Source of the DNA: Flavobacteriaceae bacterium
Lineage (GTDB): Bacteria; Bacteroidota; Bacteroidia; Flavobacteriales; Flavobacteriaceae
Direction: 5' to 3'
Length of the DNA: 64,000 nt
Assembly: GCA_947464335.1 (NCBI GenBank)
Contig: CANHWG010000004.1
Location: 1 to 64,000 of the forward strand
Shown here: positions 1 through 64,000 of the stretch, in pieces
Layout: the number at the start of each line of letters is the position of its first letter
Numbering within the stretch: the stretch's first letter is position 1
Position numbers and translations under genes: made by a program
The notes under the pieces: generated by a model
Told to the model about the DNA's origin: nothing
The model's input: the letters and a program-made list of their open reading frames with translations, nothing else
The model's database searches: none

Positions 1-297
1 ATATTCTAAATCAGCAAAATGACTGTTTACTGCAAAAAAAACATCATGCTCTTCATCCTCAAATAAATCCAGTAAAATTTGGTTATGGTATTTTCGAACA
101 TCCTGCAAAGAAGAATGCAGTTCATTTGATTTTTCAAAATAATTTTTGATTACCAATTCTAACGCATTAGTGGTTTTCCCCATAGCGGAAATTACTAAAA
201 GTGTGTCTTCGTGACCTACTTTTTCTAATACACTAAACACATTTTTAATACCGTCGGCATCTTTCACTGATGCACCACCAAATTTAAAAATTTTCAT
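1..297 (-). CDS. Aspartate kinase, N-terminal part (truncated by window edge)
   Basis: The reverse strand from 297 to the window edge encodes about 99 residues beginning MKIFKFGGASVKDADGI. KFGGxSV at the extreme N-terminus is the phosphate/aspartate-binding signature of aspartokinase, the first enzyme of the lysine/threonine/methionine branch. A second family-like stretch, VISAMGKTTNALE, follows at about residue 40. The rest of the gene lies outside the window, so a monofunctional lysC-type enzyme cannot be told from a fused aspartokinase-homoserine dehydrogenase. The acetyltransferase gene at 353-826 lies upstream on the same strand, separated by a short repeat-containing gap. Confidence 0.85.
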   Translation of the reverse strand, partial: MKIFKFGGASVKDADGIKNVFSVLEKVGHEDTLLVISAMGKTTNALELVIKNYFEKSNELHSSLQDVRKYHNQILLDLFEDEEHDVFFAVNSHFADLEY

Positions 298-303
298 AAT
301 TTA

Positions 304-352
304 TAGTCGAAAAGTCAAAAGTCGAAAGCCTCAAGGTCTTTACTTCAGACGA
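304..352. repeat. Short-word quasi-palindromic intergenic repeat
   Basis: The gap between the acetyltransferase and aspartokinase genes holds three quasi-tandem copies of a word like AGTCGAAA (304-328). After a few bases comes a stretch of roughly complementary words (GTCTTT, CTTCAGACGA; 336-352). The layout resembles the arrays at 18.15, 24.45 and 61.82 kb, although the words differ. Confidence 0.45.
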
Positions 353-826
353 TTATTTATTATTTAAAAATTCATTTATCCCGTTTTCGTCCATTTGAGC
401 GACACGCCAATCTTCCAAAACTTTTGCTCCGGATTTTTGATAAAATTCAATCGCTGCTAGGTTCCAATCCAAAACAGCCCATTCAATCCGACGCACTTGG
501 TCAATTTTTCCTTGTTCTATAATTTTAGAATACAATTCAAAACCAATACCACATCCGCGCATGTCTTCTTTTACAATCAAATCTTCGAGATGTATTGTTT
601 TTCCTTTCCAGGTAGAATAGCGGTAATAGTATAATGCAATTCCAACTATAGTTCCATTAACCTCTGCCACGAAAGTATAAAACAATGGATCTTCACCAAA
701 ACCGTCATTTTCCAAATCGGCTACAGTAACCTCAACAGCGTGTGGTTCTTTTTCGAAAGTAGCTAATTCCTGAATTAATTCAAGAACGGCTTTCATATCC
801 TTTTTTTCTCCTTTTCGGATGTTCAT
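353..826 (-). CDS. GNAT acetyltransferase, diamine/spermidine N-acetyltransferase-like
   Basis: A 157-residue single-domain GNAT protein, likely cytoplasmic, transferring acetyl from acetyl-CoA to an amine. The acetyl-CoA-binding motif A is seen as LIVKEDMRGCGIGFELYSK (about residues 83-101). The C-terminal EWAVLDWNLAAIEFYQKSGA followed by a Trp-containing tail is typical of spermidine/spermine N1-acetyltransferase-like (SSAT) proteins. This makes a polyamine or small-diamine substrate plausible, but the substrate is inferred. A -7 element lies at 844-851 just upstream. The aspartokinase gene follows 55 bases downstream. Confidence 0.8.
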   Translation of the reverse strand: MNIRKGEKKDMKAVLELIQELATFEKEPHAVEVTVADLENDGFGEDPLFYTFVAEVNGTIVGIALYYYRYSTWKGKTIHLEDLIVKEDMRGCGIGFELYSKIIEQGKIDQVRRIEWAVLDWNLAAIEFYQKSGAKVLEDWRVAQMDENGINEFLNNK

Positions 827-843
827 TTGGAAAATATTTGAAA

Positions 844-851
844 CAAAAATA
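844..851 (-). promoter_or_regulatory. -7 promoter element for the GNAT gene
   Basis: Reading the reverse strand, TATTTTTG matches the Bacteroidetes -7 consensus TAnnTTTG and ends 18 bases before the start codon at 826. No clear -33 TTG was found. Confidence 0.4.
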
Positions 852-933
852 CAATTATTAATTTCTTAGTAAAATAGATTTTTTCTTTATCAAATTTATC
901 GATATTTGCACAAACAACTACAACGATTTCGTA

Positions 934-1941
934 ATGGAAGAACGCAACAGAACCTTAGGAGAATTTATCATTGAAAACCAAAAGGCACACCAGTATTCAT
1001 CGGGTGAATTATCAAAAATTATAAATTCGATTAGACTTGCTGCCAAAGTCGTTAATTACAAAGTAAATAAAGCAGGATTAGTAGACATCGTTGGTGCTGC
1101 TGGTGAGCAAAACATTCAAGGAGAAGACCAGCAAAAACTAGACGTGTATGCTAATGATATTTTTATTCAAACTTTAATTAATAGAGAAATTGTTTGCGGA
1201 ATTGCTTCGGAAGAAAGTGATGATTTTATTACGGTTCAGGGCTTAGATAAAGGTCACAATAATAAATATGTTGTGTTAATGGATCCTTTGGATGGTTCTT
1301 CTAACATTGATGTTAATGTTTCTGTGGGTACTATCTTTTCAGTTTTTAGAAGAATAACTCCACTTGGGACTCCCGTTACTTTAGAAGATTTTTTACAACC
1401 CGGAACGCAACAAGTAGCGGCGGGCTATGTGATTTATGGAACCTCAACTATGTTAGTATATACCACCGGACATGGCGTAAATGGGTTTACCTTAAATCCG
1501 GCTATTGGAACCTTTTATTTATCCCATCCGAATATGCAATTTGCTAAAGATGGTACTATCTATTCTATCAACGAAGGAAACTATGTTCATTTTCCTCAAG
1601 GCGTTAAAGATTATATCAAATATTGTCAATTAGAAGAAGGAGACCGACCTTATACCTCTCGATATATCGGAAGTTTAGTTTCCGATATTCACCGAAATAT
1701 GATAAAAGGCGGTATTTATATTTATCCGACCAGTTCCAAATCGCCAAAAGGAAAATTACGGTTACTCTATGAATGCAATCCCATGGCATTTATAGTAGAA
1801 CAAGCCGGCGGAAAAGCAACAGATGGTTTCGGACGTATTATGGAAATTCAACCAACCGAATTGCATCAACGAGTGCCATTCTTTTGTGGAAGTTATAATA
1901 TGGTAGAAAAAGCCGAATCGTTTATGTCGAAATATTCATAA
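934..1941 (+). CDS. fbp: Class I fructose-1,6-bisphosphatase
   Basis: 335 residues, the usual length for class I FBPase, which hydrolyses fructose-1,6-bisphosphate to fructose-6-phosphate in gluconeogenesis. The metal/phosphate-binding signature [17 protein letters not shown] starts at Asp117, preceded by the acidic ligands in ASEES (about 91-95). The later motif YECNPMAF (about 280) and a substrate-binding region containing [13 protein letters not shown] (about 242) are also typical. Single gene with its own leader; the upstream sequence has only an imperfect -7 motif (GATATTTG near 905). Confidence 0.95.
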
Positions 1942-2153
1942 GGAAAATTAAAAGAAACCCTAAAAGGTTTGCTGAAATTTTTTTACAATAGGTAGTTAAG
2001 CCGAGATTTCTTTTCCTTCATTACGCTTGTCAGCACAGGAAATTACAAATCGAATTTTCAGGTATGCAGAGAATCGTTGTAAACAATTTTAACCTTTTCT
2101 TTTATTGCAAAACAAAATAAATTGTATGTTTACGTATCTAAATCGTAAATTCA

Positions 2154-2747
2154 ATGGCAGATTTTTGGATCTATTTCAATATCGGATTAAAGCACGTACT
2201 AAGCATTTTTGCCTACGATCATATTCTATTCCTACTAGCATTAACCGTTCCTTATGAATTTAAATCTTGGAAAAAAATACTACTCTTAGTATCCTTTTTC
2301 ACTCTGGGACATACCTTAGCATTATTCCTTTCCGTATTCAATATACTATCTATTAAATCAACCGTTGTTGAGTTTTTGATTCCGGTTACCATTCTAATTG
2401 CGGCTTTATATAACATAATCATATCCGGAAAGTCAAGCAAAAAAGAAAACATCACTTTTGTTGGATTTTGCACTCTTTTCTTTGGAATTATTCATGGATT
2501 AGGATTTTCTAATTATTTCAACAGTATCCTTTCTGGGAAACCTACTGACAAATTATTACCTCTTTTTGAATTTGCACTTGGCATCGAATTGGCACAGATC
2601 ATAATCGTTATTATGGCTTTACTTGTTGCTTATGTTGTACAAACCTTATTTAAATTTTCGAAGCGAGACTGGATTTTGATGGTTTCTGCATTTACAGTAG
2701 GTGTGATAATTCCGATTCTAATTCAAAATGAAATTTGGTATAAATAA
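2154..2747 (+). CDS. HupE/UreJ-family membrane protein
   Basis: 197 residues with about five to six hydrophobic segments. It starts MADFWIYFNIGLKHVLSIFAYDH, which resembles the N-terminus of HupE/UreJ proteins, where an early conserved His and an FDH-like motif lie in helix 1. A second conserved-looking patch, GIIHGLGFSNYF (about 111-122), fits the second HupE motif. Family members are proposed nickel or cobalt permeases in urease and hydrogenase loci, but no such genes are nearby, so the substrate is open. Inner-membrane location is inferred. Confidence 0.7.
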   Translation: MADFWIYFNIGLKHVLSIFAYDHILFLLALTVPYEFKSWKKILLLVSFFTLGHTLALFLSVFNILSIKSTVVEFLIPVTILIAALYNIIISGKSSKKENITFVGFCTLFFGIIHGLGFSNYFNSILSGKPTDKLLPLFEFALGIELAQIIIVIMALLVAYVVQTLFKFSKRDWILMVSAFTVGVIIPILIQNEIWYK

Positions 2748-2772
2748 CAGTATTAGAAGCGAAAGGTTTGGG

Positions 2773-2780
2773 TATATTTG
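2773..2780 (+). promoter_or_regulatory. -7-like element upstream of dCMP deaminase
   Basis: TATATTTG matches TAnnTTTG, about 115 bases before the start of the deaminase gene. The repeat element at 2787-2848 lies between. No convincing -33 motif. Confidence 0.3.
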
Positions 2781-2786
2781 CTAACC

Positions 2787-2848
2787 TTTTTCCCGCTCTC
2801 CGCTTTATCTCGTCCCAAAAGACGAAATACTGCTTCGATCGGGGCTAG
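2787..2848. repeat. Intergenic element with TTTCCCGCT...GGGGCTAG ends
   Basis: The sequence runs TTTCCCGCTCTCCGCTTTAT, then a small stem (TCGTC / GACGA, 2810-2825), then TGCTTCGATC and GGGGCTAG. A diverged second copy with the same ends occurs at about 18625-18759. From memory, such elements recur between genes in Flavobacteriaceae, but I cannot verify that here. No coding potential seen. Confidence 0.55.
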
Positions 2849-2894
2849 TTAAAAAACCATTTGATGATTAGCATTCTTGAGATAAAAAAACAAG

Positions 2895-3347
2895 ATGCTA
2901 CAACAAGTACACTATAAAATGAAAGAAAAAAAACAACTCAAATACGATATCGCATACCTTAGAATTGCAGCCGAATGGAGCAAACTTTCCTATTGCAAAC
3001 GCAAACAAGTTGGCGCCATAATTGTTCGAGACCGCATGATCATTTCTGATGGTTATAACGGAACACCGTCAGGTTTTGAAAACTGTTGTGAAGACGAAGA
3101 AGGATTAACCCAATGGTTTGTGCTTCATGCCGAAGCGAACGCTATTTCTAAAGTAGCGCGTTCTACCCAAACTTGCGAAAATGCAACACTATACATAACC
3201 TTATCGCCTTGCAAAGAATGCAGTAAACTGATTCATCAGTCAGGCATAAAACGAGTGGTATATCAAAATGGTTATAGAGATTCAACAGGTTTAGAATTTT
3301 TAGAAAAAGCCGGAGTTACAGTGGATCAAATAGAAGATTTAGGATAA
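2895..3347 (+). CDS. dCMP/deoxycytidylate deaminase family protein
   Basis: 150 residues from the ATG at 2895; a second in-frame ATG at 2919 (MKEKKQLKYD) is an equally good start. It is a cytidine-deaminase-fold zinc enzyme. The catalytic HAE is at residues 78-80, where Glu is the proton shuttle, and PCKEC at 105-109 supplies the two zinc Cys. The N-terminal GYNGTPSGFENC matches dCMP deaminases (ComEB-like), which make dUMP for thymidylate synthesis. The ctpA-like gene starts 13 bases downstream, so the two are probably co-transcribed. Confidence 0.88.
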   Translation: MLQQVHYKMKEKKQLKYDIAYLRIAAEWSKLSYCKRKQVGAIIVRDRMIISDGYNGTPSGFENCCEDEEGLTQWFVLHAEANAISKVARSTQTCENATLYITLSPCKECSKLIHQSGIKRVVYQNGYRDSTGLEFLEKAGVTVDQIEDLG

Positions 3348-3360
3348 AATTCATCCATAA

Positions 3361-4929
3361 ATGAAATCAAAAGACAACTACTTACCTTTACTGTTATTTG
3401 CCTGCGTAGCCATGGGGATAATCATTGGTGGTATGATTAATTTTCCTAAAAGAACACTATCCAAAAACAATGCTCATCAAGCAAAAATTGAACGGCTAAT
3501 TGATTTTATCAACGAAGAATATGTAGATGAAGTTAATTCAGACTCCATTGTTGACATGACATTGAGTAGTATTTTATCAAATCTTGATCCGCACTCTATT
3601 TATCTTCCGCCGAGCGAACAATCGTCGGAGGCCGAAATTATGAAAGGTGATTTTGTTGGCGTAGGCATCAATTTTTATATGTTTAATGATACCGTAGCCG
3701 TTGTAAAACCTATAGAAAATGGTCCCGCTGAAAAAGCTGGGATTCTTGCGGGTGACCGAATTTTATATGTAGATAAAACCAAAATCTTTGGTCGAAAATT
3801 ACCAACCGATAGTTTGTATAATAAATTAAAAGGAGAAGAAGGTTCAAAAGTAGCATTGACTATTTTTAGAAAAAGCACCAATAAAAAAATTAAAATTACT
3901 GTAGAACGAGATGTTGTGCCTATAAAAAGTGTAGATACATATCTAATGCTTACCAAAACTTCGGGCTACATCAAAATCAATCGATTTGCGGAGAACACGT
4001 ATGACGAATTTAAAGTTGGGTTAGAACATCTGAAAAAGAAAGGTATGACCACGTTACTGATTGATTTGCGCGATAATGGTGGTGGCTATCTTGAAAAAGC
4101 GGTAGAAATTGCCGATGAATTTTTAAAAGACAAAGAGCTTATTGTTTTCACCAAAAACCGTAAAGGTACTGTTGAAAAAACATTTGCCACCTCTGAAGGT
4201 GTTTTTGAAACGGGCAGATTATTTGTTTTGATTGATGAAAATTCTGCTTCAGCGAGTGAAATTTTAGCAGGTGCTGTTCAAGATAATGACCGAGGAACTA
4301 TTGTGGGTCGCCGTTCCTTCGGAAAGGGATTAGTACAACGAGAACTTGATTTTGATGACGGCTCGGCAGTTAGATTAACCATTTCTAGATACTATACTCC
4401 AAGTGGTCGTTCTATACAAAAACCCTACACCAAAGGGGAAATCGAAAAGTATGATCAGGATTTTGAATCCCGTTTTGAAAGTGGAGAACTCTATGCAAAA
4501 GATAAAATAAAAGTAGCTGATTCTTTAAAATTTAAAACTAAAAAAGGCCGAATTGTTTATGGCGGCGGCGGAATTGTTCCAGATATATTTGTTCCGCTCG
4601 AAGTCAAAAAAGGAGAAGAAGGTTTGGCATATATTCTGAATTCAGGAATTATGGGGCATTTTGTTTTTGAGCAATTTGACAAAAATCCAAACAGCTTTAA
4701 GGGATTGCTATTTCAAGATTTTATCAATACCATAGAAAAAGACACGAGTTATATTTCAAAATTTGAAAGCTATTTGAAAGACCACGGATTTGAAATGAAG
4801 CTTAATGGTACTACTGATTTGGTCAAAAAATATATCACTGCAGAATTTGCTCGACAATTATTTGGCGAAAGCCAATACTTCACGATTATTCTAAAAGATG
4901 ATGCTATGTTAAAAGCAATTTTAAAATAA
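3361..4929 (+). CDS. S41 family C-terminal processing peptidase
   Basis: 522 residues with one N-terminal hydrophobic segment (about 8-27), so an inner-membrane anchor or signal with the catalytic part in the periplasm. A PDZ domain (about 95-180, with GPAEKAGILAGDRIL) is followed by the S41 core. The nucleophile is most likely Ser297 in SASASE and the general base Lys322 in FGKG; the 25-residue spacing equals that of Tsp/Prc. A C-terminal extension of about 150 residues follows. The stop codon directly abuts the stop of the convergent gene at 4930. Confidence 0.92.
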   Translation: MKSKDNYLPLLLFACVAMGIIIGGMINFPKRTLSKNNAHQAKIERLIDFINEEYVDEVNSDSIVDMTLSSILSNLDPHSIYLPPSEQSSEAEIMKGDFVGVGINFYMFNDTVAVVKPIENGPAEKAGILAGDRILYVDKTKIFGRKLPTDSLYNKLKGEEGSKVALTIFRKSTNKKIKITVERDVVPIKSVDTYLMLTKTSGYIKINRFAENTYDEFKVGLEHLKKKGMTTLLIDLRDNGGGYLEKAVEIADEFLKDKELIVFTKNRKGTVEKTFATSEGVFETGRLFVLIDENSASASEILAGAVQDNDRGTIVGRRSFGKGLVQRELDFDDGSAVRLTISRYYTPSGRSIQKPYTKGEIEKYDQDFESRFESGELYAKDKIKVADSLKFKTKKGRIVYGGGGIVPDIFVPLEVKKGEEGLAYILNSGIMGHFVFEQFDKNPNSFKGLLFQDFINTIEKDTSYISKFESYLKDHGFEMKLNGTTDLVKKYITAEFARQLFGESQYFTIILKDDAMLKAILK

Positions 4930-5895
4930 TTATTTAGTACTATTTAGAATAGGTAGTAATATATAAGATAGTAGCCCAAGAAAAATGGTCAAAATAGTTT
5001 GTGACGTCCAAACTAACCAACCAAAGGCGGTTCCTACATCATTTGTAATTCCGTAAAGAGAAAAAATCAACGCTATCGAGAAAGGATAAGCACCCAATCC
5101 TCCATTAGAAAATCCTACTGCCAAACTTCCAAAGATGAAGCCCATAATCACCACATCAAAACTAATATGTGATGTTTCTGGCAAAGCAAAAATAGTAACG
5201 TAAAACATCGTTAAATAGGAAAACCAAATGAAAAAAGAATGAAAAATATACTTCCATTTATCTTTCATTTTATAGACTGTGGTGATTCCTTCAATTAATC
5301 CGGATAACTTTTCCTTTAGTTTGATTATTATTTTCCATTCGGCATAAATCCAAATTAGAACAAAAATAATAAAGCAAACTAATCCAATAATACCCGTAAT
5401 AATCAAGGATTGAAAGGAGACATTTTTGTTTAGTAAGAATTGATATATTTCATCAAACTGAGATAAAAATCCAATTAAAACAAAAAGAAAAAATATAAAT
5501 AAGTCAACTATTCTCTCAGCAACTATGGTACCGAATGCCTTATCAAAAGGAACATTTTCGTATTTTTTTAATAAAGCAGCGCGCGAAATTTCTCCGGATC
5601 TCGGAACAGTTAAATTAACCAAATAAGACACACATACTGTGAAAAAATTAGTGGAGAATTTAGTGTGATACCCTAAATGATTTAAAGCAAACTTCCAACG
5701 ATATGCTCTTGACCAATAACCAAACATGGCAATAAAAAGAGACAATAAAATATAGTAGTAATTTGCCTTTTGAAAACTAACTTGAATCTTCTCTAATTCA
5801 TCGGCTGTTAATGAAGTATATTGATAAAATATTATTCCAATACCAATGAAAAGAGGAATTAGAATAGTCAACCATTTGCCGATCTGATTTTTCAA
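4930..5895 (-). CDS. Lysylphosphatidylglycerol synthase TM-region/UPF0104 family membrane protein
   Basis: 321 residues with about eight hydrophobic helices and no soluble synthase domain. Motifs include GYWSRAYRWKFAL (about 59-71), NLTVPRSGEISRA (about 94-106) and NGGLGAYPFSIALIF (about 264-278), all typical of the flippase-like COG0392/UPF0104 family. It is the last gene of the operon panC-panD-this gene, starting 6 bases after panD. A role in lipid translocation is a family-level guess only. No terminator separates it from the convergent protease gene. Confidence 0.82.
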   Translation of the reverse strand: MKNQIGKWLTILIPLFIGIGIIFYQYTSLTADELEKIQVSFQKANYYYILLSLFIAMFGYWSRAYRWKFALNHLGYHTKFSTNFFTVCVSYLVNLTVPRSGEISRAALLKKYENVPFDKAFGTIVAERIVDLFIFFLFVLIGFLSQFDEIYQFLLNKNVSFQSLIITGIIGLVCFIIFVLIWIYAEWKIIIKLKEKLSGLIEGITTVYKMKDKWKYIFHSFFIWFSYLTMFYVTIFALPETSHISFDVVIMGFIFGSLAVGFSNGGLGAYPFSIALIFSLYGITNDVGTAFGWLVWTSQTILTIFLGLLSYILLPILNSTK

Positions 5896-5901
5896 GATAT
5901 T

Positions 5902-6252
5902 TTAAGTTAAGGAATTATCATCCTCATTCGGGAAAATCATCCAGGGTTTGAATTTTTTTGCTGCTTCAAAATCCATTCTGGCATACGACATAATGATAAT
6001 TACATCACCTTTTTGAACTCTTCTAGCAGCTGGACCATTTAATGTAATGTCACCAGAATTTTTAATCCCTTTAATAACATACGTATCAAAACGTTCCCCA
6101 TTGTTCACGTTTACAATAGAAACTTTTTCGCCTTCAATAATATTTGAGGCATCCATCAGGGTTTCGTCAATAGTTATGCTACCGATATAATTTAAATCGG
6201 CTCCCGTAACTTTTACCCTATGGATTTTAGATTTTACTACTTCAATTTGCAT
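5902..6252 (-). CDS. panD: Aspartate 1-decarboxylase
   Basis: 116 residues, standard for the pyruvoyl-dependent enzyme that converts aspartate to beta-alanine for pantothenate. The self-cleavage site is Gly24-Ser25 in NYIGSIT, the same position as in the E. coli proenzyme; Ser25 would become the pyruvoyl group. Other conserved features are the early Lys ([14 protein letters not shown]), [10 protein letters not shown] and [11 protein letters not shown]. It is encoded 14 bases downstream of panC and 6 bases upstream of the membrane-protein gene. Confidence 0.96.
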
Positions 6253-6266
6253 GGCGCAAAAGTAAA

Positions 6267-7115
6267 TTAATTTAATGAAATGGTATCAATCAATCTGATT
6301 TTGTTAACAAAAACTGCAATAAACGCACGATATTTCTTTGACTTACTCTTTCTAATACACGGCAGTAAGGTAGATTCGTCGGCTATTTGAAAATATTCTA
6401 ATTCAAAGTCAGGATACTTTATTAATTCATTTTTTACAAATTGTGTGACTTCATTAACTGATTTTGAAGTAAATAAATTTTTTGCCTTTAGAATCGTTTG
6501 AAATATGATGGCTGCTTTTTGTCTTTCTAGAGGAGTTAGTCTTTCATTACGCGAACTCATTGCCAAGCCATTGGGTTCTCTATAAATAGGACAACCCATA
6601 ACATTAACCTTCATTTTTAACTTTTCAACCATTTTTTTTATGATTAGTAATTGTTGAAAGTCTTTCTCGCCAAAATAGGCATTGGTTGGTTTTACTATTT
6701 CAAAAAGTCGTTTTACAATCGTTCCAACGCCATCAAAATGTCCGGGACGAAATTTGCCTTCCATTTGATTTTCTAGTCCGTCAAAATCAAAATGTTGTGA
6801 TTCTGTTTTACCTTGATACATATCTTCTACACTAGGAGCAAAAACAATTATTTCGTCAGAAATCATTTTAATTTTATCCATATCTTTTACTAAAGTTTTA
6901 GGATAGTTTGCTAAATCTTCTGGGTTATTAAACTGTGTTGGGTTAACAAAGATACTGATGACATTAATGGTGTTGTTTCTTAATGATTCTTCAAGTAAAG
7001 ACATGTGTCCTTGATGTAACGCGCCCATTGTTGGGACAAAACCAATAGATGATGATTCGTTAGAAATAAAATTTAGATGAGAAATTAATTCGTTTTGAGT
7101 ATTAAAAAGAAGCAT
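6267..7115 (-). CDS. panC: Pantoate--beta-alanine ligase
   Basis: 282 residues, the usual length. It condenses pantoate with beta-alanine using ATP. The N-terminal [16 protein letters not shown] (about 26-41) carries the HIGH-like nucleotide-binding motif. [41 protein letters not shown] and SSRNERL (KMSKS-equivalent) follow in family order. First gene of the pan operon; panD next door supplies the beta-alanine. A -7 element is at 7137-7144 on this strand. Confidence 0.97.
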
Positions 7116-7136
7116 TGGCTTTCATTAAATGAATTG

Positions 7137-7144
7137 CAAACTTA
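7137..7144 (-). promoter_or_regulatory. -7 element of the panC operon
   Basis: TAAGTTTG on the reverse strand fits TAnnTTTG, 21 bases before the panC start. It forms a divergent promoter pair with 7176-7183. Confidence 0.45.
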
Positions 7145-7175
7145 CCATTTTCATAAATAACTGCATAAATTTTTG

Positions 7176-7183
7176 TACTTTTG
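7176..7183 (+). promoter_or_regulatory. -7 element of the glycogen-synthase-like gene
   Basis: TACTTTTG matches TAnnTTTG exactly and lies 39 bases before the ATG at 7223. No clear -33 TTG at the usual distance. Confidence 0.45.
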
Positions 7184-7222
7184 CCTGTTTTTTATTGCCA
7201 ATAAATAAAAGTAGATTAGATT

Positions 7223-8029
7223 ATGGAAGATAAGAGGATATTGTATGTATCATCTGAAGTGGTGCCTTATTTGGCTGAAAATGAGGTTTCTTTAATGTCT
7301 TATGATGTTCCCAAAATGATTAACGATCAAGGTGGACAAATTAGAATTTTCATGCCACGATATGGAAATATCAACGAGAGAAGACACCAATTGCATGAGG
7401 TTATCCGATTATCAGGAATGAATTTAGTCGTAAATGACTTAGACATGCCATTAATCATAAAAGTCGCTTCAATTCCGAAAGAACGAATTCAAGTTTATTT
7501 TATTGATAACGATGAATATTTTAAACGTAAGGCTACTTTTAGTGATGAAGAAGGTGTTTTATATCCTGATAATGATGAGAGAGCAATTTTTTTCGCAAAA
7601 GGTGTTGTTGAAACAGTTAAGAAATTAAATTGGGTTCCCGATATTATTCATGTTCATGGTTGGATGGCTAGTTTGTTGCCAATCTATATGAAACACTATT
7701 ATAAAGATGAAGCGTTGTTTTCTGAAACTAAAATTGTGACATCGGTTTACGGACAATCATTTGAAGGCACTTTAGATAGTGAAATGATTAACAAAATAAA
7801 ATTCGATAATATTCCACATGAAGCCATAACCGATATAGAAATTCCTAATTATGAAAATCTAATCAAAGCAGCTATTAATCATTCTGATGCTGTTGTTATT
7901 GCTTCTGAAAATATTACCCCAAGTTTAACAAAATATATAGAATCATTAGGAATCCCTTTTTTACCTTTCACCTCTAAAGATAAATTTGCAGAAGCCTATA
8001 CTAGTTTTTATAAAAATATGCTTGCTTAA
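7223..8029 (+). CDS. Glycogen/starch synthase N-terminal-domain-only protein
   Basis: 268 residues resembling only the N-terminal Rossmann domain of GT5 glycogen synthases: VSSEVVPY at the N-terminus, [33 protein letters not shown], and [17 protein letters not shown] at about 140-156. Full GlgA is about 480 residues; the C-terminal domain is absent. The KTGGL nucleotide-sugar motif that should follow the first strand reads instead [15 protein letters not shown] catalytic role in glycogen synthesis is therefore doubtful. The gene precedes the DUF4270 lipoprotein gene by 19 bases, and the two probably form an operon with glmS. Confidence 0.75.
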
Positions 8030-8048
8030 AAAACCAGATTACTATTTT

Positions 8049-9914
8049 ATGTACAATAAATCATTTTTACAAACTATTTTATTTGGAATAATCACAATTG
8101 TTTTTGTTGCTTGTGATAAAGATTATAATGAAATTGGGACCGATATTGTCGGAGACAATCACTTTAATTTCGAGAGAAACACAGATATTTCTATCAAATC
8201 TTATAATCAAAAACTGGGTCCTATTGCTTCTAATAATTTAACCATTAATCCATTTGGTTTTTATCAGAATCCGGCTTTTGGAACAACACAAGCTAACTTT
8301 GTTACTCAAATTGAGCTTGGGACATTAAATCCAAAGTTTAACAATATAGATGCAAATGAATATGATGTAACACCAACAGTACTTGACAGTGTTGTTATGG
8401 AGGTTCCTTATTTCAGAACCTTTGTGAAAAAAGAAGGTGATGTATCTACTTTTCGCTTGGATTCTATTTACGGAAGTCCCGATTCTAAATTTAAACTAAG
8501 CGTTTATCAATCGAACTTCTTTTTGAGGGACTTAGACCCTGGTCAGTCATTAACGCAATTACAAGATTTTTATTCAGATGAAAACAATACTATAGATAAT
8601 AATAAAATTCCCGTAGTACTAAATGATTTGCCAACTTCTGACCCTCGTAATTCAGACGGACATGAAAATAGTGCTTTTTATTTTGATAAGAGAGAGCATA
8701 GAACTTCAGTATTAAATAACGAAAACGAACCAGTATATACTAGAAGTGCGCCATCGATGAGATTGCATTTAAACAATGCCGTTTTCAACAACCTTATTAT
8801 TAACGCTCCTTCTGGAAAATTATTAGACAATACCGTTTTTAAAAATTATTTTAGAGGCATCTATTTTAAAGCAGAAAACGGAAACCCTGGCCATATGGCT
8901 ATGTTAAACTTTAAAGCAGGGAAAATTACGCTGTATTATAATGAAGATAAAAAGAAAACGACTGGTACAACTGTAACTTTTGAAAGAGTAAATAAAACTC
9001 TTGCCATAAATATGACTGGAAACTGCATTAGTTTATTACAAAATTTTAACGAAAATGTCGATTATTTAAATGCAGCAAATAGTTCGAGTGAAGCTTCAAC
9101 ACTTTATTTAAAAGGCGGTGAAGGTTCAGTAGGAATGATTGATTTGTTTGGCAATCCTTCCGATAGTAATTATGACACCTATAGATATGAAATAAAAAAA
9201 GATCCTGTTAGTGGAAATCCTATTGATGAAAATGGTGATGTAATTCCACGTGATGTAAGTGGAAATCCAACCGCTGGCAATTATTTTATTTATACAAAAA
9301 CGAATAGTCCAAACGGAATTTCAGATGAACTTGACGATCTCAGATATCCTTTAATAAATCAAAACCCAGGACAAATTTATCACTCTATAAAAAATAGATG
9401 GATGGTTAACGAAGCCAATCTTGTATTTTATATTGCAAAAGATAAAGTGAGTAATCTTTCTACCATTGAACCGAGTAGAATATTGCTCTATGATTTGACT
9501 AATAAGAGAGCTTTATTTGATTATGCTATTGATAATTCATCTATCGGATCATTCCCGAAATTTAACAAAATTGTTTTTGGCGGAATTATTTTAAATGATA
9601 CCGGAAAAATACTAAAACAAAAGAATGACGATGGTGTTTTTGTAAATAAAGGAACCAAATATAAAATCAAAATTACGAACCATTTAAGAAACTTAATTAA
9701 AAACGATTCTACAAATGTTCGTCTTGGACTTTCAGTAACTGAAGATATTTCAACTATTGGTTTTTCAAAACTTAGAAACCCCAATACTAATATTGACAGA
9801 GCACCGAAAATGTCAGTGTTAAGCCCATTAGGGACAATATTATATGGCACTCATCCTTCTGTTCCTGAAGAAAAAAAGTTAAAACTTGAAGTATATTATA
9901 CTAAACCTAATTAA
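8049..9914 (+). CDS. DUF4270 domain-containing lipoprotein
   Basis: The ATG at 8049 gives 621 residues beginning [32 protein letters not shown] with a lipobox (FVAC), so this start is preferred over an upstream in-frame ATG at 7986 that overlaps the preceding gene and hides the signal. The order fits DUF4270 proteins of Flavobacteriia: DKDYNEIG after the Cys, a beta-rich body, and a C-terminal part near [12 protein letters not shown]. Function unknown; probably a surface or periplasmic lipoprotein. glmS begins 11 bases downstream. Confidence 0.85.
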
Positions 9915-9925
9915 TACAAAATAGT

Positions 9926-11776
9926 ATGTGCGGAATTGTTGGCTATATTGGATTTAGAGAAGCGTATCCAATAGTAATTAAAGGATTAAAAAGATTAGAA
10001 TATAGAGGTTATGACAGTGCTGGAATAATGTTATGTGAAGGCAATCAGCTTAAGATAGCTAAAACCAAAGGCAAAGTATCTGATCTTGAAGAAAAATCAA
10101 AAGATATTGCTGCTTCTAAGGCAACAATTGGAATGGGACATACTCGTTGGGCAACCCACGGAGTTCCAAATGACATCAATTCACACCCACATGTTTCTAA
10201 TTCAGGTAACTTAGTGATTATTCACAACGGAATCATCGAAAACTATGAACCTTTAAAAAAAGAGTTATTAAAAAGAGGTTATACATTTACATCAGATACG
10301 GATACTGAAGTTTTAGTAAACTTAATAGAAGACGTAAAAAAGAAAGAGAATGTTAAACTTGGAAAAGCTGTGCAAATAGCACTAAACCAAGTCGTTGGCG
10401 CTTACGCTATTTGTGTGTTTGATAGAGAAAATCCAGATGAAATTATAGTAGCAAGATTAGGAAGTCCAATTGCAATTGGTGTGGGTGAAAATGAATTTTT
10501 CATTGCATCTGATGCCTCTCCTTTTATTGAATATACTTCTAACGCTATTTATTTAGAAGATGAAGAAATGGCAATTGTCAGACTTCATAAACCGATGAAA
10601 ATTAGAAAAATAAAAGACGATTCACTTGTTGATCCTTATATTCAAGAACTTCAAATGAATTTGGAGCAAATTGAAAAAGGTGGCTATGATCATTTTATGT
10701 TGAAAGAAATCTATGAGCAACCAAATGTAATTAAGGATACTTATAGAGGAAGACTTTTAGCTAATCAAGGCATTATTCAAATGGCTGGTATAGAAGATAA
10801 TATTGAAAAATTTCTTCATGCCGAGAGAATTATCATTGTTGCCTGCGGAACTTCATGGCATGCCGGATTAGTAGCGGAATATATTATTGAAGAGTTTGCA
10901 AGAATATCTGTTGAAGTTGAATATGCGTCCGAATTTAGATACAGAAACCCAATCATCAATAAAAACGATGTGGTAATTGCTATATCACAATCAGGAGAAA
11001 CTGCAGATACTTTAGCGGCCATAAAGTTAGCCAAAGAAAAGGGCGCTTTCGTTTTCGGGGTATGTAATGTTGTTGGCTCATCTATTTCTAGAGAAACCAA
11101 TGCTGGCGCTTATACGCATGCCGGTCCAGAAATTGGAGTTGCCTCTACTAAAGCATTTACTACACAAATCACCGTTTTAACGATGATTGCATTGCGCTTA
11201 GCCAAAGCTAAAGGAACTTTGTCAAACTCAGATTTTCATAGATACCTTCAAGAATTAGAAGTTATTCCAGAAAAAGTAGCCGAAGCATTGGCATCAACTA
11301 ATGAAATGGCTAAAGAAATTGCAGCTAAATTTAAAGATGCCACCAACTGTTTATATCTAGGAAGAGGTTTTAATTTTCCAGTAGCACTCGAAGGCGCTTT
11401 GAAGCTTAAAGAGATATCGTACATTCATGCCGAAGGATATCCTGCGGCTGAAATGAAACACGGACCCATTGCCTTAATTGATGAACAAATGCCGGTAATT
11501 GTGATTGCTCCAAAGCAAGGTCATTACGATAAGGTTGTAAGTAACATTCAGGAAATTAAATCAAGAAGCGGAAAAATTATTGCTGTGGTTACCAAAGGTG
11601 ATACACAAGTAAAAGGTTTAGCTGATCACGTTATTGAAATTCCAGAGACATCAGACGCCTTATCACCACTGATTACAACAATTCCATTACAGTTACTATC
11701 CTATCATATCGCTGTAATGAGAGGTTGCAACGTGGATCAACCTAGAAACTTAGCAAAATCAGTTACTGTAGAATAG
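9926..11776 (+). CDS. glmS: Glutamine--fructose-6-phosphate aminotransferase (isomerizing)
   Basis: 616 residues, full length. It makes glucosamine-6-phosphate for peptidoglycan and LPS. The mature N-terminus is Cys2 (MCGIVGYIGFREA), the Ntn nucleophile of the glutaminase domain, followed by RLEYRGYDSAG and GHTRWATHG. Two SIS sugar-isomerase domains follow, with ACGTSWHA (about 308), ISQSGETADTL (about 353) and the C-terminal RNLAKSVTVE. It closes the operon and is followed by a strong hairpin terminator at 11801-11828. No ribozyme-like leader is visible; the upstream gap is only 11 bases. Confidence 0.98.
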   Translation: MCGIVGYIGFREAYPIVIKGLKRLEYRGYDSAGIMLCEGNQLKIAKTKGKVSDLEEKSKDIAASKATIGMGHTRWATHGVPNDINSHPHVSNSGNLVIIHNGIIENYEPLKKELLKRGYTFTSDTDTEVLVNLIEDVKKKENVKLGKAVQIALNQVVGAYAICVFDRENPDEIIVARLGSPIAIGVGENEFFIASDASPFIEYTSNAIYLEDEEMAIVRLHKPMKIRKIKDDSLVDPYIQELQMNLEQIEKGGYDHFMLKEIYEQPNVIKDTYRGRLLANQGIIQMAGIEDNIEKFLHAERIIIVACGTSWHAGLVAEYIIEEFARISVEVEYASEFRYRNPIINKNDVVIAISQSGETADTLAAIKLAKEKGAFVFGVCNVVGSSISRETNAGAYTHAGPEIGVASTKAFTTQITVLTMIALRLAKAKGTLSNSDFHRYLQELEVIPEKVAEALASTNEMAKEIAAKFKDATNCLYLGRGFNFPVALEGALKLKEISYIHAEGYPAAEMKHGPIALIDEQMPVIVIAPKQGHYDKVVSNIQEIKSRSGKIIAVVTKGDTQVKGLADHVIEIPETSDALSPLITTIPLQLLSYHIAVMRGCNVDQPRNLAKSVTVE

Positions 11777-11800
11777 TTTTAAAAAATAAATAATAATATA

Positions 11801-11828
11801 AAAGCGAGACATGGTCTCGCTTTTTTTT
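11801..11828 (+). terminator. Rho-independent terminator after glmS
   Basis: AAAGCGAGAC, loop ATG, GTCTCGCTTT, then a T run: a 10-bp stem directly after the glmS stop. Confidence 0.9.
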
Positions 11829-12047
11829 GCTCAAAATATTATGATTAATTTAAATTAAAGTTTCGTTTTCTATGTGTGCATAGTATTTTTTCTAATTATA
11901 AATACAATTCCTTAATAATATCATAAATTCTATTTCAATGATTTATAAACTCAAAAATAAATTATCAATAAAAATACCTATAGTTTTTTAATAATATAAA
12001 AGAAATATTTGTACTTTGGCTACTTAAACCAACAAAATTTAAACCAA

Positions 12048-14843
12048 ATGAAGATTTATTTATTTATCGTTTCATTGTTTTTTTGCGGCATGACGTATGC
12101 GCAAACTTCAATAACGGGTTCGGTAAAAGACAGTAAGAACGAACCAATTCCTGGTGCCAATGTTAAAGTAGCTGGAGATAACTCTAGTGCTGTAACAGAT
12201 GCCGATGGAAATTTTAGTTTAACAACTAACAAAAAACCACCATTCGACCTTGAAGTATCAAGCATTGGTTTTGGATCAAAAAAAGTTAGCATTACAACAA
12301 ACAATCAAAAAGTTACCGCAGTTTTAACTGATGAGGAAACTAAACTTGATGAAATTGTAGTTTCTGCCTCTAGAACACCTGAGAGAGTTTTAGAATCTCC
12401 TGTAACTATCGAAAGGATGAGCTTACAAGCTATTAAAGCTACTACCGCAGCAAGTTACTACGATGGATTAGAAAACCTTAAAGAAGTTCACTTTAACACG
12501 AGTAGTTTAGGATTTAAATCCGTTAATACCAGAGGTTTTGCAACGGTTGCCAATACCCGTTTTATGCAACTAGTTGATGGTATGGATAACTCTTCTCCTG
12601 CTTTGAACTTTGTCTTAGGTAATTTAATTGGGCTTTCCGAATTAGATGTAGCTAATGTAGAACTTCTACCTGGAGCTTCATCAGCACTATATGGTGCGAA
12701 TGCTTTTAACGGAATTATGTTCATGAATAGTAAAAGTCCGTTTACCAATCAAGGATTAAGCTTCTACTTTAAATACGGTCAAACAACCCAAGAAATTGCC
12801 GGAACGAATGATTATTGGGATTTTGGTCTAAGAGCAGCTCATGCTTTTACACCTCATTTTGCAGCAAAAGCTAACTTCTCATTCTTAAAAGCTACAGAGT
12901 GGATTGCTGGTGACACCAGAGATTTAACAACAAACAACACTGGCTCAGCTACAAATCCAAATTATGACGGATTGAATACCTATGGAGATGAGGTTTCTAC
13001 CAATATAAAAAGTGTAGGTGTTGGATTGGCGGCCGCTGGTTTAATCCCAGCATCAGCAGTTAACTTATTACCAAATTACAATGTTTCAAGAACAGGTTAT
13101 AGAGAACAAGATTTAACTGATAATAGCGTAAAAAGTGTAAAAGCAGATTTCTCTTTACACTTCAAACCGTGGGCAGATGATAATGAAATCATCTTCCAAC
13201 ATAAAGTTGGTTTAGGAAACACCATTTATCAAGGAGCTAATAGATATTCTTTGAAAAATTTCTTTATGAACCAAACAAGACTTGAGTTCAAAGGAAAAAA
13301 TTATTTTGCAAGGGCCTATTTGACCGCTGAAAATGCAGGAGACTCATACGATATGCGTTTTGCTGCATGGAATGTAAATAGAGCATGGAAAGATGATAGA
13401 ACTTGGTTTGGCCAATACGCTGGGGCATTTATATCGTCAACTTTGGCTGGAGCAACTCCAGAGCAAGCCCATGCTGCGGGTAGAGCAACCGCCGACACGG
13501 GTAGATTTTTACCAGGATCAACAGATTTTAATAATGCCTTAGCGACTATTTCTGCTGACCCTAGTTTAACCACTGGTTCTAGATTTCAAGACCAATCTAA
13601 AATATATCATAGTGATGTGAATTACAATTTTAGAGATCATATAAAATTTGCAGAATTTCAACTTGGAGGATCTGCCAGACAATATGAATTAAATTCTAAC
13701 GGAACTATTTTTACTGATTTTGATGGTCCAATCAGATATAGTGAATTTGGCGCGTATGTCCAAGTTCAGAAAAAATTTATGGAAGATCGATTAAAATTCA
13801 CTGGGTCAGTTAGATATGATAAAGCGCAGCTTTTTGACGGGTTTTTCTCGCCAAGAGCATCCTTTGTTTACTCAGCTGGAGATAAAAAACAACATAACTT
13901 CAGAGCGTCTTACCAAACTGGTTTTAGAAACCCAACTACTCAAGACCTTTATATTGGTTTGGATTTAGGGCCATTTGCTTTGATTGGTTCTGCGCAAGAT
14001 AACCTAGACCGTTTTCAAGAAACATTTAATGTAAGTGCTGCAGGACAAGCTTTAGGTTTACCTGGAGTTGGAGCTACAGCTACATTAGATGGTAATAATG
14101 CCTACAATAATTCCTATACTTTATCATCATTCACAACTTTTGGACAATCGGGTAATCCAGCCGATTTGCAAGTAGCAAATGTCGATTTAGTAAAACCTGA
14201 AAGAGTACAGGCATTTGATATTGGGTACCGTTCAGTTATTAATAATGATTTAACTGTTGACATTACTGGATATTATAATATCTATAACGACTTCTTAAAT
14301 CAATCAAGAGTTGTTACTCCTTTTTATGGTGATGTTACTACTGACCCTGCAAATGCCGTTCTAGCATTGGCAAATGGTGACCGAAGAGTATATCAAATCT
14401 ATTCAAATTCAAAAGCAGAAGTTACTTCGTTAGGATTTGGAATCGGATTATCTAAAAAAGTGTATAAAGATTTTGAATTAAGCGCTAATTATAATTATGC
14501 TGAATTCACATTTGACCAAGCTAAAGATCCAAGTTTTATCCCAAGTTTTAACACTCCAAAACACAGATTGAAAGCGTCGTTAGGAAATCAAAAATTGTTT
14601 AAAAACTTCGGGTTCAATACCAATGTAAGATATAATAGCGAGTATTTATGGCAAGCTTCTTTTGCTGACGGTATGGTTCCTGAAAACGTAGTTTTTGACG
14701 CTCAAATAAATTATGCCATCCCAAAAATTAAATCAGTTTTAAAAGTCGGCGCAACCAATTTATTCGGTGAAGACTATATTCAAGTAATCGGAGCTGGTGC
14801 TATTGGACAACAATGGTTTGCTTCAATAACAATTAATCCATAA
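12048..14843 (+). CDS. TonB-dependent outer-membrane receptor
   Basis: The ATG at 12048 gives 931 residues with a signal peptide (MKIYLFIVSLFFCGMTYAQ). An in-frame start 13 codons upstream would bury it. After the signal come a carboxypeptidase-regulatory-like domain (TSITGSVKDSKNEPIPGANV, about 20-100), a short linker with KLDEIVVSASRTPERVLESP (TonB-box/plug start), a plug domain, and a beta-barrel ending SITINP. The ligand is unknown; this is not a SusC-length protein and there is no SusD partner. The SGNH lipoprotein gene 30 bases downstream suggests a lipid or ester substrate, which is inference. Confidence 0.9.
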   Translation: MKIYLFIVSLFFCGMTYAQTSITGSVKDSKNEPIPGANVKVAGDNSSAVTDADGNFSLTTNKKPPFDLEVSSIGFGSKKVSITTNNQKVTAVLTDEETKLDEIVVSASRTPERVLESPVTIERMSLQAIKATTAASYYDGLENLKEVHFNTSSLGFKSVNTRGFATVANTRFMQLVDGMDNSSPALNFVLGNLIGLSELDVANVELLPGASSALYGANAFNGIMFMNSKSPFTNQGLSFYFKYGQTTQEIAGTNDYWDFGLRAAHAFTPHFAAKANFSFLKATEWIAGDTRDLTTNNTGSATNPNYDGLNTYGDEVSTNIKSVGVGLAAAGLIPASAVNLLPNYNVSRTGYREQDLTDNSVKSVKADFSLHFKPWADDNEIIFQHKVGLGNTIYQGANRYSLKNFFMNQTRLEFKGKNYFARAYLTAENAGDSYDMRFAAWNVNRAWKDDRTWFGQYAGAFISSTLAGATPEQAHAAGRATADTGRFLPGSTDFNNALATISADPSLTTGSRFQDQSKIYHSDVNYNFRDHIKFAEFQLGGSARQYELNSNGTIFTDFDGPIRYSEFGAYVQVQKKFMEDRLKFTGSVRYDKAQLFDGFFSPRASFVYSAGDKKQHNFRASYQTGFRNPTTQDLYIGLDLGPFALIGSAQDNLDRFQETFNVSAAGQALGLPGVGATATLDGNNAYNNSYTLSSFTTFGQSGNPADLQVANVDLVKPERVQAFDIGYRSVINNDLTVDITGYYNIYNDFLNQSRVVTPFYGDVTTDPANAVLALANGDRRVYQIYSNSKAEVTSLGFGIGLSKKVYKDFELSANYNYAEFTFDQAKDPSFIPSFNTPKHRLKASLGNQKLFKNFGFNTNVRYNSEYLWQASFADGMVPENVVFDAQINYAIPKIKSVLKVGATNLFGEDYIQVIGAGAIGQQWFASITINP

Positions 14844-14873
14844 TAATCAATAAGAATATATAATTTAAAAGTT

Positions 14874-16439
14874 ATGATAAAAAATTTCAAATGGCTATTA
14901 TTGGTTTCGTTAACCTTTGTAGCATGTAATAGTGATGACGATTCGGGAATAGATACTAATTCATCAGACGGTTTGCCACTTACGGCAGGAACAGCAGATT
15001 TTTCAAAATACGTTTCTTTAGGGAATTCATTGACTGCAGGATATAGTGATGGTGCTCTTTTTATTGCAGGTCAAGAAGGTTCTTATCCAAATCTACTGTC
15101 TCAACAGTTTGCATTAGTTGGGGGTGGAGAATTCAAAACTCCCTTTATGAATGATAACGTAGGTGGACTATTGTTAGGTGGCTTTCAAATTCAAGGGCCA
15201 AGATTATTTTTGGCGCCGGGTAATATTCCTACGCCTGTTTCGGGTGCTACAACTACCGAAGTAAGTAATATACTGACTGGACAATATAATAATATGGGGA
15301 TTCCAGGAGCTAAAAGTTTCCACTTAGTTGCGCCAGGATATGGTAATGTTGCCGGAGTAGCTTCAGGAGCCTCTAATCCTTATTTTGTTCGTTTTGCATC
15401 TAGTCCAGGAACTACTGTTTTAGCTGATGCTGTAGCTCAGACTCCAACATTCTTTTCATTATGGATAGGTAATAATGATGTATTATCTTATGCTACCTCT
15501 GGAGGAACAGGTACAAATCAAACTGGTAATTTAGACCCAACAACCTATGGTGGAAATGATATTACTGATCCAAATGTATTTGCTAGTGTCTATTCTACTT
15601 TGGTAACACAATTAACAGCTGGTGGTGCAAAAGGAGTTGTTGCTAACCTACCTTATGTTACTTCTGTACCCTTTTTTACTGCAGTGCCAACCAATCCGAT
15701 TCCAGGATTACCAGCCGCTAGTGCAGGTCAATTAAATTTATTATTTGGCGGAATCAATTCTGCTCTTGCAGGAGCTGGACTACCACCACGTTTTGTAACT
15801 TTAGCAACCGATGACGGTAATCCGGCTACTATTGAAGCGAATCCTCTTTTAATAATAGATGAGTCATTACCAAATATTTCTACTCAAATAACTGCTGCTT
15901 TAACGCCACTTCTTGGACCAACTACTGCAGCATATCTTGGCAGTATCTATGGTCAAGCTAGACACGCAAGTAATGCAGCTGGTTCTAGAGATTATATCTT
16001 ATTACCTACTCGTGGATTAATTTCTCCACCTAATAATATTCAGGCCGGTGCACCATCTCCATTTAACACAAGAGGTGTTTCATATCCATTACAAGATGGT
16101 GCTGTTTTAACAGCTAGTGAAACTGCTGAAGTTAAAACTGCCACAGATGCCTATAACGCGACTATTTTATCATTAGCAAACAGTAAAGGATTAGCTTTTG
16201 TAGATGCCAATGCGGCTTTAAATCAAGTTGCTAATGGAGGGTTAGTTTATAACGGATATACTATGACTTCTACTTATGTTACGGGTAATTCTTTCTCATT
16301 AGATGGTGTTCATCCAAGTCCAAAAGGTTATGCTTTAATTGCTAATAAATTTATAGAAGCAATTAATGCTAAATATGGTTCAAATTTTAAAGGAGTTAAC
16401 TTAGGACAATATCAAATTTTATTTCCTTCTTCTTTATAA
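14874..16439 (+). CDS. SGNH/GDSL-type hydrolase lipoprotein
   Basis: 521 residues. The N-terminal signal ends in a lipobox (LTFVAC at about 14-19), so a lipoprotein. SGNH block I appears as VSLGNSLTAGYSDG (Ser as nucleophile; GNSL instead of GDSL), block III as WIGNNDVLSY (Asn), and block V as LDGVHPSPKGYALIA (Asp and His). The serine-Asp-His triad and oxyanion residues therefore look intact. Members are esterases or lipases; the substrate is unknown. Co-transcription with the TonB receptor upstream is likely. A terminator follows at 16458-16489. Confidence 0.85.
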   Translation: MIKNFKWLLLVSLTFVACNSDDDSGIDTNSSDGLPLTAGTADFSKYVSLGNSLTAGYSDGALFIAGQEGSYPNLLSQQFALVGGGEFKTPFMNDNVGGLLLGGFQIQGPRLFLAPGNIPTPVSGATTTEVSNILTGQYNNMGIPGAKSFHLVAPGYGNVAGVASGASNPYFVRFASSPGTTVLADAVAQTPTFFSLWIGNNDVLSYATSGGTGTNQTGNLDPTTYGGNDITDPNVFASVYSTLVTQLTAGGAKGVVANLPYVTSVPFFTAVPTNPIPGLPAASAGQLNLLFGGINSALAGAGLPPRFVTLATDDGNPATIEANPLLIIDESLPNISTQITAALTPLLGPTTAAYLGSIYGQARHASNAAGSRDYILLPTRGLISPPNNIQAGAPSPFNTRGVSYPLQDGAVLTASETAEVKTATDAYNATILSLANSKGLAFVDANAALNQVANGGLVYNGYTMTSTYVTGNSFSLDGVHPSPKGYALIANKFIEAINAKYGSNFKGVNLGQYQILFPSSL

Positions 16440-16457
16440 AATAAAATTATTACGATT

Positions 16458-16489
16458 AAAACCATCCTATTTTCATAGGGTGGTTTTTT
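16458..16489 (+). terminator. Rho-independent terminator after the SGNH lipoprotein gene
   Basis: AAAACCATCCTAT, loop TTTC, ATAGGGTGGTTTT, then T's: a 13-bp stem with one G-T pair. Confidence 0.88.
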
Positions 16490-16536
16490 GTTTTTATACG
16501 TATTCAAAAAATCTTCTCTTTTTTATAAAAATTTTA

Positions 16537-16567
16537 TTGATTATTCGGTTTATAAAAATTATCTTTG
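16537..16567 (+). promoter_or_regulatory. Promoter of atpD-atpC
   Basis: TTG (16537-16539), 20 bases, then TATCTTTG (16560-16567), an exact match to the Bacteroidetes TTG-N19-21-TAnnTTTG promoter. The ATG is 61 bases downstream. Confidence 0.7.
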
Positions 16568-16625
16568 CGCTCTGAAAAAAGAGGTATTTTAATCAAACCT
16601 AAATAGCTATTTAATAAATACATAA

Positions 16626-18140
<1,515 letters not shown>

Positions 18141-18143
18141 TAA

Positions 18144-18211
18144 CAGTTTGTAGTTAGTTGTTCGTAGTTTATAGTTAAACTACAAACCATAAACGATAAA
18201 CCATAAACTAA
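18144..18211. repeat. Short-word quasi-palindromic repeat between atpD and atpC
   Basis: Quasi-tandem words (GTTTGTAGTT, GTTCGTAGTTTATAGTT) are followed by complementary words (AAACTACAAACC, ATAAACGATAAACC, ATAAAC). GTTTGTAGTT (18147-18156) and AACTACAAAC (18179-18188) are perfect 10-bp arms. GTAGTTTATAGTT (18165-18177) recurs exactly at 61831-61843. Confidence 0.7.
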
Positions 18212-18216
18212 AAAAA

Positions 18217-18498
18217 ATGATTTTAGAAATAGTATCCCCAGAAGCTACATTATTTAAAGGAGAAGTTACCTCGGTTACTTTACCTGGCGAAGTAGGTTCG
18301 TTTCAAATATTAAACAACCACGCCCCAATAGTTTCTATTTTAAAACACGGTGTCGTAAAAATTGAAGCCGCTAGTTTTAATATCCAAAAAGAAGTGGCGG
18401 ATAAGTTTACCAAAGTAAATGATCAAAACTACCTTTTGGAAATCAATTCAGGAACTATTGAAATGAAAGACAATAAAGTAATTGTTTTAGCTGACTAA
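18217..18498 (+). CDS. atpC: F1Fo ATP synthase subunit epsilon
   Basis: 93 residues covering the N-terminal beta-sandwich domain (ILEIVSPEATLFKGEV, LPGEVGSFQILNNHAPIVS). The C-terminal helical hairpin of longer epsilon subunits is missing, giving the short form usual in Bacteroidetes. It couples the central stalk to the Fo rotor. Downstream hairpin terminator at 18519-18548. Confidence 0.95.
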   Translation: MILEIVSPEATLFKGEVTSVTLPGEVGSFQILNNHAPIVSILKHGVVKIEAASFNIQKEVADKFTKVNDQNYLLEINSGTIEMKDNKVIVLAD

Positions 18499-18518
18499 GA
18501 CGATTCTAAATAAAAGAG

Positions 18519-18548
18519 AAAGCCCGACCTATAGTGTTGGGCTTTTTT
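18519..18548 (+). terminator. Rho-independent terminator after atpC
   Basis: AAAGCCCGAC and GTTGGGCTTT form a 10-bp stem with one G-T pair, followed by T's. Confidence 0.88.
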
Positions 18549-18605
18549 ATTTAAGCTAAATTAATTTACTTCAACAGTTGCTTTGACAGAGTCAGTTTTA
18601 GGAGC

Positions 18606-18621
18606 CCTGCCTGCAGGCAGG
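18606..18621. repeat. 16-bp perfect palindrome
   Basis: CCTGCCTGCAGGCAGG is self-complementary and is extended by one more CAGG unit. It stands just before the element at 18625-18759 and is strikingly GC-rich for this genome. Confidence 0.7.
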
Positions 18622-18624
18622 CAG

Positions 18625-18759
18625 GTGTTTCCAGCTTTCCGTTTTATTTTTTATACCTGTCAGGTTTTTAAATCCTGACAGGTATAAAAGGATGCCACTT
18701 CAAAAGAAATTCACCGAACACCGAAACCAATATTACATTAGTGAGGTAATCTGGGCTAG
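18625..18759. repeat. Diverged second copy of the TTTCC...GGGCTAG element with large hairpin
   Basis: It opens with TTTCCAGCTTTCCGTTTTAT, identical at 17 of 20 positions to the element at 2787. It then carries a perfect inverted repeat of 16-bp arms (18649-18664 and 18674-18689, core ACCTGTCAGG / CCTGACAGGT, 9-base loop), then GGATGCCACTTC, an insert of about 50 bases, and TGGGCTAG. Compared with the 2.8-kb copy, the central stem is replaced by a much larger one. Confidence 0.65.
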
Positions 18760-18775
18760 TAAATATCGTTTACAA

Positions 18776-18802
18776 AAAAGTCCAACTTAAAGCTGGACTT
18801 TT
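18776..18802 (-). terminator. Terminator of the reprolysin-like protease gene
   Basis: On the reverse strand AAAAGTCCA and TGGACTTTT flank a short loop and are followed by a T run. It lies 23 bases past the protease stop. Confidence 0.75.
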
Positions 18803-18824
18803 AATTTTAGAGTACAAATTGATT

Positions 18825-21800
18825 TTATTTATCAACTACTATTTTCTTAGTTGCAGATCGAGTTCCGTTTTTAACTTTTAACAAATATACTGCCGACTGA
18901 ATTGCTCCTAAATCTATTGACTCATTAAAAAGGGATTGATTAGCATAACTTTTTGTATATACTTCTCGTCCTCTTAAATCATAAACACTTACCTCAACTG
19001 GATTGGTGTTTTCTGCCTCAAAATTGATAGTAAACGTTCCGTTATTTGGGTTTGGATACATTACAAAATTGGTTAATGTCGTATCACTTATTGCTAGCGC
19101 TGGCGAAACAGTACAGATATTTAAACTCCAACTATTTAAAGCACCTCCGTCTTGATTAAAAGCATCTCTAATTCTAAGTGTCCAAGTTCCTGTTGAACTT
19201 AGACCTACCAATCCACTTAATGACTGATTTGGTAATACCGTTCCAGAAATTCCGGGGTTATTACCACAAACTACCGCAACTCCATTGTCACTAAAAGTAG
19301 CGTCAATATCTTCAATTGCATCACTTACACAGGGATTTGTAAATAGATTAATTTGGGTGCCGGTTGGACTAATTAAAGTTGCCACTAAATCATTAATCCA
19401 AGTATGCGTTATATTCATAGTAACTTGTATACTATTAATCGTTCCTCCTGGAGGAATACTCAATGTTGAATTGATGGTTGGTGTTCCTGTTGCAGCAATT
19501 GTTAATGGAACATTAGTCGAGTTAAAATCTGTACAAGATAATTGTCCTGTTGTGAATCTAAAAGGAGAACTATAGGTTCCTGAACACGATACGTTCTTTG
19601 GCAAAACTCTCCAGAAATAATTACTGGTTTGATTAAGTCCGGTAAAGGTAAAACTATTTGTCGTTGTTGTAACAGTATTTAGTACAACAGCAAAGGAAGC
19701 GTCATTAGCCAATTGAACATCGTAAGAAGAAGCATTAGAATTTGCAGCCCAAGTTACCGTTGCTGTGGTTGCAATACCTGTTGCTAAATTGGCAGGTGAT
19801 GTTAACGACATAGTAGGGAAAGTTGAATTAAATAATTCTAAATAGTAATTGATAACTTTAGAAGTTGTTCCAGAAGTTGCCGTAACAGCCAAAGAATAAA
19901 ATCCAGGTGCAGCACTTGTTGTATTAGAAACTGTCATCGTAACCGTTCCATCAGCACTAATTGTTGTTGGCGAAAAACTAACTGTTGTTCCCGATGGATT
20001 TCCTGTGGCACTAAAAGAAGTTGCTCCCGAAAAACCTGCAAAAGCGGAATAATTTATTACATAAGAAGCGGAATTTCCTGTACAAATAGGTTTGTTTTGT
20101 TCGCCGGCTACTCCATTAAATGCTGGCAAGAAAGTGGCTGTAGGAGCTGTTATCGTAAAATTAGTATTAGAAACATCATAGAAAATGTTGTTAAATCCTT
20201 TTACCATGATTCTATTTTGAGTACCCACACTATTTGGAATTGAAATTATTTCTGAACCGTCATTGGGTACTTTACTCGCTACTAAAATCGGAAATGAACT
20301 TCCTCCATTTGTCGATAAATAAATATCTACAAAAGCCGTATTAACTCCGTTTGCAGTAGTGCCTGCCACATCCCAAGTTACATTTTGAGTTGATCCTGCA
20401 GCCCAACTGACAGCTGTATTTGGAGTTATAATTAAAAATGGTCCAGCAGTTCCGTTAACCGTTACTTTCATCAGGTCTGAAGCGGTTTGCCCACCACCCG
20501 CTTTATTATCTCTAACGGTAAATGAAAAATTCAAATCTCTTGCCACCGAAGGACAAACTTCCCAAGTATTTGAAGTTGCTCCCGATAGAACTGTGGCTAA
20601 AGCAGGCATAAATCGTATTGGTGAAGTAGAACTAGGACGCGATCTAAACATTGGTCCCACAGCTCTTGTAGCGGTTGGTGCTGAAGAAGAATTTGGATTC
20701 CCAGGATCATTTTGTTCCCAATTATACGTAATGGCATCTCCATCAGGGTCAGAAGCTGTCCCTGTTAACATGAAGGCAGTTGATTTAGGAATAACATAAT
20801 CACTTCCCGCATTGGCGGTTGGAGGATTGTTGACAAAATCGGTTATTTGTGGACAGGAAGAACTAGTTCCATTCTTAATATTGGCCGAAATATCTCTAAT
20901 ATTTACATAGGCAAAATAATCATCACTATTGTTTTGAACATTTGTTGGACAAATTCCCGCATATCCCATAATACTGGAACCAGAACCTGGCTCCACTTCG
21001 GTTAAACCACTTCCTGAACGACATCCAGAACTACTTTGCGTGTGAAATCCTCCAAATTGATGTCCCATTTCGTGTGCTACATAATCAATATCAAAAGCAT
21101 CTCCTGTTGGATTATTAGAACCTGTCATTCCAGTTCCTTTGTGAAACCCACCGCTTGGATCAGAATTCGTACTACAAACACAACCGATGCATCCGGCATT
21201 ACCACCACCAGAAGTGTTAAAATTATGTCCAATATCATAACCGTCAAAACCAATTGTTTCATCTATTGTAAATCCAGTTTGTGTATTAAACTCGCCACTC
21301 CATGGATCTGCAGCTGTACTCCCAAAATAAATCAACTGATCATTATTTGCAATAAAAATCAAAGTGATAGATAAATCCTTTTCATAAATCCCATTAACCC
21401 TAGTCATCGTAATAGTCATTTGAGCTTGAATATTGGCTTTTTTTTGGGCGTCAGTACCGTTTCCTGCAAAAATATTTCCATATTCCGCTGTACAAGATTG
21501 GGCCAAACGATACGTTCGTAATTTTCTATCATTGATGTTTAAAACAACGTTTGAATTTTTATCTTGCTTTTCACCTAAAGATGGTAAATCTATGCCTTGT
21601 TCCGTTAAACACATAAAATCATTTCCATTTCTCTCCAAAGATTTTTTAGCATACACTATATAAGTGTTTCTATCCTCAGTATAGGGGTCAATAAAAACGG
21701 TGCTCTTTTCTCCCGATAATGTCATGCAATGCAATCCCAATTGTGTAACTGAAAATCGTGCAACAGCCGTTGGGTCTTCAATTCCTTGTGCGGCATAGGT

Positions 21801-22130
21801 TTTTATCATTGGGTATTTAAGAGCCAAAGCTTGTTCCATAGAAGGGGTTTCAACTACTCTAAAATGGTTAAGTTGTCCTTCGGCATTTGGCAACTCAATA
21901 ATAACTTTAGACATGACTTTACTATCTCGCATTGGAGCATTTTGTAATGTTGCTTTTAGTGAATTTAAATCCAATTGGAATAATTCGAAATTTCTTGGGG
22001 TTGAATTTCTTCTGATTTTGTCTTGAGAAGTTACTTCTGAACCAGTAATTGATTTCCAGATGCTTTTTGATTGAGCAAAAGAAGTTAAACTTACTAACGC
22101 CAAAAACATTGAAACATAAATATTTTTCAT
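18825..22130 (-). CDS. Secreted reprolysin-like zinc metalloprotease with P-domain and T9SS sorting domain
   Basis: 1101 residues. A signal peptide (MKNIYVSMFLALVSLTSFAQ) is followed by a propeptide-like region (about 30-200) and a metzincin catalytic domain with HEMGHQFGGFH (about 354-364; HExxHxxGxxH zinc ligands) and Met-turn SIMGY. Then come a PKD/cadherin-like segment (NPPTANAGSDYVIP...), beta domains, a fibronectin type III domain near 765-855, a proprotein-convertase P-like domain (about 860-1010, GTWTLRIRDAFNQDGG) and a C-terminal T9SS type A domain (MYPNPNNGTFTINF, ending KIVVDK). Likely an extracellular protease secreted through T9SS. A -7 element lies at 22151-22158. Confidence 0.9.
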   Translation of the reverse strand: MKNIYVSMFLALVSLTSFAQSKSIWKSITGSEVTSQDKIRRNSTPRNFELFQLDLNSLKATLQNAPMRDSKVMSKVIIELPNAEGQLNHFRVVETPSMEQALALKYPMIKTYAAQGIEDPTAVARFSVTQLGLHCMTLSGEKSTVFIDPYTEDRNTYIVYAKKSLERNGNDFMCLTEQGIDLPSLGEKQDKNSNVVLNINDRKLRTYRLAQSCTAEYGNIFAGNGTDAQKKANIQAQMTITMTRVNGIYEKDLSITLIFIANNDQLIYFGSTAADPWSGEFNTQTGFTIDETIGFDGYDIGHNFNTSGGGNAGCIGCVCSTNSDPSGGFHKGTGMTGSNNPTGDAFDIDYVAHEMGHQFGGFHTQSSSGCRSGSGLTEVEPGSGSSIMGYAGICPTNVQNNSDDYFAYVNIRDISANIKNGTSSSCPQITDFVNNPPTANAGSDYVIPKSTAFMLTGTASDPDGDAITYNWEQNDPGNPNSSSAPTATRAVGPMFRSRPSSTSPIRFMPALATVLSGATSNTWEVCPSVARDLNFSFTVRDNKAGGGQTASDLMKVTVNGTAGPFLIITPNTAVSWAAGSTQNVTWDVAGTTANGVNTAFVDIYLSTNGGSSFPILVASKVPNDGSEIISIPNSVGTQNRIMVKGFNNIFYDVSNTNFTITAPTATFLPAFNGVAGEQNKPICTGNSASYVINYSAFAGFSGATSFSATGNPSGTTVSFSPTTISADGTVTMTVSNTTSAAPGFYSLAVTATSGTTSKVINYYLELFNSTFPTMSLTSPANLATGIATTATVTWAANSNASSYDVQLANDASFAVVLNTVTTTTNSFTFTGLNQTSNYFWRVLPKNVSCSGTYSSPFRFTTGQLSCTDFNSTNVPLTIAATGTPTINSTLSIPPGGTINSIQVTMNITHTWINDLVATLISPTGTQINLFTNPCVSDAIEDIDATFSDNGVAVVCGNNPGISGTVLPNQSLSGLVGLSSTGTWTLRIRDAFNQDGGALNSWSLNICTVSPALAISDTTLTNFVMYPNPNNGTFTINFEAENTNPVEVSVYDLRGREVYTKSYANQSLFNESIDLGAIQSAVYLLKVKNGTRSATKKIVVDK

Positions 22131-22150
22131 TTTTTATAGGTTTAGGTTGC

Positions 22151-22158
22151 CAAATTTA
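22151..22158 (-). promoter_or_regulatory. -7 element of the reprolysin-like protease gene
   Basis: TAAATTTG on the reverse strand, 20 bases before the start codon. No -33 TTG at normal spacing. Confidence 0.4.
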
Positions 22159-22223
22159 TAAATATTCTCCAATTCTATGCTTTAAATTATCAATTTAATT
22201 AATTCCTTTTTATAAAAGATGCT

Positions 22224-22231
22224 TATTTTTG
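22224..22231 (+). promoter_or_regulatory. -7-like element touching the bioF start
   Basis: TATTTTTG fits TAnnTTTG but ends one base before the ATG at 22233. If used, it would give a leaderless or internally started transcript. It may be chance in AT-rich DNA. Confidence 0.25.
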
Positions 22232-22232
22232 A

Positions 22233-23393
22233 ATGATGGAAAAATGGCCTAAATCATTAGAGAAAAAACTTAAACTTCGTGAAGAACAAAATGCTTTACG
22301 AAAACTTCCTTCTTCAAATTCACTAATTGATTTTGCGTCTAACGATTATATCGGTTTTGCAAAAAATGAAATTATCTTTCATCAAACACATGAATATCTT
22401 TTAGACAAAAACATTAAAGTAAACGGCGCTACTGGTTCGCGCTTACTTTCTGGAAATCATATAATATACGAAGAAGCTGAAGCTTTTATTGCTCAGTTTC
22501 ACAAAGTCGAATCTTCTCTTATTTTCAATTCGGGTTACGATGCTAATGTGGGATTGTTTAGTTCAGTACCTCAACGAAATGATCTTATTTTATATGATGA
22601 ATTTTGTCACGCATCGATTCGAGATGGTATTAAAATGAGCCATGCTAAAAGTTTTAAGTTTTACCATAACGATACCGAAGATTTAGAGAAGCTTATAAAA
22701 AAACAACTCGAAAACCAAAACTCGAAACCTGATACAATTTTCATCGTCACCGAAAGCGTTTTTTCTATGGATGGAGACACTCCTAATTTAGAACAAATGA
22801 TATCCCTATCAGAAAAATATGGCGCTTATATGATTGTTGATGAAGCGCATGCTTTGGGTGTTTTTGGAAATCAAGGTGAAGGTGTTATACAAAGCTTAAA
22901 ATTGCAAGACAAGGTATTTGCAAGAATAAACACTTTCGGAAAAGGATTGGGTTGTCATGGAGCAGCCGTTTTAGGAAATGAATCTTTAAAAAGTTATTTG
23001 GTCAACTTTGCCCGAAGCTTTGTATATACCACAGGGCTTTCTCCTCACAGTGTAGCCACTATTTTGCTTTCATATAAAACCCTAGAAAAAGAAAAAGTTG
23101 CTATAGAAACCTTAAAATCGAATATTGTTTTCTTTAATCAAGAGAAAGTTCGTTTGGGCTTAAAACCAATTTTTGTATACAGTAAGTCTGCCATTCAATG
23201 TGCCATTATTCCGGGTAATGAAAAAGTAAAAAACATAGCAAATCAACTACAAGAAAAAGGATTTGATGTAAAACCAATTATATCTCCAACCGTTCCCGAA
23301 GGTCAGGAGCGATTGCGTTTTTGCTTACATAGCTATAATTCCCAAAATGAAATTTCGAATGTATTGGAATTGTTAGCTACTTTTGTATTCTAA
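22233..23393 (+). CDS. bioF: 8-amino-7-oxononanoate synthase (KAPA synthase)
   Basis: 386 residues. It is a PLP enzyme joining pimeloyl thioester and alanine in biotin synthesis. Motifs: DFASNDYIGF (about 29-38), GATGSRLLSGNH, VDEAHALGVFGNQGEG (Asp and His near PLP) and FGKGLGCHGAAVLG with the Schiff-base Lys (about 237). Two adjacent ATGs (22233, 22236) make the exact start uncertain by one codon. First gene of the cluster bioF-DUF2007-bioD-bioA-ketoacyl synthase; the next gene starts 3 bases after its stop. Its close relative KBL (2-amino-3-ketobutyrate CoA ligase) is excluded mainly by context. Confidence 0.93.
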   Translation: MMEKWPKSLEKKLKLREEQNALRKLPSSNSLIDFASNDYIGFAKNEIIFHQTHEYLLDKNIKVNGATGSRLLSGNHIIYEEAEAFIAQFHKVESSLIFNSGYDANVGLFSSVPQRNDLILYDEFCHASIRDGIKMSHAKSFKFYHNDTEDLEKLIKKQLENQNSKPDTIFIVTESVFSMDGDTPNLEQMISLSEKYGAYMIVDEAHALGVFGNQGEGVIQSLKLQDKVFARINTFGKGLGCHGAAVLGNESLKSYLVNFARSFVYTTGLSPHSVATILLSYKTLEKEKVAIETLKSNIVFFNQEKVRLGLKPIFVYSKSAIQCAIIPGNEKVKNIANQLQEKGFDVKPIISPTVPEGQERLRFCLHSYNSQNEISNVLELLATFVF

Positions 23394-23396
23394 ATT

Positions 23397-23810
23397 ATGA
23401 CAGAAGATCAATTTACTTTATTACGTCGTTTTCAATATTCAAGCGAAGCTATTATCTACCAAGGAAAATTAGAAAGCCAAGGCATAGCAGTTTTTTTGAG
23501 AGATATTACTATTATTGATTCCAATCCTTTATACAGTAATGCGGTTGGTGGTATTAAGTTGTTTGTCAAAACGGAAGATGCTTCTAAAGCCAATGAAATC
23601 CTAAACGAGGTAAGTTTGTATTCGGTTGATGATGATGATAAGCTTATAATCTGCCCGAAATGCGAAGCGGAGCAAACCGATAGGATCACTTCGATTAAAG
23701 ATTGGAAATCCCTTTTAGCATTTATTTTTGCTTGGCTAATAACTATTTTCCCTATCTATTCAAAATACAAATACCAATGTCAAATCTGTAAACACGAATT
23801 CAATAAATGA
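23397..23810 (+). CDS. DUF2007-type protein with C-terminal zinc ribbon, in the biotin operon
   Basis: 137 residues. The N-terminal part (about 1-75: FTLLRRFQYSSEAIIYQGKLESQGI, then GGIKLFVKTEDASKANEIL) looks like DUF2007, a small ACT-like fold. Two Cys pairs follow, CPKCEAEQ (about 86-93) and CQICKHEF (about 128-135), flanking one hydrophobic helix (SLLAFIFAWLITIFPIY), like a split zinc ribbon around a membrane anchor. It overlaps bioD by 4 bases (ATGA), so translation is probably coupled. No known biotin role. Confidence 0.7.
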   Translation: MTEDQFTLLRRFQYSSEAIIYQGKLESQGIAVFLRDITIIDSNPLYSNAVGGIKLFVKTEDASKANEILNEVSLYSVDDDDKLIICPKCEAEQTDRITSIKDWKSLLAFIFAWLITIFPIYSKYKYQCQICKHEFNK

Positions 23811-24424
23811 AACTTTTTATCACAGGAATAGGAACCGATGTCGGAAAAACTGTTGCTTCAGCCATTGTGGTGGAAGCTTTAGAAGCCGATTATTGGAAAC
23901 CTATACAGGCGGGCGATTTAGATACTAGTGATACGCACAAAGTCAAATCTCGAATCTCAAATAAAAAATCACAATTTCACTCCAATGCCTATGCGTTGAA
24001 TACTCCTGCAAGTCCACATTATGCTGCAAGTATTGATGGAGTTGTTATTGATTTAAAAAACATAAAAGAACCCAAAACCGATAATCACCTTGTAATTGAA
24101 GGTGCAGGTGGAATTTTAGTTCCGTTAAATGATTCTGATTGCGTGGTCGATTTAATTCAAAAAGACTATAAAGTTATTGTCGTTTCTCGTCATTATTTGG
24201 GAAGTATTAATCACACCCTTTTAACTGTTGAAGGATTGCAAAGCAGAAAAATATCAATAGCTGGTATCATTTTTTCGGGAGATGAAAACAAAGCCACCGA
24301 AGAAATTATCCTAAATAAAACCGGAATAAAATGTATTGGCAGAATTGATAACGAACCTTATTTTGATGCCAATGTGATTGGTTATTATGCTGATAAGTTT
24401 CGTGACAACCTTTTAAATTTATAG
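23807..24424 (+). CDS. bioD: Dethiobiotin synthetase
   Basis: 205 residues. It closes the ureido ring of dethiobiotin from DAPA, CO2 and ATP. The P-loop is at the N-terminus (FITGIGTDVGKTVASA), then WKPIQAGD, NAYALNTPASPHYAA and VIEGAGGILVPLN, all family signatures. The start overlaps the preceding stop. bioA follows after 90 bases of repeat-bearing DNA. Confidence 0.95.
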   Translation: MKLFITGIGTDVGKTVASAIVVEALEADYWKPIQAGDLDTSDTHKVKSRISNKKSQFHSNAYALNTPASPHYAASIDGVVIDLKNIKEPKTDNHLVIEGAGGILVPLNDSDCVVDLIQKDYKVIVVSRHYLGSINHTLLTVEGLQSRKISIAGIIFSGDENKATEEIILNKTGIKCIGRIDNEPYFDANVIGYYADKFRDNLLNL

Positions 24425-24507
24425 AGATGAGAGAGAATAGATGAATAGACAATCTTATCCATCAAATCTATCATCTATAAGTCTATCGTCTATAATCTAT
24501 TATCTAA
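24425..24507. repeat. Short-word quasi-palindromic repeat between bioD and bioA
   Basis: A left arm of words like ATAGATGAATAGAC is followed by a longer right arm of complementary quasi-tandem words (ATCTATCATCTATAAGTC, TATCGTCTATAATC, TATTATCTAA). No open frame. Same plan as the arrays at 18.15 and 61.82 kb but with different words. Confidence 0.65.
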
Positions 24508-24514
24508 TTAAAAA

Positions 24515-25786
24515 ATGACCCTTTCCGAAAGAGACCAATTATACAACTGGCATCCGTATACGCAGCACAAAACAGCCCCTAATTTTCCGGCAATTGTCAA
24601 AGGAAAAGAGGCACTGCTTTGGGATGAAAATGGCAAAGAATATATTGATGCTATTGCTTCCTGGTGGGTGAATCCGTTTGGTCATTCAAACACGATTATA
24701 GCCGATGCAATATATAAACAGTTAACCACTTTAGAACATGTGTTGTTTGGTGGCTTTACACATGACAAAGCCGTTTTATTAGCCGAAAAGCTGATGGAAA
24801 TTTTGCCTAATAATCAAAAGAAACTATTCTATTCCGATAATGGTTCGACTGCTGTCGAAGTGGCACTTAAAGGTGCTTTGCAATATTATTTTAATGCAGG
24901 TGAAAAACGAACAAAAATAATTGCATTTGAAGACGCCTTCCACGGAGATACCTTTGGAGCAATGGCTTCTAGTGGTATTTCTATTTTTACAGAAGCTTTT
25001 AAAGGTTCATTACTAGAAATCGTTCGAATTCCTGTTCCGACAAAAGGAAATGAAGAGAAAAGCATCCATGCTTTGAAAGATTTGGTTTCTACTAATGAAT
25101 ATGCCGCTTTTATATTTGAGCCTTTGGTTCAAGGTGCAGCCGGAATGGTAATGTATGCTGCCGAAGCTCTAGATACGCTGATCGAAATTTGCAATCAAAA
25201 CAAAGTGTTTACCATTGCCGATGAAGTGATGACGGGTTTTGGAAAAACAGGAAAAACTTTTGCATCGGATTACCTTCAGAACAAACCCGATATGATGTGC
25301 TTATCTAAAGCACTTACTGGCGGAACTATTCCAATGGCCATTACTACTTTCTGTCAAGAAATTTTTGACGGATTTTATGATGATGACACCAATAAAGCCC
25401 TGCTACACGGACATACTTTTACCGCTAATCCAACGGGGTGTGCTGCCGCTTTGGCTAGTATTGCTTTAATGGAAGCGGCCGAAACGCAAGAAAATATTGC
25501 TAGAATAAATCAATCTCATTTAGTTTTTGAAAAAAAAATAAAAGCACATCCTAAAGTAAAAACCACTAGAGTTCTCGGCGTTATTTTTGCCTTAGAAGTT
25601 AAAACAGAAAGTCAAGAAAGTTATTACGGTACTATGCGAAACAAACTTTATAACTTTTTTATTGAAAATGGAATAATTCTTAGACCGGTCGGAAACATTA
25701 TCTACATATTACCACCTTATGTAATTACCGATTCACAATTACAAAAAGTATATACTACTGTAGAAAAAGCGCTTGAAATAGTCTAG
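24515..25786 (+). CDS. bioA: Adenosylmethionine--8-amino-7-oxononanoate aminotransferase
   Basis: 423 residues. It is a class III PLP aminotransferase making DAPA from KAPA. NWHPYTQHKTAP (about 11-22) is the BioA-specific N-terminal motif. WWVNPFGHSN, FYSDNGSTAVEVALK, FHGDTFGAMA, ADEVMTGFGKTG and the PLP Lys in LSKALTGG (about 264-271) follow. The ketoacyl synthase gene starts 32 bases downstream. Confidence 0.96.
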   Translation: MTLSERDQLYNWHPYTQHKTAPNFPAIVKGKEALLWDENGKEYIDAIASWWVNPFGHSNTIIADAIYKQLTTLEHVLFGGFTHDKAVLLAEKLMEILPNNQKKLFYSDNGSTAVEVALKGALQYYFNAGEKRTKIIAFEDAFHGDTFGAMASSGISIFTEAFKGSLLEIVRIPVPTKGNEEKSIHALKDLVSTNEYAAFIFEPLVQGAAGMVMYAAEALDTLIEICNQNKVFTIADEVMTGFGKTGKTFASDYLQNKPDMMCLSKALTGGTIPMAITTFCQEIFDGFYDDDTNKALLHGHTFTANPTGCAAALASIALMEAAETQENIARINQSHLVFEKKIKAHPKVKTTRVLGVIFALEVKTESQESYYGTMRNKLYNFFIENGIILRPVGNIIYILPPYVITDSQLQKVYTTVEKALEIV

Positions 25787-25818
25787 TTTTGCAGTAACAA
25801 AACTATAATTCGAATACC

Positions 25819-26991
25819 TTGAAAACCCCTATTGCCATAACTTCCATTGCCTCGTTTTCTGCACTAGGAAAAACTACTAACGAAGTTTGGACGGAATATC
25901 TGAATCCAAGAACCTTAATTCTCGAAAAAAAGATTGGTGAACATTTAAATTTTGTAGCGCCACTTTCTGATGACTTGATAAAAGAAGTTCAGCTACTTCG
26001 AAACTCCGAATCGAAATATAAATCACTTGATAATTCCGTTTTATATGCCATTTTAGCTTCGAGAGAAGCAGTGAAAAATGCGGGTTGGAATGATTCAGAA
26101 TTTGGCGTAAATATCGGTTCTTCACGAGGCGCAACGGAACTTTTCGAAAAACATCATCAGGAGTTTTTAGAAACTGGTAAAACGCCTACTTTAGCATCAC
26201 CAACCACTACTTTGGGGAATATTTCTACCTGGGTAGCCCACGATTTAAAATCTAAAGGTCCCGATTTATCTCATTCTATAACCTGCTCCACGGCACTTCA
26301 TGCCTTGCTAAACGGAATGGCCTGGATGCAAGCCGGAATGGCCGATAGGTTCTTGGTCGGCGGAAGTGAAGCGCCTTTAACAGCGTTTACCATTGCACAA
26401 ATGCAGGCGTTAAAAATTTATGCTAATGCAAAAAATTGTCTCCCTGAGCTTGGCGAATGGGCTTGTCGCGCTTTAGATTTGACAAAAACCAAAAACACTA
26501 TGGTTTTGGGCGAAGGTGCTGCTATGGCGTGTTTAGAATTAGGAGAAAAACCAAATGCCTTGGGGTATGTTACCGGATTTGGCTATGCTACTGATGATTT
26601 GCAACACAGTATTTCCATCACTGATGAAGCAGAATGTTTTCAAAAATCGATGAAAATGGCGTTACAAAATGTATCGTTAGAAGAAGTTGATGTTATTGTA
26701 ATGCACGCTCCCGGAACTATAAAAGGTGATAAATCAGAATATAAAGCAATTGAAAAATTATTTGGCAAAAAGATGCCAATGCTCACCACCAACAAATGGA
26801 AAGTTGGTCACACTTTTGGTGCGTCTGGAATGCTCAATATTGAAATGGCTATCTTAATGATGCAATATCAACAGTTTATAGGGGTTCCATTTGTAACCGA
26901 ACAAAATCCAAGAAAAGTGATTCGGAATGTTTTAATTAATGCCGTTGGTTTTGGCGGTAATGCGGTGAGTATTTTGTTGAGTAAGTCTTGA
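25819..26991 (+). CDS. Beta-ketoacyl synthase-family protein of the biotin cluster (TTG start)
   Basis: 390 residues of thiolase fold. Catalytic residues look complete: Cys156 in SITCSTALHA, His296 in MHAPGT and His331 in KVGHTFGASG, with Lys328. It is shorter and more diverged than FabF (about 412) and HAPGT replaces HGTGT. No in-frame ATG exists near the beginning, and TTG at 25819 gives MKTPIAITSIASF, a normal KAS start, so I accept TTG. Its place at the end of the bio operon suggests a role in making or elongating the pimeloyl precursor. That is inference; a stand-alone lipid role is possible. Confidence 0.8.
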   Translation: MKTPIAITSIASFSALGKTTNEVWTEYLNPRTLILEKKIGEHLNFVAPLSDDLIKEVQLLRNSESKYKSLDNSVLYAILASREAVKNAGWNDSEFGVNIGSSRGATELFEKHHQEFLETGKTPTLASPTTTLGNISTWVAHDLKSKGPDLSHSITCSTALHALLNGMAWMQAGMADRFLVGGSEAPLTAFTIAQMQALKIYANAKNCLPELGEWACRALDLTKTKNTMVLGEGAAMACLELGEKPNALGYVTGFGYATDDLQHSISITDEAECFQKSMKMALQNVSLEEVDVIVMHAPGTIKGDKSEYKAIEKLFGKKMPMLTTNKWKVGHTFGASGMLNIEMAILMMQYQQFIGVPFVTEQNPRKVIRNVLINAVGFGGNAVSILLSKS

Positions 26992-27000
26992 TTAAAAACT

Positions 27001-27104
27001 GCTATAGTGATTTTTTAATCATTAAAAAGTTAAGTAGTAGCATTAAAAAAATTGGGCCGTAATGTTAATTTTTACCGATCACTAACTACTGATCACTGAA
27101 CACT
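27001..27104. repeat. Short-word repeats between the ketoacyl synthase gene and recX
   Basis: The right part (27077-27104) is a run of words GATCACTAACTACT / GATCACTGAACACTA. The left part holds AGTGATTTTTTAATCATT and AAGTTAAGTAGTAG, which are partly complementary. It sits between convergent genes and reaches into the last codon of recX. Confidence 0.45.
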
Positions 27105-27570
27105 ATTTTTCCAATTCCTTTAACTTCTCATAGACCAAATTACTTTCCCATCCTTTTCGAAGAAGGTAATCACAAAACTTTTTGTTTTTCTTTTGCCCTT
27201 TTCTTTCTGTAATGCTGTTCCAATGTTTTTCTGCCAAAATCTCGAAAGTTGCTTCGTATTCCTCTTCAGAAATTTCGGTTAACGCACTTTTGATATTAGG
27301 AGATGAGATTTGTCGTTGCTTGAGTTCGTTTACAATTCTGACTTTTCCCCAAGCTTTGATGCGGTGTTTCCCTCGGGCAAAACTTCGGGCAAATCGTTCT
27401 TCATTCAGAAAATTATGTTGCAATAAATGCACCACTATAACATCTATTTCATTCGATTGCATTCCCAAATCATAACATTTTTGAACCACCTCCTGATGAC
27501 AACGTTCTTGATACGAACAATAATATTCTAATTTGAGTTGGGCTTCTTTTAAGGTTGGTTTATCATTCAT
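27103..27570 (-). CDS. recX: Regulatory protein RecX
   Basis: 155 residues from the ATG at 27570 (MNDKPTLKEAQLKLEYYC). An in-frame ATG 12 codons upstream (27606) is less likely because a TAACTTTG -7 element at 27594-27601 lies inside that extension. RecX modulates RecA filaments. Seen: the three-helix repeats with YLLQHNFLNEERFARSFARGKHRIKAWG-like core (LNEERFARSFARGK is the family hallmark), and the C-terminal FCDYLLRKGW. recA is not in the window. Confidence 0.88.
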   Translation of the reverse strand: MNDKPTLKEAQLKLEYYCSYQERCHQEVVQKCYDLGMQSNEIDVIVVHLLQHNFLNEERFARSFARGKHRIKAWGKVRIVNELKQRQISSPNIKSALTEISEEEYEATFEILAEKHWNSITERKGQKKNKKFCDYLLRKGWESNLVYEKLKELEK

Positions 27571-27593
27571 TGTGATAGGACATTCTAATACTA

Positions 27594-27601
27594 CAAAGTT
27601 A
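27594..27601 (-). promoter_or_regulatory. -7 element of recX
   Basis: TAACTTTG on the reverse strand. It argues for translation from 27570, since an ATG at 27606 would lie upstream of the expected transcript start. Confidence 0.45.
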
Positions 27602-27769
27602 GACAATTAAACCTACTCCCTAAATTATATAAGATTAAACCGATGATATCTCTTTTTAGAGAATTCTTTTGAAACACTGAAAAAGTAAACAAAACGTTAC
27701 TTCATCGTTTATTAATAAAAAAGAGTTCATAAAAACGCGTTTTAATAATAATTTCTTAAACCAAAAACC

Positions 27770-27799
27770 TTGCAGTTTAGTAATTTAGCATTAAATTTG
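27770..27799 (+). promoter_or_regulatory. Promoter of the 1600-residue secreted protein gene
   Basis: TTG (27770-27772), 19 bases, TAAATTTG (27792-27799): a full Bacteroidetes promoter. It implies a leader of about 90 bases before the ATG at 27898. The rest of the 327-base gap to recX is AT-rich without other recognised features. Confidence 0.65.
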
Positions 27800-27897
27800 T
27801 ATCCCCTTTCTACTGATTATGTCTTGGCCTTTTTTTGTGCAAACAAAAGATATTGTAATGCTATGAAAACTAACAAGATAACATAATTCATTCCTTA

Positions 27898-30800
27898 ATG
27901 AAAATTAGAATACTTCTTATTGCGCTTTTGGTCAGTAGTTTTTCATGGGGGCAAGCTATTTTTACAAATCCAATAACAGGAACTAACCCTAATACTTCTA
28001 ACCCTTATATTGTTGGGCAGACTGTTGCAGCTAATTTGACTGCATCTGGTATTGGAAGAGGTACCGGTATTGCGGGATCAAATGCTAATGACAGATACAA
28101 TTCTAGTGGATGGAGCACCGGTGCAATTGACTTAACAGACTATTTTGAGTTTACGATGACCCCAAGTCCTGGTTTTGAAATAAATTTTGTGAGTTTTGTT
28201 TATACTGGGCAAGTTTCAGGAGGTACTCCGAGTTTTGCTTTTCGTTCTAGTGTTGACGGATATGCCGCTAATATTGGAACTCCAACTGCCACTGGAACAA
28301 CAATTTCATTAAGCGCCAGTGCTTATCAAAATGTAAATTCTGCAATTACTTTTCGGTTTTATGCTTTTGGATTGCCTCTAGCAACCACAACATTTAGCAT
28401 TAACGATTTCACCTTTAATGGAACTGTGGTCACTACAACTCCTTGCACCACGCCAACAACTCAAGCTTCTGCTCTAAGTTCAAATAGTGTCACTACCACT
28501 GGTGCTAATTTATCTTGGACGGATGGTCCAAGCACATCGGGAACGTTGGTTGCCGTGCGTTTGGCAGGTGCTCCAACAGCACCCACTTCAGGAACCAATT
28601 ATACCCCAACCCTAAATTTTGCCACGGCTGCTGGAGCCAATTTAATTTCGGCTGGTAATGTAGTCGTAGCCAAAAGCAATGCCGGTACCGTTACTGGAAT
28701 AACGGGCTTAACACCCGGAACACAATACACCGCCACTCCGTATGCCTACAATGGCAGCGGCACCAATGTGTGTTTTAACACTACCAATCCAGAGAGTTTT
28801 AATTTTTGGACATTAGCCAATGAGCCAGCTAGTTATGCCTCATTTACAACCTGTGGTGCCTCTACTGCTACATCAATTGTGGTGAACTTTGCTGCAGCTA
28901 GTACCATTTCTGCCAATGGGTATGTGATTTTGTACCGACAAGGAGCTGCTCCAACAGGAACACCCGTTGACGGGACAATATATGGCGCACTTGCAACAAT
29001 AGGAGATTCGACTATAGGTGCCTATGTTAATTCTTCTATTGCTACTAGTGCCACTATAAATTCTTTAAATGGAGGCAGTAGTTATACTTTTATTCTGGTC
29101 CCTTTTAATGTTGTTACAGGGCCTGTTTTTGCAACCATAAATTACAGAACTGCTGCTACCATACCAACCTTAACATGTAGTACTTCACCTGCACCAGAAA
29201 TAAATGTAAGAGGTATTGTTGGCGCTAATCCAACAATTACTGATGGAGATGTAACTCCAAGTGGGTTAGACAACACCCTTTTTGCGACTGTTATTGTTGC
29301 TAGTAATCAATCTAAAGTATTTAGAATTGAAAACACGGGCAATACAAATTTAAATCTAAATTCTATCACTATGGTTGGTGGAAATAACACCGAATTCGTA
29401 GTGTCTGGTATTACATTACCAACTATCATTGCTGGCGGTGGCTTTTTAGACTTTACGGTTACGTTTACTCCCACTGCTGGAGGAGTAAGAACTACAACCG
29501 TAACAATAGCAAGTAATGATGCTAACGAAGCTACTTATGACTTTTTAATTCAAGGAACAGGCACAGCGACACCTATTGTAGAAATTAATGTGAGAGGTAA
29601 TGGGCTAAGTATTGCTGACAATAGTATTTATCCTCAAGGTATCAATTGGACTGCTTTTCCAGTAACCTTACAAGGTGGTTCCTCGACCAGAATATTTACC
29701 ATTGAAAATTTAGGTTCTACCGTACTTTCCTTAACTGGCGCATCGCCTTATTTACAAATTACAGGCGCCAATGCGTCACAGTTTAGTGTTAGTATTATTC
29801 CGTCAAATGCAATTGTTGGAGGTGGAAGTACGACGTTTCAAATTACTTTTAGTCCCACATCGGGCGGCACTAAAAATGCAACAATCTTAATTTACAGTAA
29901 TGATAGTGATGAAAACCCCTATAACTTTAACATCAGAGGTACTTGTCAAGGTTCTAACAACATTTATGTTACCGGAAACGGTAATGATGTTCCAAAGGGC
30001 TCTGTAACTACAACTACAACCAATCTTACTAATTTTGGTTTGATACCCGTAACAACAGGACTGAAACAGAATACCTTTGTAATAACAAATTTAGCTGGGT
30101 CTACCACCTATTTATCTGCTGTGGCAATTTCCGGAGCAGACGCTTCTATGTTTACTATAATTTCTCAGCCCAATAATGGTGCATTTGGTTCAGGAAATAC
30201 GACTTCATTTACGATTAATTTTACCCCAACCTCTGCTGGAGTTAAAAATGCAACGGTTACCTTTAATGTCTTTACTAATTCCGCAAGAACAACCCCTGAT
30301 CCGTTAGATCCTATTTTTACTTTTGCGATTTCAGGCGAAGGTATTGTCTATACTCCGTGTACCAACAACGCCATACAAACAATATTAATTCAGGATTTTG
30401 AAGCCGTTCCTGCAACTCCAACTTGGGGATATGGTCCAATTATAACTGATGGTACTGTAACAACCAACACAGGAGGTGCTTACAACAATGGCTCAGGTGC
30501 AGTTAATGCATTTGTGGGTGCCCGATCTTTTCAGTTTAGAGGAATTGGAACGACCACTACAAGAAGCGCTGTTATGACATTAAATGCTGTTGATGTTAGT
30601 CAATACAACAATATCAACTTCTCGATGAGAATTGGTGCCTATAGATTTAGTGGAACCACACAAGGATTAGATGTTAACGATTTAGTACAAGTGGAAACCA
30701 GTATTGATGGTGGTGTCAACTGGTCTGTAGAATCGGTATTGAGAGGTTTTACCAATTCAAGATGGAGTTTTGCGGCAACAGGAATTTTTAATGCTTATTA

Positions 30801-32700
30801 CACCGGTAATAACAGTGGCGTTTCGTTAGATACTCGTAATGGAAACGCGGAATTAACAGGAGCCGCCGGAATTTCTACTTTCTTCGTTAGGAATTTACCA
30901 CAGGTCACTAACTTGTTAATTAGAATTACACTCAATGTAGACAGAGATGATGAACTTTGGGCGATTGATGACATTAAAATAGAAGGACAAACACCACAAT
31001 CCACTACTTGGAATGGAACAACTTGGTCGGCAGGATTTCCAACATCCAGTACCAAAGCTATTTTTGATGGTAATTATACCACAACTGCAGCCGTTGATAA
31101 TGGCAGTGTTCAAGCTTGTGAATGTCAAATAAATTCTGGTAGAAACGTTACCATAGATTCGGGTTATTATTTTGATATACAAAGTAACATAATCAATTCT
31201 GGAACATTAACCATTGCCAATAATGGAAGCTTAATCCAAGTAAATGATACGGCAACCAATACTGGAAATATTATTTACCAAAGAACTGCAACAGGTATTA
31301 GAGGTTATGACTATGTATATTGGTCTTCGCCTGTTACGGGTCAATCCGTGGATAATTTATATTCTAGCCCAACACCAGGATTCAAATACAAATGGAATCC
31401 ATTAGCCACCAATATTAATAGTCCGTTAAGTTCAGGAAGATGGGAAGCTTCTTCGGGTTCAATGGATGTAGGAACAGGTTATATAGTTCGCGGTTCTAGC
31501 AACTTTAACATGGCCGCTACTAACATTCCGGCTGTATTCACAGGTCCAGTTAATAATGGTGTAATCCCAGTTAATATAGGCAGAGGCAGCAATACAACGC
31601 CAAGCACTGTTGGTTCAGGTAACGGCGTTACTTTTACAAACTTTGATGATAATTGGAATTTAGTAGGAAATCCATATCCGTCTGCAATAAGAACGTTAGA
31701 CTTTTTGAATGCCAATACCAATATTCAAGGATTTATTTACTTGTGGACTCATAATACTGCCCCAATATCTTCAATCAATCCATTTTATAGTTCGTTTATC
31801 TATAATTACACATCAAGTGATTACATAACCTACAACGGAACTGCAACGACAACGGGACCAATTGGACCGCCAACATTTAATGGAAATATTGCCGGCGGAC
31901 AAGGATTTTTTGTGTTAATGAATGATGGAGCAACCGGAAATGGTACTGTTAACTTTAGGAATAGTATGCGTAGTAGTGCTTATGCAAACAATCAATTTTA
32001 TAGAAATTCGCAAAATGGCGAAGAAGATAAACATAGAATTTGGCTGGATTTATTAGATTCTAATACTATCCCTGTTCGAACTGTAATTGGATATGTACCT
32101 GAAGCAACAAATGGCTTAGACCGACTTTATGATGCTCAAAAAAACACTGCAAACGATAGAACTATTTATTCTATTGTAGATAATGAAACCCAGATAATCC
32201 AAGGCCGATCATTGCCTTTTGATACTAATGATACCGTTCAAATTGGTGTTCGAATTATGCAAGATGGAGAATATAAAATTGCTATTGGAGCTGTTGACGG
32301 ATTATTTTCTGAGACAACCCAAAACATCTACATTGAAGATAAACTATTGGGTGTTATTCATGATTTAAGGCAAAATCCATACAGTTTTACTGCTTCACCT
32401 GGAATTTATAATGACCGATTCGTTTTGAGATATGAAAGAAACGCATTAGGTAATCCTGATTTAGAAACTGACAATTCTGTTATTGTAAGTTCTAATTTTG
32501 GTCAAATCGCTATACATTCTTCTTCAGAATCAATTGAAGAGGTAATGGTTTTTGATATTTTAGGAAGACAACTATTTGTTTCTCAATCTATTGGTCAAAA
32601 AGACTTTAGCACTTCTAAAATTGCAATTAGACAACAAACTTTGATAGTAAAAATAAAACTCGAAAACGGAACAATTGTAACAAGAAAAATTATTCTTTAA
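27898..32700 (+). CDS. Large secreted choice-of-anchor D protein with T9SS-like C-terminus
   Basis: 1600 residues with a signal peptide (MKIRILLIALLVSSFSWGQ). An N-terminal beta domain (about 20-180) is followed by two fibronectin-like Ser/Thr-rich segments (about 185-440). Then come three choice-of-anchor D/Ig-like repeats (about 455-810), each with an xEINVRG-type start and an FTPT(A/S)GG or FSPTSGG motif. Next are a jelly-roll-like region (about 830-1040) and a region with DNWNLVGNPYPSAI (about 1245-1258), a phrase common in flavobacterial surface proteins. The C-terminus (MVFDILGRQLFVSQ..., ending TRKIIL) resembles a T9SS type A sorting domain. Probably an adhesin or surface protein; no enzymatic motif seen. 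Confidence 0.85.
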   Translation: MKIRILLIALLVSSFSWGQAIFTNPITGTNPNTSNPYIVGQTVAANLTASGIGRGTGIAGSNANDRYNSSGWSTGAIDLTDYFEFTMTPSPGFEINFVSFVYTGQVSGGTPSFAFRSSVDGYAANIGTPTATGTTISLSASAYQNVNSAITFRFYAFGLPLATTTFSINDFTFNGTVVTTTPCTTPTTQASALSSNSVTTTGANLSWTDGPSTSGTLVAVRLAGAPTAPTSGTNYTPTLNFATAAGANLISAGNVVVAKSNAGTVTGITGLTPGTQYTATPYAYNGSGTNVCFNTTNPESFNFWTLANEPASYASFTTCGASTATSIVVNFAAASTISANGYVILYRQGAAPTGTPVDGTIYGALATIGDSTIGAYVNSSIATSATINSLNGGSSYTFILVPFNVVTGPVFATINYRTAATIPTLTCSTSPAPEINVRGIVGANPTITDGDVTPSGLDNTLFATVIVASNQSKVFRIENTGNTNLNLNSITMVGGNNTEFVVSGITLPTIIAGGGFLDFTVTFTPTAGGVRTTTVTIASNDANEATYDFLIQGTGTATPIVEINVRGNGLSIADNSIYPQGINWTAFPVTLQGGSSTRIFTIENLGSTVLSLTGASPYLQITGANASQFSVSIIPSNAIVGGGSTTFQITFSPTSGGTKNATILIYSNDSDENPYNFNIRGTCQGSNNIYVTGNGNDVPKGSVTTTTTNLTNFGLIPVTTGLKQNTFVITNLAGSTTYLSAVAISGADASMFTIISQPNNGAFGSGNTTSFTINFTPTSAGVKNATVTFNVFTNSARTTPDPLDPIFTFAISGEGIVYTPCTNNAIQTILIQDFEAVPATPTWGYGPIITDGTVTTNTGGAYNNGSGAVNAFVGARSFQFRGIGTTTTRSAVMTLNAVDVSQYNNINFSMRIGAYRFSGTTQGLDVNDLVQVETSIDGGVNWSVESVLRGFTNSRWSFAATGIFNAYYTGNNSGVSLDTRNGNAELTGAAGISTFFVRNLPQVTNLLIRITLNVDRDDELWAIDDIKIEGQTPQSTTWNGTTWSAGFPTSSTKAIFDGNYTTTAAVDNGSVQACECQINSGRNVTIDSGYYFDIQSNIINSGTLTIANNGSLIQVNDTATNTGNIIYQRTATGIRGYDYVYWSSPVTGQSVDNLYSSPTPGFKYKWNPLATNINSPLSSGRWEASSGSMDVGTGYIVRGSSNFNMAATNIPAVFTGPVNNGVIPVNIGRGSNTTPSTVGSGNGVTFTNFDDNWNLVGNPYPSAIRTLDFLNANTNIQGFIYLWTHNTAPISSINPFYSSFIYNYTSSDYITYNGTATTTGPIGPPTFNGNIAGGQGFFVLMNDGATGNGTVNFRNSMRSSAYANNQFYRNSQNGEEDKHRIWLDLLDSNTIPVRTVIGYVPEATNGLDRLYDAQKNTANDRTIYSIVDNETQIIQGRSLPFDTNDTVQIGVRIMQDGEYKIAIGAVDGLFSETTQNIYIEDKLLGVIHDLRQNPYSFTASPGIYNDRFVLRYERNALGNPDLETDNSVIVSSNFGQIAIHSSSESIEEVMVFDILGRQLFVSQSIGQKDFSTSKIAIRQQTLIVKIKLENGTIVTRKIIL

Positions 32701-32713
32701 CAGCAAAGAATCA

Positions 32714-32748
32714 TAAAAAAAGGTCTCGAATTACCGAGACCTTTTTTT
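32714..32748. terminator. Bidirectional terminator
   Basis: GGTCTCG, loop AATTAC, CGAGACC, flanked by A's on the left and T's on the right. It serves the convergent secreted-protein gene and bioB. Confidence 0.88.
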
Positions 32749-32768
32749 ATTCAAATTATTAAAGAAAA

Positions 32769-33854
32769 TTATTTTACTTTGGTAGAAGCTTCTAAATTTC
32801 TTTCAATAGCATGCCCAGGTCGTGACCATTTTGGTTTTTCACCTAACGCTTGGAATTGTGAATCTTCAGCTTCAACCGTTTTAGGTTGCATTATTTTTAT
32901 GAAGGGTTTTTGAGGAACTAAACCAAGTGTTTCAAACATTTTCATGTCTTCGTTAACATCAGGATTTGGGGTCGTCAATAATTTATCTCCGGCAAAAATT
33001 GAGTTCGCACCAGCAAAGAAACACATCGCCTGACCTTCTCTAGACATTTCGGTTCTTCCGGCAGACAAACGCACTTGAGTTTCGGGCATTACGATACGAG
33101 TGGTGGCTACCATTCGAATCATTTCCCAAATTTCTACAGGTTTTTCATTTTCCATTGGAGTTCCTTCAACAGCAACCAAAGCATTTATTGGTACCGATTC
33201 TGGTTGTGGATTTAAAGTAGAAAGTGCCACTAACATTCCGGCTCTGTCTTCTATGCTTTCACCCATACCGATAATTCCACCACTACAAACGGTAACATTC
33301 GTTTTTCGAACATTTTCTATAGTTTCCAATCGGTCTTCAAATCCTCTGGTAGAAATTACTTCTTTATAATAGTCCTCAGACGTATCTAGGTTATGGTTAT
33401 AAGCATATAATCCAGCTTCCGCTAATCGTTGTGCTTGATTTTCTGTTAACATTCCCAAAGTACAACAAACTTCCATATCGAGTTTATTGATGGTTCTCAC
33501 CATTTCTAATACTTGGTCAAACTCTTCCCCGTCTTTAACATTTCGCCATGCAGCACCCATACAAACTCTAGATGATCCGTTAGATTTTGCTCTAAGAGCT
33601 TGCGCTTTTACTTGACTAACCGTCATTAAATCATTACCTTCAATGTCGGTATGATATCGAGCCGCTTGTGGACAGTAGCCACAATCTTCTGGACAACCAC
33701 CAGTTTTTATCGATAACAAAGTCGATACTTGTACTACGTTAGGATCATGATGCTCTCTGTGAATGGAAGCTGCTTCGTACAACAAATCCATTAGAGGTCT
33801 ATTATATATAGATATGATTTCTTCTTTAGTCCAATTGTGTTTAGTAATACTCAT
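32769..33854 (-). CDS. bioB: Biotin synthase
   Basis: 361 residues. It is a radical SAM enzyme inserting sulfur into dethiobiotin. The [4Fe-4S] motif CPEDCGYC gives Cys54, Cys58 and Cys61. Later family motifs are VCMGAAWRN, YNHNLDTS, CSGGIIGMGE, INALVAVEGTP and RLSAGRTEMS (Arg ligand of the [2Fe-2S] cluster). It is encoded about 6 kb from the other bio genes, on the opposite strand, with its own strong promoter at 33875-33905. A separate BirA-type operator was not recognised. Confidence 0.98.
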   Translation of the reverse strand: MSITKHNWTKEEIISIYNRPLMDLLYEAASIHREHHDPNVVQVSTLLSIKTGGCPEDCGYCPQAARYHTDIEGNDLMTVSQVKAQALRAKSNGSSRVCMGAAWRNVKDGEEFDQVLEMVRTINKLDMEVCCTLGMLTENQAQRLAEAGLYAYNHNLDTSEDYYKEVISTRGFEDRLETIENVRKTNVTVCSGGIIGMGESIEDRAGMLVALSTLNPQPESVPINALVAVEGTPMENEKPVEIWEMIRMVATTRIVMPETQVRLSAGRTEMSREGQAMCFFAGANSIFAGDKLLTTPNPDVNEDMKMFETLGLVPQKPFIKIMQPKTVEAEDSQFQALGEKPKWSRPGHAIERNLEASTKVK

Positions 33855-33874
33855 ATATCATTTTTATGTAGTTC

Positions 33875-33905
33875 CAAAAGTAGTTAAATAGTCTGAAAGT
33901 TACAA
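33875..33905 (-). promoter_or_regulatory. Promoter of bioB
   Basis: On the reverse strand TTG (33903-33905), 20 bases, TACTTTTG (33875-33882), ending 20 bases before the bioB start. Both elements and spacing fit the Bacteroidetes consensus. Confidence 0.65.
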
Positions 33906-33929
33906 TCCAGATAAAAATTAAAAAGGAGA

Positions 33930-34865
33930 TTAATTACTGGATAAGTTCAAATATTTTTTTGCGTTAATCATATCTTTATTTAATTGAGCTTTAAGCGCAT
34001 CTATAGATTCAAATTTTTGTTCATCTCTCATTCTTTTTAAAAAGGTAACCGTAATTTCTTGATTATAGATATCTTCTTTGAAATCAAAAAAATGAATTTC
34101 GATTGATTGATTTGAACCGTCAACTGTTGGTCTTGTTCCTATATTCATCATACCATAAATGGGTTTTCCTTTAATGTAACTTTTCGCAATATAAACTCCG
34201 ATTGATGGAATCAATTTGTTTTCATCAGCTATCTTTATGTTTGCCGTTGGAAAACCAATTGTTCGCCCTAATTGTTTCCCTTTAGAAACAATTCCGGTTA
34301 ACGAATAATCATAACCTAAATAGGATGCCGCTATTTCGGCATTTCCCTCCAAAAGGGCATTTCTAATTTTTGTGGAACTTATAGCGACTTCATTAATTTG
34401 TTCAGCCGAAATTTGTTCCACTTCAAAACCATACTTTTTTCCAAAAGAATTTAAATCCTCAATAGTGGCAGTTCTATTTCTTCCAAAACGGTGATCATAG
34501 CCAATGATAATCTTTTTAACACGAAAAATATCTACTAAAACTTCTTTAACAAATTCTTCGGCAGTTAACCTTGAAAAATCTTTATCAAAAGGATGAATAA
34601 CTAGATTGTCAATTCCCAGTTTAGCTAATAACTCTACTTTCTCATTTACAGAATTAAGTTGTTTCATTTCGGTGTCTTTTTGGAGCACCATTCTTGGATG
34701 TGGAAAAAAGGTAAGGACTAAACTCTCGCAATTTAATTCTTGAGCACTTTTTGTGATTAGATTTAAAATTTTTTGATGACCAATATGCACTCCATCAAAG
34801 GTTCCAATAGTGACAATGGATTGTTTGAAAGATGAAAAGGATTGTATAGTGTGAAATATTTTCAA
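33930..34865 (-). CDS. ribF: Bifunctional riboflavin kinase/FAD synthetase
   Basis: 311 residues. The N-terminal nucleotidyltransferase (FAD synthetase) has TIGTFDGVHIGHQKIL (about 20-35) and GYDHRFGRNR. The C-terminal riboflavin kinase has GKQLGRTIGFPTANI (about 196-210), GVYIAKS and MNIGTRPTVDG. It converts riboflavin to FMN and FAD. Single gene, with a TATTTTTG -7 element at 34891-34898 upstream. Confidence 0.97.
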   Translation of the reverse strand: MKIFHTIQSFSSFKQSIVTIGTFDGVHIGHQKILNLITKSAQELNCESLVLTFFPHPRMVLQKDTEMKQLNSVNEKVELLAKLGIDNLVIHPFDKDFSRLTAEEFVKEVLVDIFRVKKIIIGYDHRFGRNRTATIEDLNSFGKKYGFEVEQISAEQINEVAISSTKIRNALLEGNAEIAASYLGYDYSLTGIVSKGKQLGRTIGFPTANIKIADENKLIPSIGVYIAKSYIKGKPIYGMMNIGTRPTVDGSNQSIEIHFFDFKEDIYNQEITVTFLKRMRDEQKFESIDALKAQLNKDMINAKKYLNLSSN

Positions 34866-34890
34866 AAAAAAGGTATAAACTATAAGGAAG

Positions 34891-34898
34891 CAAAAATA
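34891..34898 (-). promoter_or_regulatory. -7 element of ribF
   Basis: TATTTTTG on the reverse strand, 25 bases before the ribF start; no -33 TTG seen. Confidence 0.35.
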
Positions 34899-35420
34899 TG
34901 TTTTAGAATTTAAAATATATAATTAAAGCGTTGAAAATCTAAAAAATAAATGATAAAATTTAATATTGTACTTCATAAGTTTCCTTTGGCACCACATCAA
35001 TTTAAAATCGAGACTCATAAATGTGTCACCTTTACGATAATTAAAGATAAAGTGGTCTATTGTTGTCTATAAACAATGCTACTTTTCCATTAGAAAGAAA
35101 ATAGGTCCTTAACAACATTACAGTTCTTGAAATTAAATCGGTTTAATGATACTACCTAAAAGAAATAAAATTAATACTCTGAAAGTTGAGAAAAATGATA
35201 TTTAAAACAATAAAATAATTTAAATAAACACTCAACAAAAAATTGTAGTTAATAATTCACAAACTAAACTCATCTAGTTTCAATTACAAAGAGAAATAAA
35301 AAATAGTTAAATAATTAGTTATTAAAAAATACTCTTACATTAACTAAATAATAAAGGAACTATTTTTATACAATCGTCATTTTTTTTTATAAAAAAGTTA
35401 ATTTATGTCAAACAATTCAT

Positions 35421-35428
35421 TAATTTTG
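35421..35428 (+). promoter_or_regulatory. -7 element of the M43 protease gene
   Basis: TAATTTTG lies between a possible upstream ATG (35405) and the preferred start at 35456, which supports the latter. Confidence 0.4.
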
Positions 35429-35455
35429 AACCTTCATAATTTAATCCTATTTACA

Positions 35456-36775
35456 ATGAAAATAAAATTATTTTTTATATTATTTGTTTTTCAATTCAGT
35501 TTTGCTCAACAAAGAACCTGCGGAACTCAGGAGTTGATGCAAACAATAATGAACGACCCAGCACAAAGAGCTGCTTATCTTGAACAACAAAGTAAGTTTG
35601 AAGATGAATTGCAAAAGTTAGAAACTAACGGATTTAAAAACTCCAATTCATTAGAAAGCATTAATACCATTAGAATCCCAGTTGCAGTTCATTATCCAAC
35701 AGCAGGAACAGCTACTGCAGCTACTAAAACATGTCTTCGTAGACTGGCTCAAAGACAAATTGATATATTAAATGCAGATTATAACGCAACCAACACTGAT
35801 ATTTCAAATTGGACTGCTGTTTCTAGTCTTTTTCCTAATTCAACTATAGGAAATTTGAATGTTCAATTTGTGATTGCAACTCAAAATCATCCCGCAGAAT
35901 CAGGATTGATTAACGGTGATTTAGCAGTGACTTTTGGTACAGATTTTATTGGTGCAGGTGATCGTTTTTGTACCAACGGCTGTAATGAAGATATTACTTG
36001 GGCTGGTTATATGAATATGGTTGTAACCAATATTTCTGGCGGAATTTTAGGTTTTTCTCCTCTTGGTGGACAACCTTCTTTTGGAAGAACTGTAGTAATC
36101 GATAATAATTCTTTTGGCGCAACATTGAGTCCAAGCCCAACATCATGTTCAGGTTTTGGTCCTGCAGCTCCTTACAATAAAGGAAGAACGCTAACTCACG
36201 AATTAGGGCACTTTTTTAATTTATATCACACTTTTCAAGCTTGTGACGGTACAAATTGTGCCACTTCAGGCGATAGAGTTTGTGACACACCTGCAACTAA
36301 TCAACCCCGTTATGATTGTAATGCTGCGGATAATCCTCCAACACCTGGAGGAGGTAACCCGGATTTATCTACCTGTGGATTTACTCAAATAACCATGAAT
36401 TATATGGATTATGTTGAAGATGCATGTATGTATATGTTTACTGCTGGACAGGTTACTAGAATGCGTGCGTGGTATAACGCTATTGCAAGTCAATTTACAA
36501 CTACTGCTTTATCAAATCAAGAGTATTTAGAAAACCAGTTTAGTTTATATCCAAACCCTAACAAAGGTAGTTTCACAATTGAGTTTAAAAATATGGCCAA
36601 TAATTTTTCGGTAGAAGTTTATGACATAACAGGAAAAACTATTTTTGAAAATAACTATGAGCAATCATCAAATTTAACCCAAGTAATTAATTTAGATAAA
36701 CCTTCTAGCGGTGTATATTTTGTAAATATAAAAAGCGATAAAGGTATGGTAACCAAGAAATTAATTGTTGAGTAA
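35456..36775 (+). CDS. Secreted M43-family zinc metalloprotease with T9SS sorting domain
   Basis: The ATG at 35456 gives 439 residues with a clean signal peptide (MKIKLFFILFVFQFSFAQ). The catalytic motif HELGHFFNLYHTF (HExxHxxxxxH; about residue 243) and Met-turn TMNYMDY match M43 (pregnancy-associated plasma protein A-like/cytophagalysin) enzymes. Paired Cys (CDGTNCATSGDRVCDTPATN) between them are typical. The C-terminus FSLYPNPNKGSFTIEF to KLIVE is a T9SS type A domain. Likely exported and cell-surface or free. Followed by a bidirectional terminator. Confidence 0.92.
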   Translation: MKIKLFFILFVFQFSFAQQRTCGTQELMQTIMNDPAQRAAYLEQQSKFEDELQKLETNGFKNSNSLESINTIRIPVAVHYPTAGTATAATKTCLRRLAQRQIDILNADYNATNTDISNWTAVSSLFPNSTIGNLNVQFVIATQNHPAESGLINGDLAVTFGTDFIGAGDRFCTNGCNEDITWAGYMNMVVTNISGGILGFSPLGGQPSFGRTVVIDNNSFGATLSPSPTSCSGFGPAAPYNKGRTLTHELGHFFNLYHTFQACDGTNCATSGDRVCDTPATNQPRYDCNAADNPPTPGGGNPDLSTCGFTQITMNYMDYVEDACMYMFTAGQVTRMRAWYNAIASQFTTTALSNQEYLENQFSLYPNPNKGSFTIEFKNMANNFSVEVYDITGKTIFENNYEQSSNLTQVINLDKPSSGVYFVNIKSDKGMVTKKLIVE

Positions 36776-36794
36776 CCATAAGCATAGAATAAAT

Positions 36795-36826
36795 AAAAAA
36801 GCCCCGATTTCATCGGGGCTTTTTTA
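36795..36826. terminator. Bidirectional terminator
   Basis: GCCCCGAT, loop TTC, ATCGGGGC flanked by A and T runs, between convergent genes. The stop of the acyltransferase gene overlaps its edge. Confidence 0.92.
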
Positions 36827-38635
36827 TTTATAATTTTTCTCTTTCCGCTCTAGCTCCGCTTGAAACTCTTCCATAACCGGTTTTACAGTACTTTCAGGTA
36901 AATCGGCAATACGAATATACATTAAGCCATCAACTGCATTGTTAAACATAGGATCAACATTAAAAGCAACCACGCGTGCATTTTGCTTGATGTATTTTTT
37001 GATTAATACAGGTAAACGCAAAGTTCCTGGTTCAACCTCATCAATAATTTTGTCGAACTTATTTAAATCAGATTCGGTTTCGTTAAATACAAAATCTTTA
37101 TCAGCGTCTTTCAATTTTACTTTAAATTCTTTCTTCGGATGAATATATTGAGCCACATAAGGATCATAATAATGCGACTTCATAAACTCAATCATCAATG
37201 ATTTCGAAAACTCAGTAAATTGATTACTGATGCTTACACCACCAATCAAGAATTTATGCTCAGGATAACGCAGTGTTGTATGAACAATACCTTTCCAAAG
37301 CAAGAACAAAGGCATCGGTTTTTGTTGGTATTCATTAACAATAAAGGCTCTACCCATCTCGATAGATTTAGACATCATATCATACAACTCAGGTTCAAAT
37401 CGAAATAAATCCTGAAGATAAAACCCTTCAATACCATATTTGGGGAAAATCTCAGAACCCAATCCCATACGATAGGCACCTGCAATTTGCTGTGTTTCTT
37501 CATCCCACAAAAACATATGGTGGTAATAAGAATCGCATCGATCTAAGTCGATAGATTCATTAGTACCTTCGCCAACTGCTCTAAAAGTAATTTCGCGCAA
37601 ACGACCAATTTCATGAAGAATATTCGGAATTTGATCCGCCGGCACCAGAAAAACTAAATAATTTTTGCTTTGCAGCAAACGATAATCGCCTTCTCGTAAT
37701 GCATCAATCTCTTCTAAAATCTTATCGTGATTAGCCGGTTTTACAATTTGTTTCGGACTTTTAAGTGTTTTTAAATTCAGATTCAGGTTTTGAGGATTCA
37801 ATAGGTTGTTTTCTTTATTGAAAGAATTAGCCAACATATAAGTTTTCTTTCTTAAGAATTCTGAATAGTCTTCAATGCTTTTGTGTTCGTTTTGTTCAGC
37901 TACCGAAATTGGTTTTCCTATTCGAACTTTAATCACTCGGTCTTTTTGAGTCAATAGCTCTGATGGTAGTTTAGCCGTTCTTAGAGTTGGATTTATCTTG
38001 GATAAGATATAGAAAAAGCGGCTGTTTTTAGCATGAAAATAAATCGGAATTACAGGAACTTGTGCTTTTCGAATTACTTTTATAGCACCTTCCTCCCAAG
38101 CTTTATCAACAACTAATTGACCGTCTTTGTAGGTAGAAACTTCACCAGCAGGAAACATCCCCAATGGTTTTCCGTCACTTAAATGACGTAGCGTTTCTTT
38201 AATACCAATTACACTTGATTTAGCATCTTTATGATTTTCAAACGGATTTACGGGCATGATATATTTTTTCATCGGCTCGATGCGATGCAACAAGAAATTA
38301 GCTATAATCTTGAAATTAGGCTCTCTTTCGAGCATTAACTTCAATAATAAAATTCCGTCAATTCCGCCCAAAGGATGATTAGAAATAGTAATATAAGCGC
38401 CGTCTTTGGGTAACCGTTTAAAATCTTCCTCAGGTATTTCAAACTTGATTTGAAACTCATCTAAAATGGCATTCAAGAATTCTATCTCACTTAAATGCTT
38501 ATTTCGATCGTAGATTTTGTTTAATGTTGATATTTTTAAAGACTTCATTAGTAACCAGCCACAAAAAGTTCCGAAAAACCCGTACTTATCAGAGTTAATC
38601 GCTTTGGCAACTTCTTTAGCAGTAACTAAACCCAT
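36824..38635 (-). CDS. Bifunctional acyltransferase: PlsC-like plus GNAT-like N-acyltransferase (OlsF type)
   Basis: 603 residues in two domains. The N-terminal half (about 70-270) is a lysophospholipid-type acyltransferase with ISNHPLGGIDG (His and Asp separated by five residues rather than the usual four) and GMFPAGEVS. The C-terminal half (about 310-570) resembles OlsB/hemolysin-type GNAT N-acyltransferases (YRLLQSKNYLVFLV, IAGAYRMGLG, EMGRAFI). This order matches OlsF, which makes ornithine lipids by successive N- and O-acylation. Related enzymes make glycine lipids in Bacteroidetes, so the amino acid is uncertain. A TATCTTTG -7 element is at 38661-38668. Confidence 0.8.
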   Translation of the reverse strand: MGLVTAKEVAKAINSDKYGFFGTFCGWLLMKSLKISTLNKIYDRNKHLSEIEFLNAILDEFQIKFEIPEEDFKRLPKDGAYITISNHPLGGIDGILLLKLMLEREPNFKIIANFLLHRIEPMKKYIMPVNPFENHKDAKSSVIGIKETLRHLSDGKPLGMFPAGEVSTYKDGQLVVDKAWEEGAIKVIRKAQVPVIPIYFHAKNSRFFYILSKINPTLRTAKLPSELLTQKDRVIKVRIGKPISVAEQNEHKSIEDYSEFLRKKTYMLANSFNKENNLLNPQNLNLNLKTLKSPKQIVKPANHDKILEEIDALREGDYRLLQSKNYLVFLVPADQIPNILHEIGRLREITFRAVGEGTNESIDLDRCDSYYHHMFLWDEETQQIAGAYRMGLGSEIFPKYGIEGFYLQDLFRFEPELYDMMSKSIEMGRAFIVNEYQQKPMPLFLLWKGIVHTTLRYPEHKFLIGGVSISNQFTEFSKSLMIEFMKSHYYDPYVAQYIHPKKEFKVKLKDADKDFVFNETESDLNKFDKIIDEVEPGTLRLPVLIKKYIKQNARVVAFNVDPMFNNAVDGLMYIRIADLPESTVKPVMEEFQAELERKEKNYK

Positions 38636-38660
38636 TTATGATTATTTTTTGAGCAAGCAA

Positions 38661-38668
38661 CAAAGATA
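38661..38668 (-). promoter_or_regulatory. -7 element of the OlsF-like gene
   Basis: TATCTTTG on the reverse strand, 25 bases before the start; a TTG is present but about 24 bases further up, slightly long. Confidence 0.45.
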
Positions 38669-38767
38669 GTAATTCTACTTAAATAGGGTAAACAAAAAGA
38701 GGAAATCACATAGGGTAAATTAAATTAATATTATTGGTTTTGGATTTCAAATGTTTCTGATTTTAAT

Positions 38768-38775
38768 TACATTTG
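38768..38775 (+). promoter_or_regulatory. -7 element of xth
   Basis: TACATTTG, 22 bases before the xth ATG; a TTTG lies 25 bases upstream. Confidence 0.4.
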
Positions 38776-38797
38776 GAGAAACTCTTAAGCACACTTC

Positions 38798-39559
38798 ATG
38801 CGAATAATTTCATATAATGTAAATGGCATTAGAGCAGCCATTACCAAAGGATTTTTAGATTGGATTCAACAAGCTAACCCTGATGTTATTTGTCTTCAGG
38901 AAATTAAAGCTACCGAAGATCAAATTCCAACCGAGCAAATTACTGCAGCAGGATATCCGTATCAATATTATTTTTCAGCTCAAAAAAAAGGGTATAGCGG
39001 TGTGGCAATTTTATCCAAAATAAAACCAAATAATGTAGTTTTCGGAACCGAAGTAACTCACATGGATTTTGAAGGAAGAAACCTCAGAGCCGATTTTGAT
39101 GACTTATCGGTAATGAGTTTGTATTTACCATCGGGAACCAATATGGATCGCTTAGACCATAAGTTTAAATATATGGATGATTTTTTGGATTATATAAATG
39201 AACTTAAAAAAAACATTCCCAATCTGATTATTTGTGGCGATTACAATATTTGTCACGAAGCTATTGATATTCACGACCCAATTAGAAACCAAACCGTATC
39301 TGGTTTTTTGCCTGAAGAACGCGCTTGGTTGAACAAATTCATGAAATCAGGATTCATTGATAGTTTCCGTCATTTTAATAAAGAACCTCATAATTATAGT
39401 TGGTGGAGTTATCGTGCTGGCGCAAGAGGTAATAATAAAGGATGGCGAATTGATTATAATTTGGTCAGTGAAAATTTAAAAGATCGTATGAGTAGAGCGG
39501 TTATTCTACCCGAAGCAAAACACTCTGATCATTGTCCGATTTTGGTAGAAATAGACTAA
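38798..39559 (+). CDS. xth: Exodeoxyribonuclease III / AP endonuclease
   Basis: 253 residues of the exonuclease III branch of the endonuclease/exonuclease/phosphatase family, acting in base-excision repair. Motifs in order: ISYNVNGIRAA (N-terminal Asn), VICLQEIKAT (metal-binding Glu), GDYNICHEAIDI (Asp and Asn), and the C-terminal KHSDHCPILVEID with the catalytic Asp-His pair. The OmpA-type lipoprotein gene starts 23 bases downstream, so an operon is possible. Confidence 0.95.
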   Translation: MRIISYNVNGIRAAITKGFLDWIQQANPDVICLQEIKATEDQIPTEQITAAGYPYQYYFSAQKKGYSGVAILSKIKPNNVVFGTEVTHMDFEGRNLRADFDDLSVMSLYLPSGTNMDRLDHKFKYMDDFLDYINELKKNIPNLIICGDYNICHEAIDIHDPIRNQTVSGFLPEERAWLNKFMKSGFIDSFRHFNKEPHNYSWWSYRAGARGNNKGWRIDYNLVSENLKDRMSRAVILPEAKHSDHCPILVEID

Positions 39560-39582
39560 CACCATAAAAAAAAGAAATAGAA

Positions 39583-40548
39583 ATGATAAAAAAAGTAATT
39601 TTTTGCCTAGCTGTAGTAAGTTTGATGACTTCGTGTGTTTCTAAAAAAATCTACAATGATTTAGAAAACAAATACACCGATTTAAAAAAAGAGAACCGAT
39701 TTCTTAGCGATGAAAATGACGAATTGCATAAAGCAAATGCCGCATTTGATTCGGTTAACAAAGCACTAACCGCCGAACTTGATGCCTTGAAATCAGATAA
39801 AGCCAAACTTCAGGCTGACTGCACCGCGACTAGTAACAACTTGAAAGCGTTACAAGATTCGTATGCTGCGCTAGAGAAAAACAGCAATGATGCTCTAGAA
39901 ACCAATATGGCTAAAAACCGAGAGTTGTTGGCACAATTAGATACTAAAGAAAAAGCATTGGCCGCTGAGCAAGACCGTTTAAACAAACTCAATAGTGAAT
40001 TGGCCTCAAATACCAAACGTTTAAATGAGTTAGAAAGCATGATTGCCGCAAAAGATGCTGCCATGAAAAAACTAAAAGACACTTTATCAAAAGCGTTGAA
40101 TGCCTTTGAAGGAAAAGGTTTGACAGTGGAGCAGAAAAACGGGAAAGTTTATGTTTCTATGGAAAACAAGTTGTTATTCCAAACCGGGAGTTGGGCTGTA
40201 GGTTCAGAAGGAAGACGCGCTGTAGTTGAAGTAGGTAAAGTATTGGCTCAAAATCCGGACATTACGGTATTAATTGAAGGGCATACCGACAATGATAAAA
40301 TTCTTGGAAATATTGGTGGTGGTATCGAAAATAACTGGGATTTATCGACCAAAAGAGCCACCGCGATTGTAAACATTTTGGCGGAAAATGATGGTATCAG
40401 AAAACAAAATTTAACGGCTGCTGGCCGCGGAGAATTCGCCCCAATTTTGAGCAATGATACTCCAGAAGGCAAAGCCAAAAACCGTAGAATAGAAATTATC
40501 TTAACCCCAAAACTAGACGAGATTTCAAAAATGTTGAATGAGTTTTAA
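39583..40548 (+). CDS. OmpA-family peptidoglycan-binding lipoprotein with coiled coil
   Basis: 321 residues. A lipobox (SLMTSC, about 14-19) indicates a lipoprotein. Residues about 22-175 form a long Lys/Glu/Ala/Asn-rich coiled coil. The OmpA-like domain follows, with VLIEGHTDND (about 230), NWDLSTKRATAIVNIL and AAGRGEFAPI...NRRIEIIL, which binds peptidoglycan meso-DAP. It probably tethers the outer membrane to the wall. A terminator follows. Confidence 0.92.
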   Translation: MIKKVIFCLAVVSLMTSCVSKKIYNDLENKYTDLKKENRFLSDENDELHKANAAFDSVNKALTAELDALKSDKAKLQADCTATSNNLKALQDSYAALEKNSNDALETNMAKNRELLAQLDTKEKALAAEQDRLNKLNSELASNTKRLNELESMIAAKDAAMKKLKDTLSKALNAFEGKGLTVEQKNGKVYVSMENKLLFQTGSWAVGSEGRRAVVEVGKVLAQNPDITVLIEGHTDNDKILGNIGGGIENNWDLSTKRATAIVNILAENDGIRKQNLTAAGRGEFAPILSNDTPEGKAKNRRIEIILTPKLDEISKMLNEF

Positions 40549-40570
40549 TGAATTCAATACAATAATCACC

Positions 40571-40603
40571 AAACCCGTCAAAATAACTTTGACGGGTTTT
40601 TTA
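40571..40603 (+). terminator. Rho-independent terminator after the OmpA lipoprotein gene
   Basis: AAACCCGTCAAA and TTTGACGGGTTT form a 12-bp stem with a 5-base loop, then T's. Confidence 0.92.
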
Positions 40604-40674
40604 TTTATAGCGTATTCATATCCCGTAAGGAAATCGTAGTCGCATTCTTTTTAATCGTTTACTATTTGGTCGTT

Positions 40675-40836
40675 AGAAAGAAGTCTTTTCGGAAGAATAG
40701 ATCTAGGCAAAGCTTCGAGATTCAGCTGCAAAGCAGCGCGAAGTTTGCTAGACGGTTTTAAGCAAAGCTTAAAAATTCCTCCGAAAAGTGCCTTTTCTTT
40801 TGGTTCGTTTTCTTTGGGCAAGCAAAGAAAATGAAC
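40675..40836. repeat. Multi-hairpin intergenic element
   Basis: A long-range stem (CTTTTCGGAAGAAT 40685-40698 with ATTCCTCCGAAAAG 40775-40788, 13 of 14 paired) encloses two hairpins. One is CTAGGCAAAGCTTCG with CGAAGTTTGCTAG (40703-40751), capped by GCTGC-AAA-GCAGC. The other is TTTTAAGC-AAA-GCTTAAAA (40756-40774). A separate hairpin follows (GTTCGTTTTCTTTG 40803-40816 with CAAAGAAAATGAAC 40823-40836). No reading frame. It could be a MITE-like repeat or a structured RNA; the strand is undecided. Confidence 0.7.
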
Positions 40837-40889
40837 ATAAATCTGCTATAACGCTCTTCCTTTTATTTATCAACAATCCTCAAAATTAA

Positions 40890-40908
40890 CTTTTGTCGAC
40901 ACCAAAAG
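40890..40908. promoter_or_regulatory. Candidate operator upstream of umuC
   Basis: CTTTTG (40890-40895) and CAAAAG (40903-40908) form a short dyad around GTCGAC. It covers the expected -33 region of the near-consensus -7 element TACTTTTA (40923-40930). A repressor site for damage control of umuCD is possible but not shown. Confidence 0.3.
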
Positions 40909-40934
40909 AACACTCGATTTTGTACTTTTATCCC

Positions 40935-42200
40935 ATGTATGCTTTAGTCGATTGTAACAATTTTTACGCTTCTTGCGAACGTGTTTTTCAGCCCCAATTG
41001 GTTGGGAAACCGATTGTTATTTTGTCTAATAATGACGGTTGTATTATTGCTCGAAGCGATGAAGCCAAAGCATTAGGCATTCCGATGGGCGCACCCGAAT
41101 TTAAAGTGCGGCATGAACTTAAAGAAAAAAACATTCAGGTCTTTTCGTCCAATTATCCTTTGTATGGCGATTTGAGCAATCGCGTGATGAAAATTCTAGA
41201 AGGATTTACACCACATACTGAACCGTATAGCATAGACGAAGCGTTTATGAACTTTAACGGAATGAATATTGGTGATTTTCACGACTATGGTCTGCAGATG
41301 AAACGGCGCGTCATGAAATGGCTCAGCATTCCAGTTTCTGTTGGTTTTGCCGAAACTAAGGCGCTTTCTAAAGTTGCCAATAAAATTGCCCGGAAATTTC
41401 CCGAAAGAACCAAAGGTGTTTATGTTATTGATACCGAAGAGAAACGAATTAAAGCTCTAAAGTGGACCAAAATTGAAGACGTTTGGGGTATTGGTTTTCG
41501 GTTGACAAAGAAAATGAAAGCAAGAAATATCAATACGGCGTATGATTTTACCTTACCCCATAACGAAGCATTTATCAAGGCGGAAATGGGCGTAGTGGGA
41601 TTGCGTTTAAAATATGAACTAGAAGGCCAATCGGTATTAGAATTGGATGTGCCAAAGGATAAAAAAACCATTGCCGTTACCCGAAGTTTTGCCGGAAACA
41701 TTACCACACTCGACGAAATGAAAGAGCGCGTATCTACCTTTGCCACCGTTTGTGCCGAGAAACTTCGCAAACAAAAATCCTGTTGTCATAACGTCATCCT
41801 TTATCTGAGAAAAGACAAATATAAAAACGACAATCAGCGCTATAACTTCTATAAAATGGAAACCTTAGCTTTTGCGAGTAACTCGTCTATTACCCTTAGT
41901 AATTTGGCCGTAAAGATGCTGAAATCTATTTTTGAAGAAGGCGAAATTTATAAAAAGGCAGGCATTATTGTAACAGCGATTATTCCCGAAAACCAAAAGC
42001 AATTTCATCTTTTTGAAGAAGAAAATCCGAAGCATTTGAAATTGATGCAAGTCATTGACGCCTATCATAAAAAAACAGGCGAACGCAAAATACGATTGGG
42101 AAGTCAGGACTTACAACGCACCTGGAAAATGAAGCAAGAGCATTTATCTAGAAAATATACGACTAACTTTAACGAAATTTTAGAAATAAAATGCAATTAA
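40935..42200 (+). CDS. umuC: Y-family DNA polymerase, UmuC-like
   Basis: 421 residues from the ATG at 40935 (MYALVDCNNFYASCERVFQP). A TTG 14 codons upstream is rejected because it lies above the -7 element. It is an error-prone translesion polymerase subunit. The first catalytic Asp is in LVDCNNFYASCE, with the second acidic pair in YSIDEAFMNF (about 94-103), then the helix-hairpin segment VWGIGFRLTKKM and a C-terminal UmuC-type little-finger region. umuD follows with a 10-base overlap, the opposite gene order to E. coli umuDC. Confidence 0.94.
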   Translation: MYALVDCNNFYASCERVFQPQLVGKPIVILSNNDGCIIARSDEAKALGIPMGAPEFKVRHELKEKNIQVFSSNYPLYGDLSNRVMKILEGFTPHTEPYSIDEAFMNFNGMNIGDFHDYGLQMKRRVMKWLSIPVSVGFAETKALSKVANKIARKFPERTKGVYVIDTEEKRIKALKWTKIEDVWGIGFRLTKKMKARNINTAYDFTLPHNEAFIKAEMGVVGLRLKYELEGQSVLELDVPKDKKTIAVTRSFAGNITTLDEMKERVSTFATVCAEKLRKQKSCCHNVILYLRKDKYKNDNQRYNFYKMETLAFASNSSITLSNLAVKMLKSIFEEGEIYKKAGIIVTAIIPENQKQFHLFEEENPKHLKLMQVIDAYHKKTGERKIRLGSQDLQRTWKMKQEHLSRKYTTNFNEILEIKCN

Positions 42201-42625
42201 AAAAATCTATCACCTTCTTTCTCCCCGATTTAGAAAACTCTCAAAAACATCCTTTTATTTCGGGCGGAATCAAAGCGGGATTTCCTTCGCCTGCAGCTGA
42301 TTTTGATGAAACCAAAATCAGTTTAGACCACGTGTTGGTTAAAAACCACCAAGCCACGTTCTATGCCAAAGCTTCGGGAACCTCTATGATTGGTGCTGGT
42401 ATAGACGATGGCGACATAATGGTTATTGATAGGAGTTTGGAACCTACCAACAACAAAATTGCCGTGTGTTATATTGATGGAGAATTTACCGTAAAACGCA
42501 TTAAAACCGACAAAGACTGTGTGTATCTAATGCCCGAGAACGAAGCTTTTCAGCCGATTAAAGTCACCGACGAGAATGAATTAATCATTTGGGGTATTGT
42601 GACCTATGTGATAAAGAGTGTTTGA
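42191..42625 (+). CDS. umuD: S24-family self-cleaving protein UmuD
   Basis: 144 residues. KASGTSMIGAGIDDGDIMVID carries the nucleophile Ser65, and DGEFTVKRI the general-base Lys102, the Ser-Lys dyad of LexA/UmuD. The self-cleavage site should be Ala29-Gly30 (IKAGFPSPAAD); the E. coli protein has Cys-Gly there followed by the same FPSPAAD. After cleavage UmuD-prime would join UmuC as polymerase V. Its last 48 bases (42560-42607) recur in degraded form at 43290-43336. Confidence 0.94.
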   Translation: MQLKKSITFFLPDLENSQKHPFISGGIKAGFPSPAADFDETKISLDHVLVKNHQATFYAKASGTSMIGAGIDDGDIMVIDRSLEPTNNKIAVCYIDGEFTVKRIKTDKDCVYLMPENEAFQPIKVTDENELIIWGIVTYVIKSV

Positions 42626-42712
42626 AGTTAAAAATCAGATTCTTTAGTGTCGGGTTCGATAGTTTAGTCGGATTAAATTAATCCCATTTTCCAAAACCAA
42701 TTCAAAAAAAGG

Positions 42713-42720
42713 TATATTTG
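42713..42720 (+). promoter_or_regulatory. -7 element of the His/Cys-motif lipoprotein gene
   Basis: TATATTTG, 14 bases before the ATG at 42735; no -33 TTG. Confidence 0.35.
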
Positions 42721-42734
42721 AAATAAAATACCTT

Positions 42735-43262
42735 ATGAAAAACATATTTTCCTTACTCGTACTAGCTTCTTTATTTTTGGTTTCGTGTAAAAAAACCGAG
42801 ACCACCGATGATGTTGTGGTCGATGCCGAACCTGAAACAACCATCGATTCGGTAGTAGCGCCACCACAAACTGCACCTGCGGCAACAACGCCCAATTCGG
42901 TGATGTATAACACTACCAATACTTCGACGGCAACGACTACGCCTGCAGCACCTGCTGCTGTAACTACAGCACCCGGAATGAACCCGCCACACGGTCAACC
43001 CGGCCATATTTGCGGAATTGCGGTTGGTGCACCTTTAAACTCAGCTGCCAAACCCGCTGCCGCTCCGCAACAAAGCAAAGCCGCCACGATTACATCGGCT
43101 AGCACTACGCCCGGAACGGTAACGAACAACGGCACCACAGTCACCACTGTAAATAACAATGCGGCAACTACTCCGACAGTAACGGCACCCGGAATGAATC
43201 CGCCACACGGAGCAGAAGGACATGTCTGTTCAGTTGCAGTTGGCGCGCCATTACCGAAATAA
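42735..43262 (+). CDS. Lipoprotein with two copies of a GMNPPHGxxGHxC motif
   Basis: 175 residues; lipobox LVSC at about 16-19. The rest is low-complexity Thr/Ala/Pro/Asn-rich and looks disordered, except for two copies of a motif: APGMNPPHGQPGHICG...AVGAPL (about 79-99) and APGMNPPHGAEGHVCS...AVGAPLPK at the C-terminus. Each copy has two His and one Cys, which could bind metal or heme, or mark an interaction site. The motif seems familiar from other flavobacterial proteins of unknown function. No enzymatic domain. A fragment copied from umuD lies just downstream. Confidence 0.75.
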   Translation: MKNIFSLLVLASLFLVSCKKTETTDDVVVDAEPETTIDSVVAPPQTAPAATTPNSVMYNTTNTSTATTTPAAPAAVTTAPGMNPPHGQPGHICGIAVGAPLNSAAKPAAAPQQSKAATITSASTTPGTVTNNGTTVTTVNNNAATTPTVTAPGMNPPHGAEGHVCSVAVGAPLPK

Positions 43263-43289
43263 GTTTTTTCAGATTACACTAGTACAAGT

Positions 43290-43336
43290 AAAGTCACCAA
43301 CGAGGATGAATTATTCTTTGGGGTATTGTGAGGTAT
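43290..43336 (+). pseudogene. Duplicated fragment of the umuD 3-prime end
   Basis: 47 bases that align to 42560-42607 inside umuD at roughly 85 percent identity: AAAGTCACC, GACGA/AACGA, ATGAATTA and TTTGGGGTATTGTGA are all shared. It has no reading frame of its own. With the original, it flanks the lipoprotein gene 42735-43262 as a direct repeat. Confidence 0.7.
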
Positions 43337-43362
43337 GGAATTAAGACTTTTGGGATAAAGAC

Positions 43363-43605
43363 TTACTTGTCATTCAGCCCAATTCCAAATCCAAACATAG
43401 CCGCTACAAAGGCAAGATGTATGATTAAAACTGCTTTTTGCCAATTGGGTCTGTCGTTCCATTTTTGTTCTTGGTCAAAGGGATCAAATGCTAATGCAAT
43501 TCCCAATGAAGCCACAGATTGCATATAATCTTTAGAGAAAAATGCTTGATACAATCCTAAAAGCAGAAACCCGATGTAAAGAAATTTGTTAAAAGATGTT
43601 TTCAT
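43363..43605 (-). CDS. Small two-helix membrane protein of unknown function
   Basis: 80 residues with two hydrophobic segments: KFLYIGFLLLGLYQAFF (about 8-24) and AVLIIHLAFVAAMFGFGIGL (about 58-77), separated by a charged loop with DPFDQEQKWNDRPNWQK. I recognise no named family, but the composition and a full promoter upstream (43613-43643) support a real gene. Both termini may face the same side. Confidence 0.65.
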   Translation of the reverse strand: MKTSFNKFLYIGFLLLGLYQAFFSKDYMQSVASLGIALAFDPFDQEQKWNDRPNWQKAVLIIHLAFVAAMFGFGIGLNDK

Positions 43606-43612
43606 AATGAAT

Positions 43613-43643
43613 CAAAAATAACGAATGCAAATTATTAAAACAA
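43613..43643 (-). promoter_or_regulatory. Promoter of the small membrane protein gene
   Basis: On the reverse strand TTG (43641-43643), 20 bases, TATTTTTG (43613-43620), 7 bases before the start codon. Confidence 0.55.
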
Positions 43644-43735
43644 AAAAGCGCGATACTTTCGTATCTGTTGCTTGTGACAAAAAAATCAAAACAAAAAATT
43701 TGTAACAGAAATAAATTTGATATTAAATTGTAAAA

Positions 43736-43768
43736 TTAAAAACCCAGTTGAGAGACTGGGTTTTTTTT
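43736..43768 (-). terminator. Terminator of the FDPS-repeat protein gene
   Basis: AACCCAGT, six-base loop, ACTGGGTT, flanked by A and T runs. It lies downstream of the stop at 43842. Confidence 0.8.
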
Positions 43769-43841
43769 GATTTTATAGGCCCGATTGCAAATCCAAGCTA
43801 TCGGGAATATTTATGTGTTTATTATCTAAATATAAAACAGT

Positions 43842-46800
43842 TTATTTCTTAATAAATTTATAAGTATTTCTTTCATTACCGCTTACTATTTGAATAAAGT
43901 ACATCCCTTGAGGATACGATGCAACATCTACTGATTCATTGTTTATAAGTGTAGTTGTTTTTAAAACTTTTCCTGTAATGTCTGTAATAGTAATATTGAA
44001 ATCTTCATAAAGTGGATGCGAAACAAATAACTCACCATTGGTTGGATTAGGATAAATACGATAATTATTGCTTGTAATATTATCTTCCAAACCAAGTGTA
44101 GTAGTTGAATACTTAGCCCAAAATCTATCGTTGTTTAATGGTGAAGCAGAAGTTATGTTTTGTACTTCTGCAGAAAAATCAAAATCGACTGTTCCTCTAA
44201 AACTACCTGCTAATAGTAAATTTTGGTTATTATCTAAGGATGTATTGTATATTTCCCCAATATAGTCACCCTCTAATTTATTAGCAGCTATTAATTCTCC
44301 CGAAGACATATTATATTTTGCTAAGAAAAAGCTAGTATTAAAATTACCGTCAGCATTTACAGTAGAACTAATTACTGTATCATTAGAAGAAGGATCAAAA
44401 TCGTAGTTACCTAATATTGATGACGCTACAACTAATTCGTTATTTTTAATATAAGTACTGCTTAACCATTCATTCCCTTGAATAGAAGTAAAGGGTAAAA
44501 AACTATTTACATCTATAGCTCTAACCTGTTTAGCCCAAACAAAACTACCATTTTCTGTATACTTTAAAATGGCTAGATTAAGGGTTGCATCATCTAATGG
44601 TAAGGCCGTTAAATTAAATACTGTTGTTGGTGAGGGATCAAAATCTACAGTATAATAAAAAACAGCTAATAAGTAAATATCCCCATTATCATCAATGGCA
44701 AAGGAGGAGCCTTTATTGATTACGCCATTTGGATCATTATCAAATTTAAAAGCCATTTGATAGTTCCCATCAAGGTCGTATTTGGCAAAAAAGGTTTCAT
44801 TTGAAAATGTAATAATTGTTGTTAAAATATTTGTTTCAGAAGGTGAAGGATTAAAATCTGCTCCCCCCAACATTCGGCCTGTCATATAAAGACTATTGTT
44901 TTTGATGTCAAATTGAGTTACAGAAACAAATTCGCTACCTGTATCTGATTGTGCCAATATACTTTTAGCCCAAATAAAATCTCCTTGTGAATTGAATTTA
45001 ATTATGTAAGTACTAGAAGATATATTGTTTTGTGGCGGTAAATTAAATACATTGGTAGAAGGATCCACATCAATAGGATTTATCCCTCTAAAAGTACCTG
45101 TGAAATAAAAATTTCCAGAATTATCAAAAACAAGTTTTCTCCTAGCTCCAATGTTTCCTGTGATTTGTTTTGACCAAACATAATTACCATTACTATCATA
45201 TTTTGCAATAAATAAATCTGAGACTGTAGCACTATTAGAAGCCATATTTGAAGTATTTGCTGATGGATCAAAATCAATTGTACCAATAAAATTGCCAACT
45301 ATAAAGGTATCACCATTTGTGTCAGTGTTCATAACCGACACTCCTATACTTGATCCTGTTGTTGAAACAATTGCTTTTCCCAAAATAAAATTACCATTTG
45401 ATGTATATTTAGAAATAAAAATTCCTGGTGATGATAAACTAGAAACATTGAATGGACTTGGTGAGGGGTCTAAGTCAGTAGTTGCTGAGAGTGAACCTAC
45501 TCTGTAAATATTTCCAGAACCATCAGTTGATATAAAATTTGTCACATTATTTGCTGGCTTATTTCCACCGATAGCTTTGACATAAACAAATGCTCCTGTA
45601 GTATCATATCTTCCAATAAAACCATTTGTTAAAAGGGAATACTGAGTTAAAACCCCAGTAGAAGGGTCAAAATCAGCAGAACCACTAAAATTACCCGTTA
45701 AATATATTCCTTCAAAATCAATATTTATAATATTAGTAATTGTGGGTTGTATATTCTTAGCATATACAAAATTTCCATTAGTGTCATAGGATGCAAAATA
45801 ATTGGTCCCGGTTGTTGTGTCAAGATTATATACTGCTGTTCCTGGATCAAAATCAGAAGTAGTTGATGAGGTAAAAGTTCCAAAAACAGTAACATTAGTA
45901 GTTGCACTATCGTAAATAACACCTTTATTTGTTGTAGATGCTAATTTTTTTGCCCAAATATAATTTCCATTGGTATCGTATTTTGCTACAAAAGAACCTG
46001 ATGCTGTTAAACTTGCTGATGCTGTTGATGGGTCAAAATCAGAAGTTACGTTAAAAACACCTGCAACTATTAAATTATTTGATGCATCACAAACAATTAT
46101 TGGGTTTGAACTTTGTGATCCACTCATTTTAGCTTGTATATCTTTCGCCCAAATTAATACTCCAGAAGTTGAATACTTTGCTATAAAAGTATTATTAGCA
46201 GTTGAGGAGTTTATTAATATATTTGAGGCAGAAGATGGATCAAAATCAACAGTGTTTGTATAATTTCCAGTAATTATTAATTCGCCAGAACTACTAACCG
46301 TAGATGAAAAACAAGTATCATTGTTAACTCCACCTATAGTATAGGCCCATTGTGGAATAAATAAAGTACTATATTTTGCAATAAATACATCAGTGCCTCC
46401 ATTTGAAGATAAATTTAAAGCATTAGTTGATGGATCAAAATCAACAGCTCCACTAAAATTACCTGAAACTAAAAGTTGATTATTACTGAAACTAATACTA
46501 GTGAATTTTAATTCGGTTTCACCGTCTATACTCTTGCTTATTATATGATTTCCATTTAAGTCATATTTTGCTATAAATGCTGCTTCGAAACTTCCGTTTG
46601 CCGATGTTAGGTTTGAATTACTTGTAGAAGGGTCAAAATCTATAGTATTTGTATATTTTCCAACAATATAAATGAAATTACCCCCTATGACAACTGCACT
46701 ACAATTTACATAGCCAGTTCCACCTATACCTTTTACCCATAAAAAGTCTCCATTAGAGTTATATTTTGCAATAAACATATCACCATCTTGACTATTTATA

Positions 46801-47015
46801 GCAGTTAGGTTTGTTTCTGTTGGAGATGGATTAAAATCAGCAATAACTCCAAAATTACCAATTAAATACACATTGCCGTTACTGTCTTTAACGCTTTTAG
46901 TAACTAATAAGGAACCTCCATATCCTACATTACTTTCTTTATTTGCAAAAGTTAAAGTTGGGTTTTGAGCAAATAAGTTAGAAGTAAATAATAGTACAAG
47001 TAATAGTTTTTTCAT
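43842..47015 (-). CDS. Secreted FDPS-repeat (beta-propeller-like) protein with T9SS sorting domain
   Basis: 1057 residues with a signal peptide (MKKLLLVLLFTSNLFAQ). The body consists of about 14 repeats of 55-75 residues. Each has a core like ...GNFxxTVDFDPSxxxxNLxS...FIAKYxxxGxFxWAK. The repeated acidic D(F/L/V)DPS motif and the WAK strand suggest propeller blades of the SBBP type. The C-terminus (NYRIYPNPTNGELFVS to YKFIKK) is a T9SS type A domain. Probably a cell-surface protein; ligand unknown. Confidence 0.88.
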   Translation of the reverse strand: MKKLLLVLLFTSNLFAQNPTLTFANKESNVGYGGSLLVTKSVKDSNGNVYLIGNFGVIADFNPSPTETNLTAINSQDGDMFIAKYNSNGDFLWVKGIGGTGYVNCSAVVIGGNFIYIVGKYTNTIDFDPSTSNSNLTSANGSFEAAFIAKYDLNGNHIISKSIDGETELKFTSISFSNNQLLVSGNFSGAVDFDPSTNALNLSSNGGTDVFIAKYSTLFIPQWAYTIGGVNNDTCFSSTVSSSGELIITGNYTNTVDFDPSSASNILINSSTANNTFIAKYSTSGVLIWAKDIQAKMSGSQSSNPIIVCDASNNLIVAGVFNVTSDFDPSTASASLTASGSFVAKYDTNGNYIWAKKLASTTNKGVIYDSATTNVTVFGTFTSSTTSDFDPGTAVYNLDTTTGTNYFASYDTNGNFVYAKNIQPTITNIINIDFEGIYLTGNFSGSADFDPSTGVLTQYSLLTNGFIGRYDTTGAFVYVKAIGGNKPANNVTNFISTDGSGNIYRVGSLSATTDLDPSPSPFNVSSLSSPGIFISKYTSNGNFILGKAIVSTTGSSIGVSVMNTDTNGDTFIVGNFIGTIDFDPSANTSNMASNSATVSDLFIAKYDSNGNYVWSKQITGNIGARRKLVFDNSGNFYFTGTFRGINPIDVDPSTNVFNLPPQNNISSSTYIIKFNSQGDFIWAKSILAQSDTGSEFVSVTQFDIKNNSLYMTGRMLGGADFNPSPSETNILTTIITFSNETFFAKYDLDGNYQMAFKFDNDPNGVINKGSSFAIDDNGDIYLLAVFYYTVDFDPSPTTVFNLTALPLDDATLNLAILKYTENGSFVWAKQVRAIDVNSFLPFTSIQGNEWLSSTYIKNNELVVASSILGNYDFDPSSNDTVISSTVNADGNFNTSFFLAKYNMSSGELIAANKLEGDYIGEIYNTSLDNNQNLLLAGSFRGTVDFDFSAEVQNITSASPLNNDRFWAKYSTTTLGLEDNITSNNYRIYPNPTNGELFVSHPLYEDFNITITDITGKVLKTTTLINNESVDVASYPQGMYFIQIVSGNERNTYKFIKK

Positions 47016-47566
47016 GATTTTTTTAAATGATTTTAAAGGTTATTTTCATTTTGTTAGAGCGTTTCAACTCTCTGATTTAGAATTTATAACGCTGTAAACT
47101 TATGTTTTTTTTGTATTTGTACAACTGATATTTTAGTTTATTTCAGTTCAAGTTATTTCAACTTCAGAAAAGTGAATTTTGTCGACAAAAAAGGGGCAGA
47201 TTAACAGAACAAGACCTTTTAATAATTATTTCATTAAAAACCATACACTTTCGTATCAAGCTTTCGTGTTGCTCTCACTCATGGAAAAAGTTACAATTTT
47301 TATGAGATGATTATGCATTCAACTCTTTTACGAAAAGTCCGAATTAGTTTAAACATCTACAAAATGAAAAGCATGTAATTCAGGATATTCCTTTTTTCTA
47401 TATTTGTTTTCGAAAAATTAGTAATTATAATAAACTCCACTATTTTGATTTATAGAATTCCATCTCTTCATAGTACCCGGTTTGCCCCTGATTATAATAA
47501 TGCAATCCCTTACGGAAGCCAAGCCATAGTTAGCAGTTTACTTTATTTATTTAAAACGAAGTAAGC
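47016..47566. other. 551-base intergenic region, no supported gene
   Basis: AT-rich. It contains a 14-bp palindrome TTTTGTCGACAAAA (47177-47190), a TATATTTG -7-like motif at 47399-47406, and a short stop-bounded reverse frame (about 47440-47529, peptide part KGLHYYNQGQTGYYEEMEF) that could be the tail of a lost gene. Nothing here is firmly supported. Confidence 0.4.
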
Positions 47567-48433
47567 ATGGAATTAAATGCCACAGAGTATACTTTCAGAC
47601 TATTGACTTTTGAGGAGTTTCAAATTTTAGTGAGTTGGGCTGCCAAAGAAGGATGGAATCCAGGAATAGATGATGCTACGCTATTTTGGAATACAGATCC
47701 CGAAGGTTATATGGGTTGTTTTCATAATAATAAACTCATCGGTGGCGGATCAATAGTTTCATACGATGGATTATATGGATTTATGGGGTTTTTTATAGTG
47801 CACCCTGACTATAGAGGTGTCGGAATCGGTCAAAAACTTTGGACACTCAGAAGAGATACATTACTAAGTCGTTTACAAAAAGATGCTGCCATAGGAATGG
47901 ATGGTGTTGTAGCTATGCAACCCTTTTATAAAAAAGGAGGGTTTGAAATTGCTTTTTGTGATGAGCGATATGAACGTAAAGGCGCTAGGTTTGAAATTAA
48001 TCCTAACATTCATCGTATAATTCAAAGCGATTTTGAAGCGGTTCAAGAATTTGATAAGCTTTGTTTTGGGGTGCCGAGAACTACATTTTTATCGCAATGG
48101 CTTTTTTCAGTTAATGCTAAATCCTTTTTATATAAAGACAGTAATGATATCAGTGGTTACGCTGTCATCAGAAAATGTAATAATGGCTATAAAATAGGGC
48201 CTTTATTTGCTTTGAATGAAAATATAGCCCGTTCACTTTATGAATGCTGTTTGAATAGTGCAACAGATGAAGCTATATCTATAGATATCCCTTGCTCTAA
48301 TAGTCAAGCCATGCAAATGGTTCAAGATTATAATGCTACTTATGTCTTTGAGTGCGCCAGAATGTATTATAGAACACCACCAAATACAATGTCTGACAGA
48401 ATATTTGGTATTACTAGTTTTGAATTAGGATAA
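47567..48433 (+). CDS. GNAT N-acetyltransferase with C-terminal second domain
   Basis: 288 residues. The N-terminal GNAT domain (about 1-140) shows MGFFIVHPDYRGVGIGQKLW (acetyl-CoA motif RGVGIG) and MDGVVAMQPFYKKGGFE. The second half (about 145-285) resembles the Acetyltransf_18-like domain that follows GNAT domains in YitH-type proteins (SGYAVIRKCNNGYKIGPLFA, DIPCSNSQAM). Substrate unknown. The permease gene starts 80 bases downstream. Confidence 0.8.
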   Translation: MELNATEYTFRLLTFEEFQILVSWAAKEGWNPGIDDATLFWNTDPEGYMGCFHNNKLIGGGSIVSYDGLYGFMGFFIVHPDYRGVGIGQKLWTLRRDTLLSRLQKDAAIGMDGVVAMQPFYKKGGFEIAFCDERYERKGARFEINPNIHRIIQSDFEAVQEFDKLCFGVPRTTFLSQWLFSVNAKSFLYKDSNDISGYAVIRKCNNGYKIGPLFALNENIARSLYECCLNSATDEAISIDIPCSNSQAMQMVQDYNATYVFECARMYYRTPPNTMSDRIFGITSFELG

Positions 48434-48513
48434 TATTTCGTCAAACTTTAACGATTTTTTTAGATGGGAACCTATTATAAAAAATATACAAATAAATAAA
48501 TTATAAATCTACT

Positions 48514-49272
48514 ATGGATATTTCTGCCTTATTTCTTTTTTTGTTTTGTGGACTTCTTAGCGGTTTAATGAATACCCTTGCTAGTAGTGGCTCAGCAATT
48601 ACATTACCTGCTATGATTTTTTTTGGCGTTCCTCCATCCATGGCAAATGCTACAAACAGGTTGCCAATTTTAGTTGGGTCAACAATCTCAGTATATAATT
48701 TCCACCGATCAAAAGATATCATTTGGTCTAAAACATTACTGATTTCCATTCCTTTATTTTTTGGTGTTATAGTAGGTACTGTTTGTACTAATTTTATCGA
48801 TTCAACGAAACTTCAATGGGTGCTTTTAGTTGCATTGGTATTTTCATTTATACTGATTATCAGTAATTCAAGAAAAATATTAAAAGGCAGAAGCTTAATT
48901 AAAACATCTATATCCATAAAGAGTCATATCATTTTTTTTCTGATTGGAATTTGGGCCGGGCTCATTGTTTTAGATTCTGCCATTTTGATATTATTCGAAT
49001 TAATCCTTGCCTGCGGCTTTGATTTAACAAAAGCAAATCCCATTAAGAATTTCCTTTTGATCATAATAAGCTTTGTTTCCTTGCTAATCTTTGCCTTTAA
49101 CGGATTAATCAATTGGGAAATTGGCTTGATAATGTCTGTTGGAAGCTTTTTTGGTGGCTATTGGGGAAGTAAAATTGCACATTTAGAAAATGTAAAAAAA
49201 TGGATCTACCGTATTTTGATAGCTATTATCCTATTTGAAATCATAACCTTAGTGATAAAATTATTTTTTTGA
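48514..49272 (+). CDS. TauE/SafE (TSUP) family membrane permease
   Basis: 252 residues with about eight hydrophobic helices in two similar halves. SGLMNTLASSGSAITLPAMIFFGVPPSMANATNRLPI (about 15-52, G...G...P...AN.TN pattern) and the second-half GGYWGSKIAH (about 208-217) are family hallmarks. Members export or import sulfite, sulfoacetate or other organosulfur anions; the substrate here is unknown. Confidence 0.87.
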   Translation: MDISALFLFLFCGLLSGLMNTLASSGSAITLPAMIFFGVPPSMANATNRLPILVGSTISVYNFHRSKDIIWSKTLLISIPLFFGVIVGTVCTNFIDSTKLQWVLLVALVFSFILIISNSRKILKGRSLIKTSISIKSHIIFFLIGIWAGLIVLDSAILILFELILACGFDLTKANPIKNFLLIIISFVSLLIFAFNGLINWEIGLIMSVGSFFGGYWGSKIAHLENVKKWIYRILIAIILFEIITLVIKLFF

Positions 49273-49749
49273 TAATTTTTTAATTTAAAGTTATAGCTGC
49301 TCCTCATTAAATTGAGTTAGAATTCCCTTTTCATAAAGAAAAGCTCGTCTCTTAGCTTATTTATAACTAAATGAAAATGAAATATATGACCTATAACCTC
49401 AAGAAACAACAAATTAATCGACTGCAAAACCCTGACAAAAGCTTGATTAGTATGTAAGATACAACAGAATACCAACTTGCAAAAAATGGTGCTCAATGAC
49501 TTCAAAACCCTGTTTTTACAATAACTTTCTTATAAAAATCAATAGGAATTAAAAAAAGCAATCTTGGATAAATCAACTTAAATTAGGTTTTTTTAAATTT
49601 TTTAAAATAAATCGTTATACTTTATAGCTATCTATAGCAAACAACAAAAAACTAATGCACTATTTTGCGATTAAAAGATAAATGTTACTATTGTTAAACA
49701 GCAAACTAAAAACCGTTAACCAGTAACCAACAATTGACAATGGAAATAT
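49273..49749. other. 477-base intergenic region, no supported gene
   Basis: The AT-rich gap between the convergent permease and lactonase genes. The last 60 bases (49682-49742) carry repeated words (CGTTAAC, CAGTAAC, CAACAATTGACAATGG) like the other short-word arrays. A 62-codon reverse frame and a 28-codon forward frame (49371-49457) lack features. No terminator hairpin was recognised. Confidence 0.5.
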
Positions 49750-50847
49750 TTAATACACCGCCAATCCATAAGCTGCACCCGGAACATAAATTGGTTCGCA
49801 GTCTACAGGTGTTAAAGCAGTACCTTCAACTTTAAATGGCAAGATTTTATCGCTTGTTCCTGCCAATACATACAAATATTTATCGTTTGATGAAAGACCA
49901 ATATCCAATGGACTATTTCCAACGCCCAAGTCAATGGCAGTTTGCGTAGTTGTTAATATACCTGTAGATGAAATTGCAAATGAAGAAATTGTATTTGCCC
50001 CAGCATTACTTGAATAACAAATAGTTGAAGTTGAATTTATAGCTGCCCAGCAGGCTCCTGCTTGTGCATTTGACAATGTGCTGATGGAACTCAATGCACC
50101 AGCTGGTGAAACCAAATAACTTGAAACCGAACTCGACCCACTGGCTTCTGTTACAAAAATTTGACCTATAGAATTGACTGCAAAACCATAAGGAAACACA
50201 TGAGATGTTGTTATGGATTGTGAAGAAATTGAAATGTGTGTATTTGGATCTAAGTTATAGCTAGTAAGATAATTTGTAGCTCTTTCGCTAACTACTAAAA
50301 CATTATCGTAGACAAACGAAATTTGTGCCGGATGAACATCATTTGGAAAAGTTTGTTTTGAGTTGGGAATAACGGCTAAAACGCCCGAACTCGATAACGT
50401 AAAGCCCTCGAAAGAACTAACCCCCATGGCGCCTTCACTACAAAGCACATAAACCAAATTGCCGCGTTGTGCGATACTAATCGGTCGTATTCCTTGTAAA
50501 TTGTATTTGCCAACTAAGGCGAATGCTCCTGTGGGCAAAATCTCAAACGAAGAAAGACTGTTATCTCCGGCATTTACAACAAAAACAAATTCTTTGTTAG
50601 CACTTAAAATTACGGATCCTTGACTTGACAAATTAACACCTGTTCCGAGTCCTGTTGTTGGCAAAGTTGCTGCCAAACTCAATGAACCGTCTGCATTTAT
50701 CTTGTATTGCAATAATTCATTTCCGCTTATGGCATTACTCATGGTAAAAACGTAACCCTTTGCGTTTTGAGTAGCTTCTTTATCATTGGTGCATCCCATT
50801 AAAATGAAAAATAGAGGAATAAGTGCTATACTAAATTTTGTTTTCAT
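49750..50847 (-). CDS. Lactonase-family (YVTN/7-bladed propeller) lipoprotein
   Basis: 365 residues. MKTKFSIALIPLFFILMGCTNDKE gives a lipobox (ILMGC). The body has repeating blades with LSANKEFVFVVNAGDNSLSSFEI, LVYVLCSEG..., ICYSSNAGANTISSFAI and LGLSSNDKYLYVLAG, typical of the lactonase/6-phosphogluconolactonase (Pgl-like) beta-propeller family. Being an exported lipoprotein, a central-metabolic 6PGL role is unlikely. A TATTTTTG -7 element lies at 50869-50876. Confidence 0.8.
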   Translation of the reverse strand: MKTKFSIALIPLFFILMGCTNDKEATQNAKGYVFTMSNAISGNELLQYKINADGSLSLAATLPTTGLGTGVNLSSQGSVILSANKEFVFVVNAGDNSLSSFEILPTGAFALVGKYNLQGIRPISIAQRGNLVYVLCSEGAMGVSSFEGFTLSSSGVLAVIPNSKQTFPNDVHPAQISFVYDNVLVVSERATNYLTSYNLDPNTHISISSQSITTSHVFPYGFAVNSIGQIFVTEASGSSSVSSYLVSPAGALSSISTLSNAQAGACWAAINSTSTICYSSNAGANTISSFAISSTGILTTTQTAIDLGVGNSPLDIGLSSNDKYLYVLAGTSDKILPFKVEGTALTPVDCEPIYVPGAAYGLAVY

Positions 50848-51299
50848 AGTTTAAGTTTTTTAGGTTGTCAAAAATATACTATTGTATACTATTTTTTTAC
50901 TTTATTGAATTTTATATTTCGTGAAAACCTGTTGGTCAAAATTATTTGAATAAAAATAAACTAGATAATTCTTGGAAAAAATTATTGTAGAATATAGAAA
51001 TTAATAGTTCTTTATATTGTGCTCTAGAATTTAAATCAGGAATTGGCAGAAAGAAAAAAATGTATAAAACAGAAGTAGTTACCTAGAGTTTGACGGCTAA
51101 ACTTATATCTATTGAAAGTGAAAATTCTTTTTTCAAGCATTTAATTCTATTTGAAATCAAAATTTAACTGAGCGAATTCTTTATCATCAAAATATTAAAA
51201 CTCAAAGACAAATTCAAAAATAGAACTTTTTAATTTTCGCTAAAATATTTTTAAATTATTAGTTATGTTTGCATAAAATTTTACTTTTTATTGATAATA
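50848..51299. other. 452-base divergent intergenic region
   Basis: Very AT-rich. It holds the -7 elements TATTTTTG (50869-50876, reverse, for the lactonase lipoprotein) and TATGTTTG (51264-51271, forward, for the cyclase lipoprotein). No RNA gene or open frame with features seen. Confidence 0.5.
51264..51271 (+). promoter_or_regulatory. -7 element of the cyclase-EutBC-deformylase locus
   Basis: TATGTTTG matches TAnnTTTG and lies 28 bases before the ATG at 51300. A near match (TACTTTTA, 52149-52156) precedes the eutBC-like gene. Confidence 0.4.
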
Positions 51300-52097
51300 A
51301 TGAAATATTTATTCCTTTTTTCAACTCTTTTATTTATTTCTTGCCAAAAAGATTCAAATAAAAACCTCGATTTGAACGATGTAAATTGGATTGATTTGAC
51401 CCACAGTTTTGATAGTACAACTTTATATTGGCCTAATAACAAAACTAAATTCATTCACCATACTGATGCAGAAGGAGTCACTCCGCTGGGATATTATTAT
51501 TCTTCCTATTCTATTTGTGCACCAGAACATGGGGGAACCCATTTGGATGCACCAATTCATTTTGCTAAAAACAAATACACTGTTGATCAATTGCCTTTAA
51601 AAAGTTTAACTGGGAATGCCGTGGTTATAGATGTTTCGAAAAATGCATTAGCTAACCGAGATTATCAAATAGCAATTGAGGACATTAAAACGTGGGAAAT
51701 GAAAAACGGAAAAATTGAAAAGAATACCATTATTTTATTTAAAACCGGATATGGAAAATATTATCCCAACCGAGGCGATTATTTCGGCACTCCGAAAACC
51801 GGAATTGAAGCTATTCCCGAATTACATTTTCCCGGAATAGACCCCAAAACTACTTCCTGGCTGATTAAAGAAAGAGCGGTTAAAGCACTAGGTTTAGATA
51901 CCCCTAGTTTAGATTACGGTCAATCTAAAGATTTTAAAACCCATCAAATTTTAATGGGAAGCAATAAACCTGGTTTTGAAAATCTGGCAAATCTAGACAA
52001 ACTACCAGCCACTAAAATCTTTGTGGTAGCACTACCTATGAAAATTGGCGGTGGAAGTGGGGCTCCATTGAGAATAATTGCTGGAATTTCTAACTAA
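51300..52097 (+). CDS. Cyclase/kynurenine-formamidase family lipoprotein
   Basis: 265 residues from the ATG at 51300 (MKYLFLFSTLLFISCQKDSN; lipobox LFISC). A TTG three codons upstream is not needed. The metal-binding signature HGGTHLDAPIHF (about 80-91; HxGTHxDxPxHF) is intact, as are WIDLTHSFD near the N-terminus and the later GLDTPSLDYG...HQILM. The family hydrolyses amides such as N-formylkynurenine or cyclic compounds with Zn or Mn. Lipidation puts this copy outside the cytoplasm. The EutBC-like gene follows after 63 bases. Confidence 0.85.
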   Translation: MKYLFLFSTLLFISCQKDSNKNLDLNDVNWIDLTHSFDSTTLYWPNNKTKFIHHTDAEGVTPLGYYYSSYSICAPEHGGTHLDAPIHFAKNKYTVDQLPLKSLTGNAVVIDVSKNALANRDYQIAIEDIKTWEMKNGKIEKNTIILFKTGYGKYYPNRGDYFGTPKTGIEAIPELHFPGIDPKTTSWLIKERAVKALGLDTPSLDYGQSKDFKTHQILMGSNKPGFENLANLDKLPATKIFVVALPMKIGGGSGAPLRIIAGISN

Positions 52098-52160
52098 TTT
52101 TTTTCGATTAATAACTAAATTAAGTGTCATACAAACTCTAAATAATATTACTTTTAGCTA

Positions 52161-54539
52161 ATGAGTAAAATCAGAAATGACTTCAAAAATCATAGGGTAA
52201 AGCAACCAACCCAAGATAACTCAACTACTATTGTTACCATTCCTCGGCGCGATTTCCTAACGCAACTAGCACTATTAAGCGCTTCAATGCTCCTTTTAAG
52301 GTCTAATTGTTTCGCGTCACAAATCGACCCTTCAAATGCTCTGATTGATATTAAAAATCCACTGAATAATGAAGATATTTTTGCCTACATCCGCAGAGAA
52401 ACAGGAGGATTCGATATTAATTTATATAAAAAATTGGTGGGTGCTGCCAATGAATTCAAAGAAGGCGATGAAATACTAGGCATTGCTGCTTCTAGTGAAT
52501 CCGCACGAAAAACAGCTCGAATAGTAATAGCCAATACCATGCTGTCAGCCGTTATAGAGCAACCTCTTTTTAAAGATGAGTTATTCGATTTTATTCAAAA
52601 CGCTACTGCATTGGATGAACAGATTATTAGTATGACATTCTTGGAGCTAAAGAATTTTTTATTGGAGTCGGATGAGGAAAACATTAAGCGGATCATGCCT
52701 TCGCTTACAAGTGATTGTATTGCTTTTGTAGTAAAGCTCATGTCTAACGATGAACTAATTAGTGTAAGTGCCAAGGTATTTAATCAACTGCCGAATAGTA
52801 CTATTGGCGGGAAAGGTTATTTAAGTGCTAGGGTGCAACCTAATTCACCAACTGACAATGTAGAAGATATAATTTGGCAGGTATTTGATGCTTGGTCCTA
52901 TGGCGTGGGAGATTTAGTCCTCGGAACCAACCCAGTTTCTAGCGATCCTGTTATGGTGGCCCGAATAGAAGCGGCACTCCATGATATATTGGTTGCCTTT
53001 GAGCTACAAGATACGATGCCCAATTGTGTGCTCTCACACATTGATATTCAATCGCGTGTCGAAGAAAGTCAGCCAGGCACCACTGGTGTTTGGTTTCAAA
53101 GTATAGCAAGTTCGGTTGCAGCCAACCAAACGTTCGATGTTACGATTGAAAAAATGAAAGCTTATGCTGATGCCAGACGAGATAACCTATTTGGTCTTTA
53201 TGCCGAAACAGGTCAAGGAGCCGATGCTACTAACGGTCATAGTGAGGGCTTCGATATGGTGGTTCATGAGTCAAGAAAATATGGATTCTTAAGAGCTCTA
53301 AAACAGCGAATCAATTTCAATAAAAAAAACAAAACTGAACCTTGGGTATTTCTTAATGATGTTGCCGGTTTTATAGGTCCTGAAGTATTTCGAACAAAAG
53401 AACAATTGGTCCGTTGTTGCTTAGAAGACCTTGTAATGGGCAAGCTTCATGGACTTACGATTGGTCTTGACATCTGCACTACACTGCACATGGATGTTAC
53501 ACTTGATGACCTAGATTGGTGCATTGATCAGATTATGCCTGCAAATCCTGCCTATTTAATGGCATTACCTACGAAAAACGACCCAATGCTTAGTTATCTC
53601 ACCACTTCTTTTGCCGATCATGTTAGAATACGGGAACAATTTGGCTATAAAGTAAATGATAAGATGTGGGAATTCTTCAAGCGTATCGGCGTTATTGGTA
53701 TCGACAATAAACCAACCACTCTTTTTGGCCAACCCAATGAAGTATATTTACGCTATTGTAAAGCAAAAGGCGACCTACGCAGTGATTATGAGATATTGTT
53801 GGAAGGTAAGTCAGCCATAGAACGTGTTCGGAAACGAGGTGTGCCTATTGCTGAAGGATACGGAGAAAAAACATGGATGCTTCAACCATCACTAGACCAT
53901 GAAATTCGGGAATTATACAAAGATGCCAAGTATTGTTTGTGGACTGAGTGGGAATCTTCCTATTTGCGTTCTATCAAAAACGCTATAGTAGTTTCATCTA
54001 TGTCGGTTAACAGAATTGATTATGTTTATCACCCAAGTAGCGGAGAACACCTATCTCCAGAATCTTTAGTGAAAGTTCAAAGTCTCAGTAAAAAACTCGA
54101 TAAGAACACTCCAGATGTTCAGATTATTATATCTGATGGGTTGAATTCTAGATCATTGATGGATGAAGGGCATCTTAACCAATTTCTTCCTTCTCTTTAT
54201 AAACAATTAGCTGAGAAAAGTTTAACCTTTTCAGATGCTCCAATAATTATTCGCAATGGACGTGTGCGCGCTGGCTATGAGATTGGGGAACACCTTTTTG
54301 GAAAAGACATAATACAAAAACATTGTATCGTTCATATTATAGGCGAGCGGCCTGGGACTATACACCGCAATTTTTCAGTTTATATTACAGTTGCTTCAGC
54401 TTCTACATGGAACATTCAAGGCAAAGTCGATCACGATATTACACGAGTCATTTCAGGTATCAGTGATACGGCCTATCTTCCAAAAGATGCTGTTATAGAA
54501 GTAAGCTCTATTATAAAGGAACTCATGAGTGAAAAATAA
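52161..54539 (+). CDS. Fused ethanolamine ammonia-lyase (EutB-EutC) with Tat-like signal
   Basis: 792 residues. An N-terminal twin-arginine-like signal (TIPRRDFLTQLALLSASML; Arg29-Arg30, possible cleavage after about 52) precedes an EutB-like domain (about 65-530) and a C-terminal EutC-like domain (about 640-790). Residues equivalent to the E. coli EutB ethanolamine contacts are present: Arg224 and Gln226 (SARVQPN), Asn257 (GTNPVS), Glu349 (AETGQG) and Asp437 (IGLDIC). The EutC part has SDGL (658-661), GRV (700-702), IGE (708-710) and GERPG (728-732) but lacks about 100 N-terminal residues. The reaction would be ethanolamine to acetaldehyde plus ammonia with adenosylcobalamin. Export of a B12 enzyme is unexpected; no eutA or microcompartment genes are near. 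Confidence 0.88.
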   Translation: MSKIRNDFKNHRVKQPTQDNSTTIVTIPRRDFLTQLALLSASMLLLRSNCFASQIDPSNALIDIKNPLNNEDIFAYIRRETGGFDINLYKKLVGAANEFKEGDEILGIAASSESARKTARIVIANTMLSAVIEQPLFKDELFDFIQNATALDEQIISMTFLELKNFLLESDEENIKRIMPSLTSDCIAFVVKLMSNDELISVSAKVFNQLPNSTIGGKGYLSARVQPNSPTDNVEDIIWQVFDAWSYGVGDLVLGTNPVSSDPVMVARIEAALHDILVAFELQDTMPNCVLSHIDIQSRVEESQPGTTGVWFQSIASSVAANQTFDVTIEKMKAYADARRDNLFGLYAETGQGADATNGHSEGFDMVVHESRKYGFLRALKQRINFNKKNKTEPWVFLNDVAGFIGPEVFRTKEQLVRCCLEDLVMGKLHGLTIGLDICTTLHMDVTLDDLDWCIDQIMPANPAYLMALPTKNDPMLSYLTTSFADHVRIREQFGYKVNDKMWEFFKRIGVIGIDNKPTTLFGQPNEVYLRYCKAKGDLRSDYEILLEGKSAIERVRKRGVPIAEGYGEKTWMLQPSLDHEIRELYKDAKYCLWTEWESSYLRSIKNAIVVSSMSVNRIDYVYHPSSGEHLSPESLVKVQSLSKKLDKNTPDVQIIISDGLNSRSLMDEGHLNQFLPSLYKQLAEKSLTFSDAPIIIRNGRVRAGYEIGEHLFGKDIIQKHCIVHIIGERPGTIHRNFSVYITVASASTWNIQGKVDHDITRVISGISDTAYLPKDAVIEVSSIIKELMSEK

Positions 54540-54684
54540 CTGTTAACCCGTTTATAATTCCTCAAAATTGTATACGTCAGTAAATAAACGTAATTTTTAA
54601 AAAGAAGAAAAAAAGTCACATTAAAAACAATCAGAAAACTTAAAATTATTGAAAATAGAAGTTTAATTTGAAAAAGAAAATGAG

Positions 54685-55446
54685 ATGAATAAAAGGAAAA
54701 AATATTATATAATTATTTTAACTTTAGTAACTGCCATGAGTATAAAAAGCTGCAAAACAATTGACAAATCTCTTACATTAGATATCCCAAAAGTTGAATT
54801 GGAAATACTTCAACAAATTCCAGCAAATCAAAAAGGAAGAGAGAAAAGCGCTCTGTATTTACCTCCTCGAAGAATAAGTGAGAATGAATTTAATACTCCT
54901 GTTTTAGATGAACTAATTGACAGTATGTATGATATGATGGTAAAAAAATCTGGTGTTGGTATTGCAGCCAATCAAATAGGCAAACGATTACAACTATTTA
55001 TAATAGAAGCAAAATCGGACAATCCACGTTACAAGATTTTAGGTCCCGTACAAAAACAACTATTTATCAATCCCATTATTACTAAAACATCTTCAACGAG
55101 GAAGAATTTTTGGCACGGGTGTTTAAGTGCTGATGGTGAAAAAAGAGGTAATGTAGCAACTTATGAATGGATTGAATATCAATGTCAAAACGAAAAAGGA
55201 AATATCATAACGGGAAGATTGGAGGGATTTGCCGCAGTAATTTTTCAACACGAATTTAGGCATTTAATGAATGGAACCTACCTTGATGTGGCCAAACATT
55301 TTTTATCAAAAACAGAATTAGATCTCGAGATTGAAACCAAAAAAACACCTTTTTTTGAAACAGCGTCAGATACTTTACCGCTACTAATAAATGACTATAC
55401 CATTGGAGAAACACTTGAAAAGTACCACTCAAAAAAACAACAATAA
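54685..55446 (+). CDS. Peptide-deformylase-like lipoprotein
   Basis: 253 residues. The hydrophobic N-terminus ends in a lipobox-like IKSC (Cys23). All three deformylase motifs are present: GVGIAANQ (90-97; GxGxAAxQ), HGCLS (144-148; Cys146 as metal ligand, first Glu of EGCLS replaced by His) and HEFRH (189-193; His189 and His193 ligands, catalytic Glu190; usual Asp replaced by Arg). The C-terminus is longer than in Def. Cytoplasmic Def removes formyl from nascent chains; an exported copy must act on something else. Next gene 11 bases downstream. Confidence 0.82.
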   Translation: MNKRKKYYIIILTLVTAMSIKSCKTIDKSLTLDIPKVELEILQQIPANQKGREKSALYLPPRRISENEFNTPVLDELIDSMYDMMVKKSGVGIAANQIGKRLQLFIIEAKSDNPRYKILGPVQKQLFINPIITKTSSTRKNFWHGCLSADGEKRGNVATYEWIEYQCQNEKGNIITGRLEGFAAVIFQHEFRHLMNGTYLDVAKHFLSKTELDLEIETKKTPFFETASDTLPLLINDYTIGETLEKYHSKKQQ

Positions 55447-55457
55447 CTAACAACAGC

Positions 55458-56114
55458 ATGATGAATAAGTTTTTATTTTTACCCCTTTTCTTCTTTTCAC
55501 TAAATATATTTTCTCAAAACTTTGATTATGACAAAGTTTCGATTGAATCTAGTTTGGGATATAGTATTCCAATGATTAACAAATCTTCAGATGGAAGTGG
55601 AGAATTTGCTTCCTTTTCTCATATTAATTTGGGTGTTCGCTATATGTTCAACCATAAGTGGGGTATAAAAAGTGATTTTAGTTATGATACTTTTAAGGAT
55701 GGAGATAAAGGCAGTAATCATTATAGGTTAAATTTAGAAGCATATTACAATGTGGGAGATATTTTTGATTTAAATAACATTTCTAATCAGAGTATTGCAT
55801 TATATTCTCATTTGGGTGGAGGTTTTACGTATAATAATACCCATATTAATGAAGTTCAAATCGGTTACATTCCTCGTTGGGAACGACAAATTAATGTGAC
55901 TTTTGGATTGTCTCCGAGATTCAGGATAAACGATGATATTTCTCTTTTAGCTGATTGGACGAATATAATTGCTACTAGACAACAATTTTATTATAGTGGA
56001 GAGCCCGTATCTTCATTAACCAATGGTGAAATTGGATTTCATATGACTTTTAGCTTAGGAATTTCTTTTTCAATAGGAGGTTTTAGTGATCATGCAGATT
56101 TTCATGAACATTAA
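55458..56114 (+). CDS. Outer-membrane beta-barrel protein
   Basis: 218 residues with a signal peptide (MMNKFLFLPLFFFSLNIFSQ). Alternating beta-strand pattern: VSIESSLGYSIPM, FASFSHINLGVRYMFNHKWGIKSDFSYD, LYSHLGGGFTYNN, NVTFGLSPRFRIND, and a closing strand GFHMTFSLGISFSIGGF followed by a short His-rich tail (SDHADFHEH). It resembles the small 8-stranded OmpA/PorT-type barrels. Only 11 bases after the deformylase-like gene, so the two are probably co-transcribed. Ligand unknown. Confidence 0.8.
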   Translation: MMNKFLFLPLFFFSLNIFSQNFDYDKVSIESSLGYSIPMINKSSDGSGEFASFSHINLGVRYMFNHKWGIKSDFSYDTFKDGDKGSNHYRLNLEAYYNVGDIFDLNNISNQSIALYSHLGGGFTYNNTHINEVQIGYIPRWERQINVTFGLSPRFRINDDISLLADWTNIIATRQQFYYSGEPVSSLTNGEIGFHMTFSLGISFSIGGFSDHADFHEH

Positions 56115-56131
56115 TCGCTATTTTTTTATAG

Positions 56132-56433
56132 CTATGATTTGCAATCCTCGTCAACAAATAAATCCAAAAAAACAAAATCTAAATCGTTTTTCATAACGGC
56201 ATAGTTTCTTCCCGAACTGATGCAATAATCTTTTGAAAGACTAACTATTTTATCTTTTAATGGATTTGATTGAATGCATTCCATTTTTTGTTTGATCAAT
56301 GAATTATTGCAAATATATTCTGCATTATAACCGCCTTACCAAACTTTAAATTTTGTTTTCGTTTTTCTACAGAAGATTTTTTTGGGGGACGTTGTGTTTT
56401 ATTGTTAAAAATACCATTTATAGAGATAACCAC
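56132..56433 (-). pseudogene. Frameshifted coding remnant next to tRNA-Asn
   Basis: On the reverse strand a stretch from a possible GTG (56433) reads VVISINGIFNNKTQRPPKK to ...NLKFGK. It then continues, only after a one-base shift near 56336, as GGYNAEYICNNSLIKQK... and SSGRNYAVMKNDLDFVF to a stop at 56132-56134. The composition is protein-like in both parts, so a single base deletion in an old gene of about 100 residues is the simplest reading. I do not recognise the family. The remaining bases up to the tRNA hold nothing else obvious. Confidence 0.4.
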
Positions 56434-56541
56434 TTTTAGTCACCTTATAATTAATCTACTATTGGTACTATTGAATATTATTCAAAGCTTTTAGGGTGTT
56501 ACCTGTTTGAAATTTAGCATATTTAATCTTGTATGCCAATG

Positions 56542-56578
56542 AAAAACAAAAAAGACCTCACATTGCTGTGAAGTCTTT
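56542..56578 (-). terminator. Terminator downstream of tRNA-Asn
   Basis: On the reverse strand AAAGACTTCACA and TGTGAGGTCTTT pair around a 4-base loop (one mismatch), then a T-rich tail, about 10 bases past the tRNA. Confidence 0.75.
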
Positions 56579-56588
56579 GTGTTGCTTG

Positions 56589-56662
56589 CTCCCCCTCTTG
56601 GGCTCGAACCAAGGACCCTCTGATTAACAGTCAGATGCTCTAACCAACTGAGCTAAGGAGGA
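56589..56662 (-). tRNA. tRNA-Asn (anticodon GTT)
   Basis: A 74-base cloverleaf read on the reverse strand. The acceptor TCCTCCT pairs with AGGGGGA (one G-T). The D-arm has AGCTCAGTTGGTTAGAGC, the anticodon arm TCTGA-CTGTTAA-TCAGA with GTT, and the T-arm GGTTCGAGCC. CCA is not encoded. Decodes AAC/AAT. Confidence 0.96.
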
Positions 56663-56697
56663 AGATAGTTTATCTTTTAAGCGGTTGCAAATATAGA

Positions 56698-56728
56698 ACG
56701 AATTTTATTTTTTACAAATAAATAATAA
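56698..56728 (-). promoter_or_regulatory. Promoter of tRNA-Asn
   Basis: On the reverse strand TTTG (56725-56728), 19 bases, TATATTTG (56698-56705), about 36 bases before the tRNA: a full consensus promoter. Confidence 0.7.
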
Positions 56729-56746
56729 AGAAAAATGTAAAAAATA

Positions 56747-58096
56747 TTATTTATTAAAAATTGCCTTGTAAATATCGTTTCCGTTGGCAAATAGTAATAA
56801 AGAAATAAGTAATACAAAACCAACCATTTGGGCTCTTTCTAAAAACTTATCGCTAGGTTTTCTGCCGCTGATTATTTCATATAATAAAAACATCACATGA
56901 CCACCATCTAATGCCGGTATTGGCAATAAATTCATTACCCCAAGCATGATAGACAATAAAGCGGTAATACCCCAAAACGCTTCCCAACTCCATGTGTTCG
57001 GGAAAATATTAAAGATAGCAGCAAAACCACCAACTCCTTTATACGCTCCGGTACTAGGTGAAAAAATCGCTTTTAATTGCTTGCCATAACTGCTTAATTG
57101 TTCAAATCCTTTATTTATCCCAACCGGAATCGATTCAAAGAATCCAAATTTCTCCTCACTCACTTTATACAATCCTAATCGGGCCAAATCTTTATAAGGC
57201 ATGATTCTGTTGGCATAATAAGCTCCTAATCTTGCACTGTCATTAACTTTTAACGTAGTCGCAATTTCTTGGTTATCTCTCTTTATAATCACGGGAATGG
57301 TTTTCCCTTTTAAACTATCTACAGCATTAATAATTTCATCTGCATATTTTACTGGTTTACCGTTAAAACTAGTAATCATATCTTTGGGTTTTAGAACTGC
57401 TTTGTTCGGAGAATCTTCTGCAACACTTGAAACTATAAATGGGATACGCAACTCTACCAAAGAAGCTCTTTTGCCTTGCATCAATTGGTCGATAAAGTTC
57501 ACGGGGAAATGCACTTTTTCCTCTTTACCATCTCGTAATACTATAATCTCTTTTGATAAAAATAATTTTTCGTTAGACTCATAAAAGCGTTCCACTTTTT
57601 CACCATCAATAGAAATTAATCTATCTCCCGTTTTAAGTCCCGCTTTTTCTACTACCTGGTTGGTTATCCAGATTCCGTCTTTTACTTCACTATTGGCAAT
57701 ATACTGTTCGCCATAAAAGAAGGTCATTCCGATGTAGATGATAAATGCTAAAATAAAATTTACCGTAACGCCACCCAACATAATAATTAATCGTTGCCAG
57801 GCCGGCTTAGAACGAAACTCCCAGGGTTGTGGTTCTTGAGCCAATTGCTCCGTATCCATACTTTCATCGATCATTCCTGATATTTTTACATAACCTCCAA
57901 GAGGCAACCAACCAATACCATATTCGGTTTCACCGATTTTCTTTTTTAGTAAAGAAAATTTAATATCAAAAAATAGATAAAATTTTTCTACGCGTGTTTT
58001 AAATAATTTGGCCGGAATAAAATGACCTAGCTCGTGAAGGATTATTAAGATTGATAAACTCAGTAAAAACTGAGATAATTTGATTGCAATTTCCAT
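56747..58096 (-). CDS. rseP: Site-2 protease RseP (M50)
   Basis: 449 residues. It is an inner-membrane zinc protease cleaving anti-sigma factors or signal-peptide remnants within the membrane. HELGH (His21, Glu22, His25) lies in the first helix. GWLPLGGYVKISGM follows, then one or two PDZ-like domains (about 125-300, with GLKTGDRLISIDGEKV and LKPKDMITSFNGKP). The last part holds NLLPIPALDGGH (about 388-399; the zinc-ligand Asp) and final helices. A TACTTTTG -7 element is at 58127-58134. Confidence 0.95.
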   Translation of the reverse strand: MEIAIKLSQFLLSLSILIILHELGHFIPAKLFKTRVEKFYLFFDIKFSLLKKKIGETEYGIGWLPLGGYVKISGMIDESMDTEQLAQEPQPWEFRSKPAWQRLIIMLGGVTVNFILAFIIYIGMTFFYGEQYIANSEVKDGIWITNQVVEKAGLKTGDRLISIDGEKVERFYESNEKLFLSKEIIVLRDGKEEKVHFPVNFIDQLMQGKRASLVELRIPFIVSSVAEDSPNKAVLKPKDMITSFNGKPVKYADEIINAVDSLKGKTIPVIIKRDNQEIATTLKVNDSARLGAYYANRIMPYKDLARLGLYKVSEEKFGFFESIPVGINKGFEQLSSYGKQLKAIFSPSTGAYKGVGGFAAIFNIFPNTWSWEAFWGITALLSIMLGVMNLLPIPALDGGHVMFLLYEIISGRKPSDKFLERAQMVGFVLLISLLLFANGNDIYKAIFNK

Positions 58097-58126
58097 TTTA
58101 GTATGTATCGATTTCTTTTAAACTTA

Positions 58127-58134
58127 CAAAAGTA
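58127..58134 (-). promoter_or_regulatory. -7 element of rseP
   Basis: TACTTTTG on the reverse strand, 30 bases before the rseP start; no -33 TTG seen. Confidence 0.4.
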
Positions 58135-58295
58135 AGGTTTCCGACTTACTCTAGCACATAATATTTTATTTTAGGTAATTTTTTTATGAATTTTTAAAAC
58201 AAATACCACTCCTAGTTTAAATATTAACCTGATTTTTATTTGGTTACATGATTGGAAGTTTTTAAGTATCACAGAGGTTTTATCAAACATTTCAT

Positions 58296-58303
58296 TAAAT
58301 TTG
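58296..58303 (+). promoter_or_regulatory. -7 element of serS
   Basis: TAAATTTG, 20 bases before the ATG at 58324. An in-frame ATG at 58252 lies upstream of it and is therefore unlikely to be used. Confidence 0.45.
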
Positions 58304-58323
58304 CGTCCTTATATAGAAAAGAC

Positions 58324-59595
58324 ATGTTACAGATAAGTTATATCAGAGAAAACAAAGAAAAAGTGATTACTGCTTTGGCCAAAAGAAATATGGATGTGAA
58401 AACACTCGTAGAAGAAGTAATCCAATTAGATGAAACCAGAAGAAGTGTTCAGGTAGAATTGGACAACACTCTAGGAGAATCAAATAAGTTATCCAAAGAC
58501 ATTGGCGAATTGATGAAAAATGGCGAAAAAGCCAAAGCTGAAATTTTAAAATTAAAAACTGTTCAACTAAAAGAAGTAAGCAAAGAACTTTCTGAAAAAT
58601 CGGATGCTTTAGCCCAAGAACTTTTGAACAAAATGTATTTGCTACCCAATCTTCCTGCCGAAATTGTGCCATTTGGAAAAACTCCAGAAGAAAACCTAAA
58701 CGTATTTGAAGAAGGAGAAATCCCAGTTTTGCACGAAGGAGCACAACCGCATTGGGAATTAGTGAAAAAATACGACATCATCGATTTCGAATTAGGGGTA
58801 AAAATTACCGGTGCTGGTTTCCCTGTTTATAAAGGGAAAGGTGCCAAATTGCAACGTGCTTTAATTTCTTATTTTTTAGATAAAAATACGGAAGCAGGTT
58901 ACCAAGAATTTCAAGTGCCGCATTTGGTAAACGAAGCTTCCGCCTACGGAACGGGACAATTACCCGATAAAGATGGCCAAATGTACCACGACGCTACTGA
59001 CGATTTGTATTTGATTCCCACTGCCGAAGTACCCGTTACGAATATTTTCCGCGATGTGATTTTGCAGGAAAGTGAGTTGCCTATTTTGTGCACTGGTTAC
59101 ACACCATGTTTCCGTCGCGAAGCAGGTTCGTATGGTGCGCATGTTCGTGGATTGAATCGTTTACATCAGTTTGACAAAGTTGAAATCGTTCGAATCGAAC
59201 ATCCTGATAAATCATATGAAGCTTTAGACGGAATGGTAGAACATGTGAAAAGTATACTTCAAGAATTGAAATTACCCTACAGGATTTTACGCCTTTGTGG
59301 TGGCGATATGGGTTTTGCTTCGGCTTTAACCTATGATTTTGAAGTGTTTTCGACCGCGCAAGATAAATGGCTAGAAATATCGTCGATTTCTAATTTCGAA
59401 ACGTTCCAAGCCAATCGTTTGAAATTACGTTTTAAAGGGAAAGAAGGAAAAACACAACTAGCACACACCTTGAACGGAAGTTCATTGGCTTTGCCTAGAG
59501 TTTTGGCCGGAATTCTAGAAAATTATCAAACTCCAGAAGGAATTGTTATACCCGAAGTATTGCGCAAATACACGGGGTTTGACATCATCAACTAA
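58324..59595 (+). CDS. serS: Seryl-tRNA synthetase
   Basis: 423 residues from 58324 (MLQISYIRENKEKVITALAKR), the usual SerRS N-terminus. The long antiparallel coiled-coil arm that grips tRNA-Ser covers about 30-100. The class II catalytic core follows: motif 2 with CFRREAGSYGAHVRGLNRLHQF, and motif 3 with LNGSSLALPRVLAGILENYQ, plus TAEVPVTN. The C-terminus is short. A hairpin terminator follows. Confidence 0.98.
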   Translation: MLQISYIRENKEKVITALAKRNMDVKTLVEEVIQLDETRRSVQVELDNTLGESNKLSKDIGELMKNGEKAKAEILKLKTVQLKEVSKELSEKSDALAQELLNKMYLLPNLPAEIVPFGKTPEENLNVFEEGEIPVLHEGAQPHWELVKKYDIIDFELGVKITGAGFPVYKGKGAKLQRALISYFLDKNTEAGYQEFQVPHLVNEASAYGTGQLPDKDGQMYHDATDDLYLIPTAEVPVTNIFRDVILQESELPILCTGYTPCFRREAGSYGAHVRGLNRLHQFDKVEIVRIEHPDKSYEALDGMVEHVKSILQELKLPYRILRLCGGDMGFASALTYDFEVFSTAQDKWLEISSISNFETFQANRLKLRFKGKEGKTQLAHTLNGSSLALPRVLAGILENYQTPEGIVIPEVLRKYTGFDIIN

Positions 59596-59610
59596 ACGTT
59601 AATTTTTCTC

Positions 59611-59663
59611 AAAACAATGCACTAATCAGACACAAAAAGTGGTACTTTAGTGCATTGTTTTTT
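59611..59663 (+). terminator. Long-stem terminator after serS
   Basis: AAAACAATGCACTA (59611-59624) pairs perfectly with TAGTGCATTGTTTT (59648-59661), followed by T's. The 23-base loop contains a small CAC-AAAAA-GTG stem. Confidence 0.75.
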
Positions 59664-59671
59664 AAAATTGT

Positions 59672-61450
59672 ATGAAAAAAATTCTCTCCTTTGTTTTGCT
59701 TCTTTTTTCCTTTTGGGCTTATGCCCAAAGCGAGCAATTGGCCAATAACTATTTTGACCGAGGTGATTTTGAAAAAGCTCTAGTAAGTTATGAAGGACTT
59801 TTGAAATCTCAGGAAGGGAATTACAATTTCTTTCAAAGAATAATCGAATGTTATCAGCAATTGCAACAATTCGATAAAGCGCAAACACAACTAGAAACCC
59901 GATTTAATAAATACAAACAAACCAATCTTTTGGTCGAGTTAGGGTTTAATTATCAATTACAAAAAAATCAAGAAAAGGCGAATAAATACTATAATCAGGC
60001 AATAGATAAAATCAAAAAAAACGCCAATGAAGTCTACGGTATAGCTTATGTTTTTGAACGAAAAGCATTGGTAGATTTCGCCCTTTTGGCCTATAAAACC
60101 GCTATTGAAAAAGAGCCCAAAATGAGTTTTAACTTTCAAATGGCAGTGCTCTACGGACAACAGGGAAATACAACCCAGATGATTGATGCTTTTTTAGAAG
60201 AAGCTTATATTAATCAACAAAATCTACCTTTAATTCAAAATCAACTGACCCGATTTATGTCGGAACAGGAAGATGTTGTTTTTAATGACGCGTTAAAAAA
60301 AGCATTACTTCTTAGAGCGCAGAAAACACAAGATATATTTTGGAATGACTTTTTGAGTTGGCTTTTCATACAACAAAAAGAATACGGAAAAGCCTTTATT
60401 CAGCAAAAAGCAATCTATAAAAGAAATCCAGAATCCTTTTATAATATTGTTAGTTTAGGGCAAATGGCGATAGAAGACAACGATCAAGATTCGGCTAAAG
60501 AAATTTTGACCTTTGTTTTAGACAATACTAAGGATTTAGATTTATCGATTCAAGCACATTCTTATTTACTAGAGATGAGAATCAATAATGCGACCGATAA
60601 AGATTACCCCGCTATAACTGCTGAAATTGAAAGCCTGATAAAAGAGTTTGGAATTAGCCCTTATACTCTTTCGTTATTAAAACAACAAGCTGATTTCTAC
60701 GCATTTCATTTGAACAATCCCGAAAAAGCGAAAGCTATTTTAAAAAGTGCTATGGAAATGCCAATCAACCGTTACCAACTGGCAGAAACAAAAATGGAAT
60801 TGGCCGACATTCTTTTGTATGAAGAAAAATTCAATCAAGCGCTTATTTATTACTCACAAATAGACGAAGAAATGTCTGGCGATGTTATCGGACAAGAAGC
60901 CAGTTTGAAAACAGCCAAAACAAGTTATTTTAAAACCGATTTTGAATGGGCTTCTCACCAATTAAAAGCGTTGAAATCGGCTTCGTCACAATTAATAGCC
61001 AATGACGCTTTGGAACTGTTTTTATTAATCAGTGATAATACCGTTGAAGATTCACTTCAAGTCGCTTTGAAGAAATTTGCGCGCGCTGATTTTCTTTTAT
61101 ATCAAAACAAAAAGAAGGAAGCATTAGAAAAATTTCAATTGCTACTAAAAGAACATAAAGGTGAAGATATAGAAGCGGTAACCTTAGTACGTATCGGAAA
61201 AATTTATGAAAAGCAAGGCGACTTTATCAAAGCATTAGAAAATTTTAATGCTATAATTACCAATCATAAAGAAAGCATATACATCGACGAAGCTTTGTAT
61301 TATTCGGCTGAGATTTACAATATTCATTTAAACGATCCTGAAAAAGCAAAGCCTTTGTATGAAGAAATGATTTTTAAACACGAAGACAGTATATATTTTG
61401 TTGATTCACGGAATAAATATCGAAAACTACGTGGTGATACGAATCTTTAA
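59672..61450 (+). CDS. Secreted tetratricopeptide-repeat protein
   Basis: 592 residues with a signal peptide (MKKILSFVLLLFSFWAYAQ). TPR-like helices start at once (ANNYFDRGDFEKALVSYEGLLK) and recur through the body, with clear units near 375-400 and at the C-terminus (VRIGKIYEKQGDFIKALENFNAII, DEALYYSAEIYNIHLNDPEKAKPLYEEMI). Likely a periplasmic scaffold; no enzymatic motif. Conserved adjacency to serS and the DUF4286 gene is plausible but cannot be checked here. Confidence 0.85.
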   Translation: MKKILSFVLLLFSFWAYAQSEQLANNYFDRGDFEKALVSYEGLLKSQEGNYNFFQRIIECYQQLQQFDKAQTQLETRFNKYKQTNLLVELGFNYQLQKNQEKANKYYNQAIDKIKKNANEVYGIAYVFERKALVDFALLAYKTAIEKEPKMSFNFQMAVLYGQQGNTTQMIDAFLEEAYINQQNLPLIQNQLTRFMSEQEDVVFNDALKKALLLRAQKTQDIFWNDFLSWLFIQQKEYGKAFIQQKAIYKRNPESFYNIVSLGQMAIEDNDQDSAKEILTFVLDNTKDLDLSIQAHSYLLEMRINNATDKDYPAITAEIESLIKEFGISPYTLSLLKQQADFYAFHLNNPEKAKAILKSAMEMPINRYQLAETKMELADILLYEEKFNQALIYYSQIDEEMSGDVIGQEASLKTAKTSYFKTDFEWASHQLKALKSASSQLIANDALELFLLISDNTVEDSLQVALKKFARADFLLYQNKKKEALEKFQLLLKEHKGEDIEAVTLVRIGKIYEKQGDFIKALENFNAIITNHKESIYIDEALYYSAEIYNIHLNDPEKAKPLYEEMIFKHEDSIYFVDSRNKYRKLRGDTNL

Positions 61451-61465
61451 GCAAACTTCTTCATT

Positions 61466-61496
61466 CAAAAATCGTTAATCTTCAATCAACAATCTT
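61466..61496. repeat. Short-word run before the DUF4286 gene
   Basis: Words ATCGTTAATC, TTCAATCAAC, AATCTT follow one another directly before the ATG, in the style of the other short-word arrays but without a clear complementary arm. Confidence 0.35.
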
Positions 61497-61808
61497 ATGA
61501 TTTTATACAACGTAACAATAAACATCCACGAAAGTGTTCACAACCAATGGATGCAATGGATGCAGGAAAAACATATTAATGAGGTGTTGGCTACTGGTAA
61601 ATTTTCGGCAGCCCGAATGGTCAAAGTTTTGGTAGAAGAAGAAATGGGCGGCACAACCTATTCTATTCAATATACCACAGACAGTAAAGAAACCTTGCAA
61701 CGCTATTACGATGAAGACGCGCCAAGACTTCGCGAAGAAGGATTGCGTTTGTTTGGTGATAAAATGTTAGCTTTTAGAACAGAATTGGAGTTGATATCGG
61801 AACATTAA
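61497..61808 (+). CDS. DUF4286 family protein
   Basis: 103 residues, a small single-domain cytoplasmic protein. It begins MILYNVTINIHESVHNQWMQWMQEKHI and contains SIQYTTDSKETLQRYYDEDAPRL, both typical of DUF4286 (ferredoxin-like alpha/beta fold). Function unknown. It stands between the TPR gene and rsmA, with short-word repeats on both sides. Confidence 0.82.
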   Translation: MILYNVTINIHESVHNQWMQWMQEKHINEVLATGKFSAARMVKVLVEEEMGGTTYSIQYTTDSKETLQRYYDEDAPRLREEGLRLFGDKMLAFRTELELISEH

Positions 61809-61810
61809 AA

Positions 61811-61879
61811 ATGTTTATAGTTTATGGTTTGTAGTTTATAGTTGCTAACCAAAAACTAATAACCCTAAACAACAAACCC
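61811..61879. repeat. Short-word quasi-palindromic repeat before rsmA
   Basis: Words GTTTATAGTTTATG, GTTTGTAGTTTATAGTT are followed by TAACCAAAAACTAATAACC, CTAAACAACAAACCC. It shares GTAGTTTATAGTT (61831-61843) exactly with the array between atpD and atpC. Confidence 0.7.
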
Positions 61880-61880
61880 T

Positions 61881-62657
61881 ATGGACGTAAAAGCCAAAAA
61901 ACATCTCGGGCAACACTTTTTAACCGACGAATCAATTGCCAAAAATATAGCCGACACCTTAAATTTTGAAGGTTACGGAATCACTTTGGAAATCGGTCCA
62001 GGAATGGGTGTTTTAACCAAATATCTTTTGGACAAACCGACCGAAACGTATGTCATCGAAATAGATACAGAGTCGGTAGACTACCTAAACAATCATTATC
62101 CAAAACTACACGGAAAAATTATTTCAAAAGATTTTTTGAAATACAATATCAACGATATTTTTGAAGGAAAACCTTTTGCCATCATTGGCAATTTCCCTTA
62201 TAATATTTCTTCACAAATAGTGTTTAAATGTTTAGAATTACGACACCAAGTTCCAGAATTTTCAGGCATGTTTCAAAAAGAAGTAGCCGAACGTATTTGC
62301 GAAAAAAAAGGAAGTAAAACCTACGGAATTTTATCGGTATTAGTCCAAGCATTTTATGAAGCCGAGTATTTATTTACAGTTCCGCCAGATGTTTTTAATC
62401 CGCCACCGAAAGTAAATTCGGGCGTTTTGCGTTTGCGTAGAAAAGAAAATTTTACGCTTCCTTGTAGTGAAAAACTATTCTTTTCAGTAGTAAAAACAGG
62501 GTTTCAACAACGCCGTAAGACGTTAAGAAATAGTTTAAAATCATTTGCATTATCCGATAATTTAAAAGAAGATACTATCTTTGACCTCAGACCAGAGCAA
62601 CTCTCGGTAGAACAATTCGTTGAACTTACTCAAAAAATAGAAGCCAATGCAGTTTAA
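61881..62657 (+). CDS. rsmA: 16S rRNA dimethyladenosine transferase
   Basis: 258 residues. It dimethylates two adjacent adenosines in the 3-prime hairpin of 16S rRNA (KsgA). [15 protein letters not shown] at the N-terminus, SAM motif [11 protein letters not shown] (about 34-44), VIEIDTESV, and the catalytic [12 protein letters not shown] (about 110-121; NFPY motif IV) are all present. It overlaps mgtE by 11 bases, so the two are translationally coupled. Confidence 0.97.
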
Positions 62658-63999
62658 AATCAGCAAAGAACTTTTAGTGCAAATTGAGCAACTCATTCAC
62701 TCCAAAAATGATTCGGAGTTAGAAGTGTTGCTTAATGACATGCACCATGCTGATATTGCGGAGATTTTCGAGGAATTAGAAATTGCCGAAGCGACTTACA
62801 TTTTCAAAATACTAGACAGCGAAATCACGGCTGAAATTCTACCCGAATTAGAAGACGACCTTAGAGAAAAAATTCTTCAAGGACTTTCTGCCAAAGAAAT
62901 TGCAGAAGAGCTTGATGAATTAGATACGGATGATGCTGCCGACATTATTGCGGAACTTTCACAAAGCAAAAAAGAAGAGGTAATCTCTGAGCTAGAAGAT
63001 GTAGAACACGCCAAAGATATTGTCGATTTGTTGCGCTACGACGAAGACACCGCCGGAGGTTTGATGGGTAAAGAATTGGTGAAAGTCAACGAAAATTGGA
63101 ACGTTCTGACCTGCGTTAAAGAAATGCGAATCCAGGCAGAACATGTTACTCGCGTGCATTCTATCTATGTGGTAGATGACGAAAATAGATTGAAAGGAAG
63201 ATTATCACTCAAAGATTTATTGACCACTTCTACCAAAACACCAATCAGCGAAGTCTATATCAAAAAGGTAGATTACGTAAAAGTAGATACGGCCAATACC
63301 GAAGTAGCCCGTATCATGCAAAAATATGACTTGGAAGCCATTCCAGTAGTAGATGAAATGGGTAGATTAGTTGGGCGCGTTACCATTGATGATATCGTAG
63401 ACGTAATTAAAGAAGAAGCCGATAAAGATTACCAATTAGCGGCTGGTATCTCGCAAGACGTAGAAGCCGATGACAGCATTTTAGAACTTACCAAAGCACG
63501 TTTGCCTTGGTTGGTTTTAGCCCTTTTAGGAGGTTTTATTAGCGTAAAAATGTTAGGGCTATTTGAACCCGCAATGAAAGAACATGGCGAATTATTTTTC
63601 TTTACACCTCTAATTGCTGCTATGGCGGGCAATGTAGGCGTTCAATCTTCCGCAATAATAGTTCAAGGTTTAGCCAATCACTCTATCAGCGGTTCTATTT
63701 TTAACCGATTATTAAAAGAAATTTCATTAAGTCTTTTAAACGGAATTATCCTAGCGACTATTCTATTAGCTGGAAGTCATCTGCTTCTGGGAGTTGAACC
63801 CAAAATTGGAATGATCGTGACCATTGCGTTGGTATCGGTAATTATTATAGCTTCACTTATTGGCACATTTATTCCGCTTTTATTAGATAAATTAGGGATT
63901 GACCCCGCTTTGGCTACAGGACCGTTTATCACTACCAGTAATGATATCTGCGGAATTTTAATCTACTTTTCGATTGCTAAATTAATCCTTGGGTTTTAG
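62647..63999 (+). CDS. mgtE: MgtE-type magnesium transporter
   Basis: 450 residues, complete just inside the window. An N-terminal superhelical acidic domain (about 1-130, [13 protein letters not shown]) is followed by a CBS pair (about 130-255; [33 protein letters not shown], then [27 protein letters not shown]). Five membrane helices follow (about 280-450), with [16 protein letters not shown] and [19 protein letters not shown], the pore-lining signatures. The acidic cytosolic part is the Mg2+ sensor that gates the dimer. No M-box riboswitch precedes it, since it overlaps rsmA. Confidence 0.97.
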
Positions 64000-64000
64000 T

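Follow-up and report, generated by a model that had tools for sequence, protein, structure and literature searches.

Results

Locus and domain organisation

The window, by which we mean the whole 64,000-nucleotide stretch of Flavobacteriaceae DNA analysed here, carries on its forward strand an uninterrupted ORF of 792 amino acids that runs from an ATG to a stop codon with 0 internal stops (Table 1). Pfam places a EutB domain (PF06751, 444.4 bits against a cut-off of 25) in the N-terminal part of its product and a EutC domain (PF05985, 103.7 bits against a cut-off of 25.8) in the C-terminal part, the latter covering positions 36-227 of the 235 in the profile. Both scores lie above the gathering thresholds, in line with the preliminary description, which had read the two parts of ethanolamine ammonia-lyase as joined in one 792-residue chain. 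The N-terminal half also passes the NCBIfam EutB model (565.6 against 554 bits); the EutC half does not reach the stricter NCBIfam EutC equivalog (72.1 against 230 bits). All five distinct sequences matched among solved structures are ethanolamine ammonia-lyase heavy or light chains. Instead of two separate cytoplasmic subunits, the gene specifies a single chain with an export-type N-terminus, and it is the sole EutB match of its own genome (2.44 Mb in 92 contigs, 87% complete).

Table 1. Coordinates of the fused gene, its parts and its nearest neighbours
Feature	Position	Strand	Basis and remarks
Putative cyclase (PF04199), lipoprotein-type start FISC	51291-52097	+	Pfam; 63 bases upstream of the fused gene
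Single-chain EutB-EutC protein, 792 aa	52161-54539	+	ORF and Pfam
Putative N-terminal signal, residues 1-52	52161-52316	+	Sequence and family comparison; putative signal peptidase I cleavage by eye
Twin-arginine motif RRDFL, residues 29-33	52245-52259	+	Sequence; RR in 44/74 family members
EutB domain PF06751, residues 89-518, with R224, Q226, N257, E349 and D437	52425-53714	+	Pfam, alignment and structure match
Linker and most of the EutC 76-105 counterpart, residues 519-585	53715-53915	+	Alignment and model; helix continues to about 593
EutC domain PF05985, residues 586-791	53916-54533	+	Pfam, alignment and structure match
Peptide-deformylase-like protein, lipoprotein-type start IKSC; GVGIAANQIG, GCLS, HEFRH	54685-55446	+	145 bases downstream of the fused gene
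Outer-membrane beta-barrel-like protein	55458-56114	+	11 bases after the deformylase-like gene; cassette membership uncertain

The genes on both sides of the fused gene encode proteins with lipoprotein-type starts, which we count towards an export reading. The upstream product is distantly kynurenine-formamidase-like and carries HGGTHLDAPIHF. The downstream product has counterparts of the three deformylase motifs, with Asn in motif 1 at a place where Pro is usual; its lipoprotein-type start suggests a location outside the cytoplasm, which would be unusual for a deformylase. Cyclase and deformylase-like genes also flank the fused gene at one related locus (L046), and the cyclase alone accompanies it at another (L022).

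No conserved operon emerged from BLAST clustering of the neighbours at 68 loci and in the window (the shortest 3-4 kb), which gave lineage-local groups only. Pfam annotation of 79 neighbours, chosen from 124 listed (most of the 45 omitted being short or doubtful frames, or second-nearest ones), yielded 119 families without clear recurrence: the commonest, a secretion tail, occurred in three, and the rest of the 25 commonest occurred twice or once each. With 17 E. coli Eut proteins as queries, tblastn against 77 loci revealed no recurrent eut neighbours besides EutB and EutC themselves. The other matches were EutG-like alcohol dehydrogenases at three Echinicola loci (L029-L031) and a EutD-like match at L063, possible users of acetaldehyde. 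Single neighbours that would fit as pathway partners, namely an iron alcohol dehydrogenase (L029), a zinc alcohol dehydrogenase (L063), an amino-acid permease (L112) and amidohydrolases (L115 and L070), were set aside because none recurs across lineages. At the Rfam gathering score, no cobalamin riboswitch was found in the window or in eight related loci. Elsewhere in the window, on the minus strand, lie a Flavo-1 RNA (RF01705; 2785-2850, 49.3 bits) and a gene at 43842-47015 for a 1057-aa protein with many DFDPS-type repeats and, by eye, a putative type IX secretion tail.

N-terminal signal

The preliminary description had seen a typical Tat signal in this protein. Two arginines stand at residues 29-30, within IPRRDFLTQLALLSASMLLLRSNCFA, and RRDFL is followed by the uncharged hydrophobic stretch LALLSASMLLL. 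The N-terminus reads TIPRRDFLTQLALLSASMLLLRSNCFA up to the putative cleavage site, with the putative cleavage point, read by eye, before the following SQ; signal peptidase I would probably cut there, after CFA (Ala52).

Family members at 74 loci (L001, L005-L077), some of them near copies of each other, were scored with a Tat-like pattern of our own, consisting of two basic residues, any residue, a hydrophobic residue and then an uncharged 12-residue hydrophobic segment. It was passed by 63 of the 74. Among the controls, none of 474 internal segments taken from these proteins and none of 14 N-termini of ordinary EutB passed, as against 73 of 3150 shuffled N-termini. Seven members failed: four carry one Arg before the hydrophobic stretch (L009, L012, L014, L035), one is without such a stretch (L027), and two are cut by a contig end (L062, L064). 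The remaining four (L013, L017, L028, L040) fell outside pattern scoring, two of them having, by eye, RKKFL (L013) and RRNFL (L028). By motif alone, the 74 divide into 44 with RR, 21 with RK only (including L013 and L027), four with one Arg, two cut and three unscored. Lipobox-like sites occur in 18/74 members, in several lineages. TatC was found in all 12 genomes searched that carry the fused gene; in the window's own genome (G000) it lies on contig C68 (210.9 bits).

Neither of the outcomes that the preliminary description had named as telling against a Tat signal was seen, since the N-terminal segment is kept in homologues and our own pattern is positive in most of them. According to a Tat review, even lysine in the motif is poorly tolerated (PMC7317946), so that dependence on Tat may be looser in the RK members, or they may take another route. 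The Tat route is less sure for the 21 RK-only and the four single-Arg members, while an export-type N-terminus would remain in the RK members even if their use of Tat is looser. For the window protein itself, these features make export likely. One member of the exported clade, L027, begins with KRKNWMRYLG and has no recognisable signal, its catalytic residues being intact; this suggests a possible return to the cytoplasm.

Family distribution and phylogeny

Homologues at the 74 loci occur in Bacteroidota, Planctomycetota, Myxococcota and Pseudomonadota. Scanning public genomes yielded 61 loci, assigned to these four phyla by record title, and Sinorhizobium and Ensifer copies were added from plasmid records. 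Near-complete fused frames, defined as at least 650 aa and closed by a stop, were present at 68 of the 74; two short frames (L017, L040) and four open-ended ones (L028, L069, L073, L074) were dropped, and three of the 68 sit at a contig start (L051, L062, L064). Intact homologues occur in many assemblies, including isolate genomes of Echinicola, Algoriphagus and Sinorhizobium.

Prevalence was counted in genome samples at three levels, the genus, the family and the phylum to which the window belongs, with the window genome among those with the long form each time. EutB was found in 6/199 genomes of the genus (three long, three ordinary), in 14/299 of the family (11 in frames of 772-793 aa, three ordinary at 439-463 aa) and in 13/395 of the phylum (two long, 11 ordinary). 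Each listed genome had one EutB match, and long and ordinary forms were never found together.

In a tree of 56 EutB regions built by a quick method, 33 exported-type rows, chosen from the 68, form one side of a branch with an SH-aLRT of 100. The 22 ordinary rows form their own group (support 96), with which the window protein does not cluster. The exported clade is deep, with branch lengths of 2.9 and 1.7 and 28-31% identity to solved EutB chains. Judged from sequence, the fused, signal-bearing design is a widespread family and not a single oddity.

Conservation and selection

Arg224, Gln226, Asn257, Glu349 and Asp437 of the window protein align with E. coli EutB Arg160, Gln162, Asn193, Glu287 and Asp362, exactly as the preliminary description had paired them, and these five are invariant in all 68 near-complete members. 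Two papers assign EutB Glu287 contact with the AdoCbl ribose and a part in radical-pair formation (PMC4413051) as well as facilitation of migration (PMC8473560). Counterparts of Ser247, Val326 and Phe329 are likewise invariant (68/68), that of Leu402 is kept in 68/68 and that of Met392 in 65/68. Changes were found at positions that adjoin the conserved ones in sequence: of the 68 members, 56 have Thr and 11 have Asn in place of Val192, 66 have Ser for Asp197, all have Asp for Thr325, and 52 have Ser and 16 Gly for Asn403. Cys419, Cys420 and Cys454 are new invariant residues, with Ala, Gly or Leu in the four ordinary proteins compared.

In the EutC half, the GRV and GERPG motifs are kept in 68/68 members, His725, His735 and His758 are newly invariant, and EutC Asp211 is replaced by Tyr706; among 13 ordinary rows, Asp stands at this place in 12 and a gap in one. 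The suggestion that much of the EutC N-terminus is missing held in part: residues 1 to about 70 of E. coli EutC have no clear counterpart, but EutC 76-105 matches residues 559-592. A EutC chain shortened to 263 residues was used in one crystal series, and loss of that N-terminal part is tolerated. Along the whole chain, dN/dS ranged from 0.057 to 0.214 in 11/11 pairs, indicating purifying selection, with the highest value (L015/L016) resting on very few synonymous changes and one pair (L007/L065) near saturation.

Predicted structure

AlphaFold2, run with 36 sequences, returned a model with pLDDT 83.5 and pTM 0.82, in which residues 1-59 score below 50. The segments 357-362, 405-407 and 469-482, close in sequence to conserved active-site residues, are also of low confidence. 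The best structure match was 3abo_A (Z 40.5, rmsd 2.2, 429 aligned, 29% identity), and the best match of the EutC part was the EutC chain 5ysr_D (Z 24.4, rmsd 4.1, 233 aligned). As predicted without cofactor and with each domain matched by itself, the protein combines a EutB-type barrel with a EutC domain, and the third outcome that the preliminary description had named as refuting, a structure lacking the B12/substrate pocket, is thereby disfavoured. Together with the invariant residues and the dN/dS values, this fold match favours the earlier reading of an enzyme that would be active rather than decayed.

Cofactor supply and reactivation

All 14 genomes searched, among them 11 that carry the fused gene, have a cobalamin adenosyltransferase. 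The EutA profile PF06277 passed its cut-off in each of the 14, but the matches were no more than partial, at 32-39 bits in frames of 439-462 aa. Two such frames proved to be FtsA (373-375 bits), and the other twelve are presumably FtsA as well. The result was the same in the 11 fused-gene genomes and in three relatives with ordinary EutB, so the missing EutA says little about export. Lack of EutA, which the preliminary description had tied to a periplasmic location, is thus shared with relatives that have the ordinary enzyme. Of the marks of a eut operon, neither recurrent linked eut genes nor, beyond these partial matches, a EutA reactivase was found in the loci and genomes searched.

Discussion

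We consider it fairly probable that the window protein is a Tat-exported, single-chain ethanolamine ammonia-lyase loaded with AdoCbl. The interpretation as a Tat-exported, cofactor-loaded lyase is supported at the level of sequence, from which we infer actual export, cleavage, AdoCbl loading, activity, and the substrate and its source. Several observations weigh against it: the RK-only and single-Arg members and L027; the lack of recurrent eut neighbours and of a cobalamin riboswitch at the loci searched; the lack of any EutA beyond FtsA-type partial matches; and a EutC half that departs from ordinary EutC at conserved places such as Asp211 and scores far below the NCBIfam EutC cut-off. Ordinary EutB and EutC of E. 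coli hold AdoCbl between them, and the assembled enzyme is a large oligomer. Due to this placement of the cofactor, two loose subunits would be difficult to export, whereas EutB and EutC in one chain could enclose AdoCbl while folding in the cytoplasm and then pass through Tat together, already loaded. Since the ordinary enzyme is a large oligomer, export would be expected to precede assembly. Such a route would suit Tat, which according to the review mainly transports proteins that have taken up a cofactor in the cytoplasm and are exported in the folded state (PMC7317946). The signal would then be cleaved in the window protein, and lipidated in some relatives. Periplasmic ethanolamine, which may derive from phosphatidylethanolamine head groups, would be split into acetaldehyde and ammonia, and both could diffuse into the cell. 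The ordinary enzyme inactivates itself, and EutA handles this inactivation, according to PMC5821096. Away from the adenosyltransferase and with no reactivase found, the exported enzyme would either not inactivate itself or be used, each molecule, until dead.

The same chemistry could be performed outside the cytoplasm on another substrate, for instance another amino alcohol or an extracellular ethanolamine derivative. The depth of the clade (28-31% identity, long branches), the changes beside conserved sites at the Val192, Asp197, Thr325 and Asn403 counterparts, and the position of the gene outside eut operons all point this way; the five invariant residues and the retained Met392 and Leu402 counterparts argue for ethanolamine, and we regard a different substrate as possible though unlikely. 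It is distinctly improbable that the enzyme stays in the cytoplasm or is tethered to the membrane, its N-terminal segment being no export signal or an uncleaved, inward-facing anchor. The RK-only and single-Arg variants and L027 show that the family does not retain a strict RR throughout, but the signal architecture persists across four phyla, lipobox-like sites occur in several lineages, and several genes begin just a few codons upstream of the motif. Bacteroidota use surface B12-binding lipoproteins. An exported cobalamin-binding or scavenging protein that keeps the EutB-EutC fold without a working lyase would accord with these, with the lipobox-like sites and with the lack of a reactivase in the genomes searched, but we give it very little credence in view of purifying selection along the whole chain and invariant catalytic residues, among them the Glu287 counterpart with the roles on the adenosyl group and in migration described above. 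Chance or artefact is ruled out by the intact homologues in many assemblies, isolates included, and by purifying selection.

For the exported ethanolamine ammonia-lyase that we favour, the closest known system is EutBC of E. coli (EC 4.3.1.7; 3abo), with which it shares the EutB barrel, the EutC domain, the catalytic residues and the EutC GRV and GERPG motifs. In contrast to EutBC, it is a single chain with an export signal, 29% identical to 3abo_A, lacks a clear counterpart of the first 70 or so EutC residues, has Tyr in place of EutC Asp211 and is encoded outside a eut operon. AdoCbl-dependent diol and glycerol dehydratases have a related barrel fold (Z 21.1-21.7, rmsd 3.2-3.5, 367-377 aligned), but are cytoplasmic and belong to a different sequence family. 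A second single-chain EutB-EutC protein, WP_165050702.1 (731 aa), is encoded on a plasmid of Methylocystis sp. MJC1 (L095, 5980-8175). It differs in having no signal by eye, Ala at the Asp362 counterpart and a EutC part closer to ordinary EutC (168.7 bits), and in the tree it sits apart from the exported clade at the end of a long branch, which makes its placement unsure. This signal-less chain suggests that fusion alone does not bring export. Respiratory reductive dehalogenases are not known to use an AdoCbl radical and have a fold unrelated to EutB-EutC. They resemble the present case as corrinoid enzymes that Tat delivers across the cytoplasmic membrane to its outer face, but are, according to PMC10624902, iron-sulphur corrinoid reductases that likely act via Co(I).

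In the literature searched, which included the accessible parts of PMC5821096 and PMC10440813 and covered few subscription journals, we found no report of an exported or single-chain ethanolamine ammonia-lyase. Annotation can hide the fused family, as the record of the Sinorhizobium meliloti copy, which lies on pSymA, names it only as subunit EutB. Whether the family is ancient, with members in four or more phyla, and performs AdoCbl radical chemistry outside the cytoplasm, fusion being what allows Tat to export an enzyme that keeps its cofactor enclosed, we judge to be evenly balanced. If true, the known range of AdoCbl radical enzymes would come to include the periplasm or cell surface, fusion would be shown as a way to fit a two-subunit cofactor enzyme for Tat, and it could be asked whether an AdoCbl lyase is able to function beyond the reach of EutA and adenosyltransferase. 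For environmental bacteria of several phyla, it would mean an outside route to ammonia from ethanolamine.
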